Shown here one piece after another: positions 1-64,000 of a stretch of DNA of 64,000 bases. Position numbers and translations under genes: made by a program. Origin of the DNA: Candidatus Fermentithermobacillaceae bacterium. GTDB taxonomy: Bacteria; Bacillota; Sulfobacillia; Fermentithermobacillales; Fermentithermobacillaceae. The stretch covers positions 1-64,000 of the forward strand of contig DUQH01000003.1 of NCBI GenBank assembly GCA_012837895.1, written 5' to 3'. How positions within the stretch are numbered: position 1 is the stretch's first letter; each line of letters opens with the position of its first letter. The notes under the pieces were generated by a model, which had not been told where the DNA came from, searched no databases, and saw nothing but the letters and a program-made list of their open reading frames with translations.

Positions 1-72
1 CCACCTCTTCCGCCTGTGGAAGACGATCCGCCGAAGGCAAATTGTCCGCCACCTGTTGCGATCAGTATCTAG
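1..72 (+). CDS. Possible C-terminal end of a truncated gene
   Basis: Frame 1 is open from the window edge to a TAG at 70-72 and encodes 23 residues rich in proline (several PP pairs). It could be the tail of a protein starting outside the window, and a GC-rich hairpin follows about 40 bases later. Twenty-three codons can stay open by chance, so this is weak and no function can be named. Confidence 0.25.
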   Translation, partial: PPLPPVEDDPPKANCPPPVAISI

Positions 73-113
73 TCTACAACAAGAAGGTAAACACCGAAGG
101 TCAAGCATAGAAA

Positions 114-141
114 GCCGGGGGGCAGTTCCAGACCTCCCGGC
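114..141 (+). terminator. GC-rich hairpin, possible terminator
   Basis: GCCGGGGGG pairs with CCTCCCGGC (one G-U pair) around a 10-base loop. No T-run follows, so termination is only suggested by its place after a possible gene end. The rest of 73-371 holds no gene; it has copies of CCTTGCAAG near 147 and 163. Confidence 0.35.
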
Positions 142-262
142 CCTCCTTGCAAGACCATCTTTCCTTGCAAGTTGCAGAGTTCTGGCAAGGTCCTGTAAGC
201 CATTATCCATGCACACACCGGGTTTCAATACCTAGGAGCTGGTTTGCAAGGCAAATTCATCC

Positions 263-342
263 TATAATCTGATCAAGTAACCTTGGCGAGTAATCTAATA
301 AAGCCATTGCACCTAATCAGGATCAACTAAACAGTTGGTTTA
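263..342 (+). promoter_or_regulatory. Candidate promoter and operator of the XRE-TPR gene
   Basis: A perfect -10 hexamer TATAAT lies at 263-268, with only a poor -35 match 17 bases upstream (TGGTTT). Downstream, at 324-337, CAACT-AAAC-AGTTG is a short dyad just before the ribosome site (GGAGG at 361-365). A dyad between promoter and start would suit autoregulation by the XRE protein; this is inference. Confidence 0.35.
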
Positions 343-371
343 TTACATCTTGTTAAATAAGGAGGATAAGT

Positions 372-2297
372 TTGTCTTCCCTCGAAATCTTCGCACATAA
401 TGTCAAAACCCTCCTAAACCAAAGAAATCTTAGGCTCAAGGACCTGGCCGAGGAAATCGATTTGTCTGAATCCTACCTATCGCTTGTGCTTAACGGAACT
501 AGGAAAAACCTTGGAGACAAGTACAAGGACCGGATTGCAGCGTTTTTCGGCGTACCAATTTCCCAGTTGTACTCTGAATTCCCGACGTTTTCAGACACTG
601 ACGAAACACATGCATATGCTGAGGATCCGCTTAGGGCTGAGGTCAAGGGCGCAATCGATGCCTTCATTGAACGGACAGATCTCCACTCCACAGAGATTCC
701 GTTCTACCTCGCGCTCGCCGCCCTGTCAGACCAGGAAGCCCGCTCAATCAAGAAATACCTCACCACGGTGCTCAACTATTTCGACAAACGCGACTCCCAA
801 CAAAGCCACATGCGTGAAGACCGCTTGCTCAGCATGACACCAAGGCAGCGCACGGTGCTCCTGGCATGTTCCCTCGCAGGCAACAATGCACGCATTGAGT
901 GGGTCAGGCCGCTTTGCCAGATGGAAGATAGCGAATTTCAGCAATCCATAGACGAACTGATAGCTCTCGAAATGATTTGGTTAGCCGAAGATGTCCATGG
1001 CAACCGGGTGCGCTTGAAAAGAAGTCTCAGGGACGTGCTCTCGTCGCATTACACCCAAGACAAACTAAGACTGCTGTATACGGATCTGGCTGCAGCCATG
1101 GAGCTTTACCCTGACGAGGATCCCGGGTTCTTTGCAGCATTGGCCCGCATATTTGTCAAGGCGGGGTTAACCTCAAGGGCACTTCCCTATTACAAGAAAG
1201 CTGCCCTAGGCTACCAGGACCACAAAGTGTGGGATATGGCAGCCAAAGTATGGCACGAGCTGTCCATGGCATACGGAGTATTGAACAACCAGCGGGAAAG
1301 GGGCAAGTGTTTGTGCAGATGTGCCCAGGCCCTTGCGGAGAACAAAGACTTTGACGGGGCCGGAGTCATGGGCGGCCATGCATTCCAGGTGTTCAAGGAA
1401 GTTCAAGCCGAGGACATGCTGGTGTACACCTGTCTTACCATGGGAAACATTTACTCTGGAAACGACTATAACAAAGCAGCCGCATGGTACAAGAAAGGAC
1501 TAGAAGCTTCCGGCGTGAGTTCGCCAAACTATGGCAACCTCCTGATGAACCTGGCAACCTCGTATTACGCCCAGGGCAACACAACCCAGGCTGAGATTTA
1601 CCTGAATCAAACCCGCAAGTGGGTCCTGGACTATAAACCCAGGGAAGCAAACAGGCTGGCATCCCACGCAGATCTCATGTCAGGCTTAATTGAGTTTAGC
1701 CGTAGGAACTGGAAAGCAGCTAAGCGCTTCTACCAATCAGCCATAGAACAAGCACCTGAGAAGAACCAAATAGATCTAGCAGTTGCGTATCACAACCTAG
1801 GGATGATCTTTTACCGCGAAGATCGTTCCGGCACTGCTCTTGAGTACCTGGCTAAAGCCGGGCAGCTATTCCAGGATGACAAGCTTGAGAACCGTTGGGC
1901 ATGTACAGGAGTTGAGATTGCCAAGGTGCTTGTACGGGAAGGCCGGATCAAAGAAGCTGCCTCGCTACTTGAGGATGTCTCTGACAAACTCGACAAAAAC
2001 GACCGGATTGAACTCGGCTGGGCATTCCTGCTTAGAGCGTGCATAGAAAAAGCAAATGGTGTATACGGACGTGCCAAGACTATGGCATCCCGTACCCTGG
2101 AGCTCTTCAACCAAGAAGAATCATGGAGGGATGCTGCATGCGCATCGTTGTGGCTCTGCAACCTGCTAGAAGCAACAGGTGACATAACCCGGGCCCAACA
2201 GCTAAGAAATACAGCGTACACTATATACTCTAAGAATCATTGGGACCTGAGAGAGCTTCATAGGGAGTGCAGTCTGTTAGAACCGAAGCACAGTTAA
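372..2297 (+). CDS. XRE-family regulator with TPR repeats
   Basis: A 641-residue protein with an N-terminal helix-turn-helix (about residues 8-65; recognition region SESYLSLVLNGTRKN). A middle region around 150-245 looks winged-helix-like, and TPR-type helical repeats follow from about 250 to 630 (recurring A..Y..A pattern, many NLG/YYAQG turns). The start is TTG at 372, chosen because GGAGG lies 6 bases upstream and the HTH follows directly. This architecture resembles Gram-positive regulators whose TPR domain senses a peptide or partner protein, but no peptide gene is visible next to it. It stands alone on the plus strand, convergent with the PLP enzyme. The target genes are unknown. Confidence 0.75.
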   Translation: MSSLEIFAHNVKTLLNQRNLRLKDLAEEIDLSESYLSLVLNGTRKNLGDKYKDRIAAFFGVPISQLYSEFPTFSDTDETHAYAEDPLRAEVKGAIDAFIERTDLHSTEIPFYLALAALSDQEARSIKKYLTTVLNYFDKRDSQQSHMREDRLLSMTPRQRTVLLACSLAGNNARIEWVRPLCQMEDSEFQQSIDELIALEMIWLAEDVHGNRVRLKRSLRDVLSSHYTQDKLRLLYTDLAAAMELYPDEDPGFFAALARIFVKAGLTSRALPYYKKAALGYQDHKVWDMAAKVWHELSMAYGVLNNQRERGKCLCRCAQALAENKDFDGAGVMGGHAFQVFKEVQAEDMLVYTCLTMGNIYSGNDYNKAAAWYKKGLEASGVSSPNYGNLLMNLATSYYAQGNTTQAEIYLNQTRKWVLDYKPREANRLASHADLMSGLIEFSRRNWKAAKRFYQSAIEQAPEKNQIDLAVAYHNLGMIFYREDRSGTALEYLAKAGQLFQDDKLENRWACTGVEIAKVLVREGRIKEAASLLEDVSDKLDKNDRIELGWAFLLRACIEKANGVYGRAKTMASRTLELFNQEESWRDAACASLWLCNLLEATGDITRAQQLRNTAYTIYSKNHWDLRELHRECSLLEPKHS

Positions 2298-2313
2298 GAC
2301 CCGCATCAATTAA

Positions 2314-2351
2314 GGCCGGGACATCAACCGGACTTGCCAGCCGCCCCGGCC
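2314..2351. terminator. Hairpin between convergent genes
   Basis: GGCCGGG (2314-2320) pairs perfectly with CCCGGCC (2345-2351). It sits 17 bases after the plus-strand regulator and 34 bases after the end of the minus-strand aminotransferase, so it may serve both. No long T-run is present on either side. Confidence 0.45.
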
Positions 2352-2385
2352 CCTTACCATTCATTCCCAGATGCCTTGTGCCTTA

Positions 2386-3561
2386 TCACTTACGCCTAGC
2401 CTTAACCGCGTTCGCGATTCTGACAAGCGCTTCTTCAAGAATCGCCCTGGGGCACCCCACATTGAGCCTCATAAAGCCTTCTCCTTCCGGCCCGAACGTA
2501 GCACCGTCGTTTAGCCCTACACGGGCTTCATCGATGAAAAACTTCCTCAATTCATCTTGCCCTAAGCCCAAGCCGCGGCAATCCAACCAGATGAGATAAG
2601 TAGCTTCGGGCCTCATGGGTACAAGCTCAGGCACGTTCTTGTTTAGGTAGTCTATGGCGTAGTCAATATTGGCCTCGATATACTCCAGCACCTGCTCGAG
2701 CCACTCATCCCCGTACTTGAACGCGGCTTCGGCAGCGATCAGCTCGAAAATCCCAGGAGCGCCCATCAGCCTGCCTCGTGCTTCGTTGAATTTCTGCCTG
2801 AGTTCTTCATTGGGAATGATAGTCACAGATGTGTGGAATCCAGGGATGTTAAACGTCTTGCTCGGGGCAAAACAAGTTACTGAATTCATCGCAAACTCTT
2901 GGGATATTGACGCAAAAGGAATGTGAGAGTGGCCTTTCATAATGAGCTCGCAGTGAATCTCGTCTGAGATTACAATCCCGCCTTCCCTGATTACCGTTTC
3001 CCCCAAGGTTGTGAGTTCTTCCTTAGTCCACACGCGGCCGCCTGGATTGTGGGGGCTGCACAGGATGAAAGCTCTTGCACCATCCTTCTCAAACTTGGAT
3101 CTGAAATCCGTGAAGTCAATCTCAAAACGGTTGTCAGTAATCTTCAACGGATTCACAGCTAGCTCCCGCTCGTTATGGCTGATAGCTGACCAAAACGGCG
3201 GATATACAGGGCTCTGTAACACTACCTTGTCTCCGGGCTGGGTAAATGCAAGAACAGCAGCGTTTACTGCCGGCATAACGCCAGGGGTGATCTCTATCCA
3301 CTCTTTCTCTACCTTCCACCCGTACTTGGCGTCCAGACGCTGGATAACCGAATCATAAAAGCCCTGGCTGACCATTGTGTATCCGAAGATTGGGTGCTCT
3401 AACCGCTCCCTTAAGGCGCTCATGACAGGCTCAGGTACCCGGAAATCCATGTCCGCCACCCACAGAGGCAGCACATCTTCACGGCCAAAAACCTGTTCTA
3501 CACTCCATTTGCTGCTAAGAGCGCCCCTACGGTCATAGACCTTGTCAAAATCGTATTTCAT
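2386..3561 (-). CDS. patB: MalY/PatB-type PLP-dependent C-S lyase / aminotransferase
   Basis: A 391-residue fold-type I PLP enzyme of the MalY/PatB group (cystathionine beta-lyase-like class I/II aminotransferases). It opens with the family pattern YDFDKVYDRRG and has WVADMDF near residue 35, SDEIHCEL before the cofactor site, and the PLP lysine in SPSKTFNIPG. Members cleave cystathionine or related thioether amino acids to a thiol, pyruvate and ammonia, or act as aminotransferases; sequence does not decide between them. The ATG at 3561 has AAAGGAG upstream. Length is normal for the family. It is monocistronic, so its neighbours give no substrate clue. Confidence 0.85.
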   Translation of the reverse strand: MKYDFDKVYDRRGALSSKWSVEQVFGREDVLPLWVADMDFRVPEPVMSALRERLEHPIFGYTMVSQGFYDSVIQRLDAKYGWKVEKEWIEITPGVMPAVNAAVLAFTQPGDKVVLQSPVYPPFWSAISHNERELAVNPLKITDNRFEIDFTDFRSKFEKDGARAFILCSPHNPGGRVWTKEELTTLGETVIREGGIVISDEIHCELIMKGHSHIPFASISQEFAMNSVTCFAPSKTFNIPGFHTSVTIIPNEELRQKFNEARGRLMGAPGIFELIAAEAAFKYGDEWLEQVLEYIEANIDYAIDYLNKNVPELVPMRPEATYLIWLDCRGLGLGQDELRKFFIDEARVGLNDGATFGPEGEGFMRLNVGCPRAILEEALVRIANAVKARRK

Positions 3562-3739
3562 GGCACAATGCTCCTTTCCCCGGCATCTGAGATTTTATGT
3601 CCAGCTGAGAAACCAGTGCTACGACTTACAGATCTCGATCTAAGTTTCTACAAACAGCCGCGTGAAATCCTTCCTGCCAAACCCGGAACTACTCCGATTA
3701 CCTCAACAAAGAGACACACAAGAGAGATACATAAAAGAT

Positions 3740-3772
3740 GCACAAAGAAATAAAAGGCGGAAGCACTTCCGC
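3740..3772 (-). terminator. Intrinsic terminator downstream of spoIVA
   Basis: GCGGAAG-CA-CTTCCGC (3757-3772) is a perfect 7-bp stem. Read on the minus strand it is followed by CTTTTATTTCTTT, a good U-tract. It lies about 130 bases beyond the spoIVA stop; the sequence between is mostly the 81-bp repeat. Confidence 0.7.
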
Positions 3773-3828
3773 TCCCGCTATAGAGCATTCGCAATCTAGC
3801 ACTCCGGCATATATTCGCTCAGGGTATA

Positions 3829-3945
3829 GGATGATGCAGGTGAACCCTCCAAAACCTTCCCTGGCTACAGGAAGATGGTGATCATCCCTGTTAAGCCTTC
3901 CCTGCTACAGGATGATACAGATGAGCCCTCCTGAGCCTTCATTGA
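3829..3945 (-). repeat. 81-bp in-frame duplication of the spoIVA tail
   Basis: The end of spoIVA encodes EGSGGLICIIL then stops. In the same reading frame, 81 bases (27 codons) beyond, the sequence would encode EGFGGFTCIIL (about 3829-3862). A related fragment with CTTCCCTGGCTACAGG lies between the two. The first copy carries the stop, so the second is untranslated unless readthrough occurs. Confidence 0.6.
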
Positions 3946-5383
3946 GAATCCTGGTGATCGTCTCTTGCATCTTGGCTTTCACGTTTTCAGGCATCCTGTC
4001 GACTTTGCCTGAAACATTCTCTACTACAATGTCTTGCAGCGCCTTGCCAAACAAATCGGTAGCCCAAATCTTCTTCGGATCGTCCTCGAATTTTTCCATT
4101 AGATACGTAACCAGTTCAAGCCCCTGCTCCTCTGAACCAATCAGAGGACTCACTTCGGCTTCTACTTCGCTCTTGATAAGGTGGATTACCGGCCCCCTGG
4201 CAGCCAGCCTCACCCCGTAATTCCTGCCCTGCTTTACCATCTCGGGTTCTTCGAACTGCATATCTTCCAAGGTAGGCTCCACAATCCCGTATCCGGTTTC
4301 CTCCAGTTCACGCAATGCCAAAGCGAACTTGTCATGTGTCTTCTTGGCCACAACCAGTTCACCCAGCATCCCGAGGAGATCCGCTTTGTCGAACACGTTT
4401 TGGCCCACGCGTTCACTCAATACTTTGAAGTAAGCTTCGTCAGTAGGTTCTAGCCTTAAGGTAGCAGTGCCCGTACTCATCTTGACCTGTTCCACGTCAA
4501 CCCTGTCAACATAGTCGGATACCCCAAGGGTCATAACGCATGAATCGATATCACGGATTCTCTTTACTGAACTTACGGCTTCGTTTATGCTTGCCTGGAT
4601 TGTGCTCTTGAGCCAGTGGGTCGAACTTAGCATCTGGACCCACCTGGGGATCCGCACAGTCATCTCCGTCACCGGGAACTCATACAGCACTTGCTCTACA
4701 ATAAGGATGATGTCATCGTGGGTAAGTTCCAGGCAATTGGCAGGGATCACAGGCACCCCGTACTCTTCCTCCATATCTGTGGCCAGATCCGATACTTGTT
4801 TAGAATAAGGATCAGTTGAGTTCAACACTATGACAAACGGCTTGCCGATCTCCTGAAGTCTTTCAATCACTTTTCTTTCAGCTTCTACGTAATTTTCACG
4901 GGGTATGTCAACGATGGTTCCGTCGGTGGTGACCACAATTCCAATGGTCGAATGGTCCTTGATCACTTTCTCAGTGCCGATTTCTGCGGCCTCGGTAAAT
5001 GGAATAGGTTCTTCAAACCACATAGTCCTGACCATCCGCGTTTCGTCGCCTTCGATGTATCCTTGCGCACCTTCTACCGGATATCCGGTACAATCAATCA
5101 CCCGGACATTCAGGGAGAGGTTCTCCTTGAGATCAATGGGCACCGCTTCTTCAGGCACAAACTTGGGCTCTACCGTCATCACCGTTTTACCGGCACCTGC
5201 CTGAGGCATGGCATCTATAGTGCGCTGCCTGTCGTAGGAATCGGTAATATTGGGAATGACGAACAGTTCCATGAACCTACGGATGAAGGTGGACTTCCCT
5301 ACCCGCATAGGGCCAACTACGCCGATGTAGATGTCTCCACCTGTACGCTCCGCAATATCCCGGAAAATGTCGAAATTCTCCAC
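3905..5383 (-). CDS. spoIVA: Stage IV sporulation protein A, coat-basement ATPase
   Basis: SpoIVA polymerises on the outer forespore membrane as the base layer of the spore coat, driven by ATP hydrolysis. The Walker A motif (GPMRVGKS) lies near residue 24, after the usual opening DIFRDIAERTGGDIY. The conserved C-terminal hydrophobic tip GLICIIL is the region known in the family for membrane or SpoVM association. I use the GTG at 5383 rather than the longer open frame to 5554. It has TAAGGAGGG 9 bases upstream and gives 492 residues, the normal family length. The gene is followed by a partial duplication of its own tail and then a terminator. Confidence 0.95.
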   Translation of the reverse strand: MENFDIFRDIAERTGGDIYIGVVGPMRVGKSTFIRRFMELFVIPNITDSYDRQRTIDAMPQAGAGKTVMTVEPKFVPEEAVPIDLKENLSLNVRVIDCTGYPVEGAQGYIEGDETRMVRTMWFEEPIPFTEAAEIGTEKVIKDHSTIGIVVTTDGTIVDIPRENYVEAERKVIERLQEIGKPFVIVLNSTDPYSKQVSDLATDMEEEYGVPVIPANCLELTHDDIILIVEQVLYEFPVTEMTVRIPRWVQMLSSTHWLKSTIQASINEAVSSVKRIRDIDSCVMTLGVSDYVDRVDVEQVKMSTGTATLRLEPTDEAYFKVLSERVGQNVFDKADLLGMLGELVVAKKTHDKFALALRELEETGYGIVEPTLEDMQFEEPEMVKQGRNYGVRLAARGPVIHLIKSEVEAEVSPLIGSEEQGLELVTYLMEKFEDDPKKIWATDLFGKALQDIVVENVSGKVDRMPENVKAKMQETITRILNEGSGGLICIIL

Positions 5384-5563
5384 CTGACTCTCCCTCCTTA
5401 AGAGGACGCTCCCAATATCTATATGCCAAGCCACCCTGCAACTTGATTCCAAAACGGTGGAAGTCTGGGCAACCATAATAGGCAATTCATAAATGGATAT
5501 GAGGGACAAAGTTAAATTAGAACTTAAGTTGGAGGAAGAGAGGTTAAGCAGCAATCCCGGAAC

Positions 5564-6598
5564 TCAGCACAACCTGAAAAAATACTCCTCATGTTCGGGT
5601 TTCCTTTCCCGGTTCATTGCCTCATAAAGCCCTTTGCGGGGAGACAGGTCCTCGTAAAGAATCCTGTAAACCACGTCTGTAATTGGCATCTGCACATTGT
5701 GGGCAACGGACAGTTGCATGGCTGCCTTGACAGTCTGGAGCCCTTCAACAGTATAGCCTGTCCTAGCCAGGAAGCCCTCTATTGACTCGCCCTTTCCAAC
5801 GGCTATACCTGCCTGGCGGTTCCTGGACAGATGCCCTGTGCACGTCAGCACCAAATCGCCAAGACCTGAGAGTCCGGCAAAGGTCAGGGGTTGGGCTCCA
5901 AGGGCCACACCAAGCCTGGTTATTTCTGCAATACCCCGTGAGATAATCGCAGCCTGGACATTGTAACCTGCACCCATACCTTGAGCCATCCCGCACGCCA
6001 GGGCGATCACGTTCTTTAGCGCCCCGCCTATTTCCACGCCTGTCACGTCTACATGGGTATATACCCTGAAGTAACTGGTCATAAAAGCATGTTGTACCGC
6101 GAGCCTCGTGGATTCTTCCAGAGCCGCCACGACTGTTGCGGCAGGAAGCCGTTTGGAGATTTCCGCTGCGAAGTTGGGACCTGATATCACGCACATCCTG
6201 TCCCTGATCGAAGGGTTTGCGTCAATCCACACCTGGAACGGCCTTCTCAGGCTTTCAAGGTCGAAGCCTTTGGTCGCGGTGACAACAAGTGAATCATCAG
6301 GGAAACGGCATGCGATCTCGCCTGCTACCTGAGCTAACGCGGAAGAAGGGATAGCTAATACAACCAGGGATGCCCCTGACAATGCTTGATCCACGTCAGC
6401 AGTAACTGTGATGTTCTTAGGGAACGTAATTCCAGGCAGCCTCGGCACACCCTGGTTTGTTTCAAAATAGCTGACAGTGTCTTCGCTCCTGGCCCACAAG
6501 GCGACAGAATATCCGTTATCAGAAAGCACCACACCTAGAGCGCCTGCCCAGGCGCCTGCACCGATAATGCACGCCTTCTTCCCTTGCTTGAGTTTCAA
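5564..6598 (-). CDS. gpsA: Glycerol-3-phosphate dehydrogenase [NAD(P)+]
   Basis: Reduces dihydroxyacetone phosphate to sn-glycerol 3-phosphate, the backbone for phospholipids. The N-terminal Rossmann motif is GAGAWAGALG, ISGPNFAAEI follows in mid-protein, and the catalytic lysine lies in EIGGALKNVIALA. The start is TTG at 6598, which overlaps the plsY stop (TTGA) and has GGGGAAG upstream; the longer frame to 6712 runs inside plsY and is discarded. That gives 344 residues, normal for GpsA. Its place directly after plsY joins G3P synthesis to G3P acylation, and the der-plsY-gpsA order is common in Clostridia. Confidence 0.93.
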   Translation of the reverse strand: MKLKQGKKACIIGAGAWAGALGVVLSDNGYSVALWARSEDTVSYFETNQGVPRLPGITFPKNITVTADVDQALSGASLVVLAIPSSALAQVAGEIACRFPDDSLVVTATKGFDLESLRRPFQVWIDANPSIRDRMCVISGPNFAAEISKRLPAATVVAALEESTRLAVQHAFMTSYFRVYTHVDVTGVEIGGALKNVIALACGMAQGMGAGYNVQAAIISRGIAEITRLGVALGAQPLTFAGLSGLGDLVLTCTGHLSRNRQAGIAVGKGESIEGFLARTGYTVEGLQTVKAAMQLSVAHNVQMPITDVVYRILYEDLSPRKGLYEAMNRERKPEHEEYFFRLC

Positions 6599-7218
6599 CC
6601 GGCTTCCCCTTTCTGACCAAACCTGATCTTTAGCTCTGTTCCTGACAGCAGTCTTTGTATGTTGGCCCTGTGCCTGTAAGTAACAACAGCAGCCAGTCCA
6701 AACACCGCCCACCTGTCAAGCGTAGTGAACTCAGGGAATAGCGAATAAGCGAAAGCTGCCCAAACTCCCAGCATGCTTCCTAGTGAAACGTACCTGGACA
6801 CGGCCACTGTAACCAAAAATACAATAAAGGCTACACCGAGCAGTTTGGGAAACACCACTATAGCTGCCCCTGCAGTTGTAGCAACTCCCTTGCCGCCTCT
6901 GAATCTCAAGAACACCGACCAATTATGGCCTAAGATAGCGCAAACCCCCACCGCAAGGGCTCCTGCCTTTCCCATGTCCAAACTGTTTAGTGCAAAACAC
7001 GCAGGCAAAGCTCCTTTAAGGATATCAATAGCCAGGACTGGAAACGCGTATTTTGGTCCCAATACCCTGAACACATTTGTAGCTCCGGTATTGCCGCTTC
7101 CCAGTGACATGATATCATCTACGCCCGCCAGCTTGGATATCATCACTCCCGACGGGATAGAGCCCGACAAATATCCAGCAAGGCACATTGCCAAGAATAA
7201 GGGCCAGCTAACTGTCAC
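6595..7218 (-). CDS. plsY: Glycerol-3-phosphate acyltransferase PlsY
   Basis: Integral membrane enzyme that transfers an acyl group from acyl-phosphate to glycerol 3-phosphate, the first step of phosphatidate synthesis. The family motifs are present: GYLSGSIPSG near residue 15, GSGNTGATNVFRVLG near 41, and GHNWSVFLRFRGGKGVAT near 97. There are about five to six hydrophobic segments in 207 residues. The GTG start at 7218 overlaps the der stop (GTGA), and its 3' end overlaps gpsA, so the three genes are probably translationally coupled. Confidence 0.95.
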   Translation of the reverse strand: MTVSWPLFLAMCLAGYLSGSIPSGVMISKLAGVDDIMSLGSGNTGATNVFRVLGPKYAFPVLAIDILKGALPACFALNSLDMGKAGALAVGVCAILGHNWSVFLRFRGGKGVATTAGAAIVVFPKLLGVAFIVFLVTVAVSRYVSLGSMLGVWAAFAYSLFPEFTTLDRWAVFGLAAVVTYRHRANIQRLLSGTELKIRFGQKGEAG

Positions 7219-8570
7219 GTTGTCCTTCCCCTCCTCCTCAGGGGGCGGAACTCCATCACAATGGGCACGCCTGCAAACCCGAACCGCCTTCTGATTTCTG
7301 ATTCAAGGTACCTTACATATGAATCAGGCATTTTGGATGGGTCTTTGACGAAAAACACGATTTGAGGCGGCTTGGTGCCTACCTGGGTGCAGTAAAACAC
7401 CCTGGCATCCCTAGGAGGCGGGCTAAAATCGGTGATCCTGTCTACTACCTGCTTGAGAAGTGACGTACCGATCCTCCTGCTGTACTCCCTGTAGGTCGTG
7501 ATCACTTCAGGCCAAATAGTGCCAATACCTTGTCCTGTTACACACGACGTAAAAAGCACGTTGGAATAGGCCACCGGCTTGCACCGGTTTTTCGCCATCC
7601 CGGCAAACATCTCCCGGGTCATGCCGTCAAAAAGCCCCAGGTCTACCTTGTTCACCACCAAAACAGATCCTTTGAGGTTACGGCGGATATATCCTGCTAT
7701 TCTCCTGTCCTGGGCTGTAGGGAGTTCGGTCCCGTCAAGCACCAGTATGGCGATGTCGCACCGCTTTACTGCCCGCAATGCCTTGCCTACAGCCAAGGAC
7801 TCGAGTCTTTCACCTATCCTGGCCGGACGCCTCATACCCGCCGTGTCTACAATAACAAACTCTGTGTCCTCGTATGTGAATGTTATGTCTACTGCATCCA
7901 CGGTAGTTCCAGGCATTGAGGACACTGTCATCCTCGGCTGTCCGAGGAGCCGGTTGACCAGCGAAGATTTGCCCACATTGGGCTTCCCCACAATCGCCAC
8001 CCGGATAGCCTCATCTTGCTTGCTTTCTACAGCCTCTCCCGTTTCCGGTCCTGCCTTTGCAGCTTTTGCCATAGTTTCTTGCTTAGCCCTTATTATCCGG
8101 TCAAGCAGGTCTCCCACCCCAATCCCGTGGGCTGCCGAAACCGGCAACACTTCAGGAAAGCCCAGGGAATAGAACTCTGCCCCTCTGTACTCGTGCCTGG
8201 GAGCGTCACATTTGTTTGACACAACCAGGACCGGTTTCCCCGCTCTTCTCAATATATCCGCTATTTCCTGATCCTCGGGCATAAGCCCCGCCCTGGCGTC
8301 TACCACAAGAATAAGCAGGTCAGACTCTTCAATAGCTTGTTCAATCTGAACCCTTATGGCACCGGCAAGTTCGCTGGATGAAGATAGATCGAACCCGCCT
8401 GTATCGAGAAGGGTAAAGTCCTCCCCCTGCCAGCTGCAAGACGCGTAGAGCCTGTCTCTTGTGACACCGCTTTGGCTGTGTACAATCGATGCCCTTGCAC
8501 CTGTTATCCGGTTGAAAAGCTCCGACTTGCCTACGTTCGGCCTGCCGACAATAGCTACAACGTAATCCAC
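7215..8570 (-). CDS. der: Ribosome biogenesis GTPase Der (EngA)
   Basis: Double GTPase needed for 50S subunit maturation. Two G domains are seen in tandem. The first has GRPNVGKS (residue 9), DTGG and NKCD; the second has GKPNVGKS (near 195), DTAGMRRP and NKVD. A C-terminal KH-like domain follows and ends in basic residues. The GTG start at 8570 has GGAGG 9 bases upstream. At 451 residues it has full length. It overlaps plsY by four bases downstream and follows the DUF512 gene by 14 bases, so it sits within a single transcription unit. Confidence 0.96.
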   Translation of the reverse strand: MDYVVAIVGRPNVGKSELFNRITGARASIVHSQSGVTRDRLYASCSWQGEDFTLLDTGGFDLSSSSELAGAIRVQIEQAIEESDLLILVVDARAGLMPEDQEIADILRRAGKPVLVVSNKCDAPRHEYRGAEFYSLGFPEVLPVSAAHGIGVGDLLDRIIRAKQETMAKAAKAGPETGEAVESKQDEAIRVAIVGKPNVGKSSLVNRLLGQPRMTVSSMPGTTVDAVDITFTYEDTEFVIVDTAGMRRPARIGERLESLAVGKALRAVKRCDIAILVLDGTELPTAQDRRIAGYIRRNLKGSVLVVNKVDLGLFDGMTREMFAGMAKNRCKPVAYSNVLFTSCVTGQGIGTIWPEVITTYREYSRRIGTSLLKQVVDRITDFSPPPRDARVFYCTQVGTKPPQIVFFVKDPSKMPDSYVRYLESEIRRRFGFAGVPIVMEFRPLRRRGRTT

Positions 8571-8584
8571 GTTTTCTAACCTCC

Positions 8585-9997
8585 TTAGCCCCCGGATACT
8601 GCATCCAGCAAGCTCACGGGAGAAGGCGCGACCACTTTCACAGAGAATCCAGAATCTTCGCTTAACCTGCTTACAGTCATGTCGTCCAAGAACTTGCCTT
8701 CAAACACTGAATACGACGGAATAAGCACCGACTCATATTGCTCGCCGGCTTGTTTGAGTTCCCTTATGGCTGACAAAATATCCTGGCCTGTCAGCAAACC
8801 TGCACATGTAACCGTATCCCCGAAAAAATTGTTTCTCACTTTGCATACTGAAATCCTGTTTTCCAACCCCAGGGTTTCCACGGCATCCACAATTTCAGGA
8901 TAAGCCATGTATCCTGTAACCGCCAAGACCTTACCCTGTTGAGCGCCTTTACCTTCGGGATGGGGTTCTGCGCATCCCAGGCGCTCTTCGTTATCCCACT
9001 TTCCTTCAAACCGCGACCGCATACGGGACCTGACTGCCTTCAGGGTTTCCCGGAAATCCGCCACAATCCCTATACCGTTCTCGAACTGGGGGAAATCATC
9101 GTAATAATCGTAGTCTGGGAAGGGCTTGCCTGAAGCAAAGTAGAACTCGTCTGCACCATAGACCCAGTGTATCCCCTGCCGCTTGTGTATCTTTTCAGCA
9201 TAGTTCTCTATGATTTTCAGGGTTTCCCTTGCCCAGCCAGGATCCCCGGCCCGTGACGGGAGTACCTTTCTGTACTTGGTATAAACAGCGGGTACCACGC
9301 CCACTGACAGGATAGTATTTCCCAAAGATTCAAGGTCATCAAGGGTAGAAACCAGTCTATCCCCGCTGTTTACTCCTCTCATAAGCACAATCTGGATGTG
9401 GGCATCGATGCCCATTTGTTTGAACTCTCTCAGGTGATCCATAGCACGGGTTGCCCGGGGGTTGCCCATGAGCTGTGCCCTCAAACAAGGATCAGTTGTA
9501 TGAAGGGATATCCTCAAAGGGGAAAGCCGCTGTTCATAAATGCGGTTCAAGTCGTCCTCTGACAGGTTTGTAAGGGATATGAAGTTTCCAAAGAGAAACG
9601 ACAAGCGGTAATCGTCATCCCTGACGTAAAGAGGCCGGCGCATTCCCTGGGGGAGTTGGGAGATAAAGCAGAAGCAGCAGTTATTCTTGCACGTCTTGAT
9701 CGAGTCAAAAACCGGATTGACGAAGGATATGCCCATGAGATCGTCAGGATCCTTTTCAATCTCGAACCTTTGCCTGCTTCCGTCTCCCTTAACCACATCA
9801 AGGATGATATATTCTCCGGCGCTGTAGAAGCGGAAATCTATCTCGTCCCTGAGTATGTGACCGTTGATTGCGGATATAATGTCGCCGGGTACAATGCCCA
9901 AATATTCAGCCAGGCTTCCAGGTTCAACCTGGTAGACCAGCCCTCCCTTGCTTTGAACCGTCAACCCATATGACCTCCCCTTCGCTGTGATTCTCAT
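8585..9997 (-). CDS. DUF512 PDZ / radical-SAM protein
   Basis: A 470-residue protein with an N-terminal PDZ-like domain (GLVYQVEPGSLAEYLGIVPG, about residues 17-37). A radical-SAM cluster motif of the CX3CX2C type follows (CKNNCCFC, about residue 104), then the DUF512 C-terminal region. This family is conserved next to der in many Clostridia; its biochemical role is not established. The ATG at 9997 is preceded by GGAAGGATA and starts at the domain boundary; the longer frame to 10132 runs inside the DUF3189 gene. The C-terminal part of DUF3189 still overlaps it by 74 bases, which is unusually long. Confidence 0.85.
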   Translation of the reverse strand: MRITAKGRSYGLTVQSKGGLVYQVEPGSLAEYLGIVPGDIISAINGHILRDEIDFRFYSAGEYIILDVVKGDGSRQRFEIEKDPDDLMGISFVNPVFDSIKTCKNNCCFCFISQLPQGMRRPLYVRDDDYRLSFLFGNFISLTNLSEDDLNRIYEQRLSPLRISLHTTDPCLRAQLMGNPRATRAMDHLREFKQMGIDAHIQIVLMRGVNSGDRLVSTLDDLESLGNTILSVGVVPAVYTKYRKVLPSRAGDPGWARETLKIIENYAEKIHKRQGIHWVYGADEFYFASGKPFPDYDYYDDFPQFENGIGIVADFRETLKAVRSRMRSRFEGKWDNEERLGCAEPHPEGKGAQQGKVLAVTGYMAYPEIVDAVETLGLENRISVCKVRNNFFGDTVTCAGLLTGQDILSAIRELKQAGEQYESVLIPSYSVFEGKFLDDMTVSRLSEDSGFSVKVVAPSPVSLLDAVSGG

Positions 9998-10688
9998 TAT
10001 CCTTCCACTTTGAAGAGAGGTCAAGACAATAGCGGGTTGCTGCGTACAGCACCCGTGTCTTCTTTGACAGGGAGCGTGAGACCAGATGGCGCCCGGGCAC
10101 CACAAGGTTGAGCCGGCGGGACAAGAACCCACCTACCCTTGCCGGAAAATCGAGAACCCCCCTTACACTGCAGAAACATGCCCTGGCATCAGGAGACGCA
10201 AGCTCTACCGCATCACACAAGCATAGTTCCAGACTGCGGCCAAGCCAGCCGGTGCCCAAGGCATACACTTCAGACCCGTTTTCATCCAGTCCCAGCAAGA
10301 CAGGAACACCTATGTCAGCAGTTGTCCGCCTGTCGAAGTACGGCATCCAAGAGAGGATTTCGGACCCGCTAGCATCAATGTCTTCAAGATGGATCATGCC
10401 CAGGTGTAGCATGGAAGCAATAACTGAAGAATGGGTACCGGCGTAACAAACGTAAAATATCCGGGGTGTCAGTGGACGCTTTCCCAGGTAGAGGTTTAGC
10501 ATGGATGTAACAGCCCGGCAAGCTGTAGGCGAAGGGGTCACACCCCATACGGCAAACAGGTTTCCGCTCTTCCCCACAAACCCGTGGCTACCCCATGTAA
10601 TCCCGCCAACGTTCATGCCCCTCTCGGCGGAAGCTCCCAAGACTGCATCTTTCCTTTTTGCAATCAAAACGGTGATTTTCTGATTCAT
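9924..10688 (-). CDS. DUF3189-family protein
   Basis: A 254-residue protein of unknown function. The part resembling DUF3189 begins around residue 77 (RIFYVCYAGTHSSVIASMLHLG) and runs to about residue 230. The first 75 residues (KITVLIAKRKDAVLG..., then VWGVTPSPTACRAV) may be a further small domain. DUF3189 proteins usually occur beside YIEGIA-family sporulation genes, as here. Its ATG overlaps the capping-subunit stop (TGATG). The last 25 codons overlap the next gene's start, so the natural C-terminus may be divergent. Confidence 0.65.
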   Translation of the reverse strand: MNQKITVLIAKRKDAVLGASAERGMNVGGITWGSHGFVGKSGNLFAVWGVTPSPTACRAVTSMLNLYLGKRPLTPRIFYVCYAGTHSSVIASMLHLGMIHLEDIDASGSEILSWMPYFDRRTTADIGVPVLLGLDENGSEVYALGTGWLGRSLELCLCDAVELASPDARACFCSVRGVLDFPARVGGFLSRRLNLVVPGRHLVSRSLSKKTRVLYAATRYCLDLSSKWKDNENHSEGEVIWVDGSKQGRAGLPG

Positions 10689-10876
10689 CAGTGCCTTACC
10701 ACTATCAAGACGCCATCACCTAGGTCATGAACCGCAGCTTTCAGGATTCGGGACAGAAGACGTGCCTTTTCCTGCCTGGCCGCCTCTTCTTTCACTATGA
10801 AAGCAGGGACGTCCTTGACCTTTGCTCCATCGTCCGTTACGGCGCATATGATCATGCCGCTGATAGTGATTTCCAA
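10688..10876 (-). CDS. Capping complex subunit for YIEGIA
   Basis: A 62-residue protein matching the small partner family found next to YIEGIA proteins in Clostridia: a beta-rich start (ITISGMIICAVTDDGAKV), a charged helix (VKEEAARQEKARLLSRIL) and a beta-strand end (GDGVLIVVRH). Known from family annotation only; presumed to bind the membrane protein encoded just upstream. It lies between that gene and DUF3189, overlapping the latter by one base. Confidence 0.7.
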   Translation of the reverse strand: MEITISGMIICAVTDDGAKVKDVPAFIVKEEAARQEKARLLSRILKAAVHDLGDGVLIVVRH

Positions 10877-10932
10877 TCAAACACCCTCCAAACCGGCATT
10901 CAAGGCATTCCACGTCCCCCGCCCAGTAGATC

Positions 10933-11820
10933 TCAAGATAACTTGCGGTACAGCGACCGGCCCCTTGCAGATTCGAGCACCGGGGTTCTCTTGATTATGT
11001 TGATGAGGAGTCCGGCGTCCCGTTCCTCCGGAACGATAAATATTCCTACCCGTCCTGTCTGGATATTCCTGGTTGCCATGGGCGTGTACTCAGGCGTATC
11101 AATGTCCTTCTTGACTCCTAGTATTCCTGCCACGTCATGAAGGATAGCTTGCCTTTGCCCCAGGTTTGCAAGGGTGTCCCTGGCAGTCTCGGTCTTGGGG
11201 GTGAGGATTGCCCCTATTCCGTGTTCCAAGATACTCTTTCGCGATTCCTCTAATCCCACGTTCATAATGAACATGTCTCCTACGTAGAGGTCGGCACCTT
11301 TGAAATTCACCTGGGCAGGTTCAACCTCTACGGACCTGGACAAAGGTTCCGGCTTTATAACAAGAGTGCTGCCGGCAAAAGCTATGACACCGAGCACTAT
11401 GCCCAGGAGTACACCGCCGCGCTCAGCACCGTAGGCAGCAGAAGCAGCAACGAATATCACGATATAGTACCTGGCTTCAAACACCCTGGCGATGCTCTCA
11501 ATGTAGTCTGAACCCCTGGCAACCAGCTGCGTCTCCTCAAGGGCTGCCAAGGAGTCCCTTTCCATGCTACGGATTTCCCTGAATTGCTGGGCGACAATGA
11601 CAAAAAACGTGACCGCTGTCCATTCCTTTGCGATTAGGGCCGGGATAGATACGGCACCTACCAGTGCAGCAATAATACCCAGGAACAGGTGGGAAGCATA
11701 GCCATGAGGATATGTCGGGTATTGGCGGTAATCTGACCTGAGCAGAACTACCCGCGCCAGTATCCCCATGGCTAAACCCAGGCCTATGGACTGTCCATGA
11801 GGCATATCCGGCTCACCCAA
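10933..11820 (-). CDS. YIEGIA-family membrane protein
   Basis: A 295-residue protein with several N-terminal hydrophobic segments (about residues 10-30, 45-80 and 120-160) and a soluble C-terminal part. The family signature YIEGIA appears here as YIESIA (DYIESIARVFEARYY, about residue 104), with the neighbouring capping subunit supporting the assignment. The family is restricted to spore formers and its role is unknown. The start is uncertain: TTG at 11820 has only a weak ribosome site. It is followed by its capping partner after 56 bases and lies next to spoIIP, so a sporulation role is likely. Confidence 0.7.
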   Translation of the reverse strand: MGEPDMPHGQSIGLGLAMGILARVVLLRSDYRQYPTYPHGYASHLFLGIIAALVGAVSIPALIAKEWTAVTFFVIVAQQFREIRSMERDSLAALEETQLVARGSDYIESIARVFEARYYIVIFVAASAAYGAERGGVLLGIVLGVIAFAGSTLVIKPEPLSRSVEVEPAQVNFKGADLYVGDMFIMNVGLEESRKSILEHGIGAILTPKTETARDTLANLGQRQAILHDVAGILGVKKDIDTPEYTPMATRNIQTGRVGIFIVPEERDAGLLINIIKRTPVLESARGRSLYRKLS

Positions 11821-11876
11821 AACCTACAGGCAGTCCAACACTCGTTGCACTAAACAAACGTCTAGTCAGGAAATCT

Positions 11877-13040
11877 TCACCCGCTCTCCCCGTCATGGCC
11901 ATGGGCATCATGTCCTGGGGCATCGGAACCAGATCCCCCTCCTATACCGTCAACATCGCCTACCTTTATCCCGCCTGCGCCGAACCATTCAAGGATTTTC
12001 GCCCTCATCTCTTCCCAGCTGCCTGTAGCAATCCACAGGTACGCAAATATGCCTGCTACGGCAATGCCAAGAAGCCAACCGATAGTTCTTCCTGCACCCC
12101 GGGCTTGAGGCCCAGCTCCAGGGCCTCCGGCAGGCAACACATTTGGAAACACCGAACCAAGCAAATCGACACCCCTTATAGCTGCCTCTTTGCTTGTCTG
12201 CTCAGTACCCATTTCCAGCAGCAAAGCCCTGTCGAACAGATCCTGGTTGAAGTCTGCGTTACCCATGAAAATGCCTTTGACCAGGCCTGGATATTGACTG
12301 TTAGCTTCGTCCTTGAGGCGCCTTGCAAACTCCAGGTTAGACTGCATCTTCGGGTTTTGCCGCCCGATCACGATCATGCACCGCGCCACTTCTTTACCGT
12401 CGAACTCTTTGAGATAGGCCTCAGCCGGACCTGCATCCCTATGGACGTCAAACAAGGCAAGGGGCTTTTGTTTTTTCAAGAGGTCGGTGGCAGTCCTGCG
12501 GGACCGGTCGTAGGCCCTGGCATCATTTGGATCGTGGGATGTGGTGTCATGTACCGCCTTAATGCCAATTGAGCTGAGCCGTTCTGCCAAGGCTGCCCCT
12601 ACATCCATGATTCCTCCCTTGCCCGGAATGGAGTCGGAGTCATCTGAGGGCACGTACGATTCGGCTGAGTGGGTATGGTATATTCCCACGGCGCCGCTTG
12701 AAACAGCCTCCCCGCGGATAGGTTCACCTGTAAAGGGGGGCAGCGCCTCCATCGTACCTACAGATCTCACTGTAGCAACATCGTCTGATACACTGATCAC
12801 TACGTACTTGGTATCGTCTTCATCAATGTACTCGTCGCCTACGCTTACCATAAGGCCTGTGGTAAAGACAACGGTTCCGCTTTCATCCACAACAGTAAAA
12901 TACCCCCGTTCGCGCTCAGTGAGCCCAGAGGGCGCTTCTGAAGTTACAGGCCTTATTGACCGGTATAGATAAACCACTCCTGCGCCGGTGGCAAATATGA
13001 GCACCAAGGCCAGTGCCAGTATTCTTCTGCTAATTCCCAC
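11877..13040 (-). CDS. spoIIP: Stage II sporulation protein P, peptidoglycan hydrolase
   Basis: SpoIIP is the amidase/endopeptidase of the SpoIIDMP complex that drives septal thinning and engulfment. One N-terminal transmembrane helix (about residues 7-28) anchors it. The catalytic domain carries GIYHTHSAESY, DVHRDAG, and NADFNQDLFDRALLLEMGT near the end. A Gly/Pro-rich linker, a second hydrophobic segment and a His/Asp/Gly-rich tail follow, which is unusual. The GTG at 13040 has GGGAGG upstream; a GTG at 13052 is possible. spoIIM is elsewhere in this window (47.1 kb); spoIID is not present. Confidence 0.88.
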   Translation of the reverse strand: MGISRRILALALVLIFATGAGVVYLYRSIRPVTSEAPSGLTERERGYFTVVDESGTVVFTTGLMVSVGDEYIDEDDTKYVVISVSDDVATVRSVGTMEALPPFTGEPIRGEAVSSGAVGIYHTHSAESYVPSDDSDSIPGKGGIMDVGAALAERLSSIGIKAVHDTTSHDPNDARAYDRSRRTATDLLKKQKPLALFDVHRDAGPAEAYLKEFDGKEVARCMIVIGRQNPKMQSNLEFARRLKDEANSQYPGLVKGIFMGNADFNQDLFDRALLLEMGTEQTSKEAAIRGVDLLGSVFPNVLPAGGPGAGPQARGAGRTIGWLLGIAVAGIFAYLWIATGSWEEMRAKILEWFGAGGIKVGDVDGIGGGSGSDAPGHDAHGHDGESG

Positions 13041-13671
13041 GTTCAGGGCCACCTCCCTGGGTCTTGACCACTTTTTCCCTGGCTTCGCCTACCAGTTCAA
13101 CAAGCGCCACGGCCAGAATTGCGCTAATCACCGAACTGTCAAAAGCTCCTGCCCCTCCGAAAAACACGCTTCCCGGCATTCCAGTAACCGCAAGTTCGAT
13201 CCAGTGGAATATGTCGGCAAGCACCATACCTCCCAGGCCTCCGATAAACGCTGCCCGCCTGGACCTGCTTGAGAGCGCAGCTATGATTCCGGCCGCTATA
13301 CCATAAACCAGCATGGGAGATACCAGCATGAACTGCTCATCCGGGCTCAGGATCTTTGACAGCCCCCAGATAACGCCGCCTGTCACCAGGGCGGTAAGGA
13401 TACTTCTGGTTTTTTCCCCGGGTTCATCAGCAGTGGCGATCAGCCAGATACCTGCGATTATTGGTATCAATCCGCCCCCTATGTTCATTCTTACCTGAAC
13501 CGGGGCTCTCAAAAGGGTGACATCGAAAAATGTGCCGGCGGCCATTGCCACGATAATCGCCAGGGCGGCCCTGTCCGACAACCTCATTCTGTCCAAGACT
13601 CTATGCAGGACCCCAAAGTAGATGAGGATGGCAACAATGATCAGGAGAATCACTCCAATAGGTAAGCCCAC
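13030..13671 (-). CDS. DUF1614-family membrane protein
   Basis: A 213-residue integral membrane protein with about six hydrophobic segments. The N-terminal part (VQVRMNIGGGLIPIIAGIWLI, about residues 56-76) matches the DUF1614 pattern of Firmicutes. Function is unknown. The GTG start at 13671 has AAGGGGGGAG upstream. Its 3' end overlaps the spoIIP start, so the two genes are probably co-translated and it may act in the same sporulation stage. Confidence 0.65.
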   Translation of the reverse strand: MGLPIGVILLIIVAILIYFGVLHRVLDRMRLSDRAALAIIVAMAAGTFFDVTLLRAPVQVRMNIGGGLIPIIAGIWLIATADEPGEKTRSILTALVTGGVIWGLSKILSPDEQFMLVSPMLVYGIAAGIIAALSSRSRRAAFIGGLGGMVLADIFHWIELAVTGMPGSVFFGGAGAFDSSVISAILAVALVELVGEAREKVVKTQGGGPERGN

Positions 13672-13995
13672 AAAACTCCCCCCTTAACGTCATAAGGCGC
13701 CACACTCTGAGATGCAGGGCAGCAAGGGGAACGCAATCCCCTTAAGCAGTATGGTTTCCAGAAGTTTTCGTGGATTATTCTAGTGAAGGGAATATGCAGG
13801 TACCGGTGCCCTTACAGCAAGATATACAGTTGAAGACTCAAAGGGCCCAGACTCAAGGGGCAAAATAGAAAACTCGCAGGTTGATCTGCTCACCCTGCGA
13901 GTCTTGCTCAAATCCTACGCATAGGCCGTTGCCATGCTGCCACTCCAACCGGCAAGACGGGCACAATAATCGAACTGCTTGCTAATACTGACCGG
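13672..13995. other. Intergenic region without a gene
   Basis: A 324-base gap between the DUF1614/spoIIP unit and the 3' end of ispH-S1. It contains the ispH terminator (13861-13902) and presumably the promoter of the DUF1614 gene; no clear -35/-10 pair or open frame was found. Confidence 0.6.
13861..13902 (-). terminator. Intrinsic terminator of the cmk-plsC-ispH operon
   Basis: On the minus strand ACTCGCAGG (13894-13902) pairs with CCTGCGAGT (13872-13880) around a 13-base loop and runs directly into TTTCTATTTT. It lies about 95 bases after the ispH-S1 stop codon. Confidence 0.75.
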
Positions 13996-16473
13996 TTAGT
14001 CCAGTTCTTCAGGCTCTGCCGGTTCCTCAGGAGTTTCCTGCTTTTCAACAGTTTCCTCGGGAGCACCTTCAGCAGGCTCTATGGCCTCGGCCGGTTCTGC
14101 AGCAGCTTCTCCAGCCTCTGCCGGCTCTTCGGCCGCTTCTGCAACAGCTGCCTCAGTTTCAACTACTTCACAGACTGCTTCCTCAGCCCGGTCTTCAGCA
14201 GGCTCTGCGGTCTCTGCCGGCCCTTCTGCCTCTTCAGCAGCCTCCTCAAACTCAACTGCTTCGCAGACCGCTTCCTCAGCCCCTGCTTCCTCAGCAGGTT
14301 CCACTGCCTCTGACTCTGGAGCAGGTTCGACCACCTCAAGTACTTCTTCTTGCGGTTCCTCCTCAGGTAGCTCTACTGCAGCTTCGGCCTGGCTTTCAAC
14401 ATCATCTCTTGATGACCCGCCCTCCAAGAGTATTTGATCTGCCTGCCTGATACTTAGACTGATCTTCCGTTCTTCAGGCCTGGTTCTAAGCACCTTGACC
14501 ATGACCGTGTCGCCCGAATTGACAACGTCTTCCGGCTTGGCGATGTGCTGCTGGGAAATCTCGGATATGTGAACAAGCCCTTCCACACCAAGTTCAACCT
14601 GAACGAAAGCACCGAAAGGCGCGGTGCGGGTTACTTCACCCTTGATCACTGCACCTACAGGATATTTCTCTTCTACATTGTCCCAGGGATCAGGAAGAAC
14701 TTGCTTGCGTCCTAAGGAGATCCTGCCTCTTTCTCTGTCGACTTTAAGTACTTTGACTTCCAGTTCCTGGCCCTCACGGACTACCTCGGACGGGTGATTT
14801 ACCCTTCCCCAAGAAAGCTCCGAAATGTGTAGGAGGCCGTCAACACCGCCTAAGTCGACAAATACTCCAAAATCGGTTATTCCCTTTACAATACCTGTTC
14901 TTACCTGGCCTTCTGCAATCGTTTCCCAAGTTTCCTTGCAGAGCCTTTCATGTTCTTCCTCCAGAACAACTCTCTGAGATAGAATCACCCGGTTCTTGGA
15001 CCTGTCCAACTCGAGTACTTTCATTCTCAGAGTTTGGCCGACGTATTTGGAAAGGTCGTTTACATACCCGCGTTCAACCTGTGAAGCAGGTACGAAACCC
15101 CTAACCCCTACATCAACCACCAGTCCTCCCTTTACTTCCTGCGCGACCGGTGCTTCAACGACGTCCTGCTCTAGGTAAGCTTGTTCTAGCTTTTTCCATG
15201 CTATTTCCTCATCAGCTTTCCTCTTGGAGAGTCGTAGGCCTCCCTCATTGGAGTCTACACTGAGGACATAGACCATTATTTCGTCCCCTGGAGCAACCTT
15301 CTCAGGTGCCAAAGCCCCACGGCGTTGAAACTCATGAGCCGGAACAAGCCCTTCAGACTTATACCCTACATCCACCAATGCCCCGTTCTCATCTACAGAC
15401 ATTACCTTTCCTTTTACAATATCTCCTTCGCGTAGGGTCTTGAAGGTTTCGTCGTAGAGCTGTTCAGGGGTTTTCTCTTCTTCAGATGGCTCTTCAGAAG
15501 GATCTTCTTGAGGATCTGCTTGAGCTTCCTCAGAAGCAACTTGTTCCTGGGCTTCAGGCTGCTGAACGTCTACCTGCTCCTGTCTATTTTCCTCTTGTAC
15601 CTCCTCTGGTTCTTGCTCCAAATTGGCCTTTTCCAATTCCTCCACCTTGCCTACAACCTCCTTTATTACCCGGTCGGGAGTAGACGCCCCTGCGGTAACG
15701 CCCACAATGTGTTTGCCTTTGAACCACTCAGGCAACACATCCTCTGCCGACTCCACTAAGTAAGCTTCTGCACTACACTCTTTGGCTATTCTCAGGAGCT
15801 GCCTTGTGTTTGCGCTTGTCCTTCCCCCGACTACCAGAACAAGATCGCATTCCTTGGCAAGTTCCCTTGTAGCCTGCTGCCTCTCTTCAGTGGCCGTGCA
15901 GATAGTATTCGCTAGATCAACCGAAATACCTTTTTTCTTCAATTTTTTTATCACTTGTTCAACGTCTTCCTTTTTTGACGTTGTCTGAGCTACTAAGCCA
16001 ACATTCACTCCTATGTCTTCAAAAGGAATGCCATCTATTTCAGATGCTTTCCTTACGCAAAGTGCATCCGGCCCCGCGTGGGACAGGATGCCTTTCACTT
16101 CCGGGTGATCCTTGTCGCCTACTATGAGGACTGTCCTGCCTGCAGCTGCGTGCCCTGCGGCCTCTTTTTGAGCCCGGGCAACAAAAGGACATGTCGCATC
16201 TATAAAGCGAACCGTTGGGGGGATCTTTTGTCTTTCTTCCAATGTGGTACCGTGAGTTCTCAATATGAGGGTTCCCGAGTCTACTTGAGAAATGTCGTTA
16301 GCTATCCTAACGCCTCTCTTTGTGAGTTCATCAACTACCACCGGGTTATGGATGACCGGGCCCAGTGTCCATATTGGATAAGGGCCTTCTTCTAGAGCCT
16401 TTTCCACCATTTCGATGGCCCGTTTTACTCCAAAACAATAACCTTTATGCTTGGCTAACCTAATCTGTATCAT
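13996..16473 (-). CDS. ispH: IspH (HMBPP reductase) fused to ribosomal S1-type domains
   Basis: The N-terminal 285 residues are 4-hydroxy-3-methylbut-2-enyl diphosphate reductase, the last step of the non-mevalonate isoprenoid pathway. The three cluster cysteines are visible in HKGYCFGVKRAIE, DATCPFVARAQ and TICTATEERQ. After a Glu/Gln-rich linker, four S1 RNA-binding repeats follow (for example GDIVKGKVMSVDENGALVDV and GIVKGITDFGVFVDLGG), as in the IspH-S1 fusions of Clostridia. The last 150-160 residues are a low-complexity Ala/Glu/Pro tail with a twice-repeated EEAVCE unit. At 825 residues it is longer than most members because of that tail. It overlaps plsC by four bases. Confidence 0.93.
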   Translation of the reverse strand: MIQIRLAKHKGYCFGVKRAIEMVEKALEEGPYPIWTLGPVIHNPVVVDELTKRGVRIANDISQVDSGTLILRTHGTTLEERQKIPPTVRFIDATCPFVARAQKEAAGHAAAGRTVLIVGDKDHPEVKGILSHAGPDALCVRKASEIDGIPFEDIGVNVGLVAQTTSKKEDVEQVIKKLKKKGISVDLANTICTATEERQQATRELAKECDLVLVVGGRTSANTRQLLRIAKECSAEAYLVESAEDVLPEWFKGKHIVGVTAGASTPDRVIKEVVGKVEELEKANLEQEPEEVQEENRQEQVDVQQPEAQEQVASEEAQADPQEDPSEEPSEEEKTPEQLYDETFKTLREGDIVKGKVMSVDENGALVDVGYKSEGLVPAHEFQRRGALAPEKVAPGDEIMVYVLSVDSNEGGLRLSKRKADEEIAWKKLEQAYLEQDVVEAPVAQEVKGGLVVDVGVRGFVPASQVERGYVNDLSKYVGQTLRMKVLELDRSKNRVILSQRVVLEEEHERLCKETWETIAEGQVRTGIVKGITDFGVFVDLGGVDGLLHISELSWGRVNHPSEVVREGQELEVKVLKVDRERGRISLGRKQVLPDPWDNVEEKYPVGAVIKGEVTRTAPFGAFVQVELGVEGLVHISEISQQHIAKPEDVVNSGDTVMVKVLRTRPEERKISLSIRQADQILLEGGSSRDDVESQAEAAVELPEEEPQEEVLEVVEPAPESEAVEPAEEAGAEEAVCEAVEFEEAAEEAEGPAETAEPAEDRAEEAVCEVVETEAAVAEAAEEPAEAGEAAAEPAEAIEPAEGAPEETVEKQETPEEPAEPEELD

Positions 16474-17069
16474 GCTGGTCTATCCGGGGCCAGGGTCTCC
16501 CACAAGTCTCTTATAGCCTCCATTACCTGTAATGAACCTTCCTGTACATCTGTAGCAAGTTTTCCTGTTCCACCTGTAACTTCAAAGGGAGTGCCGCACG
16601 CTACCCTGATTACGCTCCTAAACCCATACCTTCCCCTTATCGCTACAGGCAGCACATGGGCTCCAGTCCTGATTGCCAACAGCGCTGCCCCTCCATGGCC
16701 GGGACCTAGCTTATCGGGGGTCTTTTGCCTGGTGCCTTCAGGAAAGATGCCAACCACCTCGCCTGCCTTGAGCACCGCCAGCCCTGTCCGGATAGCCCCC
16801 ACGTCAGCCTTTTCCCTGTTCACAGGAAAAGCATGCAGCTTGGTCAACAGATATGTCATAAGACCGCTGCAGAAGAGCTCCTTCTTGGCCATGAAATGCA
16901 CAGGCCAGGGCATAATCCAGGCGAGCAGCACCGGGTCCCACCATGAAATATGGTTGGCGCACACCACCAAGGGGCCTTGGTCCGGGATATTTTCGATCCC
17001 TTCCACACTTATGCTAAACAGCAGTTTCATGGCTATGCGCGCTATCCGCCTGCCTAACTCGTAGAGCAC
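16470..17069 (-). CDS. plsC: 1-acyl-sn-glycerol-3-phosphate acyltransferase
   Basis: Adds the second acyl chain to lysophosphatidate. The HX4D motif is NHISWWDP (near residue 37), the substrate motif is FPEGTRQK (near 110), and VPVAIRG comes later, all typical of the PlsC family. A hydrophobic N-terminal stretch suggests membrane association. At 199 residues it has normal length. It overlaps cmk upstream and ispH downstream, giving the order cmk-plsC-ispH(S1), which is common in Clostridia. Confidence 0.92.
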   Translation of the reverse strand: MLYELGRRIARIAMKLLFSISVEGIENIPDQGPLVVCANHISWWDPVLLAWIMPWPVHFMAKKELFCSGLMTYLLTKLHAFPVNREKADVGAIRTGLAVLKAGEVVGIFPEGTRQKTPDKLGPGHGGAALLAIRTGAHVLPVAIRGRYGFRSVIRVACGTPFEVTGGTGKLATDVQEGSLQVMEAIRDLWETLAPDRPA

Positions 17070-17797
17070 CTTTGCTTCGCCTCACACAGCCCGATGATGA
17101 TGCAGCAAACTTCGTCAATGCTCAGGTGGGTGCTGTCGATTAACACTGCCCCCTCCACCTTGACCAGCTTTCCCCATCCCCTTTCATGGTCTTTGGCATC
17201 CCGGGCTTGTAACTCTGCCAATACTTCGTCAAATGACATGTCAATTCCTTTATTCCTGAGTTCCACCCACCGGCGCCTGGCCCTTTCGGTCACATCAGCC
17301 GTGAGGAATACTTTGACTTCAGCGTCGGGTATGACCACGCTGGTTATGTCCCTGCCCTCCATGACCACTCCTCCCCGCCTGGCGAGCTCCCGCTGGATCT
17401 CCACAAGCACCCGCCGGACCGGTTGTGCCATAGATATGAGTTTGACAGCGCGGTCAGTCTCAGGAGTCCTTAAACGGTGGGTAAACTCCTCCCCATCAAT
17501 CCAAACCCGGAAAACCCCGTCGTCTTCGCTCACATCAATCCTGACTGATGAGGCCATTTCTCCTAAAGCTTGCGGGTCATCGAAAGATATATTGCGGTCC
17601 AATGCCAGGACCGCCAGGGCACGATACATGGCTCCTGTATCAAGGTAGATATATCCGAGGATGTCTGCTACCCTGCGGGCAACAGTGCTCTTGCCGGCAC
17701 CTGCCGGACCGTCTATAGCTATTCTTAATCTCTTGCGTCTTCCAGGCTTCCTTGCAGTTTGTGTGTCCTGGTTCTTGCACGGCTGGGAACGTTTCAT
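17054..17797 (-). CDS. cmk: Cytidylate kinase
   Basis: Phosphorylates CMP and dCMP to the diphosphates. P-loop IDGPAGAGKST (near residue 29), YLDTGAMYRALA, GRDITSVVIPDAEVK and the LID arginines (TERARRRW) are all present. I start at ATG 17797 (247 residues), with GGAAGGTG 9 bases upstream. The TTG at 17821 would precede the likely transcription start. The first 20-25 residues are a basic extension before the usual start of the family and may be partly disordered. Confidence 0.93.
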   Translation of the reverse strand: MKRSQPCKNQDTQTARKPGRRKRLRIAIDGPAGAGKSTVARRVADILGYIYLDTGAMYRALAVLALDRNISFDDPQALGEMASSVRIDVSEDDGVFRVWIDGEEFTHRLRTPETDRAVKLISMAQPVRRVLVEIQRELARRGGVVMEGRDITSVVIPDAEVKVFLTADVTERARRRWVELRNKGIDMSFDEVLAELQARDAKDHERGWGKLVKVEGAVLIDSTHLSIDEVCCIIIGLCEAKQRCSTS

Positions 17798-17822
17798 TGT
17801 CAATAACACCTTCCGGGACAAA

Positions 17823-17831
17823 ATTATATCA
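17823..17831 (-). promoter_or_regulatory. Extended -10 promoter of the cmk operon
   Basis: On the minus strand the sequence TGATATAAT is a perfect extended -10 (TG-N-TATAAT). A TTGACA lies 30 bases upstream, too far to pair with it. Transcription would start near 17816, just ahead of the cmk start at 17797. Confidence 0.55.
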
Positions 17832-18359
17832 GTGTTCTGTAAGTTTTACCCGCCCCAATGTCAAAACTCCTTCTCCTTTGACCCAGGTGCCCACGGAAGG
17901 CGATGAAACATTAGCGCTTACAGCAGAGACTACTATATTCGCCAGCCCTTTCTCTGCGACTATTTCGATTACGTCCCCATCCCGGCACACCACCACGCCG
18001 TCTCCGGCAACAGCTCTCTTGGCAGTTTTTCCGCTGACCACTATCCACACGTGGTCGTTTGGTTCCCCTATGGACTTGAGGCAGATGAGCCCAAGGCCGT
18101 CACTGTGGATGTATCCTGCAGGTGGCCACTGTATCCATGTGCAGATCGGTTCCTCAACCCCGCTAAGGATCTTACCTAACGGTTGCCCTTCAAGCCAAAT
18201 CGTCTTGTTGAGCAGCGCGCGCATTGAGTCAAACCGCAACAGTCCCTGTAAAATGACCACCAGGCACACAAAGCAAATGAGAAACCTGAAGTATCTGGAT
18301 TCCAACGACCTTGAGCGCTCCTGCCTCAAACGTGCCTGCCTGCTTTCTATCCGGGCCAC
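17829..18359 (-). CDS. Hypothetical single-pass membrane protein
   Basis: A 176-residue protein that I do not recognise. A basic N-terminus (RQARLRQERSRSLESRYFR) precedes one transmembrane helix (about residues 24-41), leaving about 130 residues outside the membrane. The C-terminal part is beta-rich (GDGVVVCRDGDVIEIV, then GTWVKGEGVLTLGRV). It lies directly upstream of cmk in the same direction, and the cmk promoter sits at its 3' end. Two tandem palindromes lie about 100 bases before its start. No function is proposed. Confidence 0.5.
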   Translation of the reverse strand: MARIESRQARLRQERSRSLESRYFRFLICFVCLVVILQGLLRFDSMRALLNKTIWLEGQPLGKILSGVEEPICTWIQWPPAGYIHSDGLGLICLKSIGEPNDHVWIVVSGKTAKRAVAGDGVVVCRDGDVIEIVAEKGLANIVVSAVSANVSSPSVGTWVKGEGVLTLGRVKLTEH

Positions 18360-18451
18360 CTCCTAAGCAGTGGAAATATGAAAACTAAGGAATGCTGCCA
18401 GAGGGCGTTGCCGCTTGGGATGCTAAGAAATAGCTCCGGTACCGACATGGT

Positions 18452-18481
18452 TCCCATAATGGGATAGTTCCCATGATGGGA
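18452..18481. promoter_or_regulatory. Two tandem 13-bp palindromes, possible operator
   Basis: TCCCATAATGGGA (18452-18464) and TCCCATGATGGGA (18469-18481) are perfect palindromes around one central base, 17 bases apart start to start. They lie 93-122 bases upstream of the hypothetical gene at 18359 and about 105 bases beyond the btuD stop. Two near-identical dyads about 1.6 helical turns apart look like a protein-binding site. Confidence 0.45.
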
Positions 18482-18586
18482 TTACAGTATGAACCCTGCT
18501 CCACCATCTTCAGCGATCAAAGAGGTGAAGACAAGAAAGCTACAGCAAGGGAGTTACTCTTTGTGTGGATTGACTGGCTTTGCGTA

Positions 18587-19396
18587 TTATGCCCGGGGAA
18601 GCCCAGGGGGCCTGGCAATAGAGTACGGCACCACACAGCGGATCTTTCCGGCAGGGTCCTCAAGGATGCGGGCCTCTACCCCATATACCTTCTCGATGAT
18701 CTCCGGTGATATCCCGTCAGGATGGATTGACTCTACGAACTTGCCTTGTTTCATGAAGAACAGCGTTGAGGCATATCTCAGTGCAAGGTTCACGTCATGG
18801 AAGATGGCTAACACAGTCCGGCCCTGCTTGACAAGTTGCCTTAGTATTTCCATGACCTCTAACTCGAAGTTCATGTCAAGGTGGGCTGTAGGCTCGTCCA
18901 ATAAGAGTACGGAGGGCTCTTGGCAAATCGCCCGGGCTATCTGTACCCTCTGCTGTTCGCCTGATGAAAGCGAAGTCACAGGCCTGTCGCGCAAGTGGAT
19001 TATCTTGGTCGCTAACATAGCCCTCTCGGCAGCTTCAAGATCGAGTGGGGACTGGGCCATGATTGAACCGGAATGTGCGATTCTCCCCATCATCACCGCC
19101 TCTTCTACGGTGAACTCAAAGGATGAACGGTATTCCGGCGCCACGTAGGTTATAAGGCGGCTCCTGTCCCTGTCTCCCATTGAATGGACACGCTTGTTAC
19201 ACACCAGTACCTCGCCTTGTTGTGGCTCAAGATATCCCGAGATGACCTTGAGTAGCGTGCTCTTGCCTGCCCCGTTCGGTCCCAGGAGTGCTGAGAAAGT
19301 GCCTTTGGGTATTTCCAGCTTGATGTTGTCCAAAACAGTGTCTTCACCGTACGCAAACGATGCGCTATTCACCGCAATGTCCAGGCATGCTTCCAT
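18587..19396 (-). CDS. btuD: Cobalamin/iron-siderophore-type ABC transporter ATPase
   Basis: The ATP-binding subunit of a FecCD/BtuCD-type importer. Walker A is LGPNGAGKST (near residue 37), the ABC signature is LSSGEQQRVQIARA (near 143), Walker B is VLLLDEPTAHLD, and the switch histidine is in AIFHDVN. At 269 residues it has the usual length. It is the last gene of btuF-btuC-btuD, one base after the permease stop. The upstream cobalamin riboswitch makes B12 or a corrinoid the likely substrate. Confidence 0.85.
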   Translation of the reverse strand: MEACLDIAVNSASFAYGEDTVLDNIKLEIPKGTFSALLGPNGAGKSTLLKVISGYLEPQQGEVLVCNKRVHSMGDRDRSRLITYVAPEYRSSFEFTVEEAVMMGRIAHSGSIMAQSPLDLEAAERAMLATKIIHLRDRPVTSLSSGEQQRVQIARAICQEPSVLLLDEPTAHLDMNFELEVMEILRQLVKQGRTVLAIFHDVNLALRYASTLFFMKQGKFVESIHPDGISPEIIEKVYGVEARILEDPAGKIRCVVPYSIARPPGLPRA

Positions 19397-19397
19397 C

Positions 19398-20465
19398 TCA
19401 CATCCCCCTCTTCCGGACCTTCACAAGCAGATACAGGAAAAACGGGGCTCCGAACAAAGACGTAATAACTCCCACCGGGATTTCAAGTGGAGGGACTATT
19501 GTGCGGGCCAGAAGGTCTGCCAGCACAAGAGCAATCCCGCCTGCAAGCGCCGATACAGGCATAAGCCAGCGGTGGTCGGGCCCTATCAGGAGCCTCACCA
19601 CATGGGGCACTATAAGGCCGATGAAACCGATAGGCCCGGTGAACGCGACACAGCTGGCTGTTGTAAGAGAACTTGCCCGGAGAATGCGCCGCTTCACCGC
19701 TTCTACCGATACACCCATGTGAAATGCGGCTTCTTCCCCAAAAGAAAAAGCGTTGAGTGCTTTTGACTGGGACCACAGGACCCCTACACCTGCAAAGGCG
19801 TATGGGATAGCAGACGCTAGCGCTTTCCAAGACGCCCTGGACAATCCTCCCATTGTCCAGAACACGATTTCCTCCACCCTCTGCCTTGAAAACACCATCA
19901 GGAAAGCGATAAGCGCGGACACGAGGCTGGACACGGCAATGCCTGATAGGAGCAAAGTCCATGTGTCTGTACGCCCGTTTTTCGTAGACAAGACATACAC
20001 GATTCCGGTTGAGGCAAATGCCCCGGCAAACGCAAGCACCGGGAGAGCCCAAAGCCCCAGCGCCCTCCCGGCTCCAAACACTATTCCAAGCACAGCGCCT
20101 AAAGAAGCGCCTGACGAAACTCCCAGTACATATGGGTCGGCCATTGGGTTCCTGAACAGCCCCTGCATAGCTGCACCTGCAACTCCCAAAGAAGCTCCTT
20201 CAACAAGAGCCAAGAGCACCCTGGGGAACCTGAGTGTCCAAAGGATTATGTGCTCCGTGCCGGATTCTTCTACACCAGGGCCTGCCAGCAGCGATGCGAT
20301 GATATCTTTGAGCGGAATGGATACGCTGCCCAGGGATAACCCTAGGGATACACTGAGGATGAGCAAGGCGCCTGAAACGGCTACAAACAGCGGGCTAAGC
20401 TTCCGCCTGACTCCCCTTTGGCTGCCTCTCACCACTATGTACCCCCTTGCCTGCCTGGCTCCCAA
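19398..20465 (-). CDS. btuC: FecCD/BtuC-family ABC transporter permease
   Basis: A 355-residue integral membrane protein with about ten hydrophobic segments, typical of BtuC/FecCD permeases. Family landmarks include [20 protein letters not shown] (about residues 78-97), [14 protein letters not shown] just after it, and [14 protein letters not shown] near 275, the cytoplasmic coupling region. It is followed immediately by the ATPase and preceded by the binding protein after a 153-base gap in which I saw no gene. Substrate is inferred from the riboswitch. Confidence 0.87.
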
Positions 20466-20618
20466 TGCCTAGCGTCCTACTTCGGCAGATTCAGTTTCCA
20501 ACAGACCCTGCCGCACAGATCTTCGGGCAGATACCGTTACACCGGCTGGGACCGGTTCTTAAATCACTGCTCCCGGCTCACTTCTCTAGTTCTTGCTCCC
20601 GGTCCCAGGTGCGAAATC

Positions 20619-21560
20619 CTACTCAATCTCTTTCAACCCTGGATGGAGATAGCTGGCAATCTCCTTCACTCCATCTACAATAAAGGGGCCTGGCCTGCTG
20701 GTCAAATCACCATCGACAAAGTAGACCTTGCCCTCCTTGACTGCCGTTAAATCGGACCATCCTGGGCGGGCCTCCAACCCGGCGATGGACTCCTCAGGGA
20801 TAGTAACCAGGATCACATCAGGATCATTGGCCAAGACGTCTTCCATGCTGATCTGGAGGTACTGCATCTCAACGTCTTTGATTATATTGACCCCGCCTGC
20901 CCGGCCGAGCACATCATCCATAAACGATCCAGGCCCGACTGTCCAAAGCTCTTGATCGAGCACTACCAGGACTGTCGGCTTGGATGTCGCCAGCGCTTCA
21001 ATGCTGGCTGACAAACTGTCTAGGTCCTGCTCCATTTTTGTCGTTAGTTCCTCGCCCTGTTCTTTAACTCCGGTTATTTTGGCTACCCGCCTGATATCCT
21101 CAAGCACTTCGTCAATACTGCCGGGGCTCGACAAGTATACCGGGATCCCCAGGTCTTCGATTTCTTTGCCTTGTTGTGTGTCTGCGGTTCCTGCGACAAA
21201 CACCAAATCAGGTTTGAGGGCAACAAGTTTTTCTTTGTTGAGGGTAAAAGCGTCGCCTACTTTCTCTTTTTCCAAAGCTTCTTCCGGCCTGTAGCACCAA
21301 TCACTTACGCCGACCACCTTGTCACCAAGGCCCAGGGCAAACAGGGTCTCGGTGTGGGCAGGCGAAATGGACACAATTCTTTCAGGAGCCTGCTTCAATT
21401 CAATGGTTCTGCCTGTACCATCGGTGAACGTCTGTGAACGCGGGGAACATCCGGTAAGAGCCAGCCCGGCAAATCCGGCAACCAGCGCCAGGACCAACGT
21501 TAGGCTAAAGCCTTTCTTAACCATGGTTGTGATCTTCATGTGAATGTCTTGCAGCATCAA
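20619..21560 (-). CDS. btuF: Cobalamin-binding lipoprotein of the ABC importer
   Basis: Periplasmic-binding-type protein tethered by a lipobox (LALTGC, cysteine at about residue 38) after a hydrophobic signal. The helical-backbone fold of the BtuF/FhuD class is indicated by RIVSISPAHTETLFALGLGDKVVGVSDWC near the start and the long central helix (about residues 165-195). GGAGG lies 9-10 bases before the TTG at 21560; the ATG that follows is equally possible. It is the first gene after the riboswitch and terminator, so its expression should fall when cobalamin is plentiful. Confidence 0.87.
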   Translation of the reverse strand: MMLQDIHMKITTMVKKGFSLTLVLALVAGFAGLALTGCSPRSQTFTDGTGRTIELKQAPERIVSISPAHTETLFALGLGDKVVGVSDWCYRPEEALEKEKVGDAFTLNKEKLVALKPDLVFVAGTADTQQGKEIEDLGIPVYLSSPGSIDEVLEDIRRVAKITGVKEQGEELTTKMEQDLDSLSASIEALATSKPTVLVVLDQELWTVGPGSFMDDVLGRAGGVNIIKDVEMQYLQISMEDVLANDPDVILVTIPEESIAGLEARPGWSDLTAVKEGKVYFVDGDLTSRPGPFIVDGVKEIASYLHPGLKEIE

Positions 21561-21751
21561 GTTATGTTTACCTCCATTCTCGACTCATGTAGGCTACTAA
21601 ACTACGTCAGACCCCGGAGTTGACCCGGCAATCCGGTTCTTAACAATTGCTGCACCAAGTCGGCATAGGTTTTCCAATGCAGCATGGGGATCGCCCTGAA
21701 ACAGCCGCTTGGGGTCTCCAGACCCACCGTGGTCAGAAGTGCTGTGGTACA

Positions 21752-21775
21752 CAAAACCCCGGCTCAGGCCGGGGG
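21752..21775 (-). terminator. Intrinsic terminator after the B12 riboswitch
   Basis: On the minus strand CCCCGGC-CTGA-GCCGGGG is a perfect 7-bp stem followed by TTTTGTGT. It lies about 60 bases downstream of the riboswitch and 190 bases before btuF, the arrangement for transcriptional attenuation. Confidence 0.8.
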
Positions 21776-21834
21776 TAGGTTTTCTCGCACATAAAAACGC
21801 CCCCTCCTCTCGCTCGAAGTCAGGCGACGTACAC

Positions 21835-22010
21835 ACTCAGGCAGGTCTCCTGGCTTCCGGATCCTTGCCCCTGCTCCTTCCCGAAAGACATATCTTTCAG
21901 TGGACTTCAGCAAGTTGCTCCCCGGTTACAGTGGCGGCACCGCGCCGGACTTGCGCGTTCTGCGCTTCACCGGACTTCCCTATTCTCCCGTGCCGGGCAC
22001 CCAAATGTGG
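21835..22010 (-). promoter_or_regulatory. Cobalamin riboswitch
   Basis: Read on the minus strand, the conserved elements of the cobalamin aptamer occur in order: GGTGCCCGG, GGGAATAGGGAA-like (GAGAATAGGGAAGTCCGGTG), the B12 box GCCGCCACTGTAACCGG, and the closing GCCAGGAGACCTGCC. The order and spacing match the family. It precedes an intrinsic terminator and the btuFCD operon, so adenosylcobalamin binding should favour termination. Boundaries are approximate. Confidence 0.92.
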
Positions 22011-22094
22011 TTAGTCAACCGATTGTTATGAACTTGTGCGCCATTCCTCTACAGAATTGACGCCTCTTCAGGTATGTCGTTAAGACACATTCTT

Positions 22095-22122
22095 ATTGTA
22101 ACCCAAAGCTACGACTAGTCAA
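22095..22122 (-). promoter_or_regulatory. Sigma-A promoter of the riboswitch/btu transcript
   Basis: On the minus strand, TTGACT (22117-22122) and TACAAT (22095-22100) are separated by 16 bases. Transcription would start near 22088, about 80 bases ahead of the riboswitch core. The remaining 22123-22389 has no gene; it contains loosely repeated CTGGTAC/CTTCCGC segments. Confidence 0.55.
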
Positions 22123-22389
22123 AACCAGATCTGCCACCACGAAACGTTCGTCCCAAGCCGACTGGTACCTAAACCAGCCAGGTTCCGGCCATAGCTCATA
22201 CCAAAATCGACCACTTCCGCTCGAAACCTGGTACTGAAATCGCCCAAAGGCTTCCGCACCTGGCTCCATACAGTCACACGTATCAACGGGTCACCGCCGG
22301 TTTCCCGTTAATTCCCGTAAACGAGCCGATTATCCGGGACGGCCACTTGGAAATACTCTACTTAGAACCACTGAGGGGGCCATCACCAA

Positions 22390-22656
22390 TTGCAGTTTCA
22401 ACGGGATAAAGATCTTGGCTGGGCAATAGTGTTCTCGGGGTTCCTCATCCTTGTGATTTCTTCTCTTGTATGCGCTATTCTGCAAGGGCCAAGAAAGGAT
22501 GTGCCCCATCCGGTCGTCCTGGCCAACTCAACTTTCGAGAGGCAGTTCATTGTCCACACACTACAGCTGGTCAAGTACCTCTCCTTGGGAGCTATGGGTG
22601 TAGGAGCGTATGGAATAATAGCCTGGCCTTCCGGGCCGGGGACGCCCCGATGGTAG
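22390..22656 (+). CDS. Hypothetical small membrane protein
   Basis: An 88-residue plus-strand frame with two hydrophobic segments (about residues 11-31, WAIVFSGFLILVISSLVCAIL, and 58-79). The start would be TTG at 22390, with GAGGGGG 11 bases upstream. It ends 40 bases before the 3' end of the convergent nicotinate phosphoribosyltransferase. The membrane pattern argues for a real gene, but it is short and I recognise no family. Confidence 0.4.
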   Translation: MQFQRDKDLGWAIVFSGFLILVISSLVCAILQGPRKDVPHPVVLANSTFERQFIVHTLQLVKYLSLGAMGVGAYGIIAWPSGPGTPRW

Positions 22657-22696
22657 CCCAAACGATGGTATCCCGGTATTCCACTTCAGCTGAAAC

Positions 22697-23743
22697 TTAC
22701 ATGAAGCGCTTAAGGTTCGGGTTAGGAGTGATCCCTGGGATCCTACCCCGCTTTGCAACAGGCTTGCCTTCAATTGCTTTGATGTCCATGGTCATGTTAA
22801 TAGGCGGGGCAGCAGATATGTAGCTCCCTACACCAAAGGCATTGGCACCTGCAGCAGCCAACCTGGTCATCTTCTCAGGATTGAGTCCGCCCGAAACGAA
22901 AATCTTGATGTGGCTGAACCCGGCCATATCCAGGCGTGCCCTTACCTCTCTAACCAGATCCTCTGTCACGCCTCCACGCTCACCGGGGGTATCAAGGCGG
23001 ATCCCCTCCATCTCAGTCCCCAGCACTTCAGCAACTCTGAGCGCTTCCTCGCATTCATCCTTGAATGTATCCACGAGGATTGTCCTTGGTGCGCCCGGAG
23101 GCATGTGTGTATTGTAAGCTACTGCTGCTCTTACAGTGTCGCCTAGAATCAACACAAGCGCATGAGGTATGGTTCCCACAGGCTGGAGCCCAAGCAGCTT
23201 GGCCCCAAGTATGCAAGCAGCACCGTCAGCTCCTCCTACCACTGCCGCCCTCTCCATCACAGGGGCAACTGCCGGATGGATATGCCTTGCCCCAAAGCAC
23301 ACTACCGGAAAGCCGTTAGCTGCCTGCTTGCATTCAGCAGCTCTGGTTGCCCAGGCTGACGAACTCGCCAGTATCCCCAGCAGCGCAGTCTCGTACGGGC
23401 CGAACAGCGAATATGGGCCGGTAATCCTCAGTACCGGTTCTTTGGTCTCGAAAGCAGTCCCCTCTTCAAGACCCCAGACTTCGAGAGGCAGTCCCTCAAG
23501 CATATGTAGGCACTCTGGCATACCGGCCAGGATACCTGGGCGGCTTGGGAAAATCTCCGCAGTTACAACCGTATCTGCCTTGCCTTCCCGGGCCAGAATT
23601 TCAAGGGTCCTTATGAGATAAACGTCAGCAGTGGCGCCTGAGAGAATTTCCTCATGCGTGGCAGAATACAGCCTCTTCTTTTCAGGAACATAGTCTTTGA
23701 CATCCTTATCTGTGCGAAGCGTGAACTTGGTGTTTTCTGACAT
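22697..23743 (-). CDS. pncB: Nicotinate phosphoribosyltransferase
   Basis: Converts nicotinate and PRPP to nicotinate mononucleotide in NAD salvage. The 348-residue protein is of the short archaeal/Clostridial type: GARHIHPAVAP near residue 150 and EGIRLDTPGERGG near 247. KIFVSGGLNPE and GVGSYISAAPPINMTMDIK follow, forming the phosphate-binding end of the barrel. It follows the pseudouridine synthase by 18 bases, so it may be the last gene of the long operon beginning with ridA. Confidence 0.87.
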   Translation of the reverse strand: MSENTKFTLRTDKDVKDYVPEKKRLYSATHEEILSGATADVYLIRTLEILAREGKADTVVTAEIFPSRPGILAGMPECLHMLEGLPLEVWGLEEGTAFETKEPVLRITGPYSLFGPYETALLGILASSSAWATRAAECKQAANGFPVVCFGARHIHPAVAPVMERAAVVGGADGAACILGAKLLGLQPVGTIPHALVLILGDTVRAAVAYNTHMPPGAPRTILVDTFKDECEEALRVAEVLGTEMEGIRLDTPGERGGVTEDLVREVRARLDMAGFSHIKIFVSGGLNPEKMTRLAAAGANAFGVGSYISAAPPINMTMDIKAIEGKPVAKRGRIPGITPNPNLKRFM

Positions 23744-23761
23744 TGCAATCTCCTTCCCACC

Positions 23762-24514
23762 CTAACCCCGGGCCGCCTTGTACAAGGCTTGAACTTCTTT
23801 CTGAGTGAGATAGCGCCACTTCCCCTTCTCCAGGCCGAAGATGGCAAGCGGACCTATTCTTGTTCTTATCAACTGTTTTACCCTATATCCTACAGCTTTG
23901 CATAGCTGTTTGACCAAGTGCTTCTGCCCTTCGTGGACTCCTATGAGAATCCGTAAGTCACTGCCAGGGCTATCAAGGAATTTTGCATAATCCACGTACA
24001 CTTTTTTACCGTCTATGATTATACCTGAAAGAAGCTCATTGATCTTGCTGTTATCCCGCTTCCCCGATACCTCCACAACATACTCTTTGATCACTTGGTG
24101 TTTTGGGTGTGTGAGGAGGTAGGCAAGGTGGCCGTCATTAGTGAGGATCAATAAGCCTTCAGAATCGAAATCAAGGCGTCCCACAGGAAAAACCCTCTGG
24201 GTGATTTCGGGTATAAGGGACAAGACAATCGGCCGGCCAAAGGGATCGTGGCAGGTAGAGAGGTATCCTGCCGGTTTGTGAAGCATGACGTACACATGCT
24301 CTTCTTTTGGCGTGACAGGCTTATTGTCCACAAGGATCTCATCTGTTCCGGGAGTGATTTTCTGTCCAAGCACAGCTACCTTGCCGTTGACGGTTACCCG
24401 TCCTTGCTGGATCAGCTGGTCAGCAGCACGCCTTGACGCCACTCCCGCCTGTGCAAGAAACTTGGATATCCTTTGGGTACCCCCTCTGTCACGCCGACGG
24501 TCCAAACCGGCCAT
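23762..24514 (-). CDS. rluB: rRNA pseudouridine synthase (RluB/RsuA family)
   Basis: Isomerises a specific uridine in rRNA. The N-terminal S4 domain (RISKFLAQAGVASRRAADQLI, residues 15-35, then GRVTVNG) is followed by the catalytic domain with the aspartate in VGRLDFDSEGLLILTNDG. At 250 residues it has normal length. In many Firmicutes this gene follows scpB; here scpAB is 14 kb away and rluB lies directly behind the mutase operon, 18 bases after the KamB-like gene. Confidence 0.9.
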   Translation of the reverse strand: MAGLDRRRDRGGTQRISKFLAQAGVASRRAADQLIQQGRVTVNGKVAVLGQKITPGTDEILVDNKPVTPKEEHVYVMLHKPAGYLSTCHDPFGRPIVLSLIPEITQRVFPVGRLDFDSEGLLILTNDGHLAYLLTHPKHQVIKEYVVEVSGKRDNSKINELLSGIIIDGKKVYVDYAKFLDSPGSDLRILIGVHEGQKHLVKQLCKAVGYRVKQLIRTRIGPLAIFGLEKGKWRYLTQKEVQALYKAARG

Positions 24515-24532
24515 TCCCCCCGCAGTTGATGC

Positions 24533-25570
24533 TTAGTCCAGAAACTTCTCCAGCCACGAATGGAGCTTACCCGGCCCTTCAAACATAATATCCGTGCAAG
24601 CGATTCTGGTGAGCCCATCGATGTCCCCAAGGAAACTTTCAGGAGGCACATAGGTAGCAACATACTTGCCCGCACCTGACTCAGTGGGCGTATACGGGTT
24701 GATGGTGACTCCCAAAAGCTCAGTGGAAGCGCGCACCGCGACTGTTAGCCTTTCCTCAGGGTTCGCACTGAAAACCTCTTCCCAGCGGAGGAGATCACCT
24801 GAGAGCAGAAGCATAATGGGATGATCAAAAACGATAGTGAGATCCCGGTGCCCGTTCAAGTTGATTTCTTCAAGCGCTTCAAGGAACACCTGGGGATTAA
24901 CAATACCTGTTACATATACAGTTTGGGCTTTCCCGGCTCCGTTAAGACGCCACGCAAGTTCGTGCCCTTGTCCTGGGAGAAAAAGCCCGCCTGACATCTT
25001 TGACACACCGTTTCCGGAAACGTCGCCTGTGCCCGGACCGTCTACCACGGGCAGGCCCATGATCCTGTCGATAGCGTTTATTTCCCTGGCGATCCTGTGG
25101 GAATCACGGCTCCTAGCGGCGCCTGTGGCCAGGATTAGCGAATCAGCTACAACCATAGGAGATATCCTTGAAAACGCCCCGTCCAGCAACACAACTGAAT
25201 CGTCAGGCGCAAAGGCCAAGACCGAGGAAAGGTCCCGTGTACTGGCAGGCCCGGCGAGTACTACCTGGCCGGGAGCTGTGGCGGTACCGGAAAATATGCG
25301 CCCTAAGGCACACCTAACTCCTGTATCACTTAGGTCGGTAAACTTGGCATCTGACGACTCCAAGAGAGGCAGGGCGCTTGCAACAATCGCCCCCTCAGGC
25401 ACAAACACCCGGGGCTTAGGGAGCCCTGTCAGGTTGTCGAAGTCTTCACCGTCGTACCCTATGCCAGTAATGAACATTTTCTGGTTTTCCGCAAAGAACT
25501 TGATTGAGGCCACCAGCGTGGTAGTCTTCCCGGTGTTCTTTGCAGTGCCTGCAATCCCAATGACTCTCAT
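24533..25570 (-). CDS. KamB-like P-loop protein, probable mutase reactivation factor
   Basis: A 345-residue protein that opens with a P-loop, GIAGTAKNTGKTTTL, followed by GYDGEDFDNLTGLPKPRV. This pattern recalls KamB / ORF-2 proteins encoded with lysine 5,6-aminomutase and ornithine aminomutase and annotated as ATP-dependent reactivases. Such factors exchange damaged cobalamin in B12 enzymes. It lies directly downstream of a B12-dependent mutase gene, which supports this. A MutL-type partner (KamC/OR-3) is not present here. The start is uncertain: I use ATG 25570 just before the P-loop, but the frame is open to 25615. Confidence 0.6.
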   Translation of the reverse strand: MRVIGIAGTAKNTGKTTTLVASIKFFAENQKMFITGIGYDGEDFDNLTGLPKPRVFVPEGAIVASALPLLESSDAKFTDLSDTGVRCALGRIFSGTATAPGQVVLAGPASTRDLSSVLAFAPDDSVVLLDGAFSRISPMVVADSLILATGAARSRDSHRIAREINAIDRIMGLPVVDGPGTGDVSGNGVSKMSGGLFLPGQGHELAWRLNGAGKAQTVYVTGIVNPQVFLEALEEINLNGHRDLTIVFDHPIMLLLSGDLLRWEEVFSANPEERLTVAVRASTELLGVTINPYTPTESGAGKYVATYVPPESFLGDIDGLTRIACTDIMFEGPGKLHSWLEKFLD

Positions 25571-25694
25571 GCAATTCATCCACCATTTCCGGAATAGAAT
25601 AGGTTTACCGGACACTGAGACAAGCCGGTAACTTATAAGCCAGCTGCCGGCTGTACCGTGTCCGGTACTTTAGTGTTCTTATCGCTGTTGCGTT

Positions 25695-27536
25695 CTAGTG
25701 CTTCAGAGTAACGGTGCCCTTGCCTGACCTGCCAGGATAAGCCCCGTCTTCCTTGTCGCCAAGGTGTCCTTCATAGAGTGATGCCACAAAATCGCCCCTA
25801 GCTGCCACTTTCTTGAGCACTTCCAGGATGCCTTCCCTTAGCTCAGTTTCAATCCTTTCAGCTTCCGGTGTCGGGCTGATACCGCCCTCGCCGAAGAACC
25901 TTAAAGCAGCAGCGGTAGCTTTCAAAGTATCTACCCTTGCAGGTGCTGTGATTGGGCCTCCGGCATAAGCTTCGTCTGATGAAGCAATAGTCACGGCCGT
26001 CGCACCTGAATCCAGGGCCAGGGCCGCGTGAAGCGCTGTCATTACCGATGACTGGCACCTGTCTTGGGTCTGGGTAAGGAATCCAACAGGCGCACCTGGC
26101 CAGATAGGAGCGTCTATGATAGAAGACAGCACTCTCATTTTAGCTACGTTAAAGTCGATGAAGTTGTGCTCAGTGTACCCTGTGACCATACCTTCAGGCG
26201 AATTGGCAAACAGCGGCTGCAACAAGGGGCGTCCTCCCTGCAGCACTCCTGCTGTAGCAACTATCAACATGCCTGCAAAAGCCTTTGCCGCAGGAACACC
26301 GCATAGTTCCTCGTTGGTCACTACGTCATAGGGCAGATTGTGCTGGGCAGCAAGCCTCATGGCCTCGACCCCGTCTACAGTCAGACGCTCAGGGTCGGTG
26401 CCCGCGCCCAAGCTACCGTACACAATGTTGATCTTGGTCAGATCTGCGCCTGAAAGGTGAGCTAACACAACTGTTTCAGGTGTATTGAGGCCCCTGTGGG
26501 CTCTTACTTGCCACAGAATGCCTGGAATCAGCCCGCCTTTTATCAAGCGGAGGTTGTCGAGCGTGAGCACTGTCCCGTCATGTTCATGGCTCCATGCCTG
26601 TTCCAATAAGCCTTCGTTCCTGGCTCCCCACGACGGGTCAAAATGGACTACACCCCTGGCTCCCCAAGCGACGCTCAGGTTGATGTGGTAAGCGTCCATC
26701 ACAGGACAGCCGGTGCCATACTGGACAAACACGTTACGGTCATTGAGTATATCCTGAGACCTTGGGATCACGATGCTGTCGGCATTTTTCAAGAGTGAAC
26801 GGATATAGCCGGCTTCTTTTTCGGTGATAGGCCTCGTATGAGACACATGTTTCCCTGTCAAATACCATTCTTTTACCTCACCTGACGTCAGGGAAGCATA
26901 GTCGTTGCGCAGTGTTGAATATAGCCCCGGGTTGGAATCTCTTTCAGACTCCATCTCAATTCTCAAGCGGGCCCTTTCTACACCGGAACTTGTGTGCTTA
27001 TTTGCCCAGTCTATGAGCTGCTGGGCAATGGTCGTGCACAGGTAACCAATCTCACTGTCAAGGAACTTATAAGTAAACCCTGCTGTAAGATCGGCTTTCT
27101 CCCGGCGCCTGCTTCCGGTTGACAGGTCCAGTTCCTGCCCTTCAACATAAGCAACCGCAGCTTCAACAGGAGTGTCTGGCCCAAAACCTGCATCAAATCC
27201 AAGTTCCTGCGCGATCACTGGCTTCATGCTCAGACCGCCTGCAACAAGTTTGGCCTTTTCCCTCAAGCCAGCAGCATCACACAGGTCCACAAACTTGGCC
27301 AGGAGCTCAGAGATACCATAGCTCAACGCACGGCTTATCATGATAAAGTCGGGATCCATGGCTTTCGCCCGTGCCACAATCTCTTCCATTGAAAGGTCAG
27401 GCGGAAGTAATGTTACCTCATGCCCTCTTTCAAGAAGCTTCCTTCGGATGAGTTTGAGGCCTACGTCATGAACCGGATCGAGTGGGGCAAGAACCACTTT
27501 GCGAGGCGTTATCCCTTTGCTACGTCCTTGTTCCAT
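25695..27536 (-). CDS. Fused B12-binding / GlmE-like mutase of unknown substrate
   Basis: A 613-residue protein. Residues 12-135 form a cobalamin-binding Rossmann-like domain (VVLAPLDPVHDVGLKLI, later LVAGGLS). After a linker, residues 255-560 resemble the TIM barrel of glutamate mutase epsilon (GTGCPVMDAYHINLS, KINIVYGSLGAG, ALALDSGATAVTIAS). Glutamate mutase has these as separate subunits; here they are joined, with the B12 domain first. The lower-ligand motif reads D-P-V-H-D-V-G, so the usual D-x-H-x-x-G aspartate is one residue early. The reaction should be an adenosylcobalamin-dependent rearrangement. ridA, an FCD regulator and a KamB-like gene suggest an amino acid or related acid as substrate. 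The ATG lies three bases after the preceding stop, with GGAGGTG overlapping that gene. Confidence 0.7.
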   Translation of the reverse strand: MEQGRSKGITPRKVVLAPLDPVHDVGLKLIRRKLLERGHEVTLLPPDLSMEEIVARAKAMDPDFIMISRALSYGISELLAKFVDLCDAAGLREKAKLVAGGLSMKPVIAQELGFDAGFGPDTPVEAAVAYVEGQELDLSTGSRRREKADLTAGFTYKFLDSEIGYLCTTIAQQLIDWANKHTSSGVERARLRIEMESERDSNPGLYSTLRNDYASLTSGEVKEWYLTGKHVSHTRPITEKEAGYIRSLLKNADSIVIPRSQDILNDRNVFVQYGTGCPVMDAYHINLSVAWGARGVVHFDPSWGARNEGLLEQAWSHEHDGTVLTLDNLRLIKGGLIPGILWQVRAHRGLNTPETVVLAHLSGADLTKINIVYGSLGAGTDPERLTVDGVEAMRLAAQHNLPYDVVTNEELCGVPAAKAFAGMLIVATAGVLQGGRPLLQPLFANSPEGMVTGYTEHNFIDFNVAKMRVLSSIIDAPIWPGAPVGFLTQTQDRCQSSVMTALHAALALDSGATAVTIASSDEAYAGGPITAPARVDTLKATAAALRFFGEGGISPTPEAERIETELREGILEVLKKVAARGDFVASLYEGHLGDKEDGAYPGRSGKGTVTLKH

Positions 27537-27539
27537 ATG

Positions 27540-27767
27540 TTACACCTCCTGGTCATACCACTGGTAGTCTGCCGAGGGCCGGTACACATAACCCCTCAAC
27601 CTTATCCTTACACCCGGACCTCCCATTTCGCAGAACACCACGTCGGCATCTTCAAATCCCAGTTCGGCCATGAGCCTCAAACCGAGTGTCTTACCTTCAT
27701 CAACATCTTTGCATAGTATAAATGTTTCAACGTCACATCCATCGAGGATGCGGTGCTTAATCGACAT
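27540..27767 (-). CDS. Conserved-context 75-residue hypothetical protein
   Basis: I do not recognise this acidic, soluble protein. It contains two cysteines early on (GCDVETFILC) and a glycine turn (CEMGGPGVRIRLRGYVY). The start ATG at 27767 has GGAGG 7 bases upstream and overlaps the end of the regulator gene by 11 bases. Its stop lies three bases before the mutase start, so all three are translationally coupled. It could be a small mutase subunit, as D-ornithine aminomutase has, but shows no visible likeness to OraS or GlmS. Confidence 0.6.
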   Translation of the reverse strand: MSIKHRILDGCDVETFILCKDVDEGKTLGLRLMAELGFEDADVVFCEMGGPGVRIRLRGYVYRPSADYQWYDQEV

Positions 27768-28521
27768 CTTCCCGCCTCCCATTCGCGATCTCGGCCCAGT
27801 ACCTGTCTACGTCCTTGATAACGCCGTCTATGTGCTCAGTCATAGCCATCCTGGCACCTTCCTTGTCCCGTTTCGCTACTTGGACAAGAATCCGCCTGTG
27901 GTCCCTGACCATTTGAGACCCTACTCTCGCCCGGATGTACTCCAGAACCCTGCCTATCTGGGGATTGTTGTAGATTAGGTCCAGGGCGCCTGCAAGTACT
28001 CTATTCTTGCACGCTTCCGCCAAGCACCGGTGAAACTCCGCGTCTTTTTCAACTCCTGAATGCCCTGTCTTGAGAAGCTCCTGGTGCTCCTCTATTATCT
28101 TCTCCAATTTGCCAAGTTCCTCTTCAGTCACGTTCTGGGCTGCCAAGTAAGCGGTTTCGCTTTCAATTGCCCGGCGCGCAATCAGAGCATCTACGAGATG
28201 CTTCCGGCCGCGTATTGTAAGGCTCTCTGCCAGGGCATTGTGGGATTCCCTGTTTACCTGTTCATGCAGCCACTCCTGGAGAGCTTCCTGCCCTTGGAGA
28301 GTTATGACCCTGCCCACGCGGCCTTCGATACGTGCGTGCCCGTTATCCTCCAGCGTTTTCAATATCCTGCCTGCGGTGGCCCTGGACACTTCCAAGCCCT
28401 TTTTCTTAAGCAGACTACAGAGACGCCAAGCGCCAATAGGCCGGGAAGACTCTCCTATAACCTCTAACGCTCGGAAATAGGCTTCATTGGAACTTACCCT
28501 CAGGAACCTCACCTCCCCCAA
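27757..28521 (-). CDS. FCD-domain regulator with an atypical winged helix
   Basis: A 254-residue transcription factor. Residues 15-85 form a winged helix with GESSRPIGAWRLCSLLKKKG and SRATAGRILKTLEDNGHARI. This looks more like the NrpR/RNase-R type (HTH_12) than the usual GntR domain. Residues 105-240 are an FCD ligand domain (IARRAIESETAYLAA, DAEFHRCLAEACKN, HRRILVQVAKRD) whose Asp and His residues usually bind a metal and a carboxylate ligand. It lies between ridA and the mutase and probably controls the operon by sensing its substrate or product. A palindrome at the operon promoter is the likely site. Confidence 0.75.
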   Translation of the reverse strand: MGEVRFLRVSSNEAYFRALEVIGESSRPIGAWRLCSLLKKKGLEVSRATAGRILKTLEDNGHARIEGRVGRVITLQGQEALQEWLHEQVNRESHNALAESLTIRGRKHLVDALIARRAIESETAYLAAQNVTEEELGKLEKIIEEHQELLKTGHSGVEKDAEFHRCLAEACKNRVLAGALDLIYNNPQIGRVLEYIRARVGSQMVRDHRRILVQVAKRDKEGARMAMTEHIDGVIKDVDRYWAEIANGRREDVD

Positions 28522-28563
28522 GAAATCAGCGAGAGAATGCCTGGACCGGGAGACTGTTCTGGA

Positions 28564-29025
28564 TTACTCTTTGACAAACGCGATGACTTCCACTTCTACC
28601 GGAACGTCAAGAGGAAGAGCTGTAACGCCTACGGCTGCCCTCGCGTGTCTGCCCTTGTCACCGAAAACCTCAAGGAATAGATCGGAAGCGCCGTTAACTA
28701 CTTTAGGAGCATCTGTGAAATCAGGGGAACAAGCTACGAAACCTGTTACTTTGACTATGCGTTCTACATTGTCCAAGGACCCGGCAACGCTCTTGATGAT
28801 AGCCAGGGCATTGAGAGCGCACTGCTTCGCTTCTTCCTGTGCGTCTTCCAAGCTAACCTCGCTGCCTACTTTACCTGAAACCCTGACTTTTCCGTCCCTG
28901 AGGGGGATCTGTCCCGAAACATACACCCAGTTACCTTGCTTTACAGCAGGCACATATGAAGCCACCGGTGCAGGAGCTTCAGGGAGAGTCAATCCCAATT
29001 GGGCCAGTCTTTCTTCTACTGTCAT
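28564..29025 (-). CDS. ridA: RidA-family enamine/imine deaminase
   Basis: A 153-residue member of the RidA/YjgF/TdcF family, which hydrolyses reactive enamine and imine intermediates of PLP-dependent amino-acid breakdown. The variant with GNWVYVSGQIPLRDGKV near residue 32, QCALNALAIIKSVAGSLDNV near 86 and RAAVGVTALPLDVPVEVE near the end belongs to the longer clade. GGAGGT lies before the ATG. It is the first gene of the mutase operon, which points to a pathway that handles an amino acid or forms an unstable imine. Confidence 0.88.
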   Translation of the reverse strand: MTVEERLAQLGLTLPEAPAPVASYVPAVKQGNWVYVSGQIPLRDGKVRVSGKVGSEVSLEDAQEEAKQCALNALAIIKSVAGSLDNVERIVKVTGFVACSPDFTDAPKVVNGASDLFLEVFGDKGRHARAAVGVTALPLDVPVEVEVIAFVKE

Positions 29026-29057
29026 TGTATGTACCTCCTAGTGAGAGTTTTTGATGC

Positions 29058-29090
29058 AGTATAGTCTAAACCTCATCAGCAATGAGTTAG
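29058..29090 (-). promoter_or_regulatory. Promoter and candidate operator of the ridA-mutase operon
   Basis: The minus-strand -10 is TATACT at 29058-29063, about 30 bases before the ridA start. The -35 position falls in a dyad, CTAAACCTCAT (29066-29076) facing ATGAGTTAG (29082-29090), with CTCAT/ATGAG matching perfectly around CAGCA. A palindrome over the -35 is a typical repressor site, probably for the FCD regulator encoded by the second gene. Confidence 0.5.
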
Positions 29091-29158
29091 TCATCATTTT
29101 GATAATAACACTCAAGCATGTTGCACACAACATCAACTTCCCTGCCGTCCACGTGGTT

Positions 29159-29192
29159 GGATGAGGCTACTCATCCCTAAGTAGCCTCATCC
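29159..29192. terminator. Perfect 13-bp hairpin at the end of the P-type ATPase remnant
   Basis: GGATGAGGCTACT (29159-29171) pairs exactly with AGTAGCCTCATCC (29180-29192) around 8 bases. The ancestral stop codon of the ATPase lies inside the stem (29167-29169). There is no U-tract, so it may be a terminator stem or an mRNA 3' structure. Confidence 0.5.
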
Positions 29193-30479
29193 CGTTGGCA
29201 ATCACCAGAAGTATGCTCCCTTCGTGAACCAGCATTCCGCTGCTGAGGAAAATAACCCTGCCAATAACCCTGCCAGGAGCAAAGCCACAACTGCCACTGC
29301 GAATACCACATTTTGCTTTACGATCTTCAGGATGTCGCGGCTGAGTCTGATCGAGTAAGGCACCCTTTCCAGCCGGTCAGCCATAAGGGCAATATCAGCG
29401 GTCTCTATTGCAGCCTGGGTCCCCGATGTGCCCATGGCGATGCTCACATCAGCTACGGCCAGTGCCGGGGCATCGTTAATCCCGTCACCCACCATGGCCA
29501 CAACATGGCCTTGAGATTGCAGTTGTTTGATAGCTTCCACCTTTTGTTCCGGCAACAGTCCTGCCTTGACCACATCTATTCCCAGTTGTGAAGCTACCCT
29601 CTGGGCTGACCCAGGGTTATCTCCTGTTAACATCACAGTTTGTTTGACGCCTGCCTGCTTGAGGCTTTGGACCAGTCCATAGGCTTCAGGCCGTATGGGA
29701 TCTTCTATTGCTATCACTCCGGCAGGATTTCCACCGACTGCCACCAACGCGATTGTCTGGCCTTGTTCTTCAAGCATCCTGACGACGGCCCCGGCACGCG
29801 GCCGCAATTGTATCCCACGGGATTGGAGCAGTCTCCTATTGCCCACTAGTATCTCCCCGTCACCTGACTGTGCTGCTGTTCCTAACCCGGCTTCCAAAAC
29901 CCAGTCCCACGCGTGTACGGGACTTACATTCTGTTCCTGGGCGTAAGTCAAGATGGCATTTGCAAGATGAGGCTCAGACCGCTGCTCGGCAGCAGCTGCA
30001 TATGATATGACTTTGCTTACTGCTTCAGCGCTGCCTGATCCAAGGCCGTGGTTGTTTGCTCCATCTCTGCGATAGCCGGCCTCTTCGCTGTCACGGTTTG
30101 CTCCACCCCTGTTATCGTTTACATCCCCAAAGGACATGACCGACGAAACCCTGGGCTGCCCTAGGGTAAGAGTTCCTGTCTTGTCGAAAGCTATAACGTC
30201 TACGCTGCCGATCCGCTCCAGGCGTTCGCCTCCTTTGATGATGGTAACCAGTAAAGGGATGGAGAATTGGCCTGCAGTGATCCTTGCCCAAGCTTCCTTT
30301 ACCACCTCTATACCTGCGACCAGGGCGCCTCCTATCATCAGCCAATAGTAAACCTTGTTCCCTGGCTGCACCCAAGCCGAAACCCATGCTGAGAAGATTA
30401 GGCTCCCTGAAACCGCCACAGTTACAAGTGTTTTGTTGTTTGAAATCCAATTCCACACTGCTCCAGGCTTTGAGTTCAT
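29167..30479 (-). pseudogene. Decayed heavy-metal P-type ATPase
   Basis: The phosphorylation site DKTGTLT, MLTGDNPGSAQRVA and MVGDGINDAPALAVAD are intact and indicate a Zn/Cd/Cu-type P1B ATPase. Helix 2 (QFSIPLLVTI) runs directly into IKGGERLERIGSVDVIAFDKTG, so the actuator domain, the TGES motif and the CPC/SPC metal-binding helix are missing; about 200 residues have been deleted in frame. Near the end the frame shifts. The current frame stops at 29202, but another frame continues with GMLVHEGSILLVIANGMRLL and stops at 29167. A 12-bp tandem duplication (AATAACCCTGCC twice, 29251-29274) lies at the shift. It cannot transport ions. Confidence 0.82.
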
Positions 30480-30576
30480 GTTTATCCCCTCCTAGACCGG
30501 TACCATGATGAGACGGTGAGCGTCCCTGCTGCACAGAAAAGCCGCTCATCACAAGTCATAACCGGGGCAATGCTTT

Positions 30577-31066
30577 TCATCTTTCTTTTCCGGGATCTGC
30601 AAAGGCACCCAATCTTCTGCTCAAAGTCTCAGGGGTGGTACCTATCCTGGCTGCAATTTCCGCCCAGGCAACAGGTACAGTGATTTCCAGCCCTTCATCT
30701 GTAGCTGTCCCGCTTGCTACCTAGGTTCTGGACCGAATTCCTATGCAAGAGACAAACACTTGCATTTTCTGCGCAAATCAGATCCCCTTCAAACACCGAC
30801 TGTGCAAACAGGGCAAGTTCACCCAGGGATTCATGAGGGCCGACAGTCCGCACCACTTGCTCCCTACCGCTGGAACTAGTGTGAACCAGGTTCAGCCTGC
30901 CGCTGGCTACGATCATGAGGTATTCCACAGGATCCCCGGAAACCGCGATTACCTGGCCTTTCCTGTAAGTCTTGTGGTGCATTGACTGCCCGAGTTCGTG
31001 CAGTTCTTCAATGGACAGTGATTGAAAGATAGGGACACTTGCCGCACACATCCAGGCATTTTCCAC
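30577..31066 (-). pseudogene. Decayed Crp/Fnr-family regulator
   Basis: Residues 1-110 form a cyclic-nucleotide-type sensor domain (FQSLSIEELHELGQ, VIAVSGDPVEYLMIVASGRL, ESLGELALFAQS). The open frame then stops at 30695 after 123 residues. Beyond it, in another frame, 30577-30670 encodes the family's recognition region (AWAEIAARIGTTPETLSRRL) and a stop. About 60-70 residues, including the dimer helix, are missing or scrambled. It lies just upstream of the broken P-type ATPase in the same direction, so it was probably its metal- or redox-responsive regulator, and both decayed together. Confidence 0.75.
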
Positions 31067-31214
31067 CTAAGGCCACCCCCTCATCAACCAGGTTCAATCC
31101 TAAAACCCGACCCAATCCGAACTTCCCCTGTAGCCGTCCCGTCTATATTATACAAGTACATGCAAAGGCAAGGCGCAACAACTGCTGTACCCGTACAGTT
31201 GTCCAAAGGAACAC

Positions 31215-32123
31215 TTGCCAAACCCAAACGAGATCCCTGGAAGGAGGTCCCATCGTTTGATAACAGTTCTTACAGGCAAACGGCCATGGATAGCGGCACT
31301 TCTTGCTGCCGGACTCATTGCATATCTCTTGTACCTTGAAAACACTTCACTCAGGGTCACTCACTATGAAGTCACGTGTCCTGACCTGTCCAAGGCTTTC
31401 AACGGGTTCAGGATAGCTTTGATTTCAGACCTCCACGGCAACACATTCGGACGTGAACAAGCACAACTTGTAGCTGCTATCAGGGAGTTTGAGGCAGATA
31501 TAATAACCATTCCCGGCGATCTCGTGGATGAAAGAGAATTCACTTTTGCCCCGGCGGTTTCACTTATCAAGGGGATTCAAGGGCTGGCTCCAGTCTATTA
31601 TGTATGCGGCAATCACGAAGCAGCTTCCGGCAAACTCGACATGATCCAAGCCCAACTTGAGAATTTTGGAGTCACTGTGTTGAGGAACCAGGCTGTTTCC
31701 ATCATAAGAGGCGACAGCAGTATCAGGGTTGCAGGTCTCGATGACCCGTTGACTTTGAATGCACCGGCAAGCCGGCGGGAAAAGGAATTACACCACATCC
31801 TTTCCCAGATTACAGCTGATAACCCGGGAGCATTTACCATCCTGCTCTCTCACAGGCCAGAGTTGATAGACGTATATGCAGCTTCTGAAGTTGACTTGGT
31901 ACTATGTGGCCATGCCCACGGGGGGCTCATCAGGTTGCCGGGTGTGGGAGGGCTCGTAGCACCGGGACAAGGGCTGCTGCCCAGCTACACCGCAGGGTTA
32001 TACCAAACCTGTAACACCTTTATGGTCGTAGGCAGGGGGCTTGGCAACAGCGCGGCGTTTCAGGTAAGGATCTTTAACCGGCCTGAGCTGGTCTTGATTA
32101 CCCTGAGATCGGGATCACCCTAA
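31215..32123 (+). CDS. Membrane-anchored metallophosphoesterase
   Basis: A 302-residue YkuE/YaeI-type phosphoesterase. One N-terminal transmembrane helix (about residues 25-42) is followed by the calcineurin-like metal motifs: SDLHGN, GDLVDE, CGNHE, LLSHRPE and GHAHGG. Members of this group cleave phosphodiesters such as lipid A precursors or cyclic nucleotides; the substrate here is unknown. It is the only clear plus-strand gene between 22.7 and 62 kb, and is divergent from the decayed regulator. GGAGG occurs inside the proposed N-terminus (near 31240), so the true start may be a GTG/TTG a little downstream. Confidence 0.82.
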   Translation: MPNPNEIPGRRSHRLITVLTGKRPWIAALLAAGLIAYLLYLENTSLRVTHYEVTCPDLSKAFNGFRIALISDLHGNTFGREQAQLVAAIREFEADIITIPGDLVDEREFTFAPAVSLIKGIQGLAPVYYVCGNHEAASGKLDMIQAQLENFGVTVLRNQAVSIIRGDSSIRVAGLDDPLTLNAPASRREKELHHILSQITADNPGAFTILLSHRPELIDVYAASEVDLVLCGHAHGGLIRLPGVGGLVAPGQGLLPSYTAGLYQTCNTFMVVGRGLGNSAAFQVRIFNRPELVLITLRSGSP

Positions 32124-32139
32124 GTGAGTTCGTGGCAAC

Positions 32140-32679
32140 TCACCGGCCATACACCATGAGTTTCCATATGATGAACCCAGTCAGGAAGCCAAAAATGTCA
32201 CCGATCAGGCAAGCCGGCAAAGCGTGCCTGGTTTTCCTGATGCCAACTGACCCGAAGTAGATGGTTACTACGTAGAAACTCGTGTCAGTTGCGCCCTGCA
32301 GTATTGACGCAAGCAGCCCAAGGGAAGTGTCAGGCCCATGAACCCGCAGGATTTCACCGGTTACGCCAAGGGAGCCACTGCCACTTATTGGCCGGGTAAC
32401 GATAATCGGGAGCACTTCTGTCGGGATTCCCCAAGGTTTGAGCAGGCGGCCCATATGCTTGGACACTAGTTGCAATGCGCCTGAGCCCCTGAAACACGAG
32501 ATGCCCACGAATATAGCGAGGAGGTATGGAAGGGTGCCTATAATCACCTGCAAGCCTTCCTCAGCGCCCTTCACAAACGTCTCATAGACAGGCACTCCCT
32601 TGACCCACGCGTAAAGGGGCACCCCTATAAGGATGATTGGGAACACATACATTCCCAGATTGGCCAGGAAAAACATCAT
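32140..32679 (-). CDS. spmB: Spore maturation protein B
   Basis: A 179-residue membrane protein with about four hydrophobic segments and the nucleoside-transporter 'gate' pattern of the SpmA/SpmB family (FVGISCFRGSGALQLV, then RPISGSGSLGVTGEIL). SpmA and SpmB act in spore core dehydration. Its ATG overlaps the spmA stop by four bases. The gene is at full length and ends 17 bases from the convergent metallophosphoesterase. Confidence 0.92.
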   Translation of the reverse strand: MMFFLANLGMYVFPIILIGVPLYAWVKGVPVYETFVKGAEEGLQVIIGTLPYLLAIFVGISCFRGSGALQLVSKHMGRLLKPWGIPTEVLPIIVTRPISGSGSLGVTGEILRVHGPDTSLGLLASILQGATDTSFYVVTIYFGSVGIRKTRHALPACLIGDIFGFLTGFIIWKLMVYGR

Positions 32680-33275
32680 GGCAGTTTGCTTCCTCCTTGA
32701 GTCTCATCCCAACGTTTAGAAAACAGCCTGTGAGCCAGGAGCCCTGCACAAGTTGATACAAGTCCGGCCACCGCGGTAGGACCGGCCACTATCGCCGGGT
32801 TTTGTGAACCTAACGCAGCCCTAAGTGCTATGACCCCCGATGGAAAAATACAAAAACCTGCTGCGCTGATTATCACTAGGGTTATCATTGAGTGGATCGC
32901 CTGGTAAGTCTCACCGTGGACTTGCCTGATCTGAGCCATTGCTTTAAGCCCAAGAGGAGTTTGGGAACTCAAACCCAGAATGTTCGATATTATCGTGGCA
33001 GATATAGCGCCCATTATCTTTTCTTCATCCTTGACATGCGGAAACAGCGGGCCAAGTACAGGCCTGGTAACCCTGGCCAACGCATCTATGAGCCCTGATT
33101 CATTGGCAAGCCGCTCAATTCCGACCCAAAGGCAAAATATGCCGGCAAGGCCGATTACAAGCTGAACTGCATCGTACGCCCCCTCCAACACCGACGACAT
33201 TAGGGCGTCTACATTGCCTGTCATCAGGGCTACCACAGATCCGGATATGATCAATACAAGCCATACAGCGTTCAT
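32676..33275 (-). CDS. spmA: Spore maturation protein A
   Basis: A 199-residue membrane protein, partner of SpmB. The family start MNAVWLVLIISGSVVALMTG and the gate segment (GAISATIISNILGLSSQTPLGLKAM) are present. The ATG at 33275 has GAGGGG 8 bases upstream; the frame is open to 33365, but the extra 30 residues do not match the family. The spmA-spmB pair is probably transcribed from a promoter within 33276-33396. Confidence 0.92.
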   Translation of the reverse strand: MNAVWLVLIISGSVVALMTGNVDALMSSVLEGAYDAVQLVIGLAGIFCLWVGIERLANESGLIDALARVTRPVLGPLFPHVKDEEKIMGAISATIISNILGLSSQTPLGLKAMAQIRQVHGETYQAIHSMITLVIISAAGFCIFPSGVIALRAALGSQNPAIVAGPTAVAGLVSTCAGLLAHRLFSKRWDETQGGSKLP

Positions 33276-33396
33276 AACACACCCCTCTCCCAATCCCAGG
33301 TAGACAGATAACTCGTACAAAACAGGTACCTCGTAGCTAAAGATATGTGTCCCGGAACCTGACAATGAGAAGAGGGCAGCCGGCGGAAATAAGAGC

Positions 33397-33439
33397 GGGC
33401 AAGGGCCCGTCTCCTACTGTATAGAGCTGGCCCTTGCCC
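33397..33439 (-). terminator. Terminator after the SASP gene
   Basis: GGGCAAGGGCC (33397-33407) pairs exactly with GGCCCTTGCCC (33429-33439), an 11-bp GC-rich stem, followed on the minus strand by GCTCTTATTT. It lies seven bases after the SASP stop and would end the ku-lig-pol-sasp transcript. Confidence 0.75.
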
Positions 33440-33445
33440 TATCTA

Positions 33446-33775
33446 CTACCGCAGGTGGTTTCTTGCCATCTGGGTTTCGGTAAACTCTACCATCTTCTTG
33501 ACCATCTGGCCTCCCAGCCGTCCTCCCAAGCGGCCACCGATCTTGCCGCATTCCCTGGAGGTCATGTTAGGCCAGCCTACAGCGCGGAGCTTTTCGGACA
33601 AGCCTAACTCATCGGCTATTTCGTATTTGAGAGAGCCCAATGCGACCCTGAGTTCTTCTTCACCTCCACCCTGGATAAGACCTAGTTCCTGGGCGACTTC
33701 GTACTTCAACAGGTCCAGTGCCCTGGACGCTTCAGGGTTCACCGGACGTCTTGACTTCCGTCTTCCCAGAACCAT
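33446..33775 (-). CDS. Alpha/beta-type small acid-soluble spore protein
   Basis: A 109-residue DNA-coating spore protein. The N-terminal germination-protease motif occurs twice (LLKYEVAQELGL and SLKYEIADELGL, 32 residues apart), where family members normally have one. The C-terminal DNA-binding motif is present as GKIGGRLGGRLGGQMVKKMVE, with a doubled GGRL. The ATG at 33775 is preceded by AAAGGGGG, though closer than usual. It starts 20 bases after the LigD polymerase stop and should be co-transcribed with the NHEJ genes in the forespore. Confidence 0.88.
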   Translation of the reverse strand: MVLGRRKSRRPVNPEASRALDLLKYEVAQELGLIQGGGEEELRVALGSLKYEIADELGLSEKLRAVGWPNMTSRECGKIGGRLGGRLGGQMVKKMVEFTETQMARNHLR

Positions 33776-33794
33776 CCCCCTTTCAGGCGGTAGT

Positions 33795-34871
33795 TCACAT
33801 AGTATTTCCTGAAAGGGCATTCTGTAAAATAGAACTGATGTTTTGCCTGTATGTAAGTACTTCCATGAACAGATCCTCTGTTTGAGCCAGTCTGCCTGGC
33901 GCACTCTTGATGTTCCATGTTTGCGGGCCAACTGCATCCAATTCGTCCCATGAGACCGGAACCGAAACAGGTGCCCCGTTCAATGCCTTTACTGAATACA
34001 CTGACAAAATAGTTTGGCCCCTGGCATTTTGGGGGTAATCAATGTAAACATGGCCGTACCTGTCTTTTACTTTGCGCTCCAGAGTGACCTTCTCAGGGTA
34101 CGCCTGCTGGATTAACGTGGCTCCGAATTGGACAAAAGCTGCAGACTCCTTGTAAGTGTACACAGGCTCAATTGGCACGTAGATATGAAGGCCGGTGCCT
34201 CCCGACACTTTTGGAAACCCTTTGAGTTTCCATTCGTCTAAGAGCTGCTTAACCAGTTTAGCTACAACCAGGACGTCAGCCCAGGTGGATCCTTCTGCTG
34301 GATCGATGTCAAACACTGCAAAGTCCGGGTTGTCGAGAGACGTGAACCTTGAAAGCCACGGGTTTATCTCAATCACCCCAAGGTTAGCCATCCAAACCAA
34401 AGTTTCCATATTATCACATAGTATGAAATTTATATATGATTGCTTGTCCTTGGACAATACCGGAGCTATCCTGACCCAGTCCGGCGTACCTTGAGGAGCG
34501 TCTTTTTGGTAGAAGCCTTTCTGCGTTATTCCATCGGGAAACCGCACCAGGGAAAGGGGCCTGTCTTTGAGGTGGGGAAGCAACCATTTGCCTACTGCCG
34601 CGTAATACTCAATCAGATCCCCTTTTGTAAACCCTTGTTGCGGCCATAGCACCTTGTCTAAGTTAGATAGGGTAATCTGCCTGTCACCTACAGCAACATT
34701 TACCCTGTTGCTCTTGATTCCTGCCGGCACCGGCACTCCCCCGTCCTCAGAAATTAGCTCCAACCGGTAGAACCGTAGAAGAACCAGCAGGCTTGTTACA
34801 CCCGTACAGCGGCAGAGTGCCAGGCAGCCGCCACGCAGGTGCCATACGCGGCCACAAGTCACGATGCTCAC
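33795..34871 (-). CDS. ligD: LigD-type polymerase/primase (PolDom) for NHEJ
   Basis: An archaeo-eukaryotic-primase-type polymerase of the bacterial non-homologous end-joining system. Motifs include LTLSNLDKVLWPQQGFTK-like text, SLVRFPDG, FDIDPAEG (the catalytic acidic pair), KVSGGTGLHIYVP and YVDYPQN-like YIDYPQNARGQT. In many species it is fused to the ligase; here it is a separate gene after the ligase. The first 45 residues are Cys/Arg-rich and do not resemble the family. A GTG near 34736 or 34730 with GGGGGAG upstream is a better start than the GTG at 34871. It is probably needed to fill gaps before ligation in germinating spores. Confidence 0.88.
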   Translation of the reverse strand: MSIVTCGRVWHLRGGCLALCRCTGVTSLLVLLRFYRLELISEDGGVPVPAGIKSNRVNVAVGDRQITLSNLDKVLWPQQGFTKGDLIEYYAAVGKWLLPHLKDRPLSLVRFPDGITQKGFYQKDAPQGTPDWVRIAPVLSKDKQSYINFILCDNMETLVWMANLGVIEINPWLSRFTSLDNPDFAVFDIDPAEGSTWADVLVVAKLVKQLLDEWKLKGFPKVSGGTGLHIYVPIEPVYTYKESAAFVQFGATLIQQAYPEKVTLERKVKDRYGHVYIDYPQNARGQTILSVYSVKALNGAPVSVPVSWDELDAVGPQTWNIKSAPGRLAQTEDLFMEVLTYRQNISSILQNALSGNTM

Positions 34872-34878
34872 GAGGCGT

Positions 34879-35808
34879 TCACCAGAGCACTTCTCTTAGC
34901 ACCGGATGTCTCAGCCTGCCTTCAGGAGTAATTTCGGTGTACTGCACTTTCACGCCAAAAAACGGTTGAATCCACCTGACTTTACGTAATTCGTCCTTCG
35001 ATAGTTTTCCCTCGACTTCAACCATATTGCCCACCGCAGGAGTTCCAAATGCTGCCGCAAGCGCCTTTTCTGTTTTTTCATCGAGTCCCGATGAGACCCG
35101 GCCCATGAGCACTAGTTTCCGCCTGTCCAAGCTGTCCTGGGATCTGTAACCAGGATCTACCGGCTCCTTTGCAACCAGCAAAGAGCCTATTTCCCGCCCA
35201 GGAGAAGGGAAATAACCTACCACCCACAAATCGTCTTCTTTGTAGTTCTTGATTTTCAACCAATCGCGCGTTCTCTTTCCCGGAAAATACAGGCTGTGTT
35301 TGCGTTTTGCCATAATGCCTTCAAGATCCCATTGTTTCGCAAACTCGAAAAAGCTCTCTCCCATTTCTGCCTGGGCTTCTGAAAAGCATATGAGCTCATT
35401 CCATCCAAACACCTGGGAAAGTTTTTCTCTGCGGTTAATAAGCGGAACATTGAACAAAAATTCATCGTTGAAAAACAAGAGGTCAAAAGCTACATACACT
35501 GCAGAATCAGGATTCGCCCTAAGACAAGCGAAGTCAGGCCTGCCTTCTTTGAACGCCACAATCTCCCCATCTGCAACCAAATTGCGGAAATTCCTTGCCT
35601 TGACGCACTTTACTATTGATTCAAGCCTGGGGAACTTGTGGTTGAGGGATTTGCCGTTCCGTGACCTCAAGAGGACTTGAGAGCCGGCTATATAAAGCAG
35701 GCACCTGTACCCGTCCCACTTGAGTTCGAACAGCCAGTCTTTGCCGTTGAACGCTGTTGGCCAGGTTTGTGCCAGCATAGGCTGGATATCAGGCATCCCG
35801 GGAAGCAC
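34879..35808 (-). CDS. ligD: ATP-dependent DNA ligase of the LigD type
   Basis: A 309-residue ligase with the adenylation lysine in ELKWDGYR (residue 29), RSRNGKSLNHKFP, VADGEIVAF and EGIMAKRKHSLYFPGKRTRDWLKIK (motifs III-V). An OB-fold follows, with WVVGYF and FFGVKVQYTEITPEGRLRHP. It seals double-strand breaks held by Ku. The GTG at 35808 has AGGTGA at the end of ku as its ribosome site. It lies 9 bases after ku and 7 bases before the longest frame of the polymerase, so ku-lig-pol form one operon. Confidence 0.92.
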   Translation of the reverse strand: MLPGMPDIQPMLAQTWPTAFNGKDWLFELKWDGYRCLLYIAGSQVLLRSRNGKSLNHKFPRLESIVKCVKARNFRNLVADGEIVAFKEGRPDFACLRANPDSAVYVAFDLLFFNDEFLFNVPLINRREKLSQVFGWNELICFSEAQAEMGESFFEFAKQWDLEGIMAKRKHSLYFPGKRTRDWLKIKNYKEDDLWVVGYFPSPGREIGSLLVAKEPVDPGYRSQDSLDRRKLVLMGRVSSGLDEKTEKALAAAFGTPAVGNMVEVEGKLSKDELRKVRWIQPFFGVKVQYTEITPEGRLRHPVLREVLW

Positions 35809-35817
35809 CTGTCCACA

Positions 35818-36699
35818 TCACCTGCCGGCAGGAGCAGAACCTATCCCGCTATCAGTTCCGCCTGCACCGCTGCCTGCACTGCTTCCGCTTCCGGCACCTG
35901 TTTGCTTAATCCCTGCTCCTGCAGCCTCGCTTTCTGCCTTAGCTCTTTCAACACTCCTGCGCAACGCTTCCATGAGATCGATTACTTCGGGAGCTCTCTC
36001 AGGCTCGGCAACTATCTGTTTTCCTTGAATTTTTTGCTGTATGAGCTGTTCAAGGGCTTGTTTTTGGCGGCTCTTGTACTTATCAGGTTCAAACGCGGCT
36101 GACAATGTCTCAATGAGGGTGACTGCCAGTTTCATTTCCCGCTCATCCAGTTGTGCTTCCTCAGGAACCTTGAGTTCTTGCCCTTGCCTTACTTCGTCAG
36201 CCCAATACATGGTTTCCAGCATGATGAACCTGTCCCTGTACGTTCTGACCACAGCCAGAGTCTCCCTTGCCCTCAACGCTACCCTGGCTATTGCTACCTT
36301 GCCCTGTTGTCTCATAGATTCCAGCAGGAGCCTGTAAGCTTTTTCTGCGCCCTCCCTGGGTTCAAGGAAATAGCTTTTCTCAAAAAACACAGGGTCCACG
36401 TCCGCCAGGTTGACGAAGTCCAGGATCTCTACCTTGTGGGCGTCAGGACCGGGCACAGCTTCCAGTTCTTCGTCAGTCAAGACAACAAAGCGGCCTTTCT
36501 CGTATTCGTAACCTCTCACAATATCCTCAGACTCAATTGACACATTGCAGGCGGGACACCATTTTTGATACTTCACCGGGGAATTGCATGCCGAGTGGAG
36601 CAAACGAAGAGAGACGTTTTGTCTTTGGGTAGCTGCATAAAGCTTAACCGGTATTACGACCAGGCCGAAAGCCAAGGTTCCGTTCCAAATCGGTCTCAT
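35818..36699 (-). CDS. ku: Ku homodimeric DNA-end-binding protein
   Basis: A 293-residue bacterial Ku. It opens with RPIWNGTLAFGLVVIPVKLY, followed by YQKWCPACN, KGRFVVLTDEEL and a beta-barrel core. SRQKQALEQLIQQKIQGKQI leads to a low-complexity Gly/Ser/Ala tail (residues 255-293) in place of the usual Lys-rich one. Ku threads onto broken DNA ends and recruits the ligase encoded next. Its linkage to a SASP gene fits NHEJ as the repair route in dormant spores, where only one chromosome is present. Confidence 0.94.
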   Translation of the reverse strand: MRPIWNGTLAFGLVVIPVKLYAATQRQNVSLRLLHSACNSPVKYQKWCPACNVSIESEDIVRGYEYEKGRFVVLTDEELEAVPGPDAHKVEILDFVNLADVDPVFFEKSYFLEPREGAEKAYRLLLESMRQQGKVAIARVALRARETLAVVRTYRDRFIMLETMYWADEVRQGQELKVPEEAQLDEREMKLAVTLIETLSAAFEPDKYKSRQKQALEQLIQQKIQGKQIVAEPERAPEVIDLMEALRRSVERAKAESEAAGAGIKQTGAGSGSSAGSGAGGTDSGIGSAPAGR

Positions 36700-36772
36700 G
36701 CATCCTGTCTCCTAGTTCTGGTCCGCTGTCTCCTGGTTCTCACTAATCTGCCAACAGCTGAACTGCGGTTTT

Positions 36773-37243
36773 TCAGTGACGCGGCTCAAATGTTCCAACT
36801 TCCTCTTCGGGAACTTCCTGTTCCTGACCATACTTGCGTTCCATAATGTCAGCCAACCTGTCCAACAGGTCAGGCGCAGCTTCCACCAGCCGGTCGTAGA
36901 TAGCCCTGGAGTCAACAGGCAAAAAACGCACCTTACCGTCTCCTACAACCAGGAATCCTACCGGCTTGACTGAAACGCCGGCCCCGCTGCCACCGGTGAA
37001 AGGCAGATTCTCTTCTTGGCCGGTGGAAGATCCTTGTCCTTGTTGGGTTTGATACCCTTGCCCCTGTTCCGCTGGCAATTCATCCCCGCCTCCTGCCACA
37101 AAGCCGAAGGTAACCCTGGAAACAGGGACTATTACAGTTCCGTCTTTGGTTTCAACTGCTTCCCCGACAACAGTGTTGACATCTACCATGGCCTTGAGGC
37201 TTTCCATTGTGGTCTTCATCAAATTCTCAATGGGATGGCCCAT
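36773..37243 (-). CDS. gerW: GerW / YtfJ family spore protein
   Basis: A 156-residue protein matching the spore germination family GerW. The start HPIENLMKTTMESLKAMVDV and the core VGEAVETKDGTVIVPVSRVTFGFVAGGGDE are diagnostic, with GSGAGVSVKPVGFLVV later. The ATG at 37243 has AGAGGAGG upstream; the frame to 37333 extends into repeats and is discarded. A Gln/Gly-rich insert lies in the middle. It follows the DUF2953 gene, as ytfJ follows ytfI in Bacillus. Confidence 0.92.
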   Translation of the reverse strand: MGHPIENLMKTTMESLKAMVDVNTVVGEAVETKDGTVIVPVSRVTFGFVAGGGDELPAEQGQGYQTQQGQGSSTGQEENLPFTGGSGAGVSVKPVGFLVVGDGKVRFLPVDSRAIYDRLVEAAPDLLDRLADIMERKYGQEQEVPEEEVGTFEPRH

Positions 37244-37271
37244 GATACAGTAACCTCCTCTTACAGCATTG

Positions 37272-37429
37272 CGCTTCTGTTCCGCGCCTCTATTCAGCGC
37301 CTGACTTCCGCATCTAGATTTCCGCGTCTGCATTCAACGTCTGCGTTCCGCACCCGCATCCAGCGCCTGTCTATCGCGGCTGCATTCCGAGTTCCTGCAT
37401 TCTGGCGTGCATTCCGCGCCTACATTCCG
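37272..37429. repeat. 13-bp tandem repeat array, 12 units
   Basis: Twelve imperfect units of about 13 bp, consensus CGCCTGCATTCCG, fill most of the gap between the DUF2953 gene and gerW. Most units are exactly 13 bases; units 4, 10 and 11 are 14, 16 and 11. The period is not a multiple of three and no open frame follows it. Confidence 0.8.
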
Positions 37430-37445
37430 GTGGTGGCTGGTCGTT

Positions 37446-38147
37446 TTATCCCTTTCCAAGCATATGTTTGGCAAAAATCACAAGTCTGGCGGCATTCAAC
37501 AAACTTACTCTAACCACCAACTTAGCTTTCAATGCAAAACAGCGCTGGTGATATACAGGCACAACAAACACTTTCAAGTGTCTCCGTCCGGTTTGGGGGG
37601 GTGGCAGTATCCCTCCCATGGCCATAAGGGCGCCGCACAAGAGAGCAGTGGTACATGCGTCATCAAATCCGATTTCGCCTCTTACTAACAAGTCTTCTAT
37701 CACCATTATCCTGCGGGCTTCATCTATGAACCCTTGGTATCCGCTTTTCCTGCTTGAATGTCGCTTATTGCGTTGCCCGGACCGGAACTGGCTTGACCTG
37801 CCTGCACTGCTTCTCTTTTCCCCGCCCTGGATGTTCCCGGGAGGGCGCTCCCCATCACCTGCCTTGTTATGCTTATGTTTTGCCCCAACCCTGGTTTCTA
37901 TTAGAGACAACACCCATTGGACCAAAGCTTCCCCGAAGCTGGACACCTTGGTTTTCCGTATCTGTCTGAATATGATTAGGTAACTTGGAACAAACAGGGG
38001 TTTGACGGAAATGGTTATTATGGTAGTGCCAAGCTTGTGACAAACATCTACCCTGAACCGGGATGGCGTGGCCGCCACCAGCGCGGCAACAACCACTGTG
38101 CCAAATACCACATGCGGGACATATTTCGCAGTTCCCAACCCAGACAT
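37446..38147 (-). CDS. DUF2953 membrane-associated protein (YtfI-like)
   Basis: A 233-residue protein with an N-terminal hydrophobic segment (about residues 10-27, VVFGTVVVAALVAATPS). A beta-rich stretch (RFRVDVCHKLGTTIITISVKPL) and a basic middle region follow, and the C-terminal half is typical of DUF2953 (FDDACTTALLCGALMAMGGIL). DUF2953 genes precede gerW in many spore formers; the function is unknown. The ATG at 38147 has AAAGGA 6-7 bases upstream. The 200 bases to gerW are mainly a 13-bp repeat array. Confidence 0.75.
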   Translation of the reverse strand: MSGLGTAKYVPHVVFGTVVVAALVAATPSRFRVDVCHKLGTTIITISVKPLFVPSYLIIFRQIRKTKVSSFGEALVQWVLSLIETRVGAKHKHNKAGDGERPPGNIQGGEKRSSAGRSSQFRSGQRNKRHSSRKSGYQGFIDEARRIMVIEDLLVRGEIGFDDACTTALLCGALMAMGGILPPPQTGRRHLKVFVVPVYHQRCFALKAKLVVRVSLLNAARLVIFAKHMLGKG

Positions 38148-38224
38148 GCCTGTTCCTTTCATTCAATGCTTCTTCTGAATAGCATGTCCTGGGCCAAACC
38201 AATTTATTGAATTTCTTGATTAGG

Positions 38225-38755
38225 CTAATTAGCGGCGTTTCCGGAGCCGGCTTCTTCCTTAAGCGATTTTGCCTGAGGCAAATCCGAAAGGGAGTTTAGG
38301 GAAGCCTTCTTGAGAAACTCATCTGTCGTTCCGTACAGTTTAGGCCTTCCTATTGTTTTCTTACGCCCTACTTCTTTGATGAGCCCTTTTTCCAACAGCG
38401 TCTCCAAACTTGCGTCTGGATTCACACCTCTTATTGACTGGATATCCCTTCTGGTAACAGGCTGGCAGTAAGCTACTACAGCCAGTGTCTCCAGTGCACC
38501 TTTTGATAGCGCAACCGGGATCTTTCTCGTAAACACCTGGGATATTATCTCGCCGTACTCAGGCCTGGTGGCAATCCGGAGCCCTCCTGCAACCCTCTGA
38601 ATGAAGATACCCCTGTCAGCATACAGTTTGTCAAGGTTAGATAAGGCTTCCTCTACCGGTTCAGGCGTGATTTCGAGTGCCTGGGACAGTTTTGACACAG
38701 GCACCGGTTCGCTAGAACAAAACAGAATAGCTTCTATTAGAGCATCCAGTTTCAA
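38225..38755 (-). CDS. scpB: Segregation and condensation protein B
   Basis: A 176-residue partner of ScpA and SMC in chromosome condensation. Two winged-helix domains are seen: LDALIEAILFCSSEPVPVSKLSQAL at the start, and LSKGALETLAVVAYCQPVTRRDIQSIRGVNPDASL in the second half, the most conserved part of the family. The TTG at 38755 has GGAGGTG upstream. An ATG at 38785 would lie next to a 14-bp repeat array and is less likely. Confidence 0.93.
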   Translation of the reverse strand: MKLDALIEAILFCSSEPVPVSKLSQALEITPEPVEEALSNLDKLYADRGIFIQRVAGGLRIATRPEYGEIISQVFTRKIPVALSKGALETLAVVAYCQPVTRRDIQSIRGVNPDASLETLLEKGLIKEVGRKKTIGRPKLYGTTDEFLKKASLNSLSDLPQAKSLKEEAGSGNAAN

Positions 38756-38785
38756 CCAAGCCACCTCCCAGAAAAGGACAATCAT

Positions 38786-38855
38786 TATGGACCCTCAACT
38801 ATGAACCGTCATCCATGAAGCGTCATCTACGGACCATCATCTACGGACCGTCATC
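38786..38855. repeat. 14-bp tandem repeat, 5 units
   Basis: Five exact-length 14-bp units, consensus TACGGACCGTCATC, starting with TATGGACCCTCAAC. The last unit overlaps the 3' end of scpA (stop at 38841-38843), so the array has grown into or out of the end of the gene. Confidence 0.8.
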
Positions 38856-39518
38856 CTGCACCCTGTCTATAACATCTCGTTTCGTCGAAAACATGATATC
38901 CCCGAAAACATTGGGCTGCCTTGCAAAAATCCTTCTCCGCTTTACAAGTTCAAGCAACACAAGGAAATTGAGAACGGAATCCTGGGCATTGCTGCTCCTG
39001 AAAAGCGAAAACCTGAGCACCTTGTAGCGTGATGCTAACCGTGTAACCTGTTTCCAGAACCACCTCATGTGGTCTGAGAAGTTCCTCCTGATAATCTTTA
39101 CTGTCCGTTCCCGCGGCCCCATTTGAGCTACAAGAGCATCCATTGCTTCAGCTAGCTCTGACACCTCGATCGCTGCCGTGTCAATCTGCCCTACTTCGTC
39201 TATGGGAGCGGTGTACCCTCTGGTGAACATAAGTTGGGAGTGCTTCAGCAACCTTTCAACCTCTCCGGTAATTCCAGCCAGCTCTTCTCCGTCAAGAAGG
39301 GGAGGACTGTCTTCAAAGTCCTCAGTAGCTTCGGACCAATCGTCTTCTACTTCTTCCTCTTCGAACGGTAGCGATTGGGGTATAAGCCATTGTGCCTTGA
39401 CAAATACCAGATAGGACGCATCGACAAGCAGGTCTACTGATTCGTCAAGGGACACCAGGCCTTCTTCTATTCGCTCCCTCAGCCTCCTGCAAAGGGGAGC
39501 CAGCTGCAATACCCTCAT
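38841..39518 (-). CDS. scpA: Segregation and condensation protein A (divergent)
   Basis: A 225-residue kleisin-like partner of SMC, next to scpB. The region LVDASYLVFVKAQWLIPQSL-like (residues 30-50) and the acidic segment that follows match ScpA, as does the C-terminal winged helix (LNFLVLLELVKRRRIFARQ). The usual N-terminus with FEGPLDLLLHLI is replaced by an unusual one (LQLAPLCRRLRERIEEGLVSLDES). The ATG at 39518 has AGGTG upstream. The identity rests on both ends and on context. Confidence 0.85.
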   Translation of the reverse strand: MRVLQLAPLCRRLRERIEEGLVSLDESVDLLVDASYLVFVKAQWLIPQSLPFEEEEVEDDWSEATEDFEDSPPLLDGEELAGITGEVERLLKHSQLMFTRGYTAPIDEVGQIDTAAIEVSELAEAMDALVAQMGPRERTVKIIRRNFSDHMRWFWKQVTRLASRYKVLRFSLFRSSNAQDSVLNFLVLLELVKRRRIFARQPNVFGDIMFSTKRDVIDRVQDDGP

Positions 39519-39533
39519 TGCACCCACACCTGC

Positions 39534-40181
39534 TTACGGTCTGCGGAACAACAGGGACAGACTCAGGCCAACTTTCTGAGCGAAACTCATGAACCCTGTG
39601 ACCAACGGCTCCATGATCCAAGACACTACCCCTAGCACCAGGAGTGCAACAAGAATTATGAAGCCATAGCGTTGTATTTCATCCCATATATGCTGGTACC
39701 TATATGGGATGTACTGCTCAAGAATACGAGAACCGTCAAGAGGCGGTACGGGAATCAGGTTAAATATAGCAAGGCCGGCGTTGATCCTGGCCGCTAACTG
39801 TAGCACCATGGGAAGGTAGGTCAATGCCCCGGAAAACCTGTAAGCGGTGTAAAGCATAATAGCCGCAATTTCCAGTACAAAAGCAGTGATCAGGTTGGCC
39901 AGGGGGCCTGCGAAAGCTATCTTGGCCATGTCCCGCTTGGGGTCCCTGAGGCGGTACGGGGCAACAGGAACAGGCCTTGCCCAGCCGAAGCCAACCAGCA
40001 AGAGCATCAAAGCACCTACAATATCGAAATGAGCCCATGGCTCCAAGGTCATCCGCCCCGACAATTCAGCTGTGTCGTCTCCGAGCTGGTAAGCCATCCT
40101 GGCGTGGGCATATTCGTGGACACTGATGGCGAGGAGCAATCCAGGAAGCCGCAAGATCAGCGTAACGAGCGAGTTCGGCAT
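39534..40181 (-). CDS. Site-2 protease family M50 metalloprotease
   Basis: A 215-residue membrane protease with zinc motif HEYAH (near residue 20) and the second metal ligand in NLIPVPPLDGSRIL (near 130), embedded in about five hydrophobic segments. This YwhC-type group lies upstream of scpAB in many Firmicutes. It would cleave substrates within the membrane; none is known. The ATG at 40181 has GGGGG 7 bases upstream. Confidence 0.9.
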   Translation of the reverse strand: MPNSLVTLILRLPGLLLAISVHEYAHARMAYQLGDDTAELSGRMTLEPWAHFDIVGALMLLLVGFGWARPVPVAPYRLRDPKRDMAKIAFAGPLANLITAFVLEIAAIMLYTAYRFSGALTYLPMVLQLAARINAGLAIFNLIPVPPLDGSRILEQYIPYRYQHIWDEIQRYGFIILVALLVLGVVSWIMEPLVTGFMSFAQKVGLSLSLLFRRP

Positions 40182-40650
40182 CAAAGTACCCCCTAATACA
40201 GTAATCACCAAGGTCCATTATAGCATCTCACAGCCAGAGGCAAACCTGAACCGTATGATCACCGTTCACCGTGACCACCAGTTAGGTTTTCGGATGCTCT
40301 GTATCTTTTTCGTACAACCGTCCTGATTCCGTACAGCTTTTGTTCAGGGTTGTGTAGAAATTAGGCAGTTTCATCGAGGACCTGCAGCGTTTTCATACAG
40401 CCGCCCTAATTCTGTACAGCTTCGAACCGGACCTGCTCAACAAAGATACAGCTTTTCAAAAACCTGAATGAAAATTAGACAGGTTCTCTGAAAGCTGTAT
40501 CTTTTTCCTACAGCCGTGCTAATTTCATACAGCCGCCGTTGGAAGCTGTACAAGAATCAGACAACTTTCTGAAAAACCTGCAGTTTTTTCATACAACCGT
40601 CAGGAATCCATACAGCTGCAAATCGGAGTTGTATAATAAGTACAGAGGAA
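40182..40650. other. Intergenic region of 470 bases
   Basis: No gene is seen between the M50 protease and spoVAE. Most of the interval is a family of related inverted-repeat units (see 40306-40640). There is no T-rich terminator. Confidence 0.6.
40306..40640. repeat. Array of TACARC/GYTGTA inverted-repeat units
   Basis: The element TCNTACARCCG occurs at 40310, 40393, 40506, 40525 and 40589, the first two exactly 83 bases apart. It is followed 19-21 bases later by TACAGCTT or a variant. Opposite arms occur as GGTTGTGTA, AGCTGTAT, AGCTGTAC and GTTGTATA, so several units can fold into hairpins of about 40-45 bases (for example 40592-40634). It looks like a small tandem family of imperfect palindromes. 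Confidence 0.7.
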
Positions 40651-41001
40651 TCATCCTTTGGGGTTAAACAATACGGCCATCAAGTATCCAAACAACACAG
40701 CTGAGAGGAGTCCTGCAGACACAGCTTTGAATCCCCCTGTAAGGATCCCGAAAGGACCCCACTGGGCAGCATCCTCCAGCATACCTGTGACCAGGGTGTG
40801 GCCGAAGCCGGGTAAAGGAATGGTGGCGCCTGCGCCGGCTATCTCGACTAACGGGGCGTAAAGACCGAGCCCTGACAACACTGCCCCGGCGCTCACTGCT
40901 GAAACCATTATGATGGCTGGATTTGCCTTGGTGAGGTCCATTGCCGCCTGGGCAATAGCACACAGGAGTCCTCCCACAAGGAAAGCTTTGACATAAGCCA
41001 C
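40651..41001 (-). CDS. spoVAE: Stage V sporulation protein AE (SpoVAE)
   Basis: A 116-residue membrane subunit of the SpoVA channel for calcium dipicolinate in the forespore and germinating spore. Typical text: AYVKAFLVGGLLCAIAQAAMD at the start, PLPGFGHTLVTGMLEDAAQWGPFGILTGGF in the second half. The GTG at 41001 has AGGTGGTGA 5 bases upstream and gives family length; the frame to 41055 adds residues not in the family. It is the third spoVA gene after AC and AD. Confidence 0.92.
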   Translation of the reverse strand: MAYVKAFLVGGLLCAIAQAAMDLTKANPAIIMVSAVSAGAVLSGLGLYAPLVEIAGAGATIPLPGFGHTLVTGMLEDAAQWGPFGILTGGFKAVSAGLLSAVLFGYLMAVLFNPKG

Positions 41002-41035
41002 GAAATCACCACCTGCCCTTCTCCCTGAATATTCC

Positions 41036-41165
41036 TCCTCAATACTCATCAGCAATACTCTTTCTCAATACTTTTCAGACACTTCTCCTCAATACTCCAC
41101 ATCAATATTCCTCAGCAACTCCTGCTCCTCATCAATGACTTCTCCTTTACTGCCTTTCCCTCACC
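41036..41165. repeat. 13-bp degenerate tandem repeat, about 7 units
   Basis: Units such as TCCTCAATACTC, ATCAGCAATACTC, TTTCTCAATACTT and ACATCAATATTCC repeat with a 12-13 bp period from 41036 to about 41115 and fade into further CTCCT-rich sequence to 41165. It fills the gap between spoVAD and spoVAE. The sequence is unrelated to the arrays at 37.3 and 43.0 kb. Confidence 0.7.
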
Positions 41166-41177
41166 ATTTCTCACCCA

Positions 41178-42191
41178 CTACTCCTCGCTCACAATAGATA
41201 CAGCATGCGCCACACACGGTATCGACTCCCCTTGCTGGCAAGATGTGGGGCTGTGTAAAGCACCTGTGGCTACCACCAGTATCCTCTCATATTGCTTGTT
41301 ATATAATTCCTTCCACAGTTTCCCCGAAAATACACTGGCAACACAGCCGCAACCTGAGCCGCCGGAACCCACTTCCGGGCTTGGATCATACAGCATAACC
41401 CCTGCGTCTTGATGTATTTCATCAATGACTATCCCCTTGTCGCGTAGGAGTTGACGGCCTATCAATGAACCGACCCTGCCAAGGTCTCCTGAAACCACAA
41501 GGTCGTAATCTTCAGGCTTCCTGCCCATATCCTGAAGGTGACGCCACACGGTATCTGCAAATCCAGGCGCCATGGCTGAACCCATATCGTTAGGTTCGAC
41601 TACTCCAAGGTCCTGAACCCGCCCGATGGTAACCGCTTCAACCCTGGGACCTTTCCCCTTCGCGCCAAGCACCACTGCCCCTGCCGCAGTTGCAGTCCAC
41701 TGGCCTGTAGGCGGCCGCTGGTGGCCGAATTCCGTAGGATACCTAAACTGCCGTTCTGCAGCATCATGATGGCTTGAAGACGCCACAACCACCTGCCGGG
41801 CAAACCGCCCTGCTATAAGCATGGAGCCCAGGCCCATACCTTCTGAGATAGTGGCACATGCGCCATAAATCCCTAGGAAAGGGATGTCATACTCCCTGGC
41901 CATATAAGCCGAAGATATTATCTGGTTCAACAGGTCCCCGGCAATGAGGAAGTCAACCTGTGTTTCATCCAGCTTAGCTTTTGCCAGGGCCAGATCCACC
42001 GCCTGCCTAAGCATTTTGGATTCAGCTTTCTCCCACGAGCTTTCCCCAAACAGCGTGTTGCTGTACACCATGTCAAACAGGTCACCCAAAGGGCCCTTGC
42101 CCTCCCGGGGTCCAACTACAGCGGCAGCTGAAACCACAACCGGCATTTCCTTGAATACACAGGTAGACGTTCCCCTCCGATGGAATTCCAA
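41178..42191 (-). CDS. spoVAD: Stage V sporulation protein AD
   Basis: A 337-residue soluble, thiolase-fold SpoVA component that binds dipicolinic acid. Motifs include LFGESSWEKAESKML, DETQVDFLIAGDLLNQI, YGACATISEGMGLGSML with the thiolase-like cysteine, ERQFRYPTEFGHQRPPTGQW, and a GSGCGC segment near the end. The TTG at 42191 has GGGAGG 9 bases upstream. Gaps on both sides, to spoVAC and spoVAE, are filled with short tandem repeats. Confidence 0.95.
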   Translation of the reverse strand: MEFHRRGTSTCVFKEMPVVVSAAAVVGPREGKGPLGDLFDMVYSNTLFGESSWEKAESKMLRQAVDLALAKAKLDETQVDFLIAGDLLNQIISSAYMAREYDIPFLGIYGACATISEGMGLGSMLIAGRFARQVVVASSSHHDAAERQFRYPTEFGHQRPPTGQWTATAAGAVVLGAKGKGPRVEAVTIGRVQDLGVVEPNDMGSAMAPGFADTVWRHLQDMGRKPEDYDLVVSGDLGRVGSLIGRQLLRDKGIVIDEIHQDAGVMLYDPSPEVGSGGSGCGCVASVFSGKLWKELYNKQYERILVVATGALHSPTSCQQGESIPCVAHAVSIVSEE

Positions 42192-42206
42192 GAGCTACGC
42201 CTCCCG

Positions 42207-42264
42207 GTTGACTGATTCAGAAGTTGACCTATTCAGAACATTTCAGCAGTTGACCCACTTAGAA
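42207..42264. repeat. 16-bp tandem repeat, 3 units
   Basis: GTTGACTGATTCAGAA (42207-42222), GTTGACCTATTCAGAA (42223-42238) and GTTGACCCACTTAGAA (42249-42264) repeat, the last two separated by a 10-base insert. The third unit contains the spoVAC stop codon. Confidence 0.75.
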
Positions 42265-42708
42265 GACGTAGAGTTTGATGATTGATACAATGGTAGCGGT
42301 CAACGTGGCATACACTATCACAGGCCCGGCCACCTGAAACATCCTTGCGCCCACCCCTAGCACAAACCCTTCATGCTTGTACTCCATGGCAGGCGACACA
42401 ACCGAATTGGCAAAACCTGTGATAGGTAGCGCTGCCCCCATTCCGGCAAAACTGCCCAGTTTGTCGTAGACACCAAGCCCTGTGAGAAAGGCTCCTGCAA
42501 ACACCATTATGGAAGATGTCAACACATAAGCTTGTTTTTCAGGCATGCCCCTGGACAATATGCATGAAAGCACACCCTGCCCCGCTGTACATATCAGGCC
42601 TCCTGTAAGAAAGGCCACTACAATATTGCGTAATGTGGGGCGCTTTGGGCGGAAGTCTTCCAGGAAAGCCGAATAAGCTTCCTGTTCGCGGATATTAGCC
42701 TTGGTCAT
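42259..42708 (-). CDS. spoVAC: Stage V sporulation protein AC
   Basis: A 149-residue membrane subunit of the SpoVA dipicolinate channel. After a short charged N-terminus come the family segments NIVVAFLTGGLICTAGQGV, FLTGLGVYDKLGSFAGMGAALPITGFANSV (two adjacent pieces) and a final helix. The ATG at 42708 overlaps the dodecin stop by four bases (ATGA), so the two are translated together. Length and motifs are normal. Confidence 0.95.
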   Translation of the reverse strand: MTKANIREQEAYSAFLEDFRPKRPTLRNIVVAFLTGGLICTAGQGVLSCILSRGMPEKQAYVLTSSIMVFAGAFLTGLGVYDKLGSFAGMGAALPITGFANSVVSPAMEYKHEGFVLGVGARMFQVAGPVIVYATLTATIVSIIKLYVF

Positions 42709-42911
42709 GAACCCTCATCCAAATATGCCACTTTTAGGTTAGCTTTGTACTCCACAATCTCACCGTTCCGGACATTGGCAGTCAAGTTGAGCACTTCTAC
42801 TCCCGAGATGGCAGGTATTCTGGCAGCAACCTCCCTCACGCCGTTGCTTACGGCATCTGCCCAGCTTTCACTGGACTCGCCTACGATTTCCAATACCCTA
42901 ACTACAGGCAT
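42705..42911 (-). CDS. Dodecin-family flavin-binding protein
   Basis: A 68-residue protein with the dodecin pattern: VVRVLEIVGESSESWADAV at the start, helix AVSNGVREVAARI, then SGVEVLNLTANVRNGEIVEYKANLKVAYL. Dodecins form 12-subunit hollow spheres that store flavins. The ATG at 42911 has GAAAGGAG upstream. Its stop overlaps the spoVAC start, so it appears to be the first gene of the spoVA operon and may be made in the forespore. I know of no described link of dodecin with SpoVA. Confidence 0.85.
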   Translation of the reverse strand: MPVVRVLEIVGESSESWADAVSNGVREVAARIPAISGVEVLNLTANVRNGEIVEYKANLKVAYLDEGS

Positions 42912-43010
42912 GTTTAGAAACTCCTTTCAACACGGGTAATAGGGGGTTCTGTCCCTCTAGGTGTAGTATTGCCTGTAGTTTTGAAAAAGAACCGTTACGG
43001 CTTAGCTATA

Positions 43011-43103
43011 GCTCATAGATAGTTCAGAGATGGCTCAGACACTACTCAGGGATAGCTCATATACAGCTCATCATTAGGTCACCTGTAGCTACCTGTAGCT
43101 CAC
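43011..43103. repeat. 11-bp phased repeat downstream of sigF
   Basis: GCTCA or a one-base variant recurs at 43011, 43022, 43033, 43044, 43055, 43066 and 43077, exactly every 11 bases. It then appears as GCTAC at 43088 and GCTCA at 43098. The units look like TAGCTCATATA. The array lies 35-125 bases after the sigF stop and before dodecin. I see no terminator in 42912-43136. Confidence 0.75.
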
Positions 43104-43136
43104 CTAAAGGTCTGCTATATCTCAAGTACGACTTAG

Positions 43137-43850
43137 CTACGGTTCAGCCTGGAGGGCCTGCCTTAAGAGGAGTAAAGCTCTTTTTTCCAGCCTGGAAACA
43201 TGAGCCTGGGAGAGGTTTAGCTCGCTTGCGATTTCATGCTGGGTTTTTCCCTGAAAGAAGCGGGCTTCGATGATAGCTCTCATTGTATCATCAAGTCCCG
43301 AAACCGCATCTCTCAAGTCGACTGATTCGAGAAATTGTTGCCCACTTGCAGCCCTGGCGACTCCGACGGGAGCAGATTCTGCCTGAGTTGCAACCGGTGT
43401 ATCTTCAAGATAGGCCAGCTGTTGGGTGGCTTCCAAGGCCTGACAAAGAAGGTCCACTTCCACCTCTAATTCACGGGCCAGTTCTTCCATTGAAGGCTCC
43501 TTCCCTGTCTCAGCCTTCTTTCTCGATGACAGGCGCCTTGCCGCCAGGGATAATTCCCTCAAGCGCCTGCTTACCTTAACTGCCCCGTCATCCCGGAGAT
43601 ATCTCCTGATCTCACCCAGGATTAGCGGGACTGCATAGGTGGAAAAGGCTGTGCCGAACTTGGGATCAAACCTGTCTATAGCCTTGAGAAGTCCTATTGC
43701 ACCGATTTGAAACAGGTCTTCTTTTTCTATCAAACCGGCATACCTCCGTATGCAAGCCCCAACAAGGCCTGTGTTGGCCCTGAAAACCTGTTCCCTGGCT
43801 TCCGGATCTCCTTTTCTGGCCCTTTCAAAGAGATCCATGTCAATCGTCAT
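43137..43850 (-). CDS. sigF: Sporulation sigma factor SigF
   Basis: A 237-residue sigma-70-family factor, the first forespore-specific sigma. Region 2 shows GLVGACIRRYAGLIEKEDLFQIGAIGLLKA (two adjacent pieces) and FDPKFGTAFSTYAVPLILGE; region 4 ends with LNLSQAHVSRLEKRALLLL. Its position after spoIIAA and spoIIAB makes the identity secure. The ATG at 43850 overlaps the spoIIAB stop by four bases. It should direct transcription of early forespore genes such as spoIVB. Confidence 0.96.
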   Translation of the reverse strand: MTIDMDLFERARKGDPEAREQVFRANTGLVGACIRRYAGLIEKEDLFQIGAIGLLKAIDRFDPKFGTAFSTYAVPLILGEIRRYLRDDGAVKVSRRLRELSLAARRLSSRKKAETGKEPSMEELARELEVEVDLLCQALEATQQLAYLEDTPVATQAESAPVGVARAASGQQFLESVDLRDAVSGLDDTMRAIIEARFFQGKTQHEIASELNLSQAHVSRLEKRALLLLRQALQAEP

Positions 43851-44272
43851 GCCTTCTTGACCATCCTTACCGTGGTACCGCTACCAGCTTGTGATTCAAC
43901 ATGCAATTCATCCATGAAAGATTCCATGAAGGTGAATCCCAAACCCATATGCTCGGGCATGGTGGTGAACCCGGGCTGTCTTGCCTTAGCTACGTCTTCA
44001 ATCCCTTTGCCGTAGTCTCTGACTGTTATTTGGATACCTTCGCCAAGGTTCTCCATGGTAACCTCAATGATCCCCTGGGAATCCTGGTAGGCGTGGAGTA
44101 CCGCGTTGGACACTGCCTCGGAAACGGCTACCTTAATCTCCTCAATGTCGGATATGGAAAACTCCCGGAAGGACGCAAAGGTCGCAGCCGCTACGCGTGC
44201 CACAGAAACATTGGATGATACATTGGGAAACCGGATAAACATGTGGTTACTCAATGGCAAGTGGTTACTCAT
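43847..44272 (-). CDS. spoIIAB: Anti-sigma F factor and protein kinase SpoIIAB
   Basis: A 141-residue GHKL-type kinase that binds SigF and phosphorylates SpoIIAA. The N box is EAVSNAVLHAYQ, the G1 box DYGKGIED, and GLGFTFMESFMD forms the G2 region. The ATG at 44272 has GAGGAGG upstream and overlaps the spoIIAA stop by eight bases; the frame to 44314 is discarded. It is the middle gene of the classical spoIIA operon. Confidence 0.95.
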   Translation of the reverse strand: MSNHLPLSNHMFIRFPNVSSNVSVARVAAATFASFREFSISDIEEIKVAVSEAVSNAVLHAYQDSQGIIEVTMENLGEGIQITVRDYGKGIEDVAKARQPGFTTMPEHMGLGFTFMESFMDELHVESQAGSGTTVRMVKKA

Positions 44273-44645
44273 TAGTGCTTGCCTCCTCCTGGCTGACGTA
44301 CCCGCAAGCTTCAATCAATCTGATTGCGTCTTGTTCAGTCCTTGTCGTTTCCAGCACACGCATCAGGCCTGCCATTTCCAGCATGGACATTATCTTCGGA
44401 GGTACATCCGTGAGAATGAATTTGCCGCCCCACGACTTCACAGCCTTGTGGCGGCCAAGGAGTACACCTAACCCTGTGGAATCAATGAAGGAAAGGTTCT
44501 TGAGGTTCACTACCACATTGGGCACTCCGGACTTCCTCAGTTCCTGGTCGATAAGGCTACGGAATTTCGCAGCGGAGGATAGGTCAAGTTCACCTGATAC
44601 CCTTGCTACGGCGAATAAGGGTGCCATGTGGAATTCGATTTGCAT
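44265..44645 (-). CDS. spoIIAA: Anti-anti-sigma factor SpoIIAA
   Basis: A 126-residue STAS-domain protein. When dephosphorylated by SpoIIE it frees SigF from SpoIIAB. The phosphorylated serine lies in SFIDSTGLGVLLGR (serine near residue 57). It is the first gene of spoIIAA-AB-sigF and is preceded by a sigma-H promoter with a Spo0A box. The last residues (EEASTNE) are slightly longer than usual and overlap spoIIAB. Confidence 0.95.
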   Translation of the reverse strand: MQIEFHMAPLFAVARVSGELDLSSAAKFRSLIDQELRKSGVPNVVVNLKNLSFIDSTGLGVLLGRHKAVKSWGGKFILTDVPPKIMSMLEMAGLMRVLETTRTEQDAIRLIEACGYVSQEEASTNE

Positions 44646-44682
44646 GCCCTCGCACCGCCCTTGCTAAAATTTTCCTTAGCAT

Positions 44683-44709
44683 ATTCGACAACCCGAGGGC
44701 AATTCCTTT
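44683..44709 (-). promoter_or_regulatory. Sigma-H promoter with Spo0A box before spoIIAA
   Basis: On the minus strand, AAAGGAATT (44701-44709), an 11-base spacer and GTCGAAT (44683-44689) fit the sigma-H consensus RnAGGAwWW-N11-12-RnnGAAT exactly. TGTCGAA (44684-44690), the 0A box, overlaps the -10. This matches the known dual control of spoIIA by sigma-H and phosphorylated Spo0A. Confidence 0.75.
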
Positions 44710-44715
44710 TTTGTC

Positions 44716-45945
44716 TTATCTTCCAATCATGAATGACCTGAGATACTTCCTGATATAGTCCAAGAAACCCGCCCGCGCAACCCCGGTCCTTGCAACCAGA
44801 GGCAGATTGGCAACTATCTCTCCGTCGATTTCGATTACCATTTCACCGATGGCCTCTCCTTCGTTCACAGGAGCTGTCACCTTCTCAAGGTTGATGATCC
44901 GCTTGACCTCGCCAGGCTGGTGTTTGAGCACTGTGACAGCATAAGGTTCGGGAGTAACCACATCAACCACATCGCTCTTGCCTTTGTACACCCTTGCCTG
45001 GCAAACCGGCTGTGTGCCCACGACGCGAACAGTCTTGAAGTTGGCGAAACACCAATCCAAGAGCCTCCACGAGTCATTTAGCCGCTGGTCCGGAGTTTCG
45101 GCGCCCATCACCACAACAATAAACCTGGAATCTCCCCGCTGGGCGGTGGCTGCCAGGCAATATCCCGACTGGCTGGTCATTCCGGTCTTGAGCCCGTCTG
45201 CCCCTTCATACAGGTACACCAACTTATTAAAGTTGGTAAGTTCATTCTTGCCGCCCCTGAACGGGGTTTGATATATCTTGGTGTAATCCAGCAGGTGTGG
45301 TACGTGGACTGCATGCCTAGACAGGACGGCCATATCCATGGCTGTTGTGTAATGCCCTTCTTCGTCAAGCCCATGAGGGTTCTTGAAATTCGTATTGGAC
45401 ATACCCAATTCCTTGGCTCTTGCATTCATCCGCTCCACAAAACTTTCTTCAGTACCGGAGATGAATTCTGCCACTATCACGGCCCCATCATTTGCAGAAC
45501 CTACAGCCACCGCCTTTAGCCATTCATCAAGGGGCATGGATTCGCCTGGCTCAGCCCAGACTTCAGTGCCTCCCATTTCCCAGGCGTTTTCCGATGCTAC
45601 AGCTTCGTCAAGCAAGCTCACTACCCCGGCATTCACATCTTCCAGGGCTACCACCATGGTCATTATCTTGGTCATGCTTGCAGGAGCCCGTTTGCTATGG
45701 GCGTCCTTTTCATACAGCACTGTGCCTGAAGTAGCATCCATGACCACACAAGAAGGGGAATCTACCCTGGGAGGCGACACCCCGCTGAGGCCGGCACCCG
45801 GTTGAGAACCGGAAACCGACTGGGCGGTCAAAGGGGGACCGGCTTGCCCGGCTGCATGTACTAGAGGAGTCGTAGAGCAGAAAAGCGAGAAAACCAGGAA
45901 CAGGGATAATACCTTAGTCCAAGGTACACTTTTGTCCGGCGTCAC
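44716..45945 (-). CDS. dacF: D-alanyl-D-alanine carboxypeptidase DacF
   Basis: A 409-residue low-molecular-weight penicillin-binding protein. A signal peptide (LSLFLVFSLFCSTTPLVHA) is followed by the catalytic triad motifs SMTK (SXXK, in APASMTKIMTM), SAND (SXN) and KTGMT (KTG). The PBP5 C-terminal domain and an amphipathic membrane anchor (GFLDYIRKYLRSFMIGR) end the protein. DacF trims pentapeptides in spore peptidoglycan, and its gene precedes spoIIA in many spore formers, as here. Confidence 0.93.
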   Translation of the reverse strand: MTPDKSVPWTKVLSLFLVFSLFCSTTPLVHAAGQAGPPLTAQSVSGSQPGAGLSGVSPPRVDSPSCVVMDATSGTVLYEKDAHSKRAPASMTKIMTMVVALEDVNAGVVSLLDEAVASENAWEMGGTEVWAEPGESMPLDEWLKAVAVGSANDGAVIVAEFISGTEESFVERMNARAKELGMSNTNFKNPHGLDEEGHYTTAMDMAVLSRHAVHVPHLLDYTKIYQTPFRGGKNELTNFNKLVYLYEGADGLKTGMTSQSGYCLAATAQRGDSRFIVVVMGAETPDQRLNDSWRLLDWCFANFKTVRVVGTQPVCQARVYKGKSDVVDVVTPEPYAVTVLKHQPGEVKRIINLEKVTAPVNEGEAIGEMVIEIDGEIVANLPLVARTGVARAGFLDYIRKYLRSFMIGR

Positions 45946-46016
45946 GTAAATCCCTCCTGAATAGTGATATCCTGTTCCTTAGGATACCTGCTTAAGCGGA
46001 AGGTTATGAACGCCGG

Positions 46017-46904
46017 TTATGCTCTTGGATGGCTCCTGGCATATACGTCTTTGAGCCGGTCCTTGGTTACATGGGTGTAAATCTGGGTAGTTGAAATATC
46101 GGCATGGCCAAGCATCTCCTGGACAGCCCTGATATCCGCCCCGTTCTCCAGCAAGTGGGTGGCAAATGAATGCCTCAGCGTGTGGGGGGTAATTTCTTTC
46201 CTGATACCGAGCTGGGCTGCGTACTTCTTCACGATTTTCCAGAAACCCTGCCTGGTGAGCCTTCTACCATGATGATTCAGGAACAGCGCGTTTTCACCGG
46301 GATTGGATACCAGTTTCGGCCTCCCTTTGGAAAGGTACGATCTTAGAGCATTGATTGCGATCTCTCCCATAGGCACTACCCGTTCCTTGGAACCCTTCCC
46401 GATACAGCGCACAAAACCCTCATCAAGCTCGATGTCATCAAGGTTGAGGCTTACCAGTTCAGACACACGGATACCTGTTGCATACAGCACTTCAAGCATT
46501 GCCTTATCCCTTATCCCTGCCGGGGTAGAAGTGTCAGGCTGGTTCAACAATTTCTCAACTTCATCGACCGTGAGTACTCTGGGAAGTTTGCGTTCCAGTT
46601 TGGGAGATGACAAATCATCTGTTGGATCCTTGGTCACGTAATTTTCCTTCAACATGAATTGATAAAATGCCTTAAGCGCTGCAAGGCGCCTGGCAATTGT
46701 AGCAGTCGCTTTCCCTTGTTTCCTAAGCATCATGAGATAAGCTACGATTGTAGCTTGGGAAGCTGTCTCTGGCGTTTGTGAGGTATCTTCAGACAGAAAG
46801 CCACAATACTGCCTCAGGTCTCTCCCGTACGATTCCAAGGTGTTAGTCGCCAAGCCTTTTTCGTGTCCCAAATACTCAATGAATTCCTGAATGAGGCTTT
46901 CCAT
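46017..46904 (-). CDS. xerD: Tyrosine recombinase XerD
   Basis: A 295-residue site-specific recombinase that resolves chromosome dimers at dif. The N-terminal SAM-like domain (IQEFIEYLGHEKGLATNTLESYG, two adjacent pieces) is followed by the catalytic residues in GIRVSELVSL, HTLRHSFATHLLENGADIR-type text and the tyrosine in TQIYTHVT. The ATG at 46904 has GGGAGG 7 bases upstream. No dif-like palindrome was identified nearby. The gene usually lies near spoIIM and dacF in Clostridia. Confidence 0.93.
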   Translation of the reverse strand: MESLIQEFIEYLGHEKGLATNTLESYGRDLRQYCGFLSEDTSQTPETASQATIVAYLMMLRKQGKATATIARRLAALKAFYQFMLKENYVTKDPTDDLSSPKLERKLPRVLTVDEVEKLLNQPDTSTPAGIRDKAMLEVLYATGIRVSELVSLNLDDIELDEGFVRCIGKGSKERVVPMGEIAINALRSYLSKGRPKLVSNPGENALFLNHHGRRLTRQGFWKIVKKYAAQLGIRKEITPHTLRHSFATHLLENGADIRAVQEMLGHADISTTQIYTHVTKDRLKDVYARSHPRA

Positions 46905-47054
46905 TAACATTCCTCCCCCTAAGCCCTTGGCCAATTATATCCTCAATTTCTTCTAGGTTTCCCTTCAACAGGTGAAATATCCTACTTGGAGAATAGCTTT
47001 CCACTAAAGACTTATGTCAGTAAAGCGTAGACTATTCGGAGGTAACGGACCTTG

Positions 47055-47651
47055 TCAAAGATAACCTGCAGCCTTTCTCAAGAGCAAGGGAGTCAGATAT
47101 GCTTCCACCAGCGAGGAGGCCAGGAGCAACAGGGACATAAGTGCAAACCTCAGGGTATACCCAGTGCTTAGTTTGAGCAACCCTCCATGAACCCATGGGC
47201 GCTCCCTGAACAATTTCACTGAAAACGACAGTGAGGCAGATGACAGGAGTACCAGCGCAGGAAGGGCGATAAGGTTATGGGGAAGCATGCCTGAAGCAAA
47301 TACCAGGAAGCCTCCTGCAGGCACTTGCTTGATCACAAACGCCGCGCTGAAGCCTAAGGCAAAACCCCTGACAAACAGCATAATACATGTTAGAGGCGCA
47401 CCGATAACCGCAAGCCCGAACGCCCACAACAATGCTACGGACTTGAGACTGTGGGCAAGGGACAACCGCAGGATTACAGGCGGCTCCAGGCCGGGATTGG
47501 AAAGGCCTCTCATGAACACTTCCAGGTAAGACGCGAGCTCGGCTTTTTCATCAGGCGAAAGCACCCTCAACCCTAGGATGCCCATGATAATTCCTGATAC
47601 CAATAGCAGTGAGCAAAATACAACGGGAGATGCAACGGTGCGTGTTTTCAT
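47055..47651 (-). CDS. spoIIM: Stage II sporulation protein M
   Basis: A 198-residue membrane protein that recruits SpoIID and SpoIIP for engulfment. Several hydrophobic segments are present, with family text LRLSLAHSLKSVALLWAFG (about residues 55-73), GFALGFSAAFVIKQVPAGG and ASGMLPHNLIALPALVLL. The ATG at 47651 has GGAGG 7 bases upstream. Length is normal. It is next to xerD and a conserved hypothetical gene. Confidence 0.92.
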   Translation of the reverse strand: MKTRTVASPVVFCSLLLVSGIIMGILGLRVLSPDEKAELASYLEVFMRGLSNPGLEPPVILRLSLAHSLKSVALLWAFGLAVIGAPLTCIMLFVRGFALGFSAAFVIKQVPAGGFLVFASGMLPHNLIALPALVLLSSASLSFSVKLFRERPWVHGGLLKLSTGYTLRFALMSLLLLASSLVEAYLTPLLLRKAAGYL

Positions 47652-47724
47652 GACCCTGCCTCCGGTGTGTATTATCCACATAACAACCTATGAGGCAGGG
47701 CCATCAAGATATTCTACAACCCGG

Positions 47725-48504
47725 TCATTTCAGATCGTTCTCAGGTTCAGGCCCGGGTATTGCTACAATGTCCTGGTTATCTTCAGGATCATCTGTCTCG
47801 CCATCATCCTCGCCTGGATCCCTGCCGGGTTCCTCTACGGTGCCTTGTACCGGCAACACTTCAAGCCTCCTGTTCAATGCGTCAAGTGTTGCGCGGACAC
47901 ACGCTTCAATGGGCTCGCGCCTGATGATGGCTGCTCCCAGAAGCTCTTCATGGTTTCTCCTTGGCGTAACTAATGTTACCAGTACCGCCACTGCGCGTCT
48001 TGGGCCGACTTGAACCACAGCCACATCATCAGGGTAAAACGCGTTAGGAGGCTGGATTGTGAGATTCACAGCTAAACATGTGGCACGGGCTATTGCAAAC
48101 AAGAGGGAGCCTTCAGTGCCGTCAGTCTCAGCCTTACCGACATAAACAGCTCTTTGTTCTTCATTGCTCCGTTCAAGCGTAACGCAAACTTCACTTTTTC
48201 CTGTGCTGGTCTCGGTCTTGACCTCAAGCCCTGCGTAACGCAGGCGTCCAGGCGTCAGGGACATGGTTGACTTGAGTTGAGCCACTGAGACTTTACGGCG
48301 GTCTACAGTTATGTCCCATTGGGCCTTTAGTGCACTCTGAACATCCCTGACTATCTGCTTCGGACTCCGGTCCAGCCCTGTGAGGATATGTATTTCCTCT
48401 ATTGCTCCCCAATCATTTACTACCACACGAGCTTTCTGAACTCCGGGAAGGCATACCAGAATATTTTCCACGTCACTTACGCTGACTACTTTTCTTTGAC
48501 TCAA
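47725..48504 (-). CDS. Hypothetical protein with an acidic tail
   Basis: A 259-residue soluble protein I cannot name. The first 80 residues look like a small alpha/beta domain (VSDVENILVCLPGVQKARVV, then EIHILTGLDRSPKQIVRDV). The middle (residues 85-215) has two beta-rich pieces, with LLFAIARATCLAVNLT between. The last 40 residues are acidic and Pro-rich. The TTG at 48504 has GAGGGG 7 bases upstream. Conserved proteins of this kind occur near spoIIM and 2-oxoacid oxidoreductases in Clostridia; their function is unknown. Confidence 0.6.
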   Translation of the reverse strand: MSQRKVVSVSDVENILVCLPGVQKARVVVNDWGAIEEIHILTGLDRSPKQIVRDVQSALKAQWDITVDRRKVSVAQLKSTMSLTPGRLRYAGLEVKTETSTGKSEVCVTLERSNEEQRAVYVGKAETDGTEGSLLFAIARATCLAVNLTIQPPNAFYPDDVAVVQVGPRRAVAVLVTLVTPRRNHEELLGAAIIRREPIEACVRATLDALNRRLEVLPVQGTVEEPGRDPGEDDGETDDPEDNQDIVAIPGPEPENDLK

Positions 48505-48547
48505 TATTACCCCTCACATTCCAGCCCCAAATTCCGGCTCAACAGCG

Positions 48548-49093
48548 TTATTTCATGTTCCGCACCATTTCATATCCGCGTCTAAGTGCTTTTGCGTTTA
48601 GGTCGAGCAGGTGATGGTATCTCTCTTGTATAACTCCGGGTAAAGCTTCTATTGCAGTCTCAATGCTGACTATATCCTCAACACCCAGCAAACCCCCAAG
48701 GCATACCATGTTAGCTACCCGTTCCGAGCCCAGGTTCACAGCTTCATCGTTGGCGGGTATGCGGTATGCTTTGATGTCTTCTCGTATATTCTCGACCCTT
48801 ACCAGGCTTGAGTTAACTATTAGTGAACCTCCGGCTACTAAAATCTTACTGAATTTATCATAGGATGGCAAATTCATCGCGACCACTGCCGTGGGTTCGG
48901 TGACCACCGGCGAAGCTATAGGCGTGTCAGATATGCATACAGCGCAGTTTGCCGTCCCGCCCCGCATTTCAGGGCCGTACGAAGGAAGCCATGACACATG
49001 CTTGCCCTCGCGCATACCGGCGTAAGTCAAGAGGGTGCCTATCAACATCACTCCCTGCCCGCCAAACCCTGCCATGATAATCTGGTGGTTCAC
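48548..49093 (-). CDS. korC: 2-oxoacid:ferredoxin oxidoreductase, gamma subunit
   Basis: A 181-residue gamma subunit, with MAGFGGQGVMLIGTLLTYAG at the start and SYGPEMRGGTANCAVCISD after it, typical of the KorC/VorC family. It completes the four-subunit enzyme that decarboxylates a 2-oxoacid to the acyl-CoA with reduction of ferredoxin. The GTG at 49093 lies one base after the korB stop and has GGGGAGG upstream. It is the last gene of the leuDH-korDABC operon. Confidence 0.9.
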   Translation of the reverse strand: MNHQIIMAGFGGQGVMLIGTLLTYAGMREGKHVSWLPSYGPEMRGGTANCAVCISDTPIASPVVTEPTAVVAMNLPSYDKFSKILVAGGSLIVNSSLVRVENIREDIKAYRIPANDEAVNLGSERVANMVCLGGLLGVEDIVSIETAIEALPGVIQERYHHLLDLNAKALRRGYEMVRNMK

Positions 49094-49094
49094 G

Positions 49095-49838
49095 TCACTC
49101 ACCCTCCCCGCTCTTGAATTCACCTAATGGATACACCGGAATCATATGCTTTTCTACCCATTCCATGGCTTTAACAGGGCTCATGCGCCAGTTGGTCGGG
49201 CATGTTGACAGGAGTTCCACCATAGAAAACCCTTTACCTTCCATTTGGTTCTGAAACGCCTGCTTTATAGCCCTCTTTGCCCGTCCAATGTGGGCTGCAT
49301 TGTGGAGGGAACACCTGGCAATGTAGTACGCACCGTCAACTGCAGCCAGCAACTCTGGCATCCTTAAGGGATACCCTTGGCTCTTGTGGTCCCTGCCCAT
49401 TGGGGACGTGGTCGTTACCTGACCCTCTAGAGTTGTAGGTGCCATCTGCCCGCCGGTCATACCGTATATCGCGTTATTGATAAATATCACTGTGATGTTT
49501 TCACGCCTGGCAGCGGCGTGGACGATTTCAGCTGCGCCTATAGAAGCCATATCACCGTCACCCTGGTATGTGAAGACGATCCTGTCAGGATGGACGCGCT
49601 TGATGCCTGTGGCAACCGCAGGAGCCCGGCCGTGGGCCGCTTGCTGGAAATCCACGTCGAAATAGTTGTACGCGAAAACCGAACAGCCCACAGACGCCAC
49701 TCCGATGGCCTTACCCTGTATACGCAGCTCGTCGATGATTTCAGCCACCAGCCTGTGAGCTATACCGTGGGTGCAACCAGGGCAGTAGTGGGTGACTACA
49801 CCGGTGAGGGACTTTGGGCGCAGGTATACAGGTTTCAT
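49095..49838 (-). CDS. korB: 2-oxoacid:ferredoxin oxidoreductase, beta subunit
   Basis: A 247-residue thiamine diphosphate-binding subunit. THYCPGCTHGIAHRLVAEII begins the protein, the TPP motif is YQGDGDMASIGAAE, and NAIYGMTGGQMAPTT follows. These fit KorB/VorB. The ATG at 49838 overlaps the korA stop (ATGA) with AGGAGG upstream. The family does not allow 2-oxoglutarate and branched-chain 2-oxoacids to be told apart by sequence; the adjacent leucine dehydrogenase favours the latter. Confidence 0.92.
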   Translation of the reverse strand: MKPVYLRPKSLTGVVTHYCPGCTHGIAHRLVAEIIDELRIQGKAIGVASVGCSVFAYNYFDVDFQQAAHGRAPAVATGIKRVHPDRIVFTYQGDGDMASIGAAEIVHAAARRENITVIFINNAIYGMTGGQMAPTTLEGQVTTTSPMGRDHKSQGYPLRMPELLAAVDGAYYIARCSLHNAAHIGRAKRAIKQAFQNQMEGKGFSMVELLSTCPTNWRMSPVKAMEWVEKHMIPVYPLGEFKSGEGE

Positions 49839-50947
49839 CTCCCTCCACCTCCTTGGTTCTTGTCTAAGCATTCGGTAACTACAGGAGTACGCCCTGCGAT
49901 CACCTGGTGCATGCGCTTTTCGATATTCCTGGGCAAAGGCACTGCACCTCCCGTCCGACCATAGAAGTAGACAGGAGCCCTTCCTTCAACCGCCAGTCTT
50001 ACGTCTTCCACCATTTGCCCTGTTGACATTTCTACACACAGGAAGCCTTTAGCCCTGTCTGCTACCTCATCAAATGCCGTCTTTGGGAACGGCCACAGGG
50101 TTATGGGACGGATAAGCCCTACTCTGAATCCTTCCTCGCGCATCTTCTCCATTACTGAAATGCATATCCTTGCCACAGTGCCGTAAGCTACCAGGAGCCA
50201 CTCTGCATCATCTGCGCGGTACGATTCGTACATTACCTCGTTCTCCTCTATCCTCTTGTACTTCTGGTAAAGCTTCCAGTTGTGGGCATCCAGCACTTCA
50301 GGATCAAGGTATATTGAAGTTATGAGGTTGGACTTCCTGCCTTCGTTCCCCGTGGTAGCCCATGGTTTCTTGTCTGGGGCAGCTTCACCTGGCTGATCCC
50401 TGAAAACTACCGGCTCCATCATCTGGCCTATCATGCCGTCTCCAAGAATCATCACCGGATTGCGGTATTTGTCAGCTACATCGAACGCCTTGATCATGAG
50501 GTCGCACGCTTCCTGGACCGAAGAAGGCCCGTAAACGATAAGCTTGTAATCACCATGGCCCCCGCCCTTGGTGGCCTGGAAATAGTCAGACTGGGATGGT
50601 TGGATTCCGCCGAGTCCCGGTCCTCCTCTTGAGATGTTAACAATGACGCAAGGAAGTTCGGCGCCGGCAATATACGAAATCCCTTCCATCATGAGGGAAA
50701 TCCCCGGGCTGGAAGACGAGGTCATTACCCTGGCACCTGCCCCGGCCGCGCCATACACCATGTTTATCGATGCGACTTCGCTTTCAGCTTGGACGAACAC
50801 ACCGCCGGCTTCAGGGAGCCTTTTTGACATGTACTCGGGAATCTCGTTTTGCGGGGTGATGGGATACCCGAAGAAAAACCTGCAGCCTGCGCGGATGGCC
50901 GCTTCGGCAATAGCCTCATTGCCTTTCATAAGGATAGGTTCAGACAC
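49835..50947 (-). CDS. korA: 2-oxoacid:ferredoxin oxidoreductase, alpha subunit
   Basis: A 370-residue subunit with the pattern FFFGYPITPQNEIPEYMSK near residue 20, then VQAESEVASINMVYGAAGAG and SSSSPGISLMMEGISYIAGAE. Both are typical of KorA/VorA. The GTG at 50947 has AGGAGGTG 7 bases upstream; the frame to 51055 runs into korD and is discarded. It lies 19 bases after korD. Confidence 0.93.
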   Translation of the reverse strand: MSEPILMKGNEAIAEAAIRAGCRFFFGYPITPQNEIPEYMSKRLPEAGGVFVQAESEVASINMVYGAAGAGARVMTSSSSPGISLMMEGISYIAGAELPCVIVNISRGGPGLGGIQPSQSDYFQATKGGGHGDYKLIVYGPSSVQEACDLMIKAFDVADKYRNPVMILGDGMIGQMMEPVVFRDQPGEAAPDKKPWATTGNEGRKSNLITSIYLDPEVLDAHNWKLYQKYKRIEENEVMYESYRADDAEWLLVAYGTVARICISVMEKMREEGFRVGLIRPITLWPFPKTAFDEVADRAKGFLCVEMSTGQMVEDVRLAVEGRAPVYFYGRTGGAVPLPRNIEKRMHQVIAGRTPVVTECLDKNQGGGGR

Positions 50948-50966
50948 AAAACTCACCTCCTGTTGA

Positions 50967-51179
50967 TTACCTGAAGACTTCAATAACCGCATCGGGGCAC
51001 ATCCGGGCACACATGGCACAACTGATGCATTCTTCCTGATCCTCATCGCTTGCAAATGCCGGGTGGTATCCTAACCCATTGAGTTCTTCTTTGAGGTGGA
51101 TAATCTGCTTGGGACATACCCATACACACAGTTCACAGCTCTTGCAGTGCGCTTCATTGAACACAACCCGCTTATCCAA
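50967..51179 (-). CDS. korD: 2-oxoacid:ferredoxin oxidoreductase, delta subunit (ferredoxin-like)
   Basis: A 70-residue protein with two [4Fe-4S] motifs, CKSCELCVWVCPK and CISCAMCARMCPD, the electron outlet of the enzyme. The start is TTG at 51179 with AGGAGG about 10 bases upstream. It lies 28 bases after the leucine dehydrogenase gene and ahead of korA, the usual first position in korDABC. Confidence 0.92.
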   Translation of the reverse strand: MDKRVVFNEAHCKSCELCVWVCPKQIIHLKEELNGLGYHPAFASDEDQEECISCAMCARMCPDAVIEVFR

Positions 51180-51207
51180 ACTTAATCATTCCTCCTCTCG
51201 CGTTTGG

Positions 51208-52275
51208 TCAGGCAGACGGCCTGTAGATCCGCTTTTGCTCAAGCGCTTTTCTGATTCTCTGTTCCGCCAACAGGTTAGCGGCCCGTGCAGTGGTTATGCC
51301 GCGCTCACCAGCAACCTGGAACACTCTGAGCAGGATGTCATAGATTTTCGACACCTTTGCCAAGGACTGCTCCCGGCTGTATCCTCCAGGGGCAAGTTCA
51401 AAGGAGACGTTTATGAGCCCCCCGCCGTTGACCACAAAATCCGGGGCATAGAGGATACCTCTTTCGGCAAGCGTTTCAGCATGGCGCTCCTCCAGGAGCT
51501 GGTTGTTGGCACTTCCACATACTATCCTGGCCTTGAGCATTTCTACAGTTTGGTCATTGATGCACCCGCCAAGGGCACACGGGGCAAAGATGTCGCATTC
51601 CTGGTCATAAACCTCACCGGCGGGTATTACATGTGCTCCGAGTTTGGCTGCCCTGTCAGTCTTGTCTGGGTACAAGTCTGCCACGTAGACTTGGGCACCG
51701 GCTTCAAGGAGACGCCCGGTGAGATGGTAACCTACGTTGCCCACTCCCTGGACAACTACTTTCCTACCAGCCAAGCTCTCATCACCGAACACGTGCTTGA
51801 CGCAAGCTTGCATCGCCCTGAAACAACCAAAAGCTGTAAAGGGCGAAGGGTCCCCGCTGGTGCCTGAAAGCCCCACCACGTGATCTGTGTAAGCTCTGAT
51901 GATATCCATGTCGTCTGTGGTGGTGCCCACGTCTTCCGCGGTGATATACCTTCCTTTGAGGGTCTCCACGAACATCCCGAAAGCGTTAAACAGTTCTTCT
52001 GTCTTGTCTTTCCTGGGGTCGCCGATGATTACGGCTTTACCCCCGCCTAAGTTCAACCCCATTGCCGCGCTCTTGTAAGTCATGCCCCTGGCAAGCCTGA
52101 GGGCATCAACAAGCGCTTCTTCCTCCGATTTGTAAGGCCACATCCTCACGCCGCCAAGTGCCGGGCCCAAAGTGGTGTCGTGGATAGCGATGATTGCTTT
52201 CAGGCCCGAAACCTTGTCGTAATTGAAGACCACTTGCTCATAGCCATGTGTCTCCATAGAAGCAAGCACTTCCAT
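51208..52275 (-). CDS. ldh: Leucine (branched-chain amino acid) dehydrogenase
   Basis: A 355-residue Glu/Leu/Phe/Val dehydrogenase that oxidatively deaminates leucine, valine or isoleucine to the 2-oxoacid. Motifs: GPALGGVRMW, the catalytic lysine in MTYKSAAMGLNLGGGKAVI, and the NAD fold GVGNVGYHL. Length and ALGGCINDQTV favour leucine dehydrogenase over the phenylalanine enzyme. It is the first gene of an operon with korDABC, from a sigma-54 promoter, giving amino acid to acyl-CoA in two steps. Confidence 0.88.
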   Translation of the reverse strand: MEVLASMETHGYEQVVFNYDKVSGLKAIIAIHDTTLGPALGGVRMWPYKSEEEALVDALRLARGMTYKSAAMGLNLGGGKAVIIGDPRKDKTEELFNAFGMFVETLKGRYITAEDVGTTTDDMDIIRAYTDHVVGLSGTSGDPSPFTAFGCFRAMQACVKHVFGDESLAGRKVVVQGVGNVGYHLTGRLLEAGAQVYVADLYPDKTDRAAKLGAHVIPAGEVYDQECDIFAPCALGGCINDQTVEMLKARIVCGSANNQLLEERHAETLAERGILYAPDFVVNGGGLINVSFELAPGGYSREQSLAKVSKIYDILLRVFQVAGERGITTARAANLLAEQRIRKALEQKRIYRPSA

Positions 52276-52394
52276 TTGGCATCCCCCTTTTCAAAACATG
52301 CTTAAGAGTGGTGTTCAGGTGACATATACAGTTCAGTCACTAAGCGGTAGAGGTGCATTGACAGCCACATGCAGCCACCTGTCAATCAAGGAAA

Positions 52395-52409
52395 GCAAGG
52401 ATCGTGCCA
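52395..52409 (-). promoter_or_regulatory. Sigma-54 (-24/-12) promoter of leuDH-korDABC
   Basis: On the minus strand, TGGCACGATCCTTGC matches the sigma-54 consensus exactly, with GG and GC ten bases apart. Transcription would begin near 52383, about 110 bases before leuDH. It is the only gene start in the interval that fits. The rest of 52276-52580 holds no gene. Confidence 0.85.
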
Positions 52410-52510
52410 AAGCACCGGAGACATTCCGGCTTGAGCAGCAAACCGGAATCCAGCGTAAAGGGAACACACCATAACTGTTGCGCTTTCATGAGGATAGTGT
52501 GAGGGATGCT

Positions 52511-52552
52511 CTGTGCAGCAACGTGCATATAGGCACATCCATGCTTGCACAG
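52511..52552 (-). promoter_or_regulatory. Candidate enhancer dyad for the sigma-54 activator
   Basis: CTGTGCA (52511-52517) faces TGCACAG (52546-52552), with an inner dyad GTGC-ATATAG-GCAC at 52523-52536. It lies about 100-155 bases upstream of the -24 element and 30 bases after the activator gene, the usual distance for an upstream activating site. Confidence 0.5.
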
Positions 52553-52580
52553 AATTGCACGGTGGACTTTGTATCTTTTT

Positions 52581-54320
52581 TCACGAAGTCTTGGGGGCCA
52601 GCCCGTATTTGTGAATCTTGTTGTAAAGTGCCCTGATGCTTATTCCAAGGGATTTGGCTGCCCGTGTCTTGTTGTACGAATGCCGCTCCAAAGCTCTCTT
52701 TATCGCCTCAATCTCGGCCCTGGCCACAGCCTCGCTCAACGTTTGTCCTTCGTTTCCCCTGGTGTACGACATGTCGACTGCCTGATTTAGGTGTCCGCCC
52801 CATCCCAAAGGAGGTACGTGTTCACTGTAGATGATTTGCTCCTGGAACCCCATATTGATGATTGCCCTTCCCAACACATTTTCAAGTTCCCGGACATTAC
52901 CGGGCCATTTGTACGCCAGGAAACGGCCCATAACCTCATCATCAACACCTTTGACAGCCCGTCCGTAATCCTGATTGAGCTTACGCAGCAGGAATCTGCA
53001 CAGCTTAGCCAGGTCTTCCGGACGCTGCCTCAGGGGCGGGATGAAAATAGGGATCACGTTGAGCCTGTAGTAGAGATCTTCCCTGAAATTACCTTCAGCC
53101 ACCAGTTGTTCAAGGGGCACATTGGTTGCAGCGACCACCCGTACGTCAATGGGAGTGGGCTTGGAATCACCTATCCGCATTATTTCTCTTTCCTGCAAGA
53201 CCCTGAGGAAGCTTGCCTGGATGGACAGGTCCATGACCCCGATTTCATCGAGAAACAAGGTGCCACCGTCTGCTTCTTCAAATAGCCCTTTCCTGCCGCC
53301 TTTTCTGGCTCCTGTAAAAGCGCCGTCCACATAACCGAAAAGCTCGGACTCAAGCAGGCTCTTTGGCAAAGCAGCGCAGTTTACCCTAACGAAAGGCTTG
53401 TGCCTCCTTGGAGATGCGTTGTGGATCGCATGGGCGAACAGCTCTTTCCCCGTTCCGCTTTCGCCACGCAGTAATACTGTTACAGGGGTGGAAGCTACTT
53501 GCTTGGCTTGTTCTACTGCCTGAACCATAAGGGGGCTTTCAGCAACCACATCATCAAAGGTGTACTTGGCTTCCAAGCCCTTGACCATGCTCTTGATTCT
53601 TTCCAGTTCTTCAGTGAGCTGCATGATTTCCGACACGTCGCGGATCACTGCAACGCTGCCCATGAGTTTCCCGTCTACGAGAATAGGCGAACCGTTTACC
53701 ACAACGGGCCGCTTCATAGGGCCCACTTTCATCTTGGCGTTCTTAACGGGTTGCCTGGTACGGAGCACTTCAAGGTGGACACTTTCACCTTCAGCTATAT
53801 CAACTGTGGCGGGCTTCCCGATTACATCCTCCTCTGAAAAGCCTATGAGCCTGGTATATGCGGGATTAATCAGGATACCCATTCCACGGTGGTCAACCAC
53901 TGAAATAGCATCCTGTGTGGAGTTAATCACGGCTGTCAGCAAAGACTGGATTTGCTTTAGGTTAGTAAGCTCTTCTGCAAGGGTCCGGATTTCAGTGATG
54001 TCCCTGAATACCGCTACAGCGCCTACAAGCTTACCCTGACTGTCCCTCACAGGCATCCTGTTGGTAACCACCACTGTACGGTTGTGCAGTTGTTGCGCCT
54101 TGTTAATCTCAGGTACTCCGGTTCTTAGTACGTCGTCAAGGCCTGTGTTGGGAATAGCTTCTTTGACCGGCTTCCCCAACACATCCGCAACCTGCTTGCC
54201 GATGAGTTTTTCAGCCGCACGGTTAAAGACTAAGACGTCACCGGCGCTGTCTACTGCCACAATCGCATCATGAGTTGAATTCAGTATGAAGTTTAGCAGT
54301 CCAGCCCTGGCGTTATCCAT
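52581..54320 (-). CDS. Sigma-54-dependent activator with two PAS domains
   Basis: A 579-residue enhancer-binding protein. Two PAS domains (about residues 8-110 and 130-235) precede an AAA+ domain with GESGTGKELFAHAIHN (Walker A), the sigma-54 contact loop GAFTGARKGG, and LFLDEIG. A Fis-type helix-turn-helix ends it (NKTRAAKSLGISIRALYNKI). There is no receiver domain, so a small ligand or redox state probably acts on the PAS domains. Its gene lies next to a sigma-54 promoter for leuDH-korDABC, making it the likely activator, comparable to BkdR and RocR. The ATG at 54320 lies nine bases inside the longest frame. Confidence 0.9.
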   Translation of the reverse strand: MDNARAGLLNFILNSTHDAIVAVDSAGDVLVFNRAAEKLIGKQVADVLGKPVKEAIPNTGLDDVLRTGVPEINKAQQLHNRTVVVTNRMPVRDSQGKLVGAVAVFRDITEIRTLAEELTNLKQIQSLLTAVINSTQDAISVVDHRGMGILINPAYTRLIGFSEEDVIGKPATVDIAEGESVHLEVLRTRQPVKNAKMKVGPMKRPVVVNGSPILVDGKLMGSVAVIRDVSEIMQLTEELERIKSMVKGLEAKYTFDDVVAESPLMVQAVEQAKQVASTPVTVLLRGESGTGKELFAHAIHNASPRRHKPFVRVNCAALPKSLLESELFGYVDGAFTGARKGGRKGLFEEADGGTLFLDEIGVMDLSIQASFLRVLQEREIMRIGDSKPTPIDVRVVAATNVPLEQLVAEGNFREDLYYRLNVIPIFIPPLRQRPEDLAKLCRFLLRKLNQDYGRAVKGVDDEVMGRFLAYKWPGNVRELENVLGRAIINMGFQEQIIYSEHVPPLGWGGHLNQAVDMSYTRGNEGQTLSEAVARAEIEAIKRALERHSYNKTRAAKSLGISIRALYNKIHKYGLAPKTS

Positions 54321-54390
54321 AGGTCCCACCCCGGTGGATATTTCAACGCGCCGGTGGCTATTATCCTCTTTTCTGGCTAGTATCTTCTTT

Positions 54391-55152
54391 TTAGGAAGTT
54401 AATCGCAATTTATCGGCGACCATGGCTATGAATTCCGAGTTTGTGGGCTTGCCTTTGTCCTGGCTTACTGTATGCCCAAACATCTCATCGATAAACTCTA
54501 CGTTGCCTCTGGTCCACGCCACTTCGATAGCGTGACGGATCGCCCTTTCAACCCTGCTCGGTGTGGTAGAGTACTTCTCAGCTATTGCAGGATATAATTC
54601 CTTTGTAATGCGGGAGAGCAGTTCAACCCTTGACGTCACCATTATGATGGCGTCTCTCAGGTACATATAACCCTTGATATGTGCTGGAATCCCAAGTTCA
54701 TGCATTATCGCCGTTACCCGCATATCCTGTTCCTTATGCTTGTCCCTTACGGTCATGGTTCTTGGCGGCAGTACTTGTCCTGTTGCCATCTGCCTGAGTC
54801 TTTGGGCGAGAATGTCCAGGTCGAAAGGTTTCAGAATGTAGTAGTCTGCACCTAGTTCCAGAGTCCTGTGGGTGATTGATTCTTGTCCAAAGGCAGTGAG
54901 CATCACTATCTTCGGGCGTTTGGCAAGTGAATGCCCTGACAGCTGTTCGAGCACACCGATACCATCAAGGTATGGCATGATGATGTCAAGCACCACAATA
55001 TCGGGGGAAAACTCTTCGATAAGCTCCAAAGCTTCCAACCCGTTATATGCTACCCCTACAACCTGCATGTCATCTTGCTGCTGCAGGTATTCATGAAGGA
55101 GATCAGCAAATTCGCGGTTATCATCTGCAATCAACACACGGATTCTCTGCAA
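54391..55152 (-). CDS. spo0A: Sporulation master regulator Spo0A
   Basis: A 253-residue response regulator. The receiver has the acidic pair ADDNREF (residues 9-15), the phospho-aspartate in [12 protein letters not shown] and the lysine in LKPFDLD. The effector domain carries [40 protein letters not shown] (two adjacent pieces) and ending residues typical of the family. Located downstream of spoIVB, as in other spore formers. Confidence 0.97.
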
Positions 55153-55236
55153 TTAAATCCCTCTCCCTGTGATTAATACATCTAATACATCCCGGTACTC
55201 CCTTTGTTTTACTTATTTTACCATTCTCTGCCAACT

Positions 55237-55274
55237 AGTGTATATCTCTTCTCTGCTCTTGACAATACTCCTGC
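55237..55274 (-). promoter_or_regulatory. Overlapping sigma-A and sigma-H candidate promoters of spo0A
   Basis: On the minus strand, TTGTCA (55260-55265) and TACACT (55237-55242) are 17 bases apart, a sigma-A fit. GCAGGAGTA (55266-55274), an 11-base spacer and AGAGAAG (55248-55254) match sigma-H with two deviations. Both precede spo0A by 85-120 bases, recalling its two-promoter control in Bacillus. Confidence 0.45.
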
Positions 55275-55289
55275 CGCACCGGTTGAAAA

Positions 55290-56627
55290 CTATTCTTGTT
55301 CTTCCAAGATCTTCACCGCAGCCTTATAACTTGTGTATCCGCTGTCTGGCACTATGTAAGCCTCCTGGGCCATCCACAGGGCAAATGTTCCATAACCCCT
55401 GGTAGGATCATTGACCAGTACATGGGTTATTGCCCCTATGAGACGCCCGTTTTGGATTACCGGGCTTCCGCTCATACCCTGCACTATGCCCCCTGTGAGG
55501 GATAAGAGCTTGGGATCTGTAATCCTTACTGTAAACCCTTTCGAAGAAACTCCCGCACCTGAAAAGACGCTTTCTATCTCAATCGAGAACCTTTCGATCC
55601 GCCGGTCGCTGACAGTTGTCAAAATCTCTGCCGGCCCCTTAACCACTTGATTTGGAAGTCCTAGAGGGATAGCTTCGCTATAAAACGGGTTAACCAGTGA
55701 TGTGTTGAGTATGCCGCTGATTCCGCACGGCCCGTTCTTGATGATATTCCCTATTTCATCGTGGTCCTCGACAAACATCCCAAGAAACTCTCCAGGCTGC
55801 CCCTTCTTGCTAGGTTGAACGCCGGCTATGGTTGACCTCACTATGTGTCCTTCTTTCATAATCAGAGGGCGCCTTGAATCGCCTTCTGATATCAGGTGGC
55901 CCAATGCCGCATACAACCTGGAGTTTTCCTCGTAAAAAGTAAGCGTTCCCACACCTGCAAGCGAATCTCTAACGACCAGGCCTATCCTAAAGCCGCCGTC
56001 TTTATGCTGAACAGGCATGAGTACCTTGCTAACCATCGACCCGTCGGGTTTTTCCACCAGCACGCTTAGCCAACTGCCTGACCGTCCTGCAGCATCAACC
56101 AACACAGACAACTGCTCCCTGCTTTTCACCTTTTGATCGCTTACAGAGATGATTACATCGCCGGCTTCGATACCTGCGTTCTTGGCAGGCCACGCCTGCC
56201 TTCCATCTATAGACTCAACAGGCGCCAGGCCGGTAACAACAAGGCCGTGACTTCTGAGGATCACGCCGATTGAGTGGCCGCCTGGCATTACCATTACAGG
56301 TTCTTCCACAACCAGGGAAACCCTGCGAATGGGTATCAAGCCAAACAGGCGGAACTCAACTGGGAAGCTCCCTGGCTCTTCAGCGTCAAAAACCACCTTG
56401 GTAGGCAAATTGCCTATTGGATGCCTTTCAACTGAAGAAGCTCTTGGAGAATAAACTGACACCACTGGGAACCCGGTATCAATAGCGAACAGTTCGCCTG
56501 CCGCTACTGATATGGCATCGGGAAAAGAAAACGCCGTCCTGAAAGAACTTGAAGATACGATGGCTACTACGAAGATGCAAAGTATAATGCCTAGCGTTTC
56601 ATTTTTCTTGTGCCCCAACGGCAGCAC
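55290..56627 (-). CDS. spoIVB: SpoIVB serine peptidase
   Basis: A 445-residue protein that signals from the forespore to activate pro-sigma-K processing. An N-terminal hydrophobic segment (about residues 12-30) leads to a PDZ domain (about 145-225: WPAKNAGIEAGDVIISVSD). The S55 peptidase part ends with the catalytic serine in GMSGSPVIQNGRLIGAITH. The start is uncertain: GTG at 56627 lies very close to GGAGG, and TTG at 56618 has better spacing. It lies between recN and spo0A, the standard order. Confidence 0.95.
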   Translation of the reverse strand: MLPLGHKKNETLGIILCIFVVAIVSSSSFRTAFSFPDAISVAAGELFAIDTGFPVVSVYSPRASSVERHPIGNLPTKVVFDAEEPGSFPVEFRLFGLIPIRRVSLVVEEPVMVMPGGHSIGVILRSHGLVVTGLAPVESIDGRQAWPAKNAGIEAGDVIISVSDQKVKSREQLSVLVDAAGRSGSWLSVLVEKPDGSMVSKVLMPVQHKDGGFRIGLVVRDSLAGVGTLTFYEENSRLYAALGHLISEGDSRRPLIMKEGHIVRSTIAGVQPSKKGQPGEFLGMFVEDHDEIGNIIKNGPCGISGILNTSLVNPFYSEAIPLGLPNQVVKGPAEILTTVSDRRIERFSIEIESVFSGAGVSSKGFTVRITDPKLLSLTGGIVQGMSGSPVIQNGRLIGAITHVLVNDPTRGYGTFALWMAQEAYIVPDSGYTSYKAAVKILEEQE

Positions 56628-56693
56628 ACCTCCTCTACGGCTTCACAAGTATTAAGGTTCGCCGTAAAGAAGGGTTTTATTAAAAGGCAAAAT

Positions 56694-58430
56694 CTACCCA
56701 GTTTTTCTGGCTCGTTGCTTGTACTGTTTAGCTGCTGCCAGGAGTTCCCGGCCGTGGTCCAGAGACACTCCCACTTCAGTGCCACTGAGCATGCGTGCAA
56801 GCTCCCTGGCCCTGTGATCTTCCCTGACCTCAGCAACCTCGGCGTAAGTCCTGCCTGCTTTCTCATATTTGTTGACAACAAAGTGAGTATCTGCCATAGC
56901 TGCAATGGAAGCTAGGTGGGTCACGCACAACACTTGATGGTTCCGGCTCAGTTGCCAGAGTTTTTCACCGATGGCTTGTCCAGCTTTTCCTCCCACGCCT
57001 GCATCTATCTCGTCAAATATGAGCGTAGGAACTGATGACACCCCTTCCATGCAAGTCTTTATGGCAAGCATCAACCGGGATAACTCTCCCCCTGAAGCTA
57101 CTTTATGGATTGGCAAGAGTGTCTCACCTGGGTTCGCAGAAAACAGGAACTCCACCAAGTCAAATCCGTCGGCAAACGCTCTAATCTTTTTGCCGTCCAC
57201 GGGCACTCCGTCATCGTCAGCCTGGTGTTTCAAGGCTATAACAAACTCAGCCCCGGGTATGCCCAGTTCTTCCAGTACAGAAGATACCTGCTTTGCTGTC
57301 TCAACTGAGGTTTCGCGCCTTGTTGCAGACAGTCTCTTGCCAAGGCCAACCATCTTGCTTTCAATCTGGCCGAGTTTCTCATTAAGTTCCCTTAGAATCT
57401 CATCAGCGTTCAGTAGCTGCGCCAGCCTTTCAGCAGCTGAATCCTTGTAATCCAGAATCTGGTCTATGGTGCTCCCATACTTCGCTTTGAGCCGTTCAAT
57501 AAGGTCCAAACGGGCTTCAACTTGCTTGAGCCTTGAAGGATCTAACTGTAATCTCCGCTGGTAATCCCTAAATGTGTCCACTGCCACTTCAAGGGCATAA
57601 AGCACCTGTTCAATGTCTTTTACTAGCTTGTCCCCTGAAGGGTCAATGCCGGCTATTTTGCGTGCCAAAAAGATACTCTGGGTTAGCTGGTCATAAGCTG
57701 AACCGGAACCCTGAAACCCTTCGTGGAGCCTTTCGTATGCCTCCTGAGCCAGCTCGATCAGGTTGCGTTGTGAAGACAGCACCCTGTACTCCAGCTTGAG
57801 TTCCTCTTCTTCGTCACGACGCAAGTCAGCCTTGTCAATTTCATCTACCTGATGTGAAAGCAAGTCAATTTCACGCCTGCGCTGTGAGGCATCGCGGTTA
57901 AGTTGCTCCGACCTCCTGAGAATATCTTGCCTGGCCAGAAAAGTCTCGTGGTACTCACGCTTTATCACGCTGATCTCACCTTTTATCATTTGATCGAGCA
58001 TGGATAAATTGTTCTGCGGTTTCAGGAGGGAATGATGGTCTTGCTGGCCGTGAATATCCACAAGATAACTCCCGATAGTCTGGGCCATGGACATGGTTGC
58101 AATCCTGCCGTTAATGCGCATGTAAGATCTTTCTGCTAAAATGTCCCGCTGGATCATGATCTCGGGCACATCCTGTGAGACTTCCAGCACATCGTTGAGC
58201 CTGGGCACAAGTGGTTCCGGCGGCGAAATCAGGAGTTCAAGAATTGCCCGCCTCTCCCCGCTTCTGATGGTGTCGGGCGAAGTCCTGTAACCCAGGCAAG
58301 CGGTAACCGCGTCAACAATCATTGACTTGCCGGCTCCTGTCTCTCCGGTGAAAACGGTCAGGCCAGGCCCAAGTTCAATATCTATGTCATCGAAAATTCC
58401 AAAGTTCCTAATCCGTAGATATGTAAGCAA
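56694..58430 (-). CDS. recN: DNA repair protein RecN
   Basis: A 578-residue SMC-like ATPase acting early in double-strand break repair. Walker A is TGETGAGKSMIVDA (residue 29 on) and Walker B is LIFDEIDAGVGGKAG, preceded by SGGELSRLMLAIK. Long coiled coils span about residues 155-380. At 578 residues it has normal length. Together with ku-lig-pol it gives the organism two break-repair routes. It ends seven bases after argR. Confidence 0.96.
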   Translation of the reverse strand: MLTYLRIRNFGIFDDIDIELGPGLTVFTGETGAGKSMIVDAVTACLGYRTSPDTIRSGERRAILELLISPPEPLVPRLNDVLEVSQDVPEIMIQRDILAERSYMRINGRIATMSMAQTIGSYLVDIHGQQDHHSLLKPQNNLSMLDQMIKGEISVIKREYHETFLARQDILRRSEQLNRDASQRRREIDLLSHQVDEIDKADLRRDEEEELKLEYRVLSSQRNLIELAQEAYERLHEGFQGSGSAYDQLTQSIFLARKIAGIDPSGDKLVKDIEQVLYALEVAVDTFRDYQRRLQLDPSRLKQVEARLDLIERLKAKYGSTIDQILDYKDSAAERLAQLLNADEILRELNEKLGQIESKMVGLGKRLSATRRETSVETAKQVSSVLEELGIPGAEFVIALKHQADDDGVPVDGKKIRAFADGFDLVEFLFSANPGETLLPIHKVASGGELSRLMLAIKTCMEGVSSVPTLIFDEIDAGVGGKAGQAIGEKLWQLSRNHQVLCVTHLASIAAMADTHFVVNKYEKAGRTYAEVAEVREDHRARELARMLSGTEVGVSLDHGRELLAAAKQYKQRARKTG

Positions 58431-58436
58431 GAATCA

Positions 58437-58892
58437 TCACAGTCCCGCTATATTACGTAAGGATTGAAGTATTTCACTTGCAGGATATCCGTCCTTTGAT
58501 ACAACAATTACTGCGTTATCTCCGGCTATCGTTCCCAGAATACCGTCTAACTTCAAGCCGTCAATCGCCTCTCCTACTGCTGAAGCAGTTCCTGAAATGG
58601 TCTTCACAAACACTAAGTTGCCTGATTTCTCCATATCGATGCAGCAGTCCATGAACAACCTGTGGAAACGCTCCCTGTATACAGCAGTAGGATCCCCTGG
58701 CATAAGTGCATACTTGTATCTGCCATCGCCGGCTGGAACTCTTACCATATTGAGTTCTTTGATATCCCTTGATATTGTCGCTTGTGTGACATTAATCCCT
58801 TCGTTGGCAAGCATGCGGCACAATTCTTCCTGGCTCGTGATAACGTTTTGGGATACCAATTCTATGATTCTCATTTGCCTCTTGGCCTTCAT
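58437..58892 (-). CDS. argR: Arginine repressor ArgR/AhrC
   Basis: A 151-residue regulator of arginine metabolism. The N-terminal winged helix (RMRIIELVSQNVITSQEEL, then VTQATISRDIKELNMVRV) is followed by the hexamerisation and arginine-binding domain (GTIAGDNAVIVVSKD). Full length. It lies between nadK and recN, the common Firmicute order nadK-argR-recN. Confidence 0.94.
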   Translation of the reverse strand: MKAKRQMRIIELVSQNVITSQEELCRMLANEGINVTQATISRDIKELNMVRVPAGDGRYKYALMPGDPTAVYRERFHRLFMDCCIDMEKSGNLVFVKTISGTASAVGEAIDGLKLDGILGTIAGDNAVIVVSKDGYPASEILQSLRNIAGL

Positions 58893-58912
58893 GCAGTAAA
58901 TGCCTCCTCATA

Positions 58913-59812
58913 TCAAGGTTTTGCACTCAGCCCGGCATCACCTCTGGGTAATCTTGCCGCTCCTTCTTTCATTTTCTTGCGCAATACGTCATAGAAAGAC
59001 CATCCATTGCGCCGGAGAAGCGTTACCTTAAATTCAGACTTCTTGATCATGATCATGTCATTCTTTTCAAGGGAGTAGAATTCCTGCCCATCCAACGACA
59101 GCATGGTAGATTGGCTAGGCAAGACAACCTCTATTTCGCATGATTCAGAACCGGGGACCACTATCGACCGTGAATACAAAGTATGGGGACAAATAGGGGT
59201 TACAAGGAACGCGTCTATCTCCGGGGCCACAATCGGGCCGCCTGCCGAAAGCGAGTACGCAGTAGAACCTGTAGGAGTCGAGATGATAATCCCGTCGCCT
59301 TCATAGGTATCCACATCTTTCCCGGACACACGCAGGGACAACACCGTCAACCGGCCGAAATGCCCCCTGGCAATGCAAGCTTCGTTTAACGCCCTGCCCC
59401 TGTACACGACTTCTCCGTTGCGGATTACCGCTGCCGAAAGCATAAGCCTCTCGTCCTTTTTGAATTCACCTGACAGGAATTCAGGGAGATACTCAAAGGC
59501 GTTGCTTGTCTCAAGTTCAGTCAGGAAGCCAAAGTGACCCAGATTCACCCCTAAGATGGGTATTTCCATTGGAGCAAGCCCTCTGGCTGCCCCCAGCAGA
59601 GTGCCGTCGCCTCCCAGCACTATTGCAAAGCGCACATTACCGGGCCAACGGTCAAGGGGCATAATGTCGAATCCAGAGTCAAACGCCATGCGCGCACAGG
59701 CAGGCCAATATGCTTTGAATCCCCTGGATTTTAGCCACGCGATTAGTTCTTCTGCAAACTCCCACGTTTCGTCTTTTCCTAAGTTGGGAATGATTCCTAC
59801 TGCGTTTTCCAA
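58913..59812 (-). CDS. nadK: NAD kinase
   Basis: Phosphorylates NAD to NADP. The motif LGGDGTLLGAARGLAP lies near residue 68, with NLGHFGFLTEL, EGDGIIISTPTGSTAYSLSAGGP (two adjacent pieces) and the C-terminal beta-rich part. At 299 residues, normal. It lies 16 bases after dxs and 20 before argR in the same direction, as part of a long cluster. Confidence 0.95.
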   Translation of the reverse strand: MENAVGIIPNLGKDETWEFAEELIAWLKSRGFKAYWPACARMAFDSGFDIMPLDRWPGNVRFAIVLGGDGTLLGAARGLAPMEIPILGVNLGHFGFLTELETSNAFEYLPEFLSGEFKKDERLMLSAAVIRNGEVVYRGRALNEACIARGHFGRLTVLSLRVSGKDVDTYEGDGIIISTPTGSTAYSLSAGGPIVAPEIDAFLVTPICPHTLYSRSIVVPGSESCEIEVVLPSQSTMLSLDGQEFYSLEKNDMIMIKKSEFKVTLLRRNGWSFYDVLRKKMKEGAARLPRGDAGLSAKP

Positions 59813-59828
59813 CTGAAAATTCCCCTAT

Positions 59829-61688
59829 CTACGTAAGTAGTATCTTGACCTGTGCTACTATTCCCGGCACATCCAGACCGTAAATTGAGCGTAGCTGGCC
59901 CTGGGAACCATGCTGGATGAACTTCTTGGGTAGTGCCATCTTGTGAATCCTGCTACCTGCGCCGCCAAAGGTATTCACAACCAGCTCGCCAAACCCGCCA
60001 TCCTCAACATTCTCTTCCAGGACCAGGACAGGCGCCTTCTCCAAGAGGCCCGCTACTGCATCAGTATCAAACGGGACGACAAATCTTGCATTCACCACAC
60101 CGGCAGAGATGCCTTCTCCAGCCAACTTCGTGGAAGCTTCAACCGCCGGATATACCATGCTTCCTAAGGCTAATATGTTTACATCTTCCCCGCAGGTTAT
60201 TACTTCAGGCTTGCCCACGTCCAAGGTCTCAGGCTCCGCCATGGCATCTGCAATTGGAACTCCCACACCGGAACCCCTGGGATAACGTATGGCGCTCGGC
60301 CCGTCAATGTTTAGCGCTGTCCAAAGCATGTTTATTAGTTCCCGTTCATCTTTTGGCGCCATAACGGCCAGACCCGGAATATGCCTGAGGTAACTTATGT
60401 CAAACTGCCCGTGATGGGTTTCTCCATCTTGTCCCACAATGCCTGCACGGTCTATTGCAAAAATCACCTTGAGATTCTGAAGGCAAACATCTTCTACAAT
60501 CTGGTCGTAAGCCCGCTGCAGGAACGTTGAGTATATACATACCACCGGAACCAGCCCACCCTGGGCAAGCCCTGCTGCAAATGTAACTGCATGGCTTTCA
60601 GCGATGCCCACGTCGTAGAACCTTTCGGGAAACTTCTCTTTGAACGGTTTTAACCCGGTGCCGTCTGCCATAGCCGCCGTTATCGCCACTATCTTAGGGT
60701 TGCGTTCAGCAAATTGCACCAGGGATTCACCGAGCACCCGGCTGTAACTGGGCGGAGCAGCTTCCTGTTTGAGTTCTCCTGTTTGGGCATTGAAAGGACC
60801 CGGTCCGTGGAACTTCTCAGGGTGTTTCATGGCAAAAGAGTATCCTTTGCCCTTCTGGGTCACCACATGTATGAAAACAGGCTCCCTAAGAGCCTTGGCT
60901 TCTTTCAACACCCTCTTGAGCCCGCCTATGTCGTGCCCGTCTACCGGCCCGTAATACCTGAAGCCAAGGGCTTCAAACCAAGCTTCAGGAAGCAGGAAAT
61001 GCTTCAAACTGCCCTTAAAGCGCCTGAGCAATGATATTGTCGACGACCCGGAAGGCATTTGGTCCAGCATCTTCTCTACGGCCGCCTTTGCAGAACGGTA
61101 TACAGGGGCAAGCCTTAGCATAGTAAGGTATTTGCTCATGCCTCCTACATTTTCTGAGATGGACATTGAATTGTCGTTGAGCACCACTATGAGAGGGGTT
61201 CTCAGTTCGCCTGCGTTGTTAAGTCCTTCATAAGCGATACCCGATGTCAGCGCCCCGTCCCCTATAACCGCAACTACGCTGTAATCTTCACTACTCAGGT
61301 CCCTTGCCTTTGCAAGTCCCAGCGCATACGAAATTGAACCTGCTGCATGGCCTGTATCGTACACGTCGTAAGGGCTTTCTGCCCTCTTTGGGAAACCGGA
61401 AATACCGCCTAGCTGGCGCAAAGTGTGAAAACTGTCATACCGCCCGGTTATCAGTTTGTGAGCGTAGGTCTGGTGCCCCACATCCCACACGATCTTGTCC
61501 CTGGGCGTATCAAAAACTGAATGCAGGGCTAATGTGAGTTCCACCGTACCAAGAGACGCAGCAAGATGACCGCCTGTCTTAGATACTGTCCCGATAATGG
61601 TTGACCTGATTTCCTGTGCCAGCGACTCAAGTTCGCTCACACTCAGGTTACGGATGTCTTCCGGAGACTTGATGCTGCGGAGCTCCAA
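59829..61688 (-). CDS. dxs: 1-deoxy-D-xylulose-5-phosphate synthase
   Basis: Condenses pyruvate and glyceraldehyde 3-phosphate with thiamine diphosphate, the first step of the non-mevalonate pathway whose last step is IspH at 14 kb. VWDVGHQTYAHKLITGR, the TPP motif VIGDGALTSGIAYEGLNNAG, GPVDGHDIGGL and RAGIVGQDGETHHGQFDISY (transketolase-type centre) are present. At 619 residues it is complete. Confidence 0.97.
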   Translation of the reverse strand: MELRSIKSPEDIRNLSVSELESLAQEIRSTIIGTVSKTGGHLAASLGTVELTLALHSVFDTPRDKIVWDVGHQTYAHKLITGRYDSFHTLRQLGGISGFPKRAESPYDVYDTGHAAGSISYALGLAKARDLSSEDYSVVAVIGDGALTSGIAYEGLNNAGELRTPLIVVLNDNSMSISENVGGMSKYLTMLRLAPVYRSAKAAVEKMLDQMPSGSSTISLLRRFKGSLKHFLLPEAWFEALGFRYYGPVDGHDIGGLKRVLKEAKALREPVFIHVVTQKGKGYSFAMKHPEKFHGPGPFNAQTGELKQEAAPPSYSRVLGESLVQFAERNPKIVAITAAMADGTGLKPFKEKFPERFYDVGIAESHAVTFAAGLAQGGLVPVVCIYSTFLQRAYDQIVEDVCLQNLKVIFAIDRAGIVGQDGETHHGQFDISYLRHIPGLAVMAPKDERELINMLWTALNIDGPSAIRYPRGSGVGVPIADAMAEPETLDVGKPEVITCGEDVNILALGSMVYPAVEASTKLAGEGISAGVVNARFVVPFDTDAVAGLLEKAPVLVLEENVEDGGFGELVVNTFGGAGSRIHKMALPKKFIQHGSQGQLRSIYGLDVPGIVAQVKILLT

Positions 61689-61703
61689 ACCGTCTTCCTC
61701 CCT

Positions 61704-62261
61704 CTATTTCCTCCTGAAAACACGGCGCATCAGGTAGCTTGCTTTCCCAAGCACCAAGACCATTTCTTCTGCATGTTTCAGGGCAAACGGCTTGAACAGT
61801 GCCTTTCCGCCTATGCCCAACGCTGACACGATACCTACACCTAAGCTGGTCAACCATACAAGGTCAACTGTTGGAAACAAGGACCTTACCTTGTATATCA
61901 TAGCAACTGCAAGGGCGCCTGACAAAGTGGCGCATACGTCACCGATTACATCATTAAAGACGGATGATACCCTCGGGGCGTTCCTGACAAACCATAGGGA
62001 CTCTCTTGCACCGGCAACCTTCCTAGATGCCATGGATAAGATGGCTTTCTCGTCCGCTTTGGTACTTGCTACCCCGATACCATCTGTCAGTATGCCAAAG
62101 ACGATAACAAGCAGAAACAAGGGAATACTCAGGTAAACAGAAATCCCTTGGGCCAGTTCTTCAAAGGATACGTTGAGGATAAAACTTAGCAGAAACGCAA
62201 AAAATCCAAGGCCTAACCCTTGGATAAAATGGCGGTTATTGTTGTTTCGTTTCTTACCCAT
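61704..62261 (-). CDS. Hypothetical membrane protein upstream of dxs
   Basis: A 185-residue protein with about four hydrophobic segments (about residues 15-35, 43-60, 105-123 and 131-147). The stretch FGILTDGIGVASTKADEKAIL, followed by MASRKVAGARES and VSSVFNDVIGDVCATLSG, recalls part of the DUF21/CNNM transporter-like domain, but the whole domain is not present. It is conserved before dxs in some Clostridia. The function is unknown. Confidence 0.6.
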   Translation of the reverse strand: MGKKRNNNNRHFIQGLGLGFFAFLLSFILNVSFEELAQGISVYLSIPLFLLVIVFGILTDGIGVASTKADEKAILSMASRKVAGARESLWFVRNAPRVSSVFNDVIGDVCATLSGALAVAMIYKVRSLFPTVDLVWLTSLGVGIVSALGIGGKALFKPFALKHAEEMVLVLGKASYLMRRVFRRK

Positions 62262-62592
62262 CTATTTGTGATCACCTCTTTGAGGGTAGTACCTGTGATA
62301 AATCTTGTGACTTAAGGTCCAGCAGGATTTCCCGCAGGCCAACCCGGGCTTACGCCCAAGGCGGTTCCCCTTTAAGTCCTGCCTGTTCTGTCGCCAGGAA
62401 CAGCGCTGGATCGCCACTTAGTTCACACCGTAATCCCACAGATACCCCCGTGAGAGACAGTCTAGGAGTTTTCCTCAGAGATCTGCCTTTCCTAGCTTCT
62501 TTTGCAACCGGATTTTCAGGAAAACATCCATCCCATCCAGCCACTCAAAGCAGGCCCTTCTCCTAACGAGAATCTACCTGTGAAGACATGAT

Positions 62593-62682
62593 AACCCGTT
62601 CCTCCGGGATAACCCGTTAACCCGGGTTAGACCGTTCATCCGGGTCCAACCTTTCATCCGGGTTAAACCGTTCATCCAGGCT
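62593..62682. repeat. 18-bp tandem repeat, 5 units
   Basis: Five units of exactly 18 bases, consensus AAACCGTTCATCCGGGTT. Because 18 is a multiple of three, the minus strand could encode a six-residue repeat (MNGLTR-like), but the containing frame has no ribosome site and looks spurious. Confidence 0.85.
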
Positions 62683-63008
62683 ATACTGCCTTCCCGAAAA
62701 AAGGGCAGCTTTTGGTACTCGTCACCTGCATGCCATTGCAGGCCTCCCTTTTTTCCTCTTCCCTGCCCAGACCGAACGCTGGGCGCATCCGGCCCCTGAC
62801 AAGGCGATTCAGGTAAGGCCATGACGGATTTTTAGCCCCGCCCTGGGAACGCAGAATCTACTAGAATACTGTACCCTCAAAGAGGTCGCAGCAACAACTA
62901 TACAAAATCCCAGCGTAAGTGTCAAATCACCCATTCACCGGATGCCGTTGGCCGCCGGGTCCGCCGGCCCGCGATACCATCACCCATGAGTGTTGTGATA
63001 GTGGAAAT

Positions 63009-63131
63009 GGCGCACCACGTGCACCGATTCTTCGGATTTCAGGCACCTCTGCAGCCAAAACGGTGCACCACGTGTACCAATCTTCGGGATTCCGCGCGCT
63101 CCTACGCATGAAATGGTGCACCAGATGCACC
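63009..63131. repeat. 53-bp tandem repeat with a GGTGCACCACGTGTACC dyad
   Basis: GGCGCACCACGTGCACC (63009), GGTGCACCACGTGTACC (63062) and GGTGCACCAGATGCACC (63115) are exactly 53 bases apart. The text between, with ATTCTTCGGATTTC and ATCTTCGGGATTCC, is also similar. Each core is a near-perfect 17-base palindrome. The third copy is partial. Confidence 0.75.
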
Positions 63132-63135
63132 AATG

Positions 63136-63384
63136 CTAGCAGCGTTCGGACGAAAGGTCATCGAGTTCGGCAACAAGCTTGTCCAAGATCTTGTTGGATT
63201 CCTCAAAGGAGATGAAGTTCCGGAGCACCCGGGCCTTGTGGGTCATGGCCTCAACATAAAGGTCACGGTCGTCTTCGGTAAGCCGGGGGATGGCCGCATC
63301 CAGGCAGGTCGAGGCTTCAGTGAAGTTCCCGATACTCGACAAGTAGGCTCCCTTTGCCACAAGAAGTTCTTTATCGCAAGCCAC
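63136..63384 (-). pseudogene. Fragment of a TPR-type protein
   Basis: Eighty-two residues with a TPR-like helical pattern (AKGAYLSSIGNFTEASTCLD, then EAMTHKARVLRNFISFEES). This resembles the repeat part of MalT/LuxR or XRE-TPR regulators. A GTG at 63384 has no ribosome site. The frame stays open upstream to about 63517, with no start codon or recognisable domain. It is probably a remnant of a larger regulator. Confidence 0.5.
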
Positions 63385-63738
63385 CCACTCGTCGCCTAGA
63401 AAAGTAGAAACACAGCTTCTAGGGTCAGTGCTATCACCTCTGCCCTGTGGAGTCCCAATACTCTTGAAGTGCCCGAAGGGGGCAGCGCGATGGAAAACAG
63501 GAAGAAGCAGGAAGGACTACCCATAACAAGACCTTTGGAGCAAGCCACGGAAACTCCATGCTGCCCCTGCCCTTCAGGTGTAACGGAAAAAGAGTTCCCA
63601 CGCATAGGCACCTGCTTTCTCAAGACTACCGCGACTACCGCGCCGGATGGAGGGTGCCAGGCGCTGTGCCCGCGCTGCAGCATTTGGACTTCTTTGCCGG
63701 AAGGAGCGGCCCTCAAGGTGACCCGCATTTTCGACTGC

Positions 63739-64000
63739 CTCGCCAAGTGGACAATCAATACGTACACAGTGACCTTCGAATCAAGTGGCGGCAGTACCGT
63801 ACCCAGCCAAACCGTCCCGTATAACGCAGTCGCAACCGAGCCTCCGGCCCCAACAAGAACGAACTACACATTCCAAGGCTGGTATTCGGACAGCGGATTA
63901 TCCACGGAGTTCGACTTCTCGACCCCATAACGGAGGATATAACCCTCTATGCCAAGTGGCAGCGCAAACCCGCTTCTCAACAACCCAAGACCATAACGGT
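63739..64000 (+). pseudogene. InlB-type (Listeria-Bacteroides) repeat protein, frameshifted fragment
   Basis: From about 63739 the plus strand encodes LAKWTINTYTVTFESSGG, VPYNAVATEPPAPTRTNYTF and QGWYSDSGLSTEFDFSTP, one B-repeat of the type found in secreted Gram-positive surface proteins. The frame stops at 63928-63930. The next frame continues smoothly with ITEDITLYAKWQRK to the window edge, so one base is missing near 63925. The frame is open upstream to 63469, but that part resembles no known domain, and no signal peptide is seen. The rest of 63385-63738 shows nothing recognisable. Confidence 0.6.

Follow-up and report, generated by a model that had tools for sequence, protein, structure and literature searches.

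A cluster of five genes within the 64,000-nt stretch of DNA analysed here (the window) raises the question of which rearrangement is performed by a cobalamin-binding mutase that is encoded beside a dedicated regulator and a P-loop protein of the KamB type. A sequence-only reading of the window described this mutase as an uncharacterised, adenosylcobalamin (AdoCbl)-type enzyme that fits no known pathway, and our analysis supported that description. All five open reading frames were present on the minus strand (Table 1) and were as tightly packed as had been claimed, with gaps of 42 nt between ridA and fcd, 3 nt between the small gene and the mutase gene and 79–124 nt between the mutase and KamB-like genes, and an 11-nt overlap of fcd and the small gene. 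The small protein starts at ATG 27767, which is preceded by GGGAGG, and a longer alternative start is possible at 27782; an alternative GTG start is possible at 25615 for the KamB-like gene. The family assignments made earlier also held (PF01042/PF14588, PF07729, PF02310 and, below its cut-off, KamB NF052386). Promoter and terminator scans gave results no better than those obtained with shuffles.

Table 1 Features of the mutase cluster and of the domains and motifs of its proteins
Feature	Position (nt)	Strand	Evidence
KamB-like P-loop protein, probable reactivating ATPase	24533..25570	-	NF052386 156 bits, cut-off 210
613-aa putative fused mutase: B12 Rossmann + helical clamp + TIM barrel	25695..27536	-	AF2 model, profiles
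TIM-barrel catalytic domain, residues 266-613	25698..26741	-	KamD/GlmE/OraE fold scores, profile match
RAHR strand, residues 345-348, predicted to face the former PLP pocket; Arg348 replaces Ser238	26493..26504	-	hhalign mapping, invariant 75/75
Helical clamp, equivalent to OraS / KamD N-terminus, residues 150-265	26742..27089	-	PF16552, VIA
Cobalamin-binding Rossmann domain, KamE/OraE-like, residues 8-140	27117..27515	-	PF02310; hhalign; 1y80
Residue 34 (His+11), PLP-lysine position of KamE/OraE; Leu here	27435..27437	-	homologue counts
Axial-ligand motif DPVHDVGLK with His23, residues 20-28	27453..27479	-	conserved residues in homologues
Mutase ribosome-binding site AGGAGG, within the end of the small-subunit gene	27545..27550	-	sequence
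75-aa small subunit, predicted stand-alone KamE/OraE-type dimerisation domain	27540..27767	-	model, PDB matches, PF16554 in homologues
FCD-domain transcriptional regulator, unusual winged-helix N-terminus (HTH_12)	27757..28521	-	PF07729 84 bits, PF08461 29 bits; 57/79 loci
RidA-family enamine/imine deaminase, 153 aa	28564..29025	-	PF01042 86 bits, PF14588 79 bits; near mutase in 41/79 loci

The AF2 model of the 613-aa protein (pLDDT 90.7, pTM 0.86) found its best PDB match by Foldseek in KamD (E 3.5e-16), and comparison with VIA placed it on the KamD fold as well (Z 31.8, 394 residues, 3.8 Å), the matched residues 159–613 spanning KamD from its residue 10. The barrels of GlmE and OraE scored Z 26.5 and 26.2. 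In hhalign comparisons the barrel profile matched KamD globally (E 3.6e-8) and gave no significant match to GlmE or to a reversed control. The GlmE comparison thus yielded no significant alignment over which the substrate-binding arginines and Glu171 of GlmE could be placed on the mutase. The label 'GlmE-like' used earlier is thus better replaced, the barrel being nearer to KamD by both fold and profile, though the PLP site appears to be lost. The B12 domain scored 48.2 bits against PF02310 (gathering cut-off 32.1), aligned with KamE at 34% identity (E 1.8e-22, hhalign) and resembled 1y80 (VIA Z 18.3). Its axial-ligand motif reads D-x-x-H-x-x-G rather than D-x-H-x-x-G, with Asp at His−3 instead of His−2 and Lys28 at His+5, and the D, P, V, H, D, G and K were identical in 70/70 motif-matched homologues. 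PF16552 OAM_alpha matched the clamp weakly, in 12 of 75 homologues (best E 0.0038). Scores against the families of known enzymes remained low: 43.5 bits, from the B12 domain only, for the KamE equivalog NF052385 (cut-off 280), 28.1 bits for OraE NF040743 (cut-off 800) and 12.5 bits for the glutamate mutase E chain TIGR01503 (cut-off 390). None of the cluster proteins reached the KamE, OraE, GlmE or KamB family cut-offs, and no match to a characterised glutamate mutase, OraE or KamD with conserved active-site residues was obtained. A tblastn search of the plasmid collection with the mutase returned no match.

The 75-aa protein was modelled with a pLDDT of 89.6, and the six best PDB entries for this model were all KamE or OraE (Z 6.7–7.2), the next, unrelated entry scoring 5.5. 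The model superposed on 1xrs_B within 1.3 Å over 51 residues and has the fold of KamE 33–84 and OraE 510–585. At a permissive E threshold (best 1.2e-4), PF16554 OAM_dimer was the top Pfam family for 22 of 44 homologues. The model therefore predicts that the protein is the aminomutase dimerisation domain (PF16554) as a free-standing subunit. Its identity was revealed only by the structural model and by Pfam searches of homologues: the copy in the window gave no match to PF16554, a PDB search with the sequence profile found nothing significant, and hhalign against KamE alone was weak (E 9e-5, 29 columns). An apparent fusion of the small gene to the mutase gene in one locus (L078, a 710-aa ORF) was rejected, the small gene lying in a separate frame. 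The earlier statement that the known partners are all lacking can therefore be revised: the dimerisation domain of OraE/KamE is supplied by the small protein, and a KamE-type B12 domain, a KamD/OraS-type clamp and a barrel by the fusion, so that the 'missing' partners are present and merely recut.

In lysine 5,6-aminomutase, PLP is contacted by Lys144b, Arg184, Ser189, Tyr236, Ser238, Tyr263, Arg268 and Asn299 (PMC3958899). The PLP lysine at His+11 was present in 12/12 KamE and 17/17 OraE sequences, and residue 34 of the mutase was Leu in 68, Met in 1 and Val in 1 of 70 homologues, never Lys; a counterpart of the OraE PLP lysine, Lys629, was missing as well. The PLP-contact residues of KamD were invariant in 18/18 KamD sequences. 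In a mapping of these residues that relied on profile alignment (about 19% identity) instead of superposed coordinates, Arg184 corresponded to Asp300, Tyr236 to Ala346, Ser238 to Arg348, Arg268 to Ala378 and Asn299 to Glu409, the Ser189 loop was deleted, and Tyr263 (Tyr373 in the mutase) was the only listed KamD contact retained. As judged from these alignments, the aminomutase PLP site has been lost from the mutase, its lysine being gone and its phosphate-loop residues deleted or replaced.

The KamB-like protein contains the P-loop G-x-x-x-x-G-K-T, and GTAKNTGKTT was nearly or fully invariant across 24 homologues, all of which matched NF052386. A separate, true KamB of the host genome scored 268 bits on the same model. 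The KamB-like gene was found in 65 of the 79 loci surveyed, the other 14 having none within reach. A PDB profile search with the KamB-like family gave no match, and a literature search on KamB returned unrelated papers only. The host genome also holds complete kam and complete ora systems, and GlmE is absent from it. The mutase cluster is a third, separate system, and is therefore not the decayed remnant of a sole aminomutase system. Relatives additionally carry a separate family of B12 and GlmE-like fusions of about 560 aa, which match GlmE and not the mutase barrel.

The neighbourhood survey covered 79 database loci of the mutase. The order fcd–small gene–mutase–kamB recurred in essentially every relative, the small gene stood directly upstream of the mutase in 79/79 loci, and the linkage proposed by the sequence-only reading accordingly persisted elsewhere, far beyond chance. 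The same reading had considered the five genes a complete unit; in most other genomes, however, the operon extends into genes for a flavoprotein, a PLP enzyme and DUF6917; the host genome has these elsewhere, outside the window. Among 154 genomes of the host's class, 33 contained the mutase, 34 the PLP enzyme and 32 both, and this co-occurrence held in 12/12 mutase-bearing families; DUF6917 was present in 31 of the 33 mutase-bearing genomes, and RidA and a GidA-like flavoprotein co-occurred frequently. Co-occurrence with the PLP enzyme, DUF6917, RidA and the GidA-like flavoprotein indicates an undescribed pathway. The PLP enzyme has matches only to fold-type-I enzymes in general, in the region of the cofactor lysine, and its reaction therefore cannot be named. 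Literature searches on DUF6917, on diaminopimelate with aminomutases and on uncharacterised B12 mutases found nothing relevant.

On this basis, the small and 613-aa proteins would form one AdoCbl-dependent radical isomerase of the lysine 5,6-/ornithine 4,5-aminomutase lineage, in which the dimerisation domain has become a separate subunit and the B12 domain has been fused ahead of the clamp and barrel. Because the PLP site appears to be lost, the rearrangement most likely needs no PLP, as in glutamate mutase, and the mutase is most likely a radical isomerase that acts PLP-independently on a small acidic compound; GlmE-like chemistry is suggested by analogy. Residues R306, R345, H347 and R348 may hold the carboxylated substrate at the former PLP position, and the KamB-like ATPase may exchange damaged cobalamin. 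The FCD-regulated mutase would supply an uncharacterised pathway that also involves DUF6917, RidA, a flavoprotein and a PLP enzyme dedicated to it, and in which the PLP enzyme or flavoprotein might release an enamine or imine after the rearrangement, to be hydrolysed by RidA. That the cluster isomerises an amino acid is plausible; it is found, together with its partner genes, in a range of anaerobes and probably accounts for a step in amino-acid fermentation that has yet to be described. We assign a probability of about 0.68 to this reading as a whole, that is, a recut, PLP-free isomerase of the aminomutase lineage with a carboxylated substrate, reactivation by the KamB-like protein and a new pathway under FCD regulation.

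The same architecture and reactivase, both of aminomutase type, would also suit an enzyme that still depends on PLP and B12, acts on another diamino acid and binds PLP either noncovalently or through another lysine. Of the PLP contacts, the stacking tyrosine has a conserved counterpart in Tyr373, and the mutase has invariant lysines at positions 28, 368 and 466. This alternative is unlikely, as none of the lysine, phosphate-loop residues, pyridine-N serine and O3' asparagine of the PLP site survives, each being either missing or substituted; Lys28 is an unlikely PLP lysine, as it sits at His+5, a position that is lysine also in GlmS and methylmalonyl-CoA mutase. Slightly less probable still is a carbon-skeleton mutase acting on glutamate or a close homologue as a functional stand-in for GlmES. 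It would agree with the lack of GlmE in the host genome, with the rank of GlmE as second best by fold, with MutE Pfam matches in 4 of 75 homologues (best E 0.001) and with the QVRAHRGLNTPE strand, which by eye is like the GlmE segment that carries a substrate-binding arginine; the lack of a significant GlmE profile match and the lack of a recognised methylaspartase in the mutase neighbourhoods read argue against it. Corrinoid proteins of methyltransferases (e.g. MtgC, 1y80) are also among the matches of the B12 domain, yet a corrinoid methyltransferase or B12 sensor is very improbable beside a barrel of radical-mutase type, a small subunit resembling the aminomutase dimerisation domain and an adjacent KamB-type protein.

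Within the preferred reading of a PLP-free isomerase, the substrate might be diaminopimelate or a D/L-dicarboxylic amino acid derived from peptidoglycan, though this lead is a rather doubtful one. The Pseudothermotoga operon holds a genuine diaminopimelate dehydrogenase (290 bits, cut-off 181) and DapF (239 bits, cut-off 115), the operon copy being the only DapF found in each of three genomes; DapF lies close by in one further locus (L043), and a DapA-like protein below cut-off was found in another (L093). In the host family, moreover, NagZ, AnmK and a DppA-like D-aminopeptidase lie in synteny with the PLP enzyme/DUF6917 pair in 6/9 loci. However, DapF occurs in only 4/79 loci, the dap genes may be biosynthetic, Atribacteria instead carry an Asp/Glu-racemase-like gene and sarcosine-oxidase-like subunits, and PLP-free chemistry for diaminopimelate is not obvious.

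To our knowledge, only about a dozen AdoCbl isomerase reactions are known. With somewhat less than even confidence, we propose a new kind of AdoCbl isomerase, of the aminomutase lineage minus PLP, whose rearrangement lies outside the list of known B12 mutases and forms the core of a so far undescribed amino-acid fermentation in Bacillota, Thermotogota and Atribacterota, whose starting compound might come from the cell wall, diaminopimelate being one candidate. The two PLP-using aminomutases have so far been seen as a pair with no further members. A conserved relative that retains every aminomutase domain but has no PLP site would bridge the gap between them and PLP-free enzymes of the glutamate mutase type, and would illustrate how an enzyme can cease to depend on a cofactor. 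The PLP enzyme and DUF6917, which accompany the mutase almost one-to-one, provide a concrete gene set for finding a new fermentation pathway, and DUF6917 thereby gains a likely biological setting.

Among known systems, KamDE with KamBC shares with the cluster the KamD-like clamp and barrel, the KamE-like B12 and dimerisation domains and the KamB-like ATPase. The cluster differs in its recut domains (dimerisation alone, B12 before the barrel), the apparent loss of the PLP site, the D-x-x-H motif, scores far under the family cut-offs and the lack of a recognised KamC nearby, and a genuine kam operon lies elsewhere in the host genome. The OraS-like clamp, barrel, dimerisation and B12 domains of OraSE all have counterparts in the cluster; OraE is a single chain that runs from the barrel through the dimerisation domain to the B12 domain, and OraS is its separate partner, whereas the cluster has a separate dimerisation domain and fuses B12, clamp and barrel. 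GlmES (MutSE) is a PLP-free AdoCbl enzyme that has the barrel and B12-domain folds in common with the mutase, as well as the Lys at His+5 of the B12 motif, which in this enzyme lies in GlmS. It differs in its two-subunit organisation, and the mutase has extra clamp and dimerisation domains. 2-Methyleneglutarate mutase is like the mutase in being one chain of similar length that includes a fused B12 domain.

The operon encodes a real, conserved system of B12 isomerase type that belongs to the aminomutase lineage and is uncharacterised, recut in its domains and devoid of the aminomutase PLP site. Its mutase, a 613-aa fusion protein, is predicted to work like a radical isomerase. The five open reading frames (ORFs) lie where a sequence-only reading had placed them, and its RidA, FCD regulator and B12-binding domain (48 bits versus a cut-off of 32) were upheld by family searches. 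In the same searches, a relation of the KamB-like protein to KamB was also confirmed, at a score under the cut-off (156 versus 210 bits), and the window's small protein had no family match of its own. The fcd and small genes overlap by 11 nt; the mutase starts 3 nt past the small gene, with AGGAGG within the end of the latter, and this arrangement looks like translational coupling.

ORFs of the mutase operon in the window
Feature	Position	Strand	Type
RidA	28564-29025	-	ORF
FCD regulator	27757-28521	-	ORF
Small protein (75 aa)	27540-27767	-	ORF
Fusion mutase	25695-27536	-	ORF
KamB-like protein	24533-25570	-	ORF

The place of the operon on the chromosome is conserved across several Bacillota families (the window and database loci L049, L051, L052, L055, L059 and L064), near dacF and/or spmAB-like genes and closely preceding an rsuA/rluB-like pseudouridine synthase gene, which suggests mostly vertical inheritance. 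Elsewhere in the window (29202-30479, minus strand), an ORF for a P-type metal ATPase reaches only 425 aa. Its first helices pass straight into a KGGERLERI..DKTGTLT segment, so it seems to lack the actuator domain, through internal deletion or gene decay. A 678-aa ORF resembling a full-length ATPase occurs on another stretch of the genome (L119:12680-14713).

Mutase loci (79) span Bacillota, Thermotogota and Atribacterota. Profile scans detected KamB-like genes in 65, a PLP enzyme in 62, FCD in 57, DUF6917 in 49, a GidA-like flavoprotein in 46 and RidA in 41 within reach of the mutase, counts that are conditional on the mutase by which the loci were fetched and that include related genomes. 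Across the class (154 genomes), 33 genomes carried the mutase and 34 the PLP enzyme, with 32 carrying both; the one exception is an 80%-complete genome. All 12 families with the mutase had the PLP enzyme, and DUF6917 occurred in 31 of the 33 mutase genomes. The operon had been read as a complete unit, which proved wrong: in the window's genome, DUF6917 and the PLP enzyme share the contig of the operon at a distance of about 80 kb, and the flavoprotein is carried by a different contig. That genes occur together without being neighbours argues for a single pathway. The likeness of the PLP enzyme to DgaE/SelA/SepCysS-like fold-type-I enzymes is confined to the region around its lysine. A Cys-rich protein of ~270-320 aa with motifs C-P-C-V-L and C-D-C-D-W-x-G-x-C (L119:7101-8078 and cluster c14, e.g. 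loci L078 and L088) frequently adjoins the flavoprotein or mutase and is possibly its electron partner. A 602-aa ORF with no family match (L118:5782-7587) stands divergent to the DUF6917 and PLP-enzyme genes in every locus of the window's family and order (9/9).

The Pseudothermotoga mutase operon carries a genuine diaminopimelate (DAP) dehydrogenase and a genuine DapF, the sole one found in the Pseudothermotoga genomes concerned, Atribacteria loci carry a TRAP transporter, an Asp/Glu-racemase-like gene and sarcosine-oxidase-like subunits, and the PLP enzyme/DUF6917 pair of the window's own family is syntenic with NagZ, AnmK and DppA-like D-aminopeptidase in 6/9 loci. These contexts point tentatively to diaminopimelate or another D/L-dicarboxylic amino acid as a candidate substrate. 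Some usual partners are replaced in L103 and L069 (Pseudothermotoga) and L108 and L111 (Atribacteria) by TRAP transporters, an Asp/Glu-racemase-like gene and a multi-subunit sarcosine-oxidase/D-amino-acid-dehydrogenase-like complex. An unusual variant, L072 (Paenibacillus sp. RC67), has mutase, small subunit and DUF6917 beside an ornithine-cyclodeaminase/SbnB-like protein and a methionine-gamma-lyase-like enzyme, without a KamB-like gene.

The window belongs to a 2.05-Mb draft genome; among named organisms, its closest relatives belong to Candidatus Fermentithermobacillaceae, a group of Bacillota known from metagenomic data. The operon is a third, separate B12 mutase system, because this genome also encodes OraE and a complete lysine-fermentation operon (KamA, KamB at 268 bits, KamC-like MutS, KamD, KamE and a dehydrogenase); no GlmE was found in it.

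Full-length alignment of 75 mutase sequences, in which the homologues share 49-89% identity with the window protein, revealed many invariant residues. The AF2 model (pLDDT 90.7, pTM 0.86) best matched lysine 5,6-aminomutase alpha in a Foldseek search of the PDB (E 3.5e-16), and VIA-align gave Z 31.8 to KamD (394 residues, model 159-613 on chain 10-503), 26.5 to glutamate mutase E, 26.2 to ornithine aminomutase E and about 19 to methylmalonyl-CoA mutase. The B12 domain aligned with 1y80 at Z 18.3, and its nearest sequence profile was KamE (34% identity, E 1.8e-22); the remainder matched KamD globally (E 3.6e-8), with no significant profile match to GlmE or reversed controls. Weak matches were obtained to OAM_alpha (OraS) for the clamp in 12, to the KamD barrel in 5 and to MutE in 4 of the 75 homologues. 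A separate ~560-aa family (L166, L167, L169, L172, L174, L175, L176, L179 and L180) joins an N-terminal B12 domain, with the motif GDCVHVAG (likewise D-x-x-H), to a GlmE-like barrel (hhalign E 1e-5) and is possibly 2-methyleneglutarate-mutase-like.

In 79/79 loci, the gene for the 75-aa protein is directly upstream of the mutase, with -80 to +3 nt between the edges of the two profiles. The six top-ranked PDB entries for the protein's AF2 model (pLDDT 89.6) were all KamE/OraE and represent one and the same domain (1xrs_B, 1.3 A over 51 residues), at a modest Z near 7 versus 5.5 for the next unrelated entry; independently, 22 of 44 homologues had the Pfam aminomutase dimerisation domain as their highest-ranking family (best E 1.2e-4). 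The 75-aa protein is therefore almost certainly a subunit of the mutase. Thus, contrary to the earlier claim, the known partner domains are not absent: every KamDE/OraSE domain is present but recut, with the dimerisation domain alone and the B12 domain, clamp and barrel fused.

In KamDE, PLP forms an imine with Lys144b and is contacted by Ser238 (pyridine N), Tyr263 (stacking), Asn299 (O3'), Tyr236 and, at the phosphate, Arg184, Arg268, Ser189 and the 187-189 amides (review, PMC3958899); the contacting side chains were invariant in 18/18 of the KamD set. Position His+11, Lys in 12/12 KamE and 17/17 OraE, is never lysine in the mutase family (Leu in 68/70). In a mapping by profile alignment rather than superposition, the family has lost the phosphate loop, and invariant Arg348 stands in place of Ser238, Asp300 of Arg184, Ala/Gly of Arg268, Glu409 of Asn299 and Ala346 of Tyr236; Tyr263 alone is retained, as Tyr373. 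Judged from these substitutions, the family probably does not use PLP, and arginines may hold a carboxylate-bearing substrate at its former place. Membership tests placed the mutase outside KamDE, OraSE and GlmES. The earlier view that no characterised pathway matches was right. The axial motif of the mutase, D-P-V-H-D-V/I-G-x-K, has Asp at His-3, unlike that of KamE and OraE.
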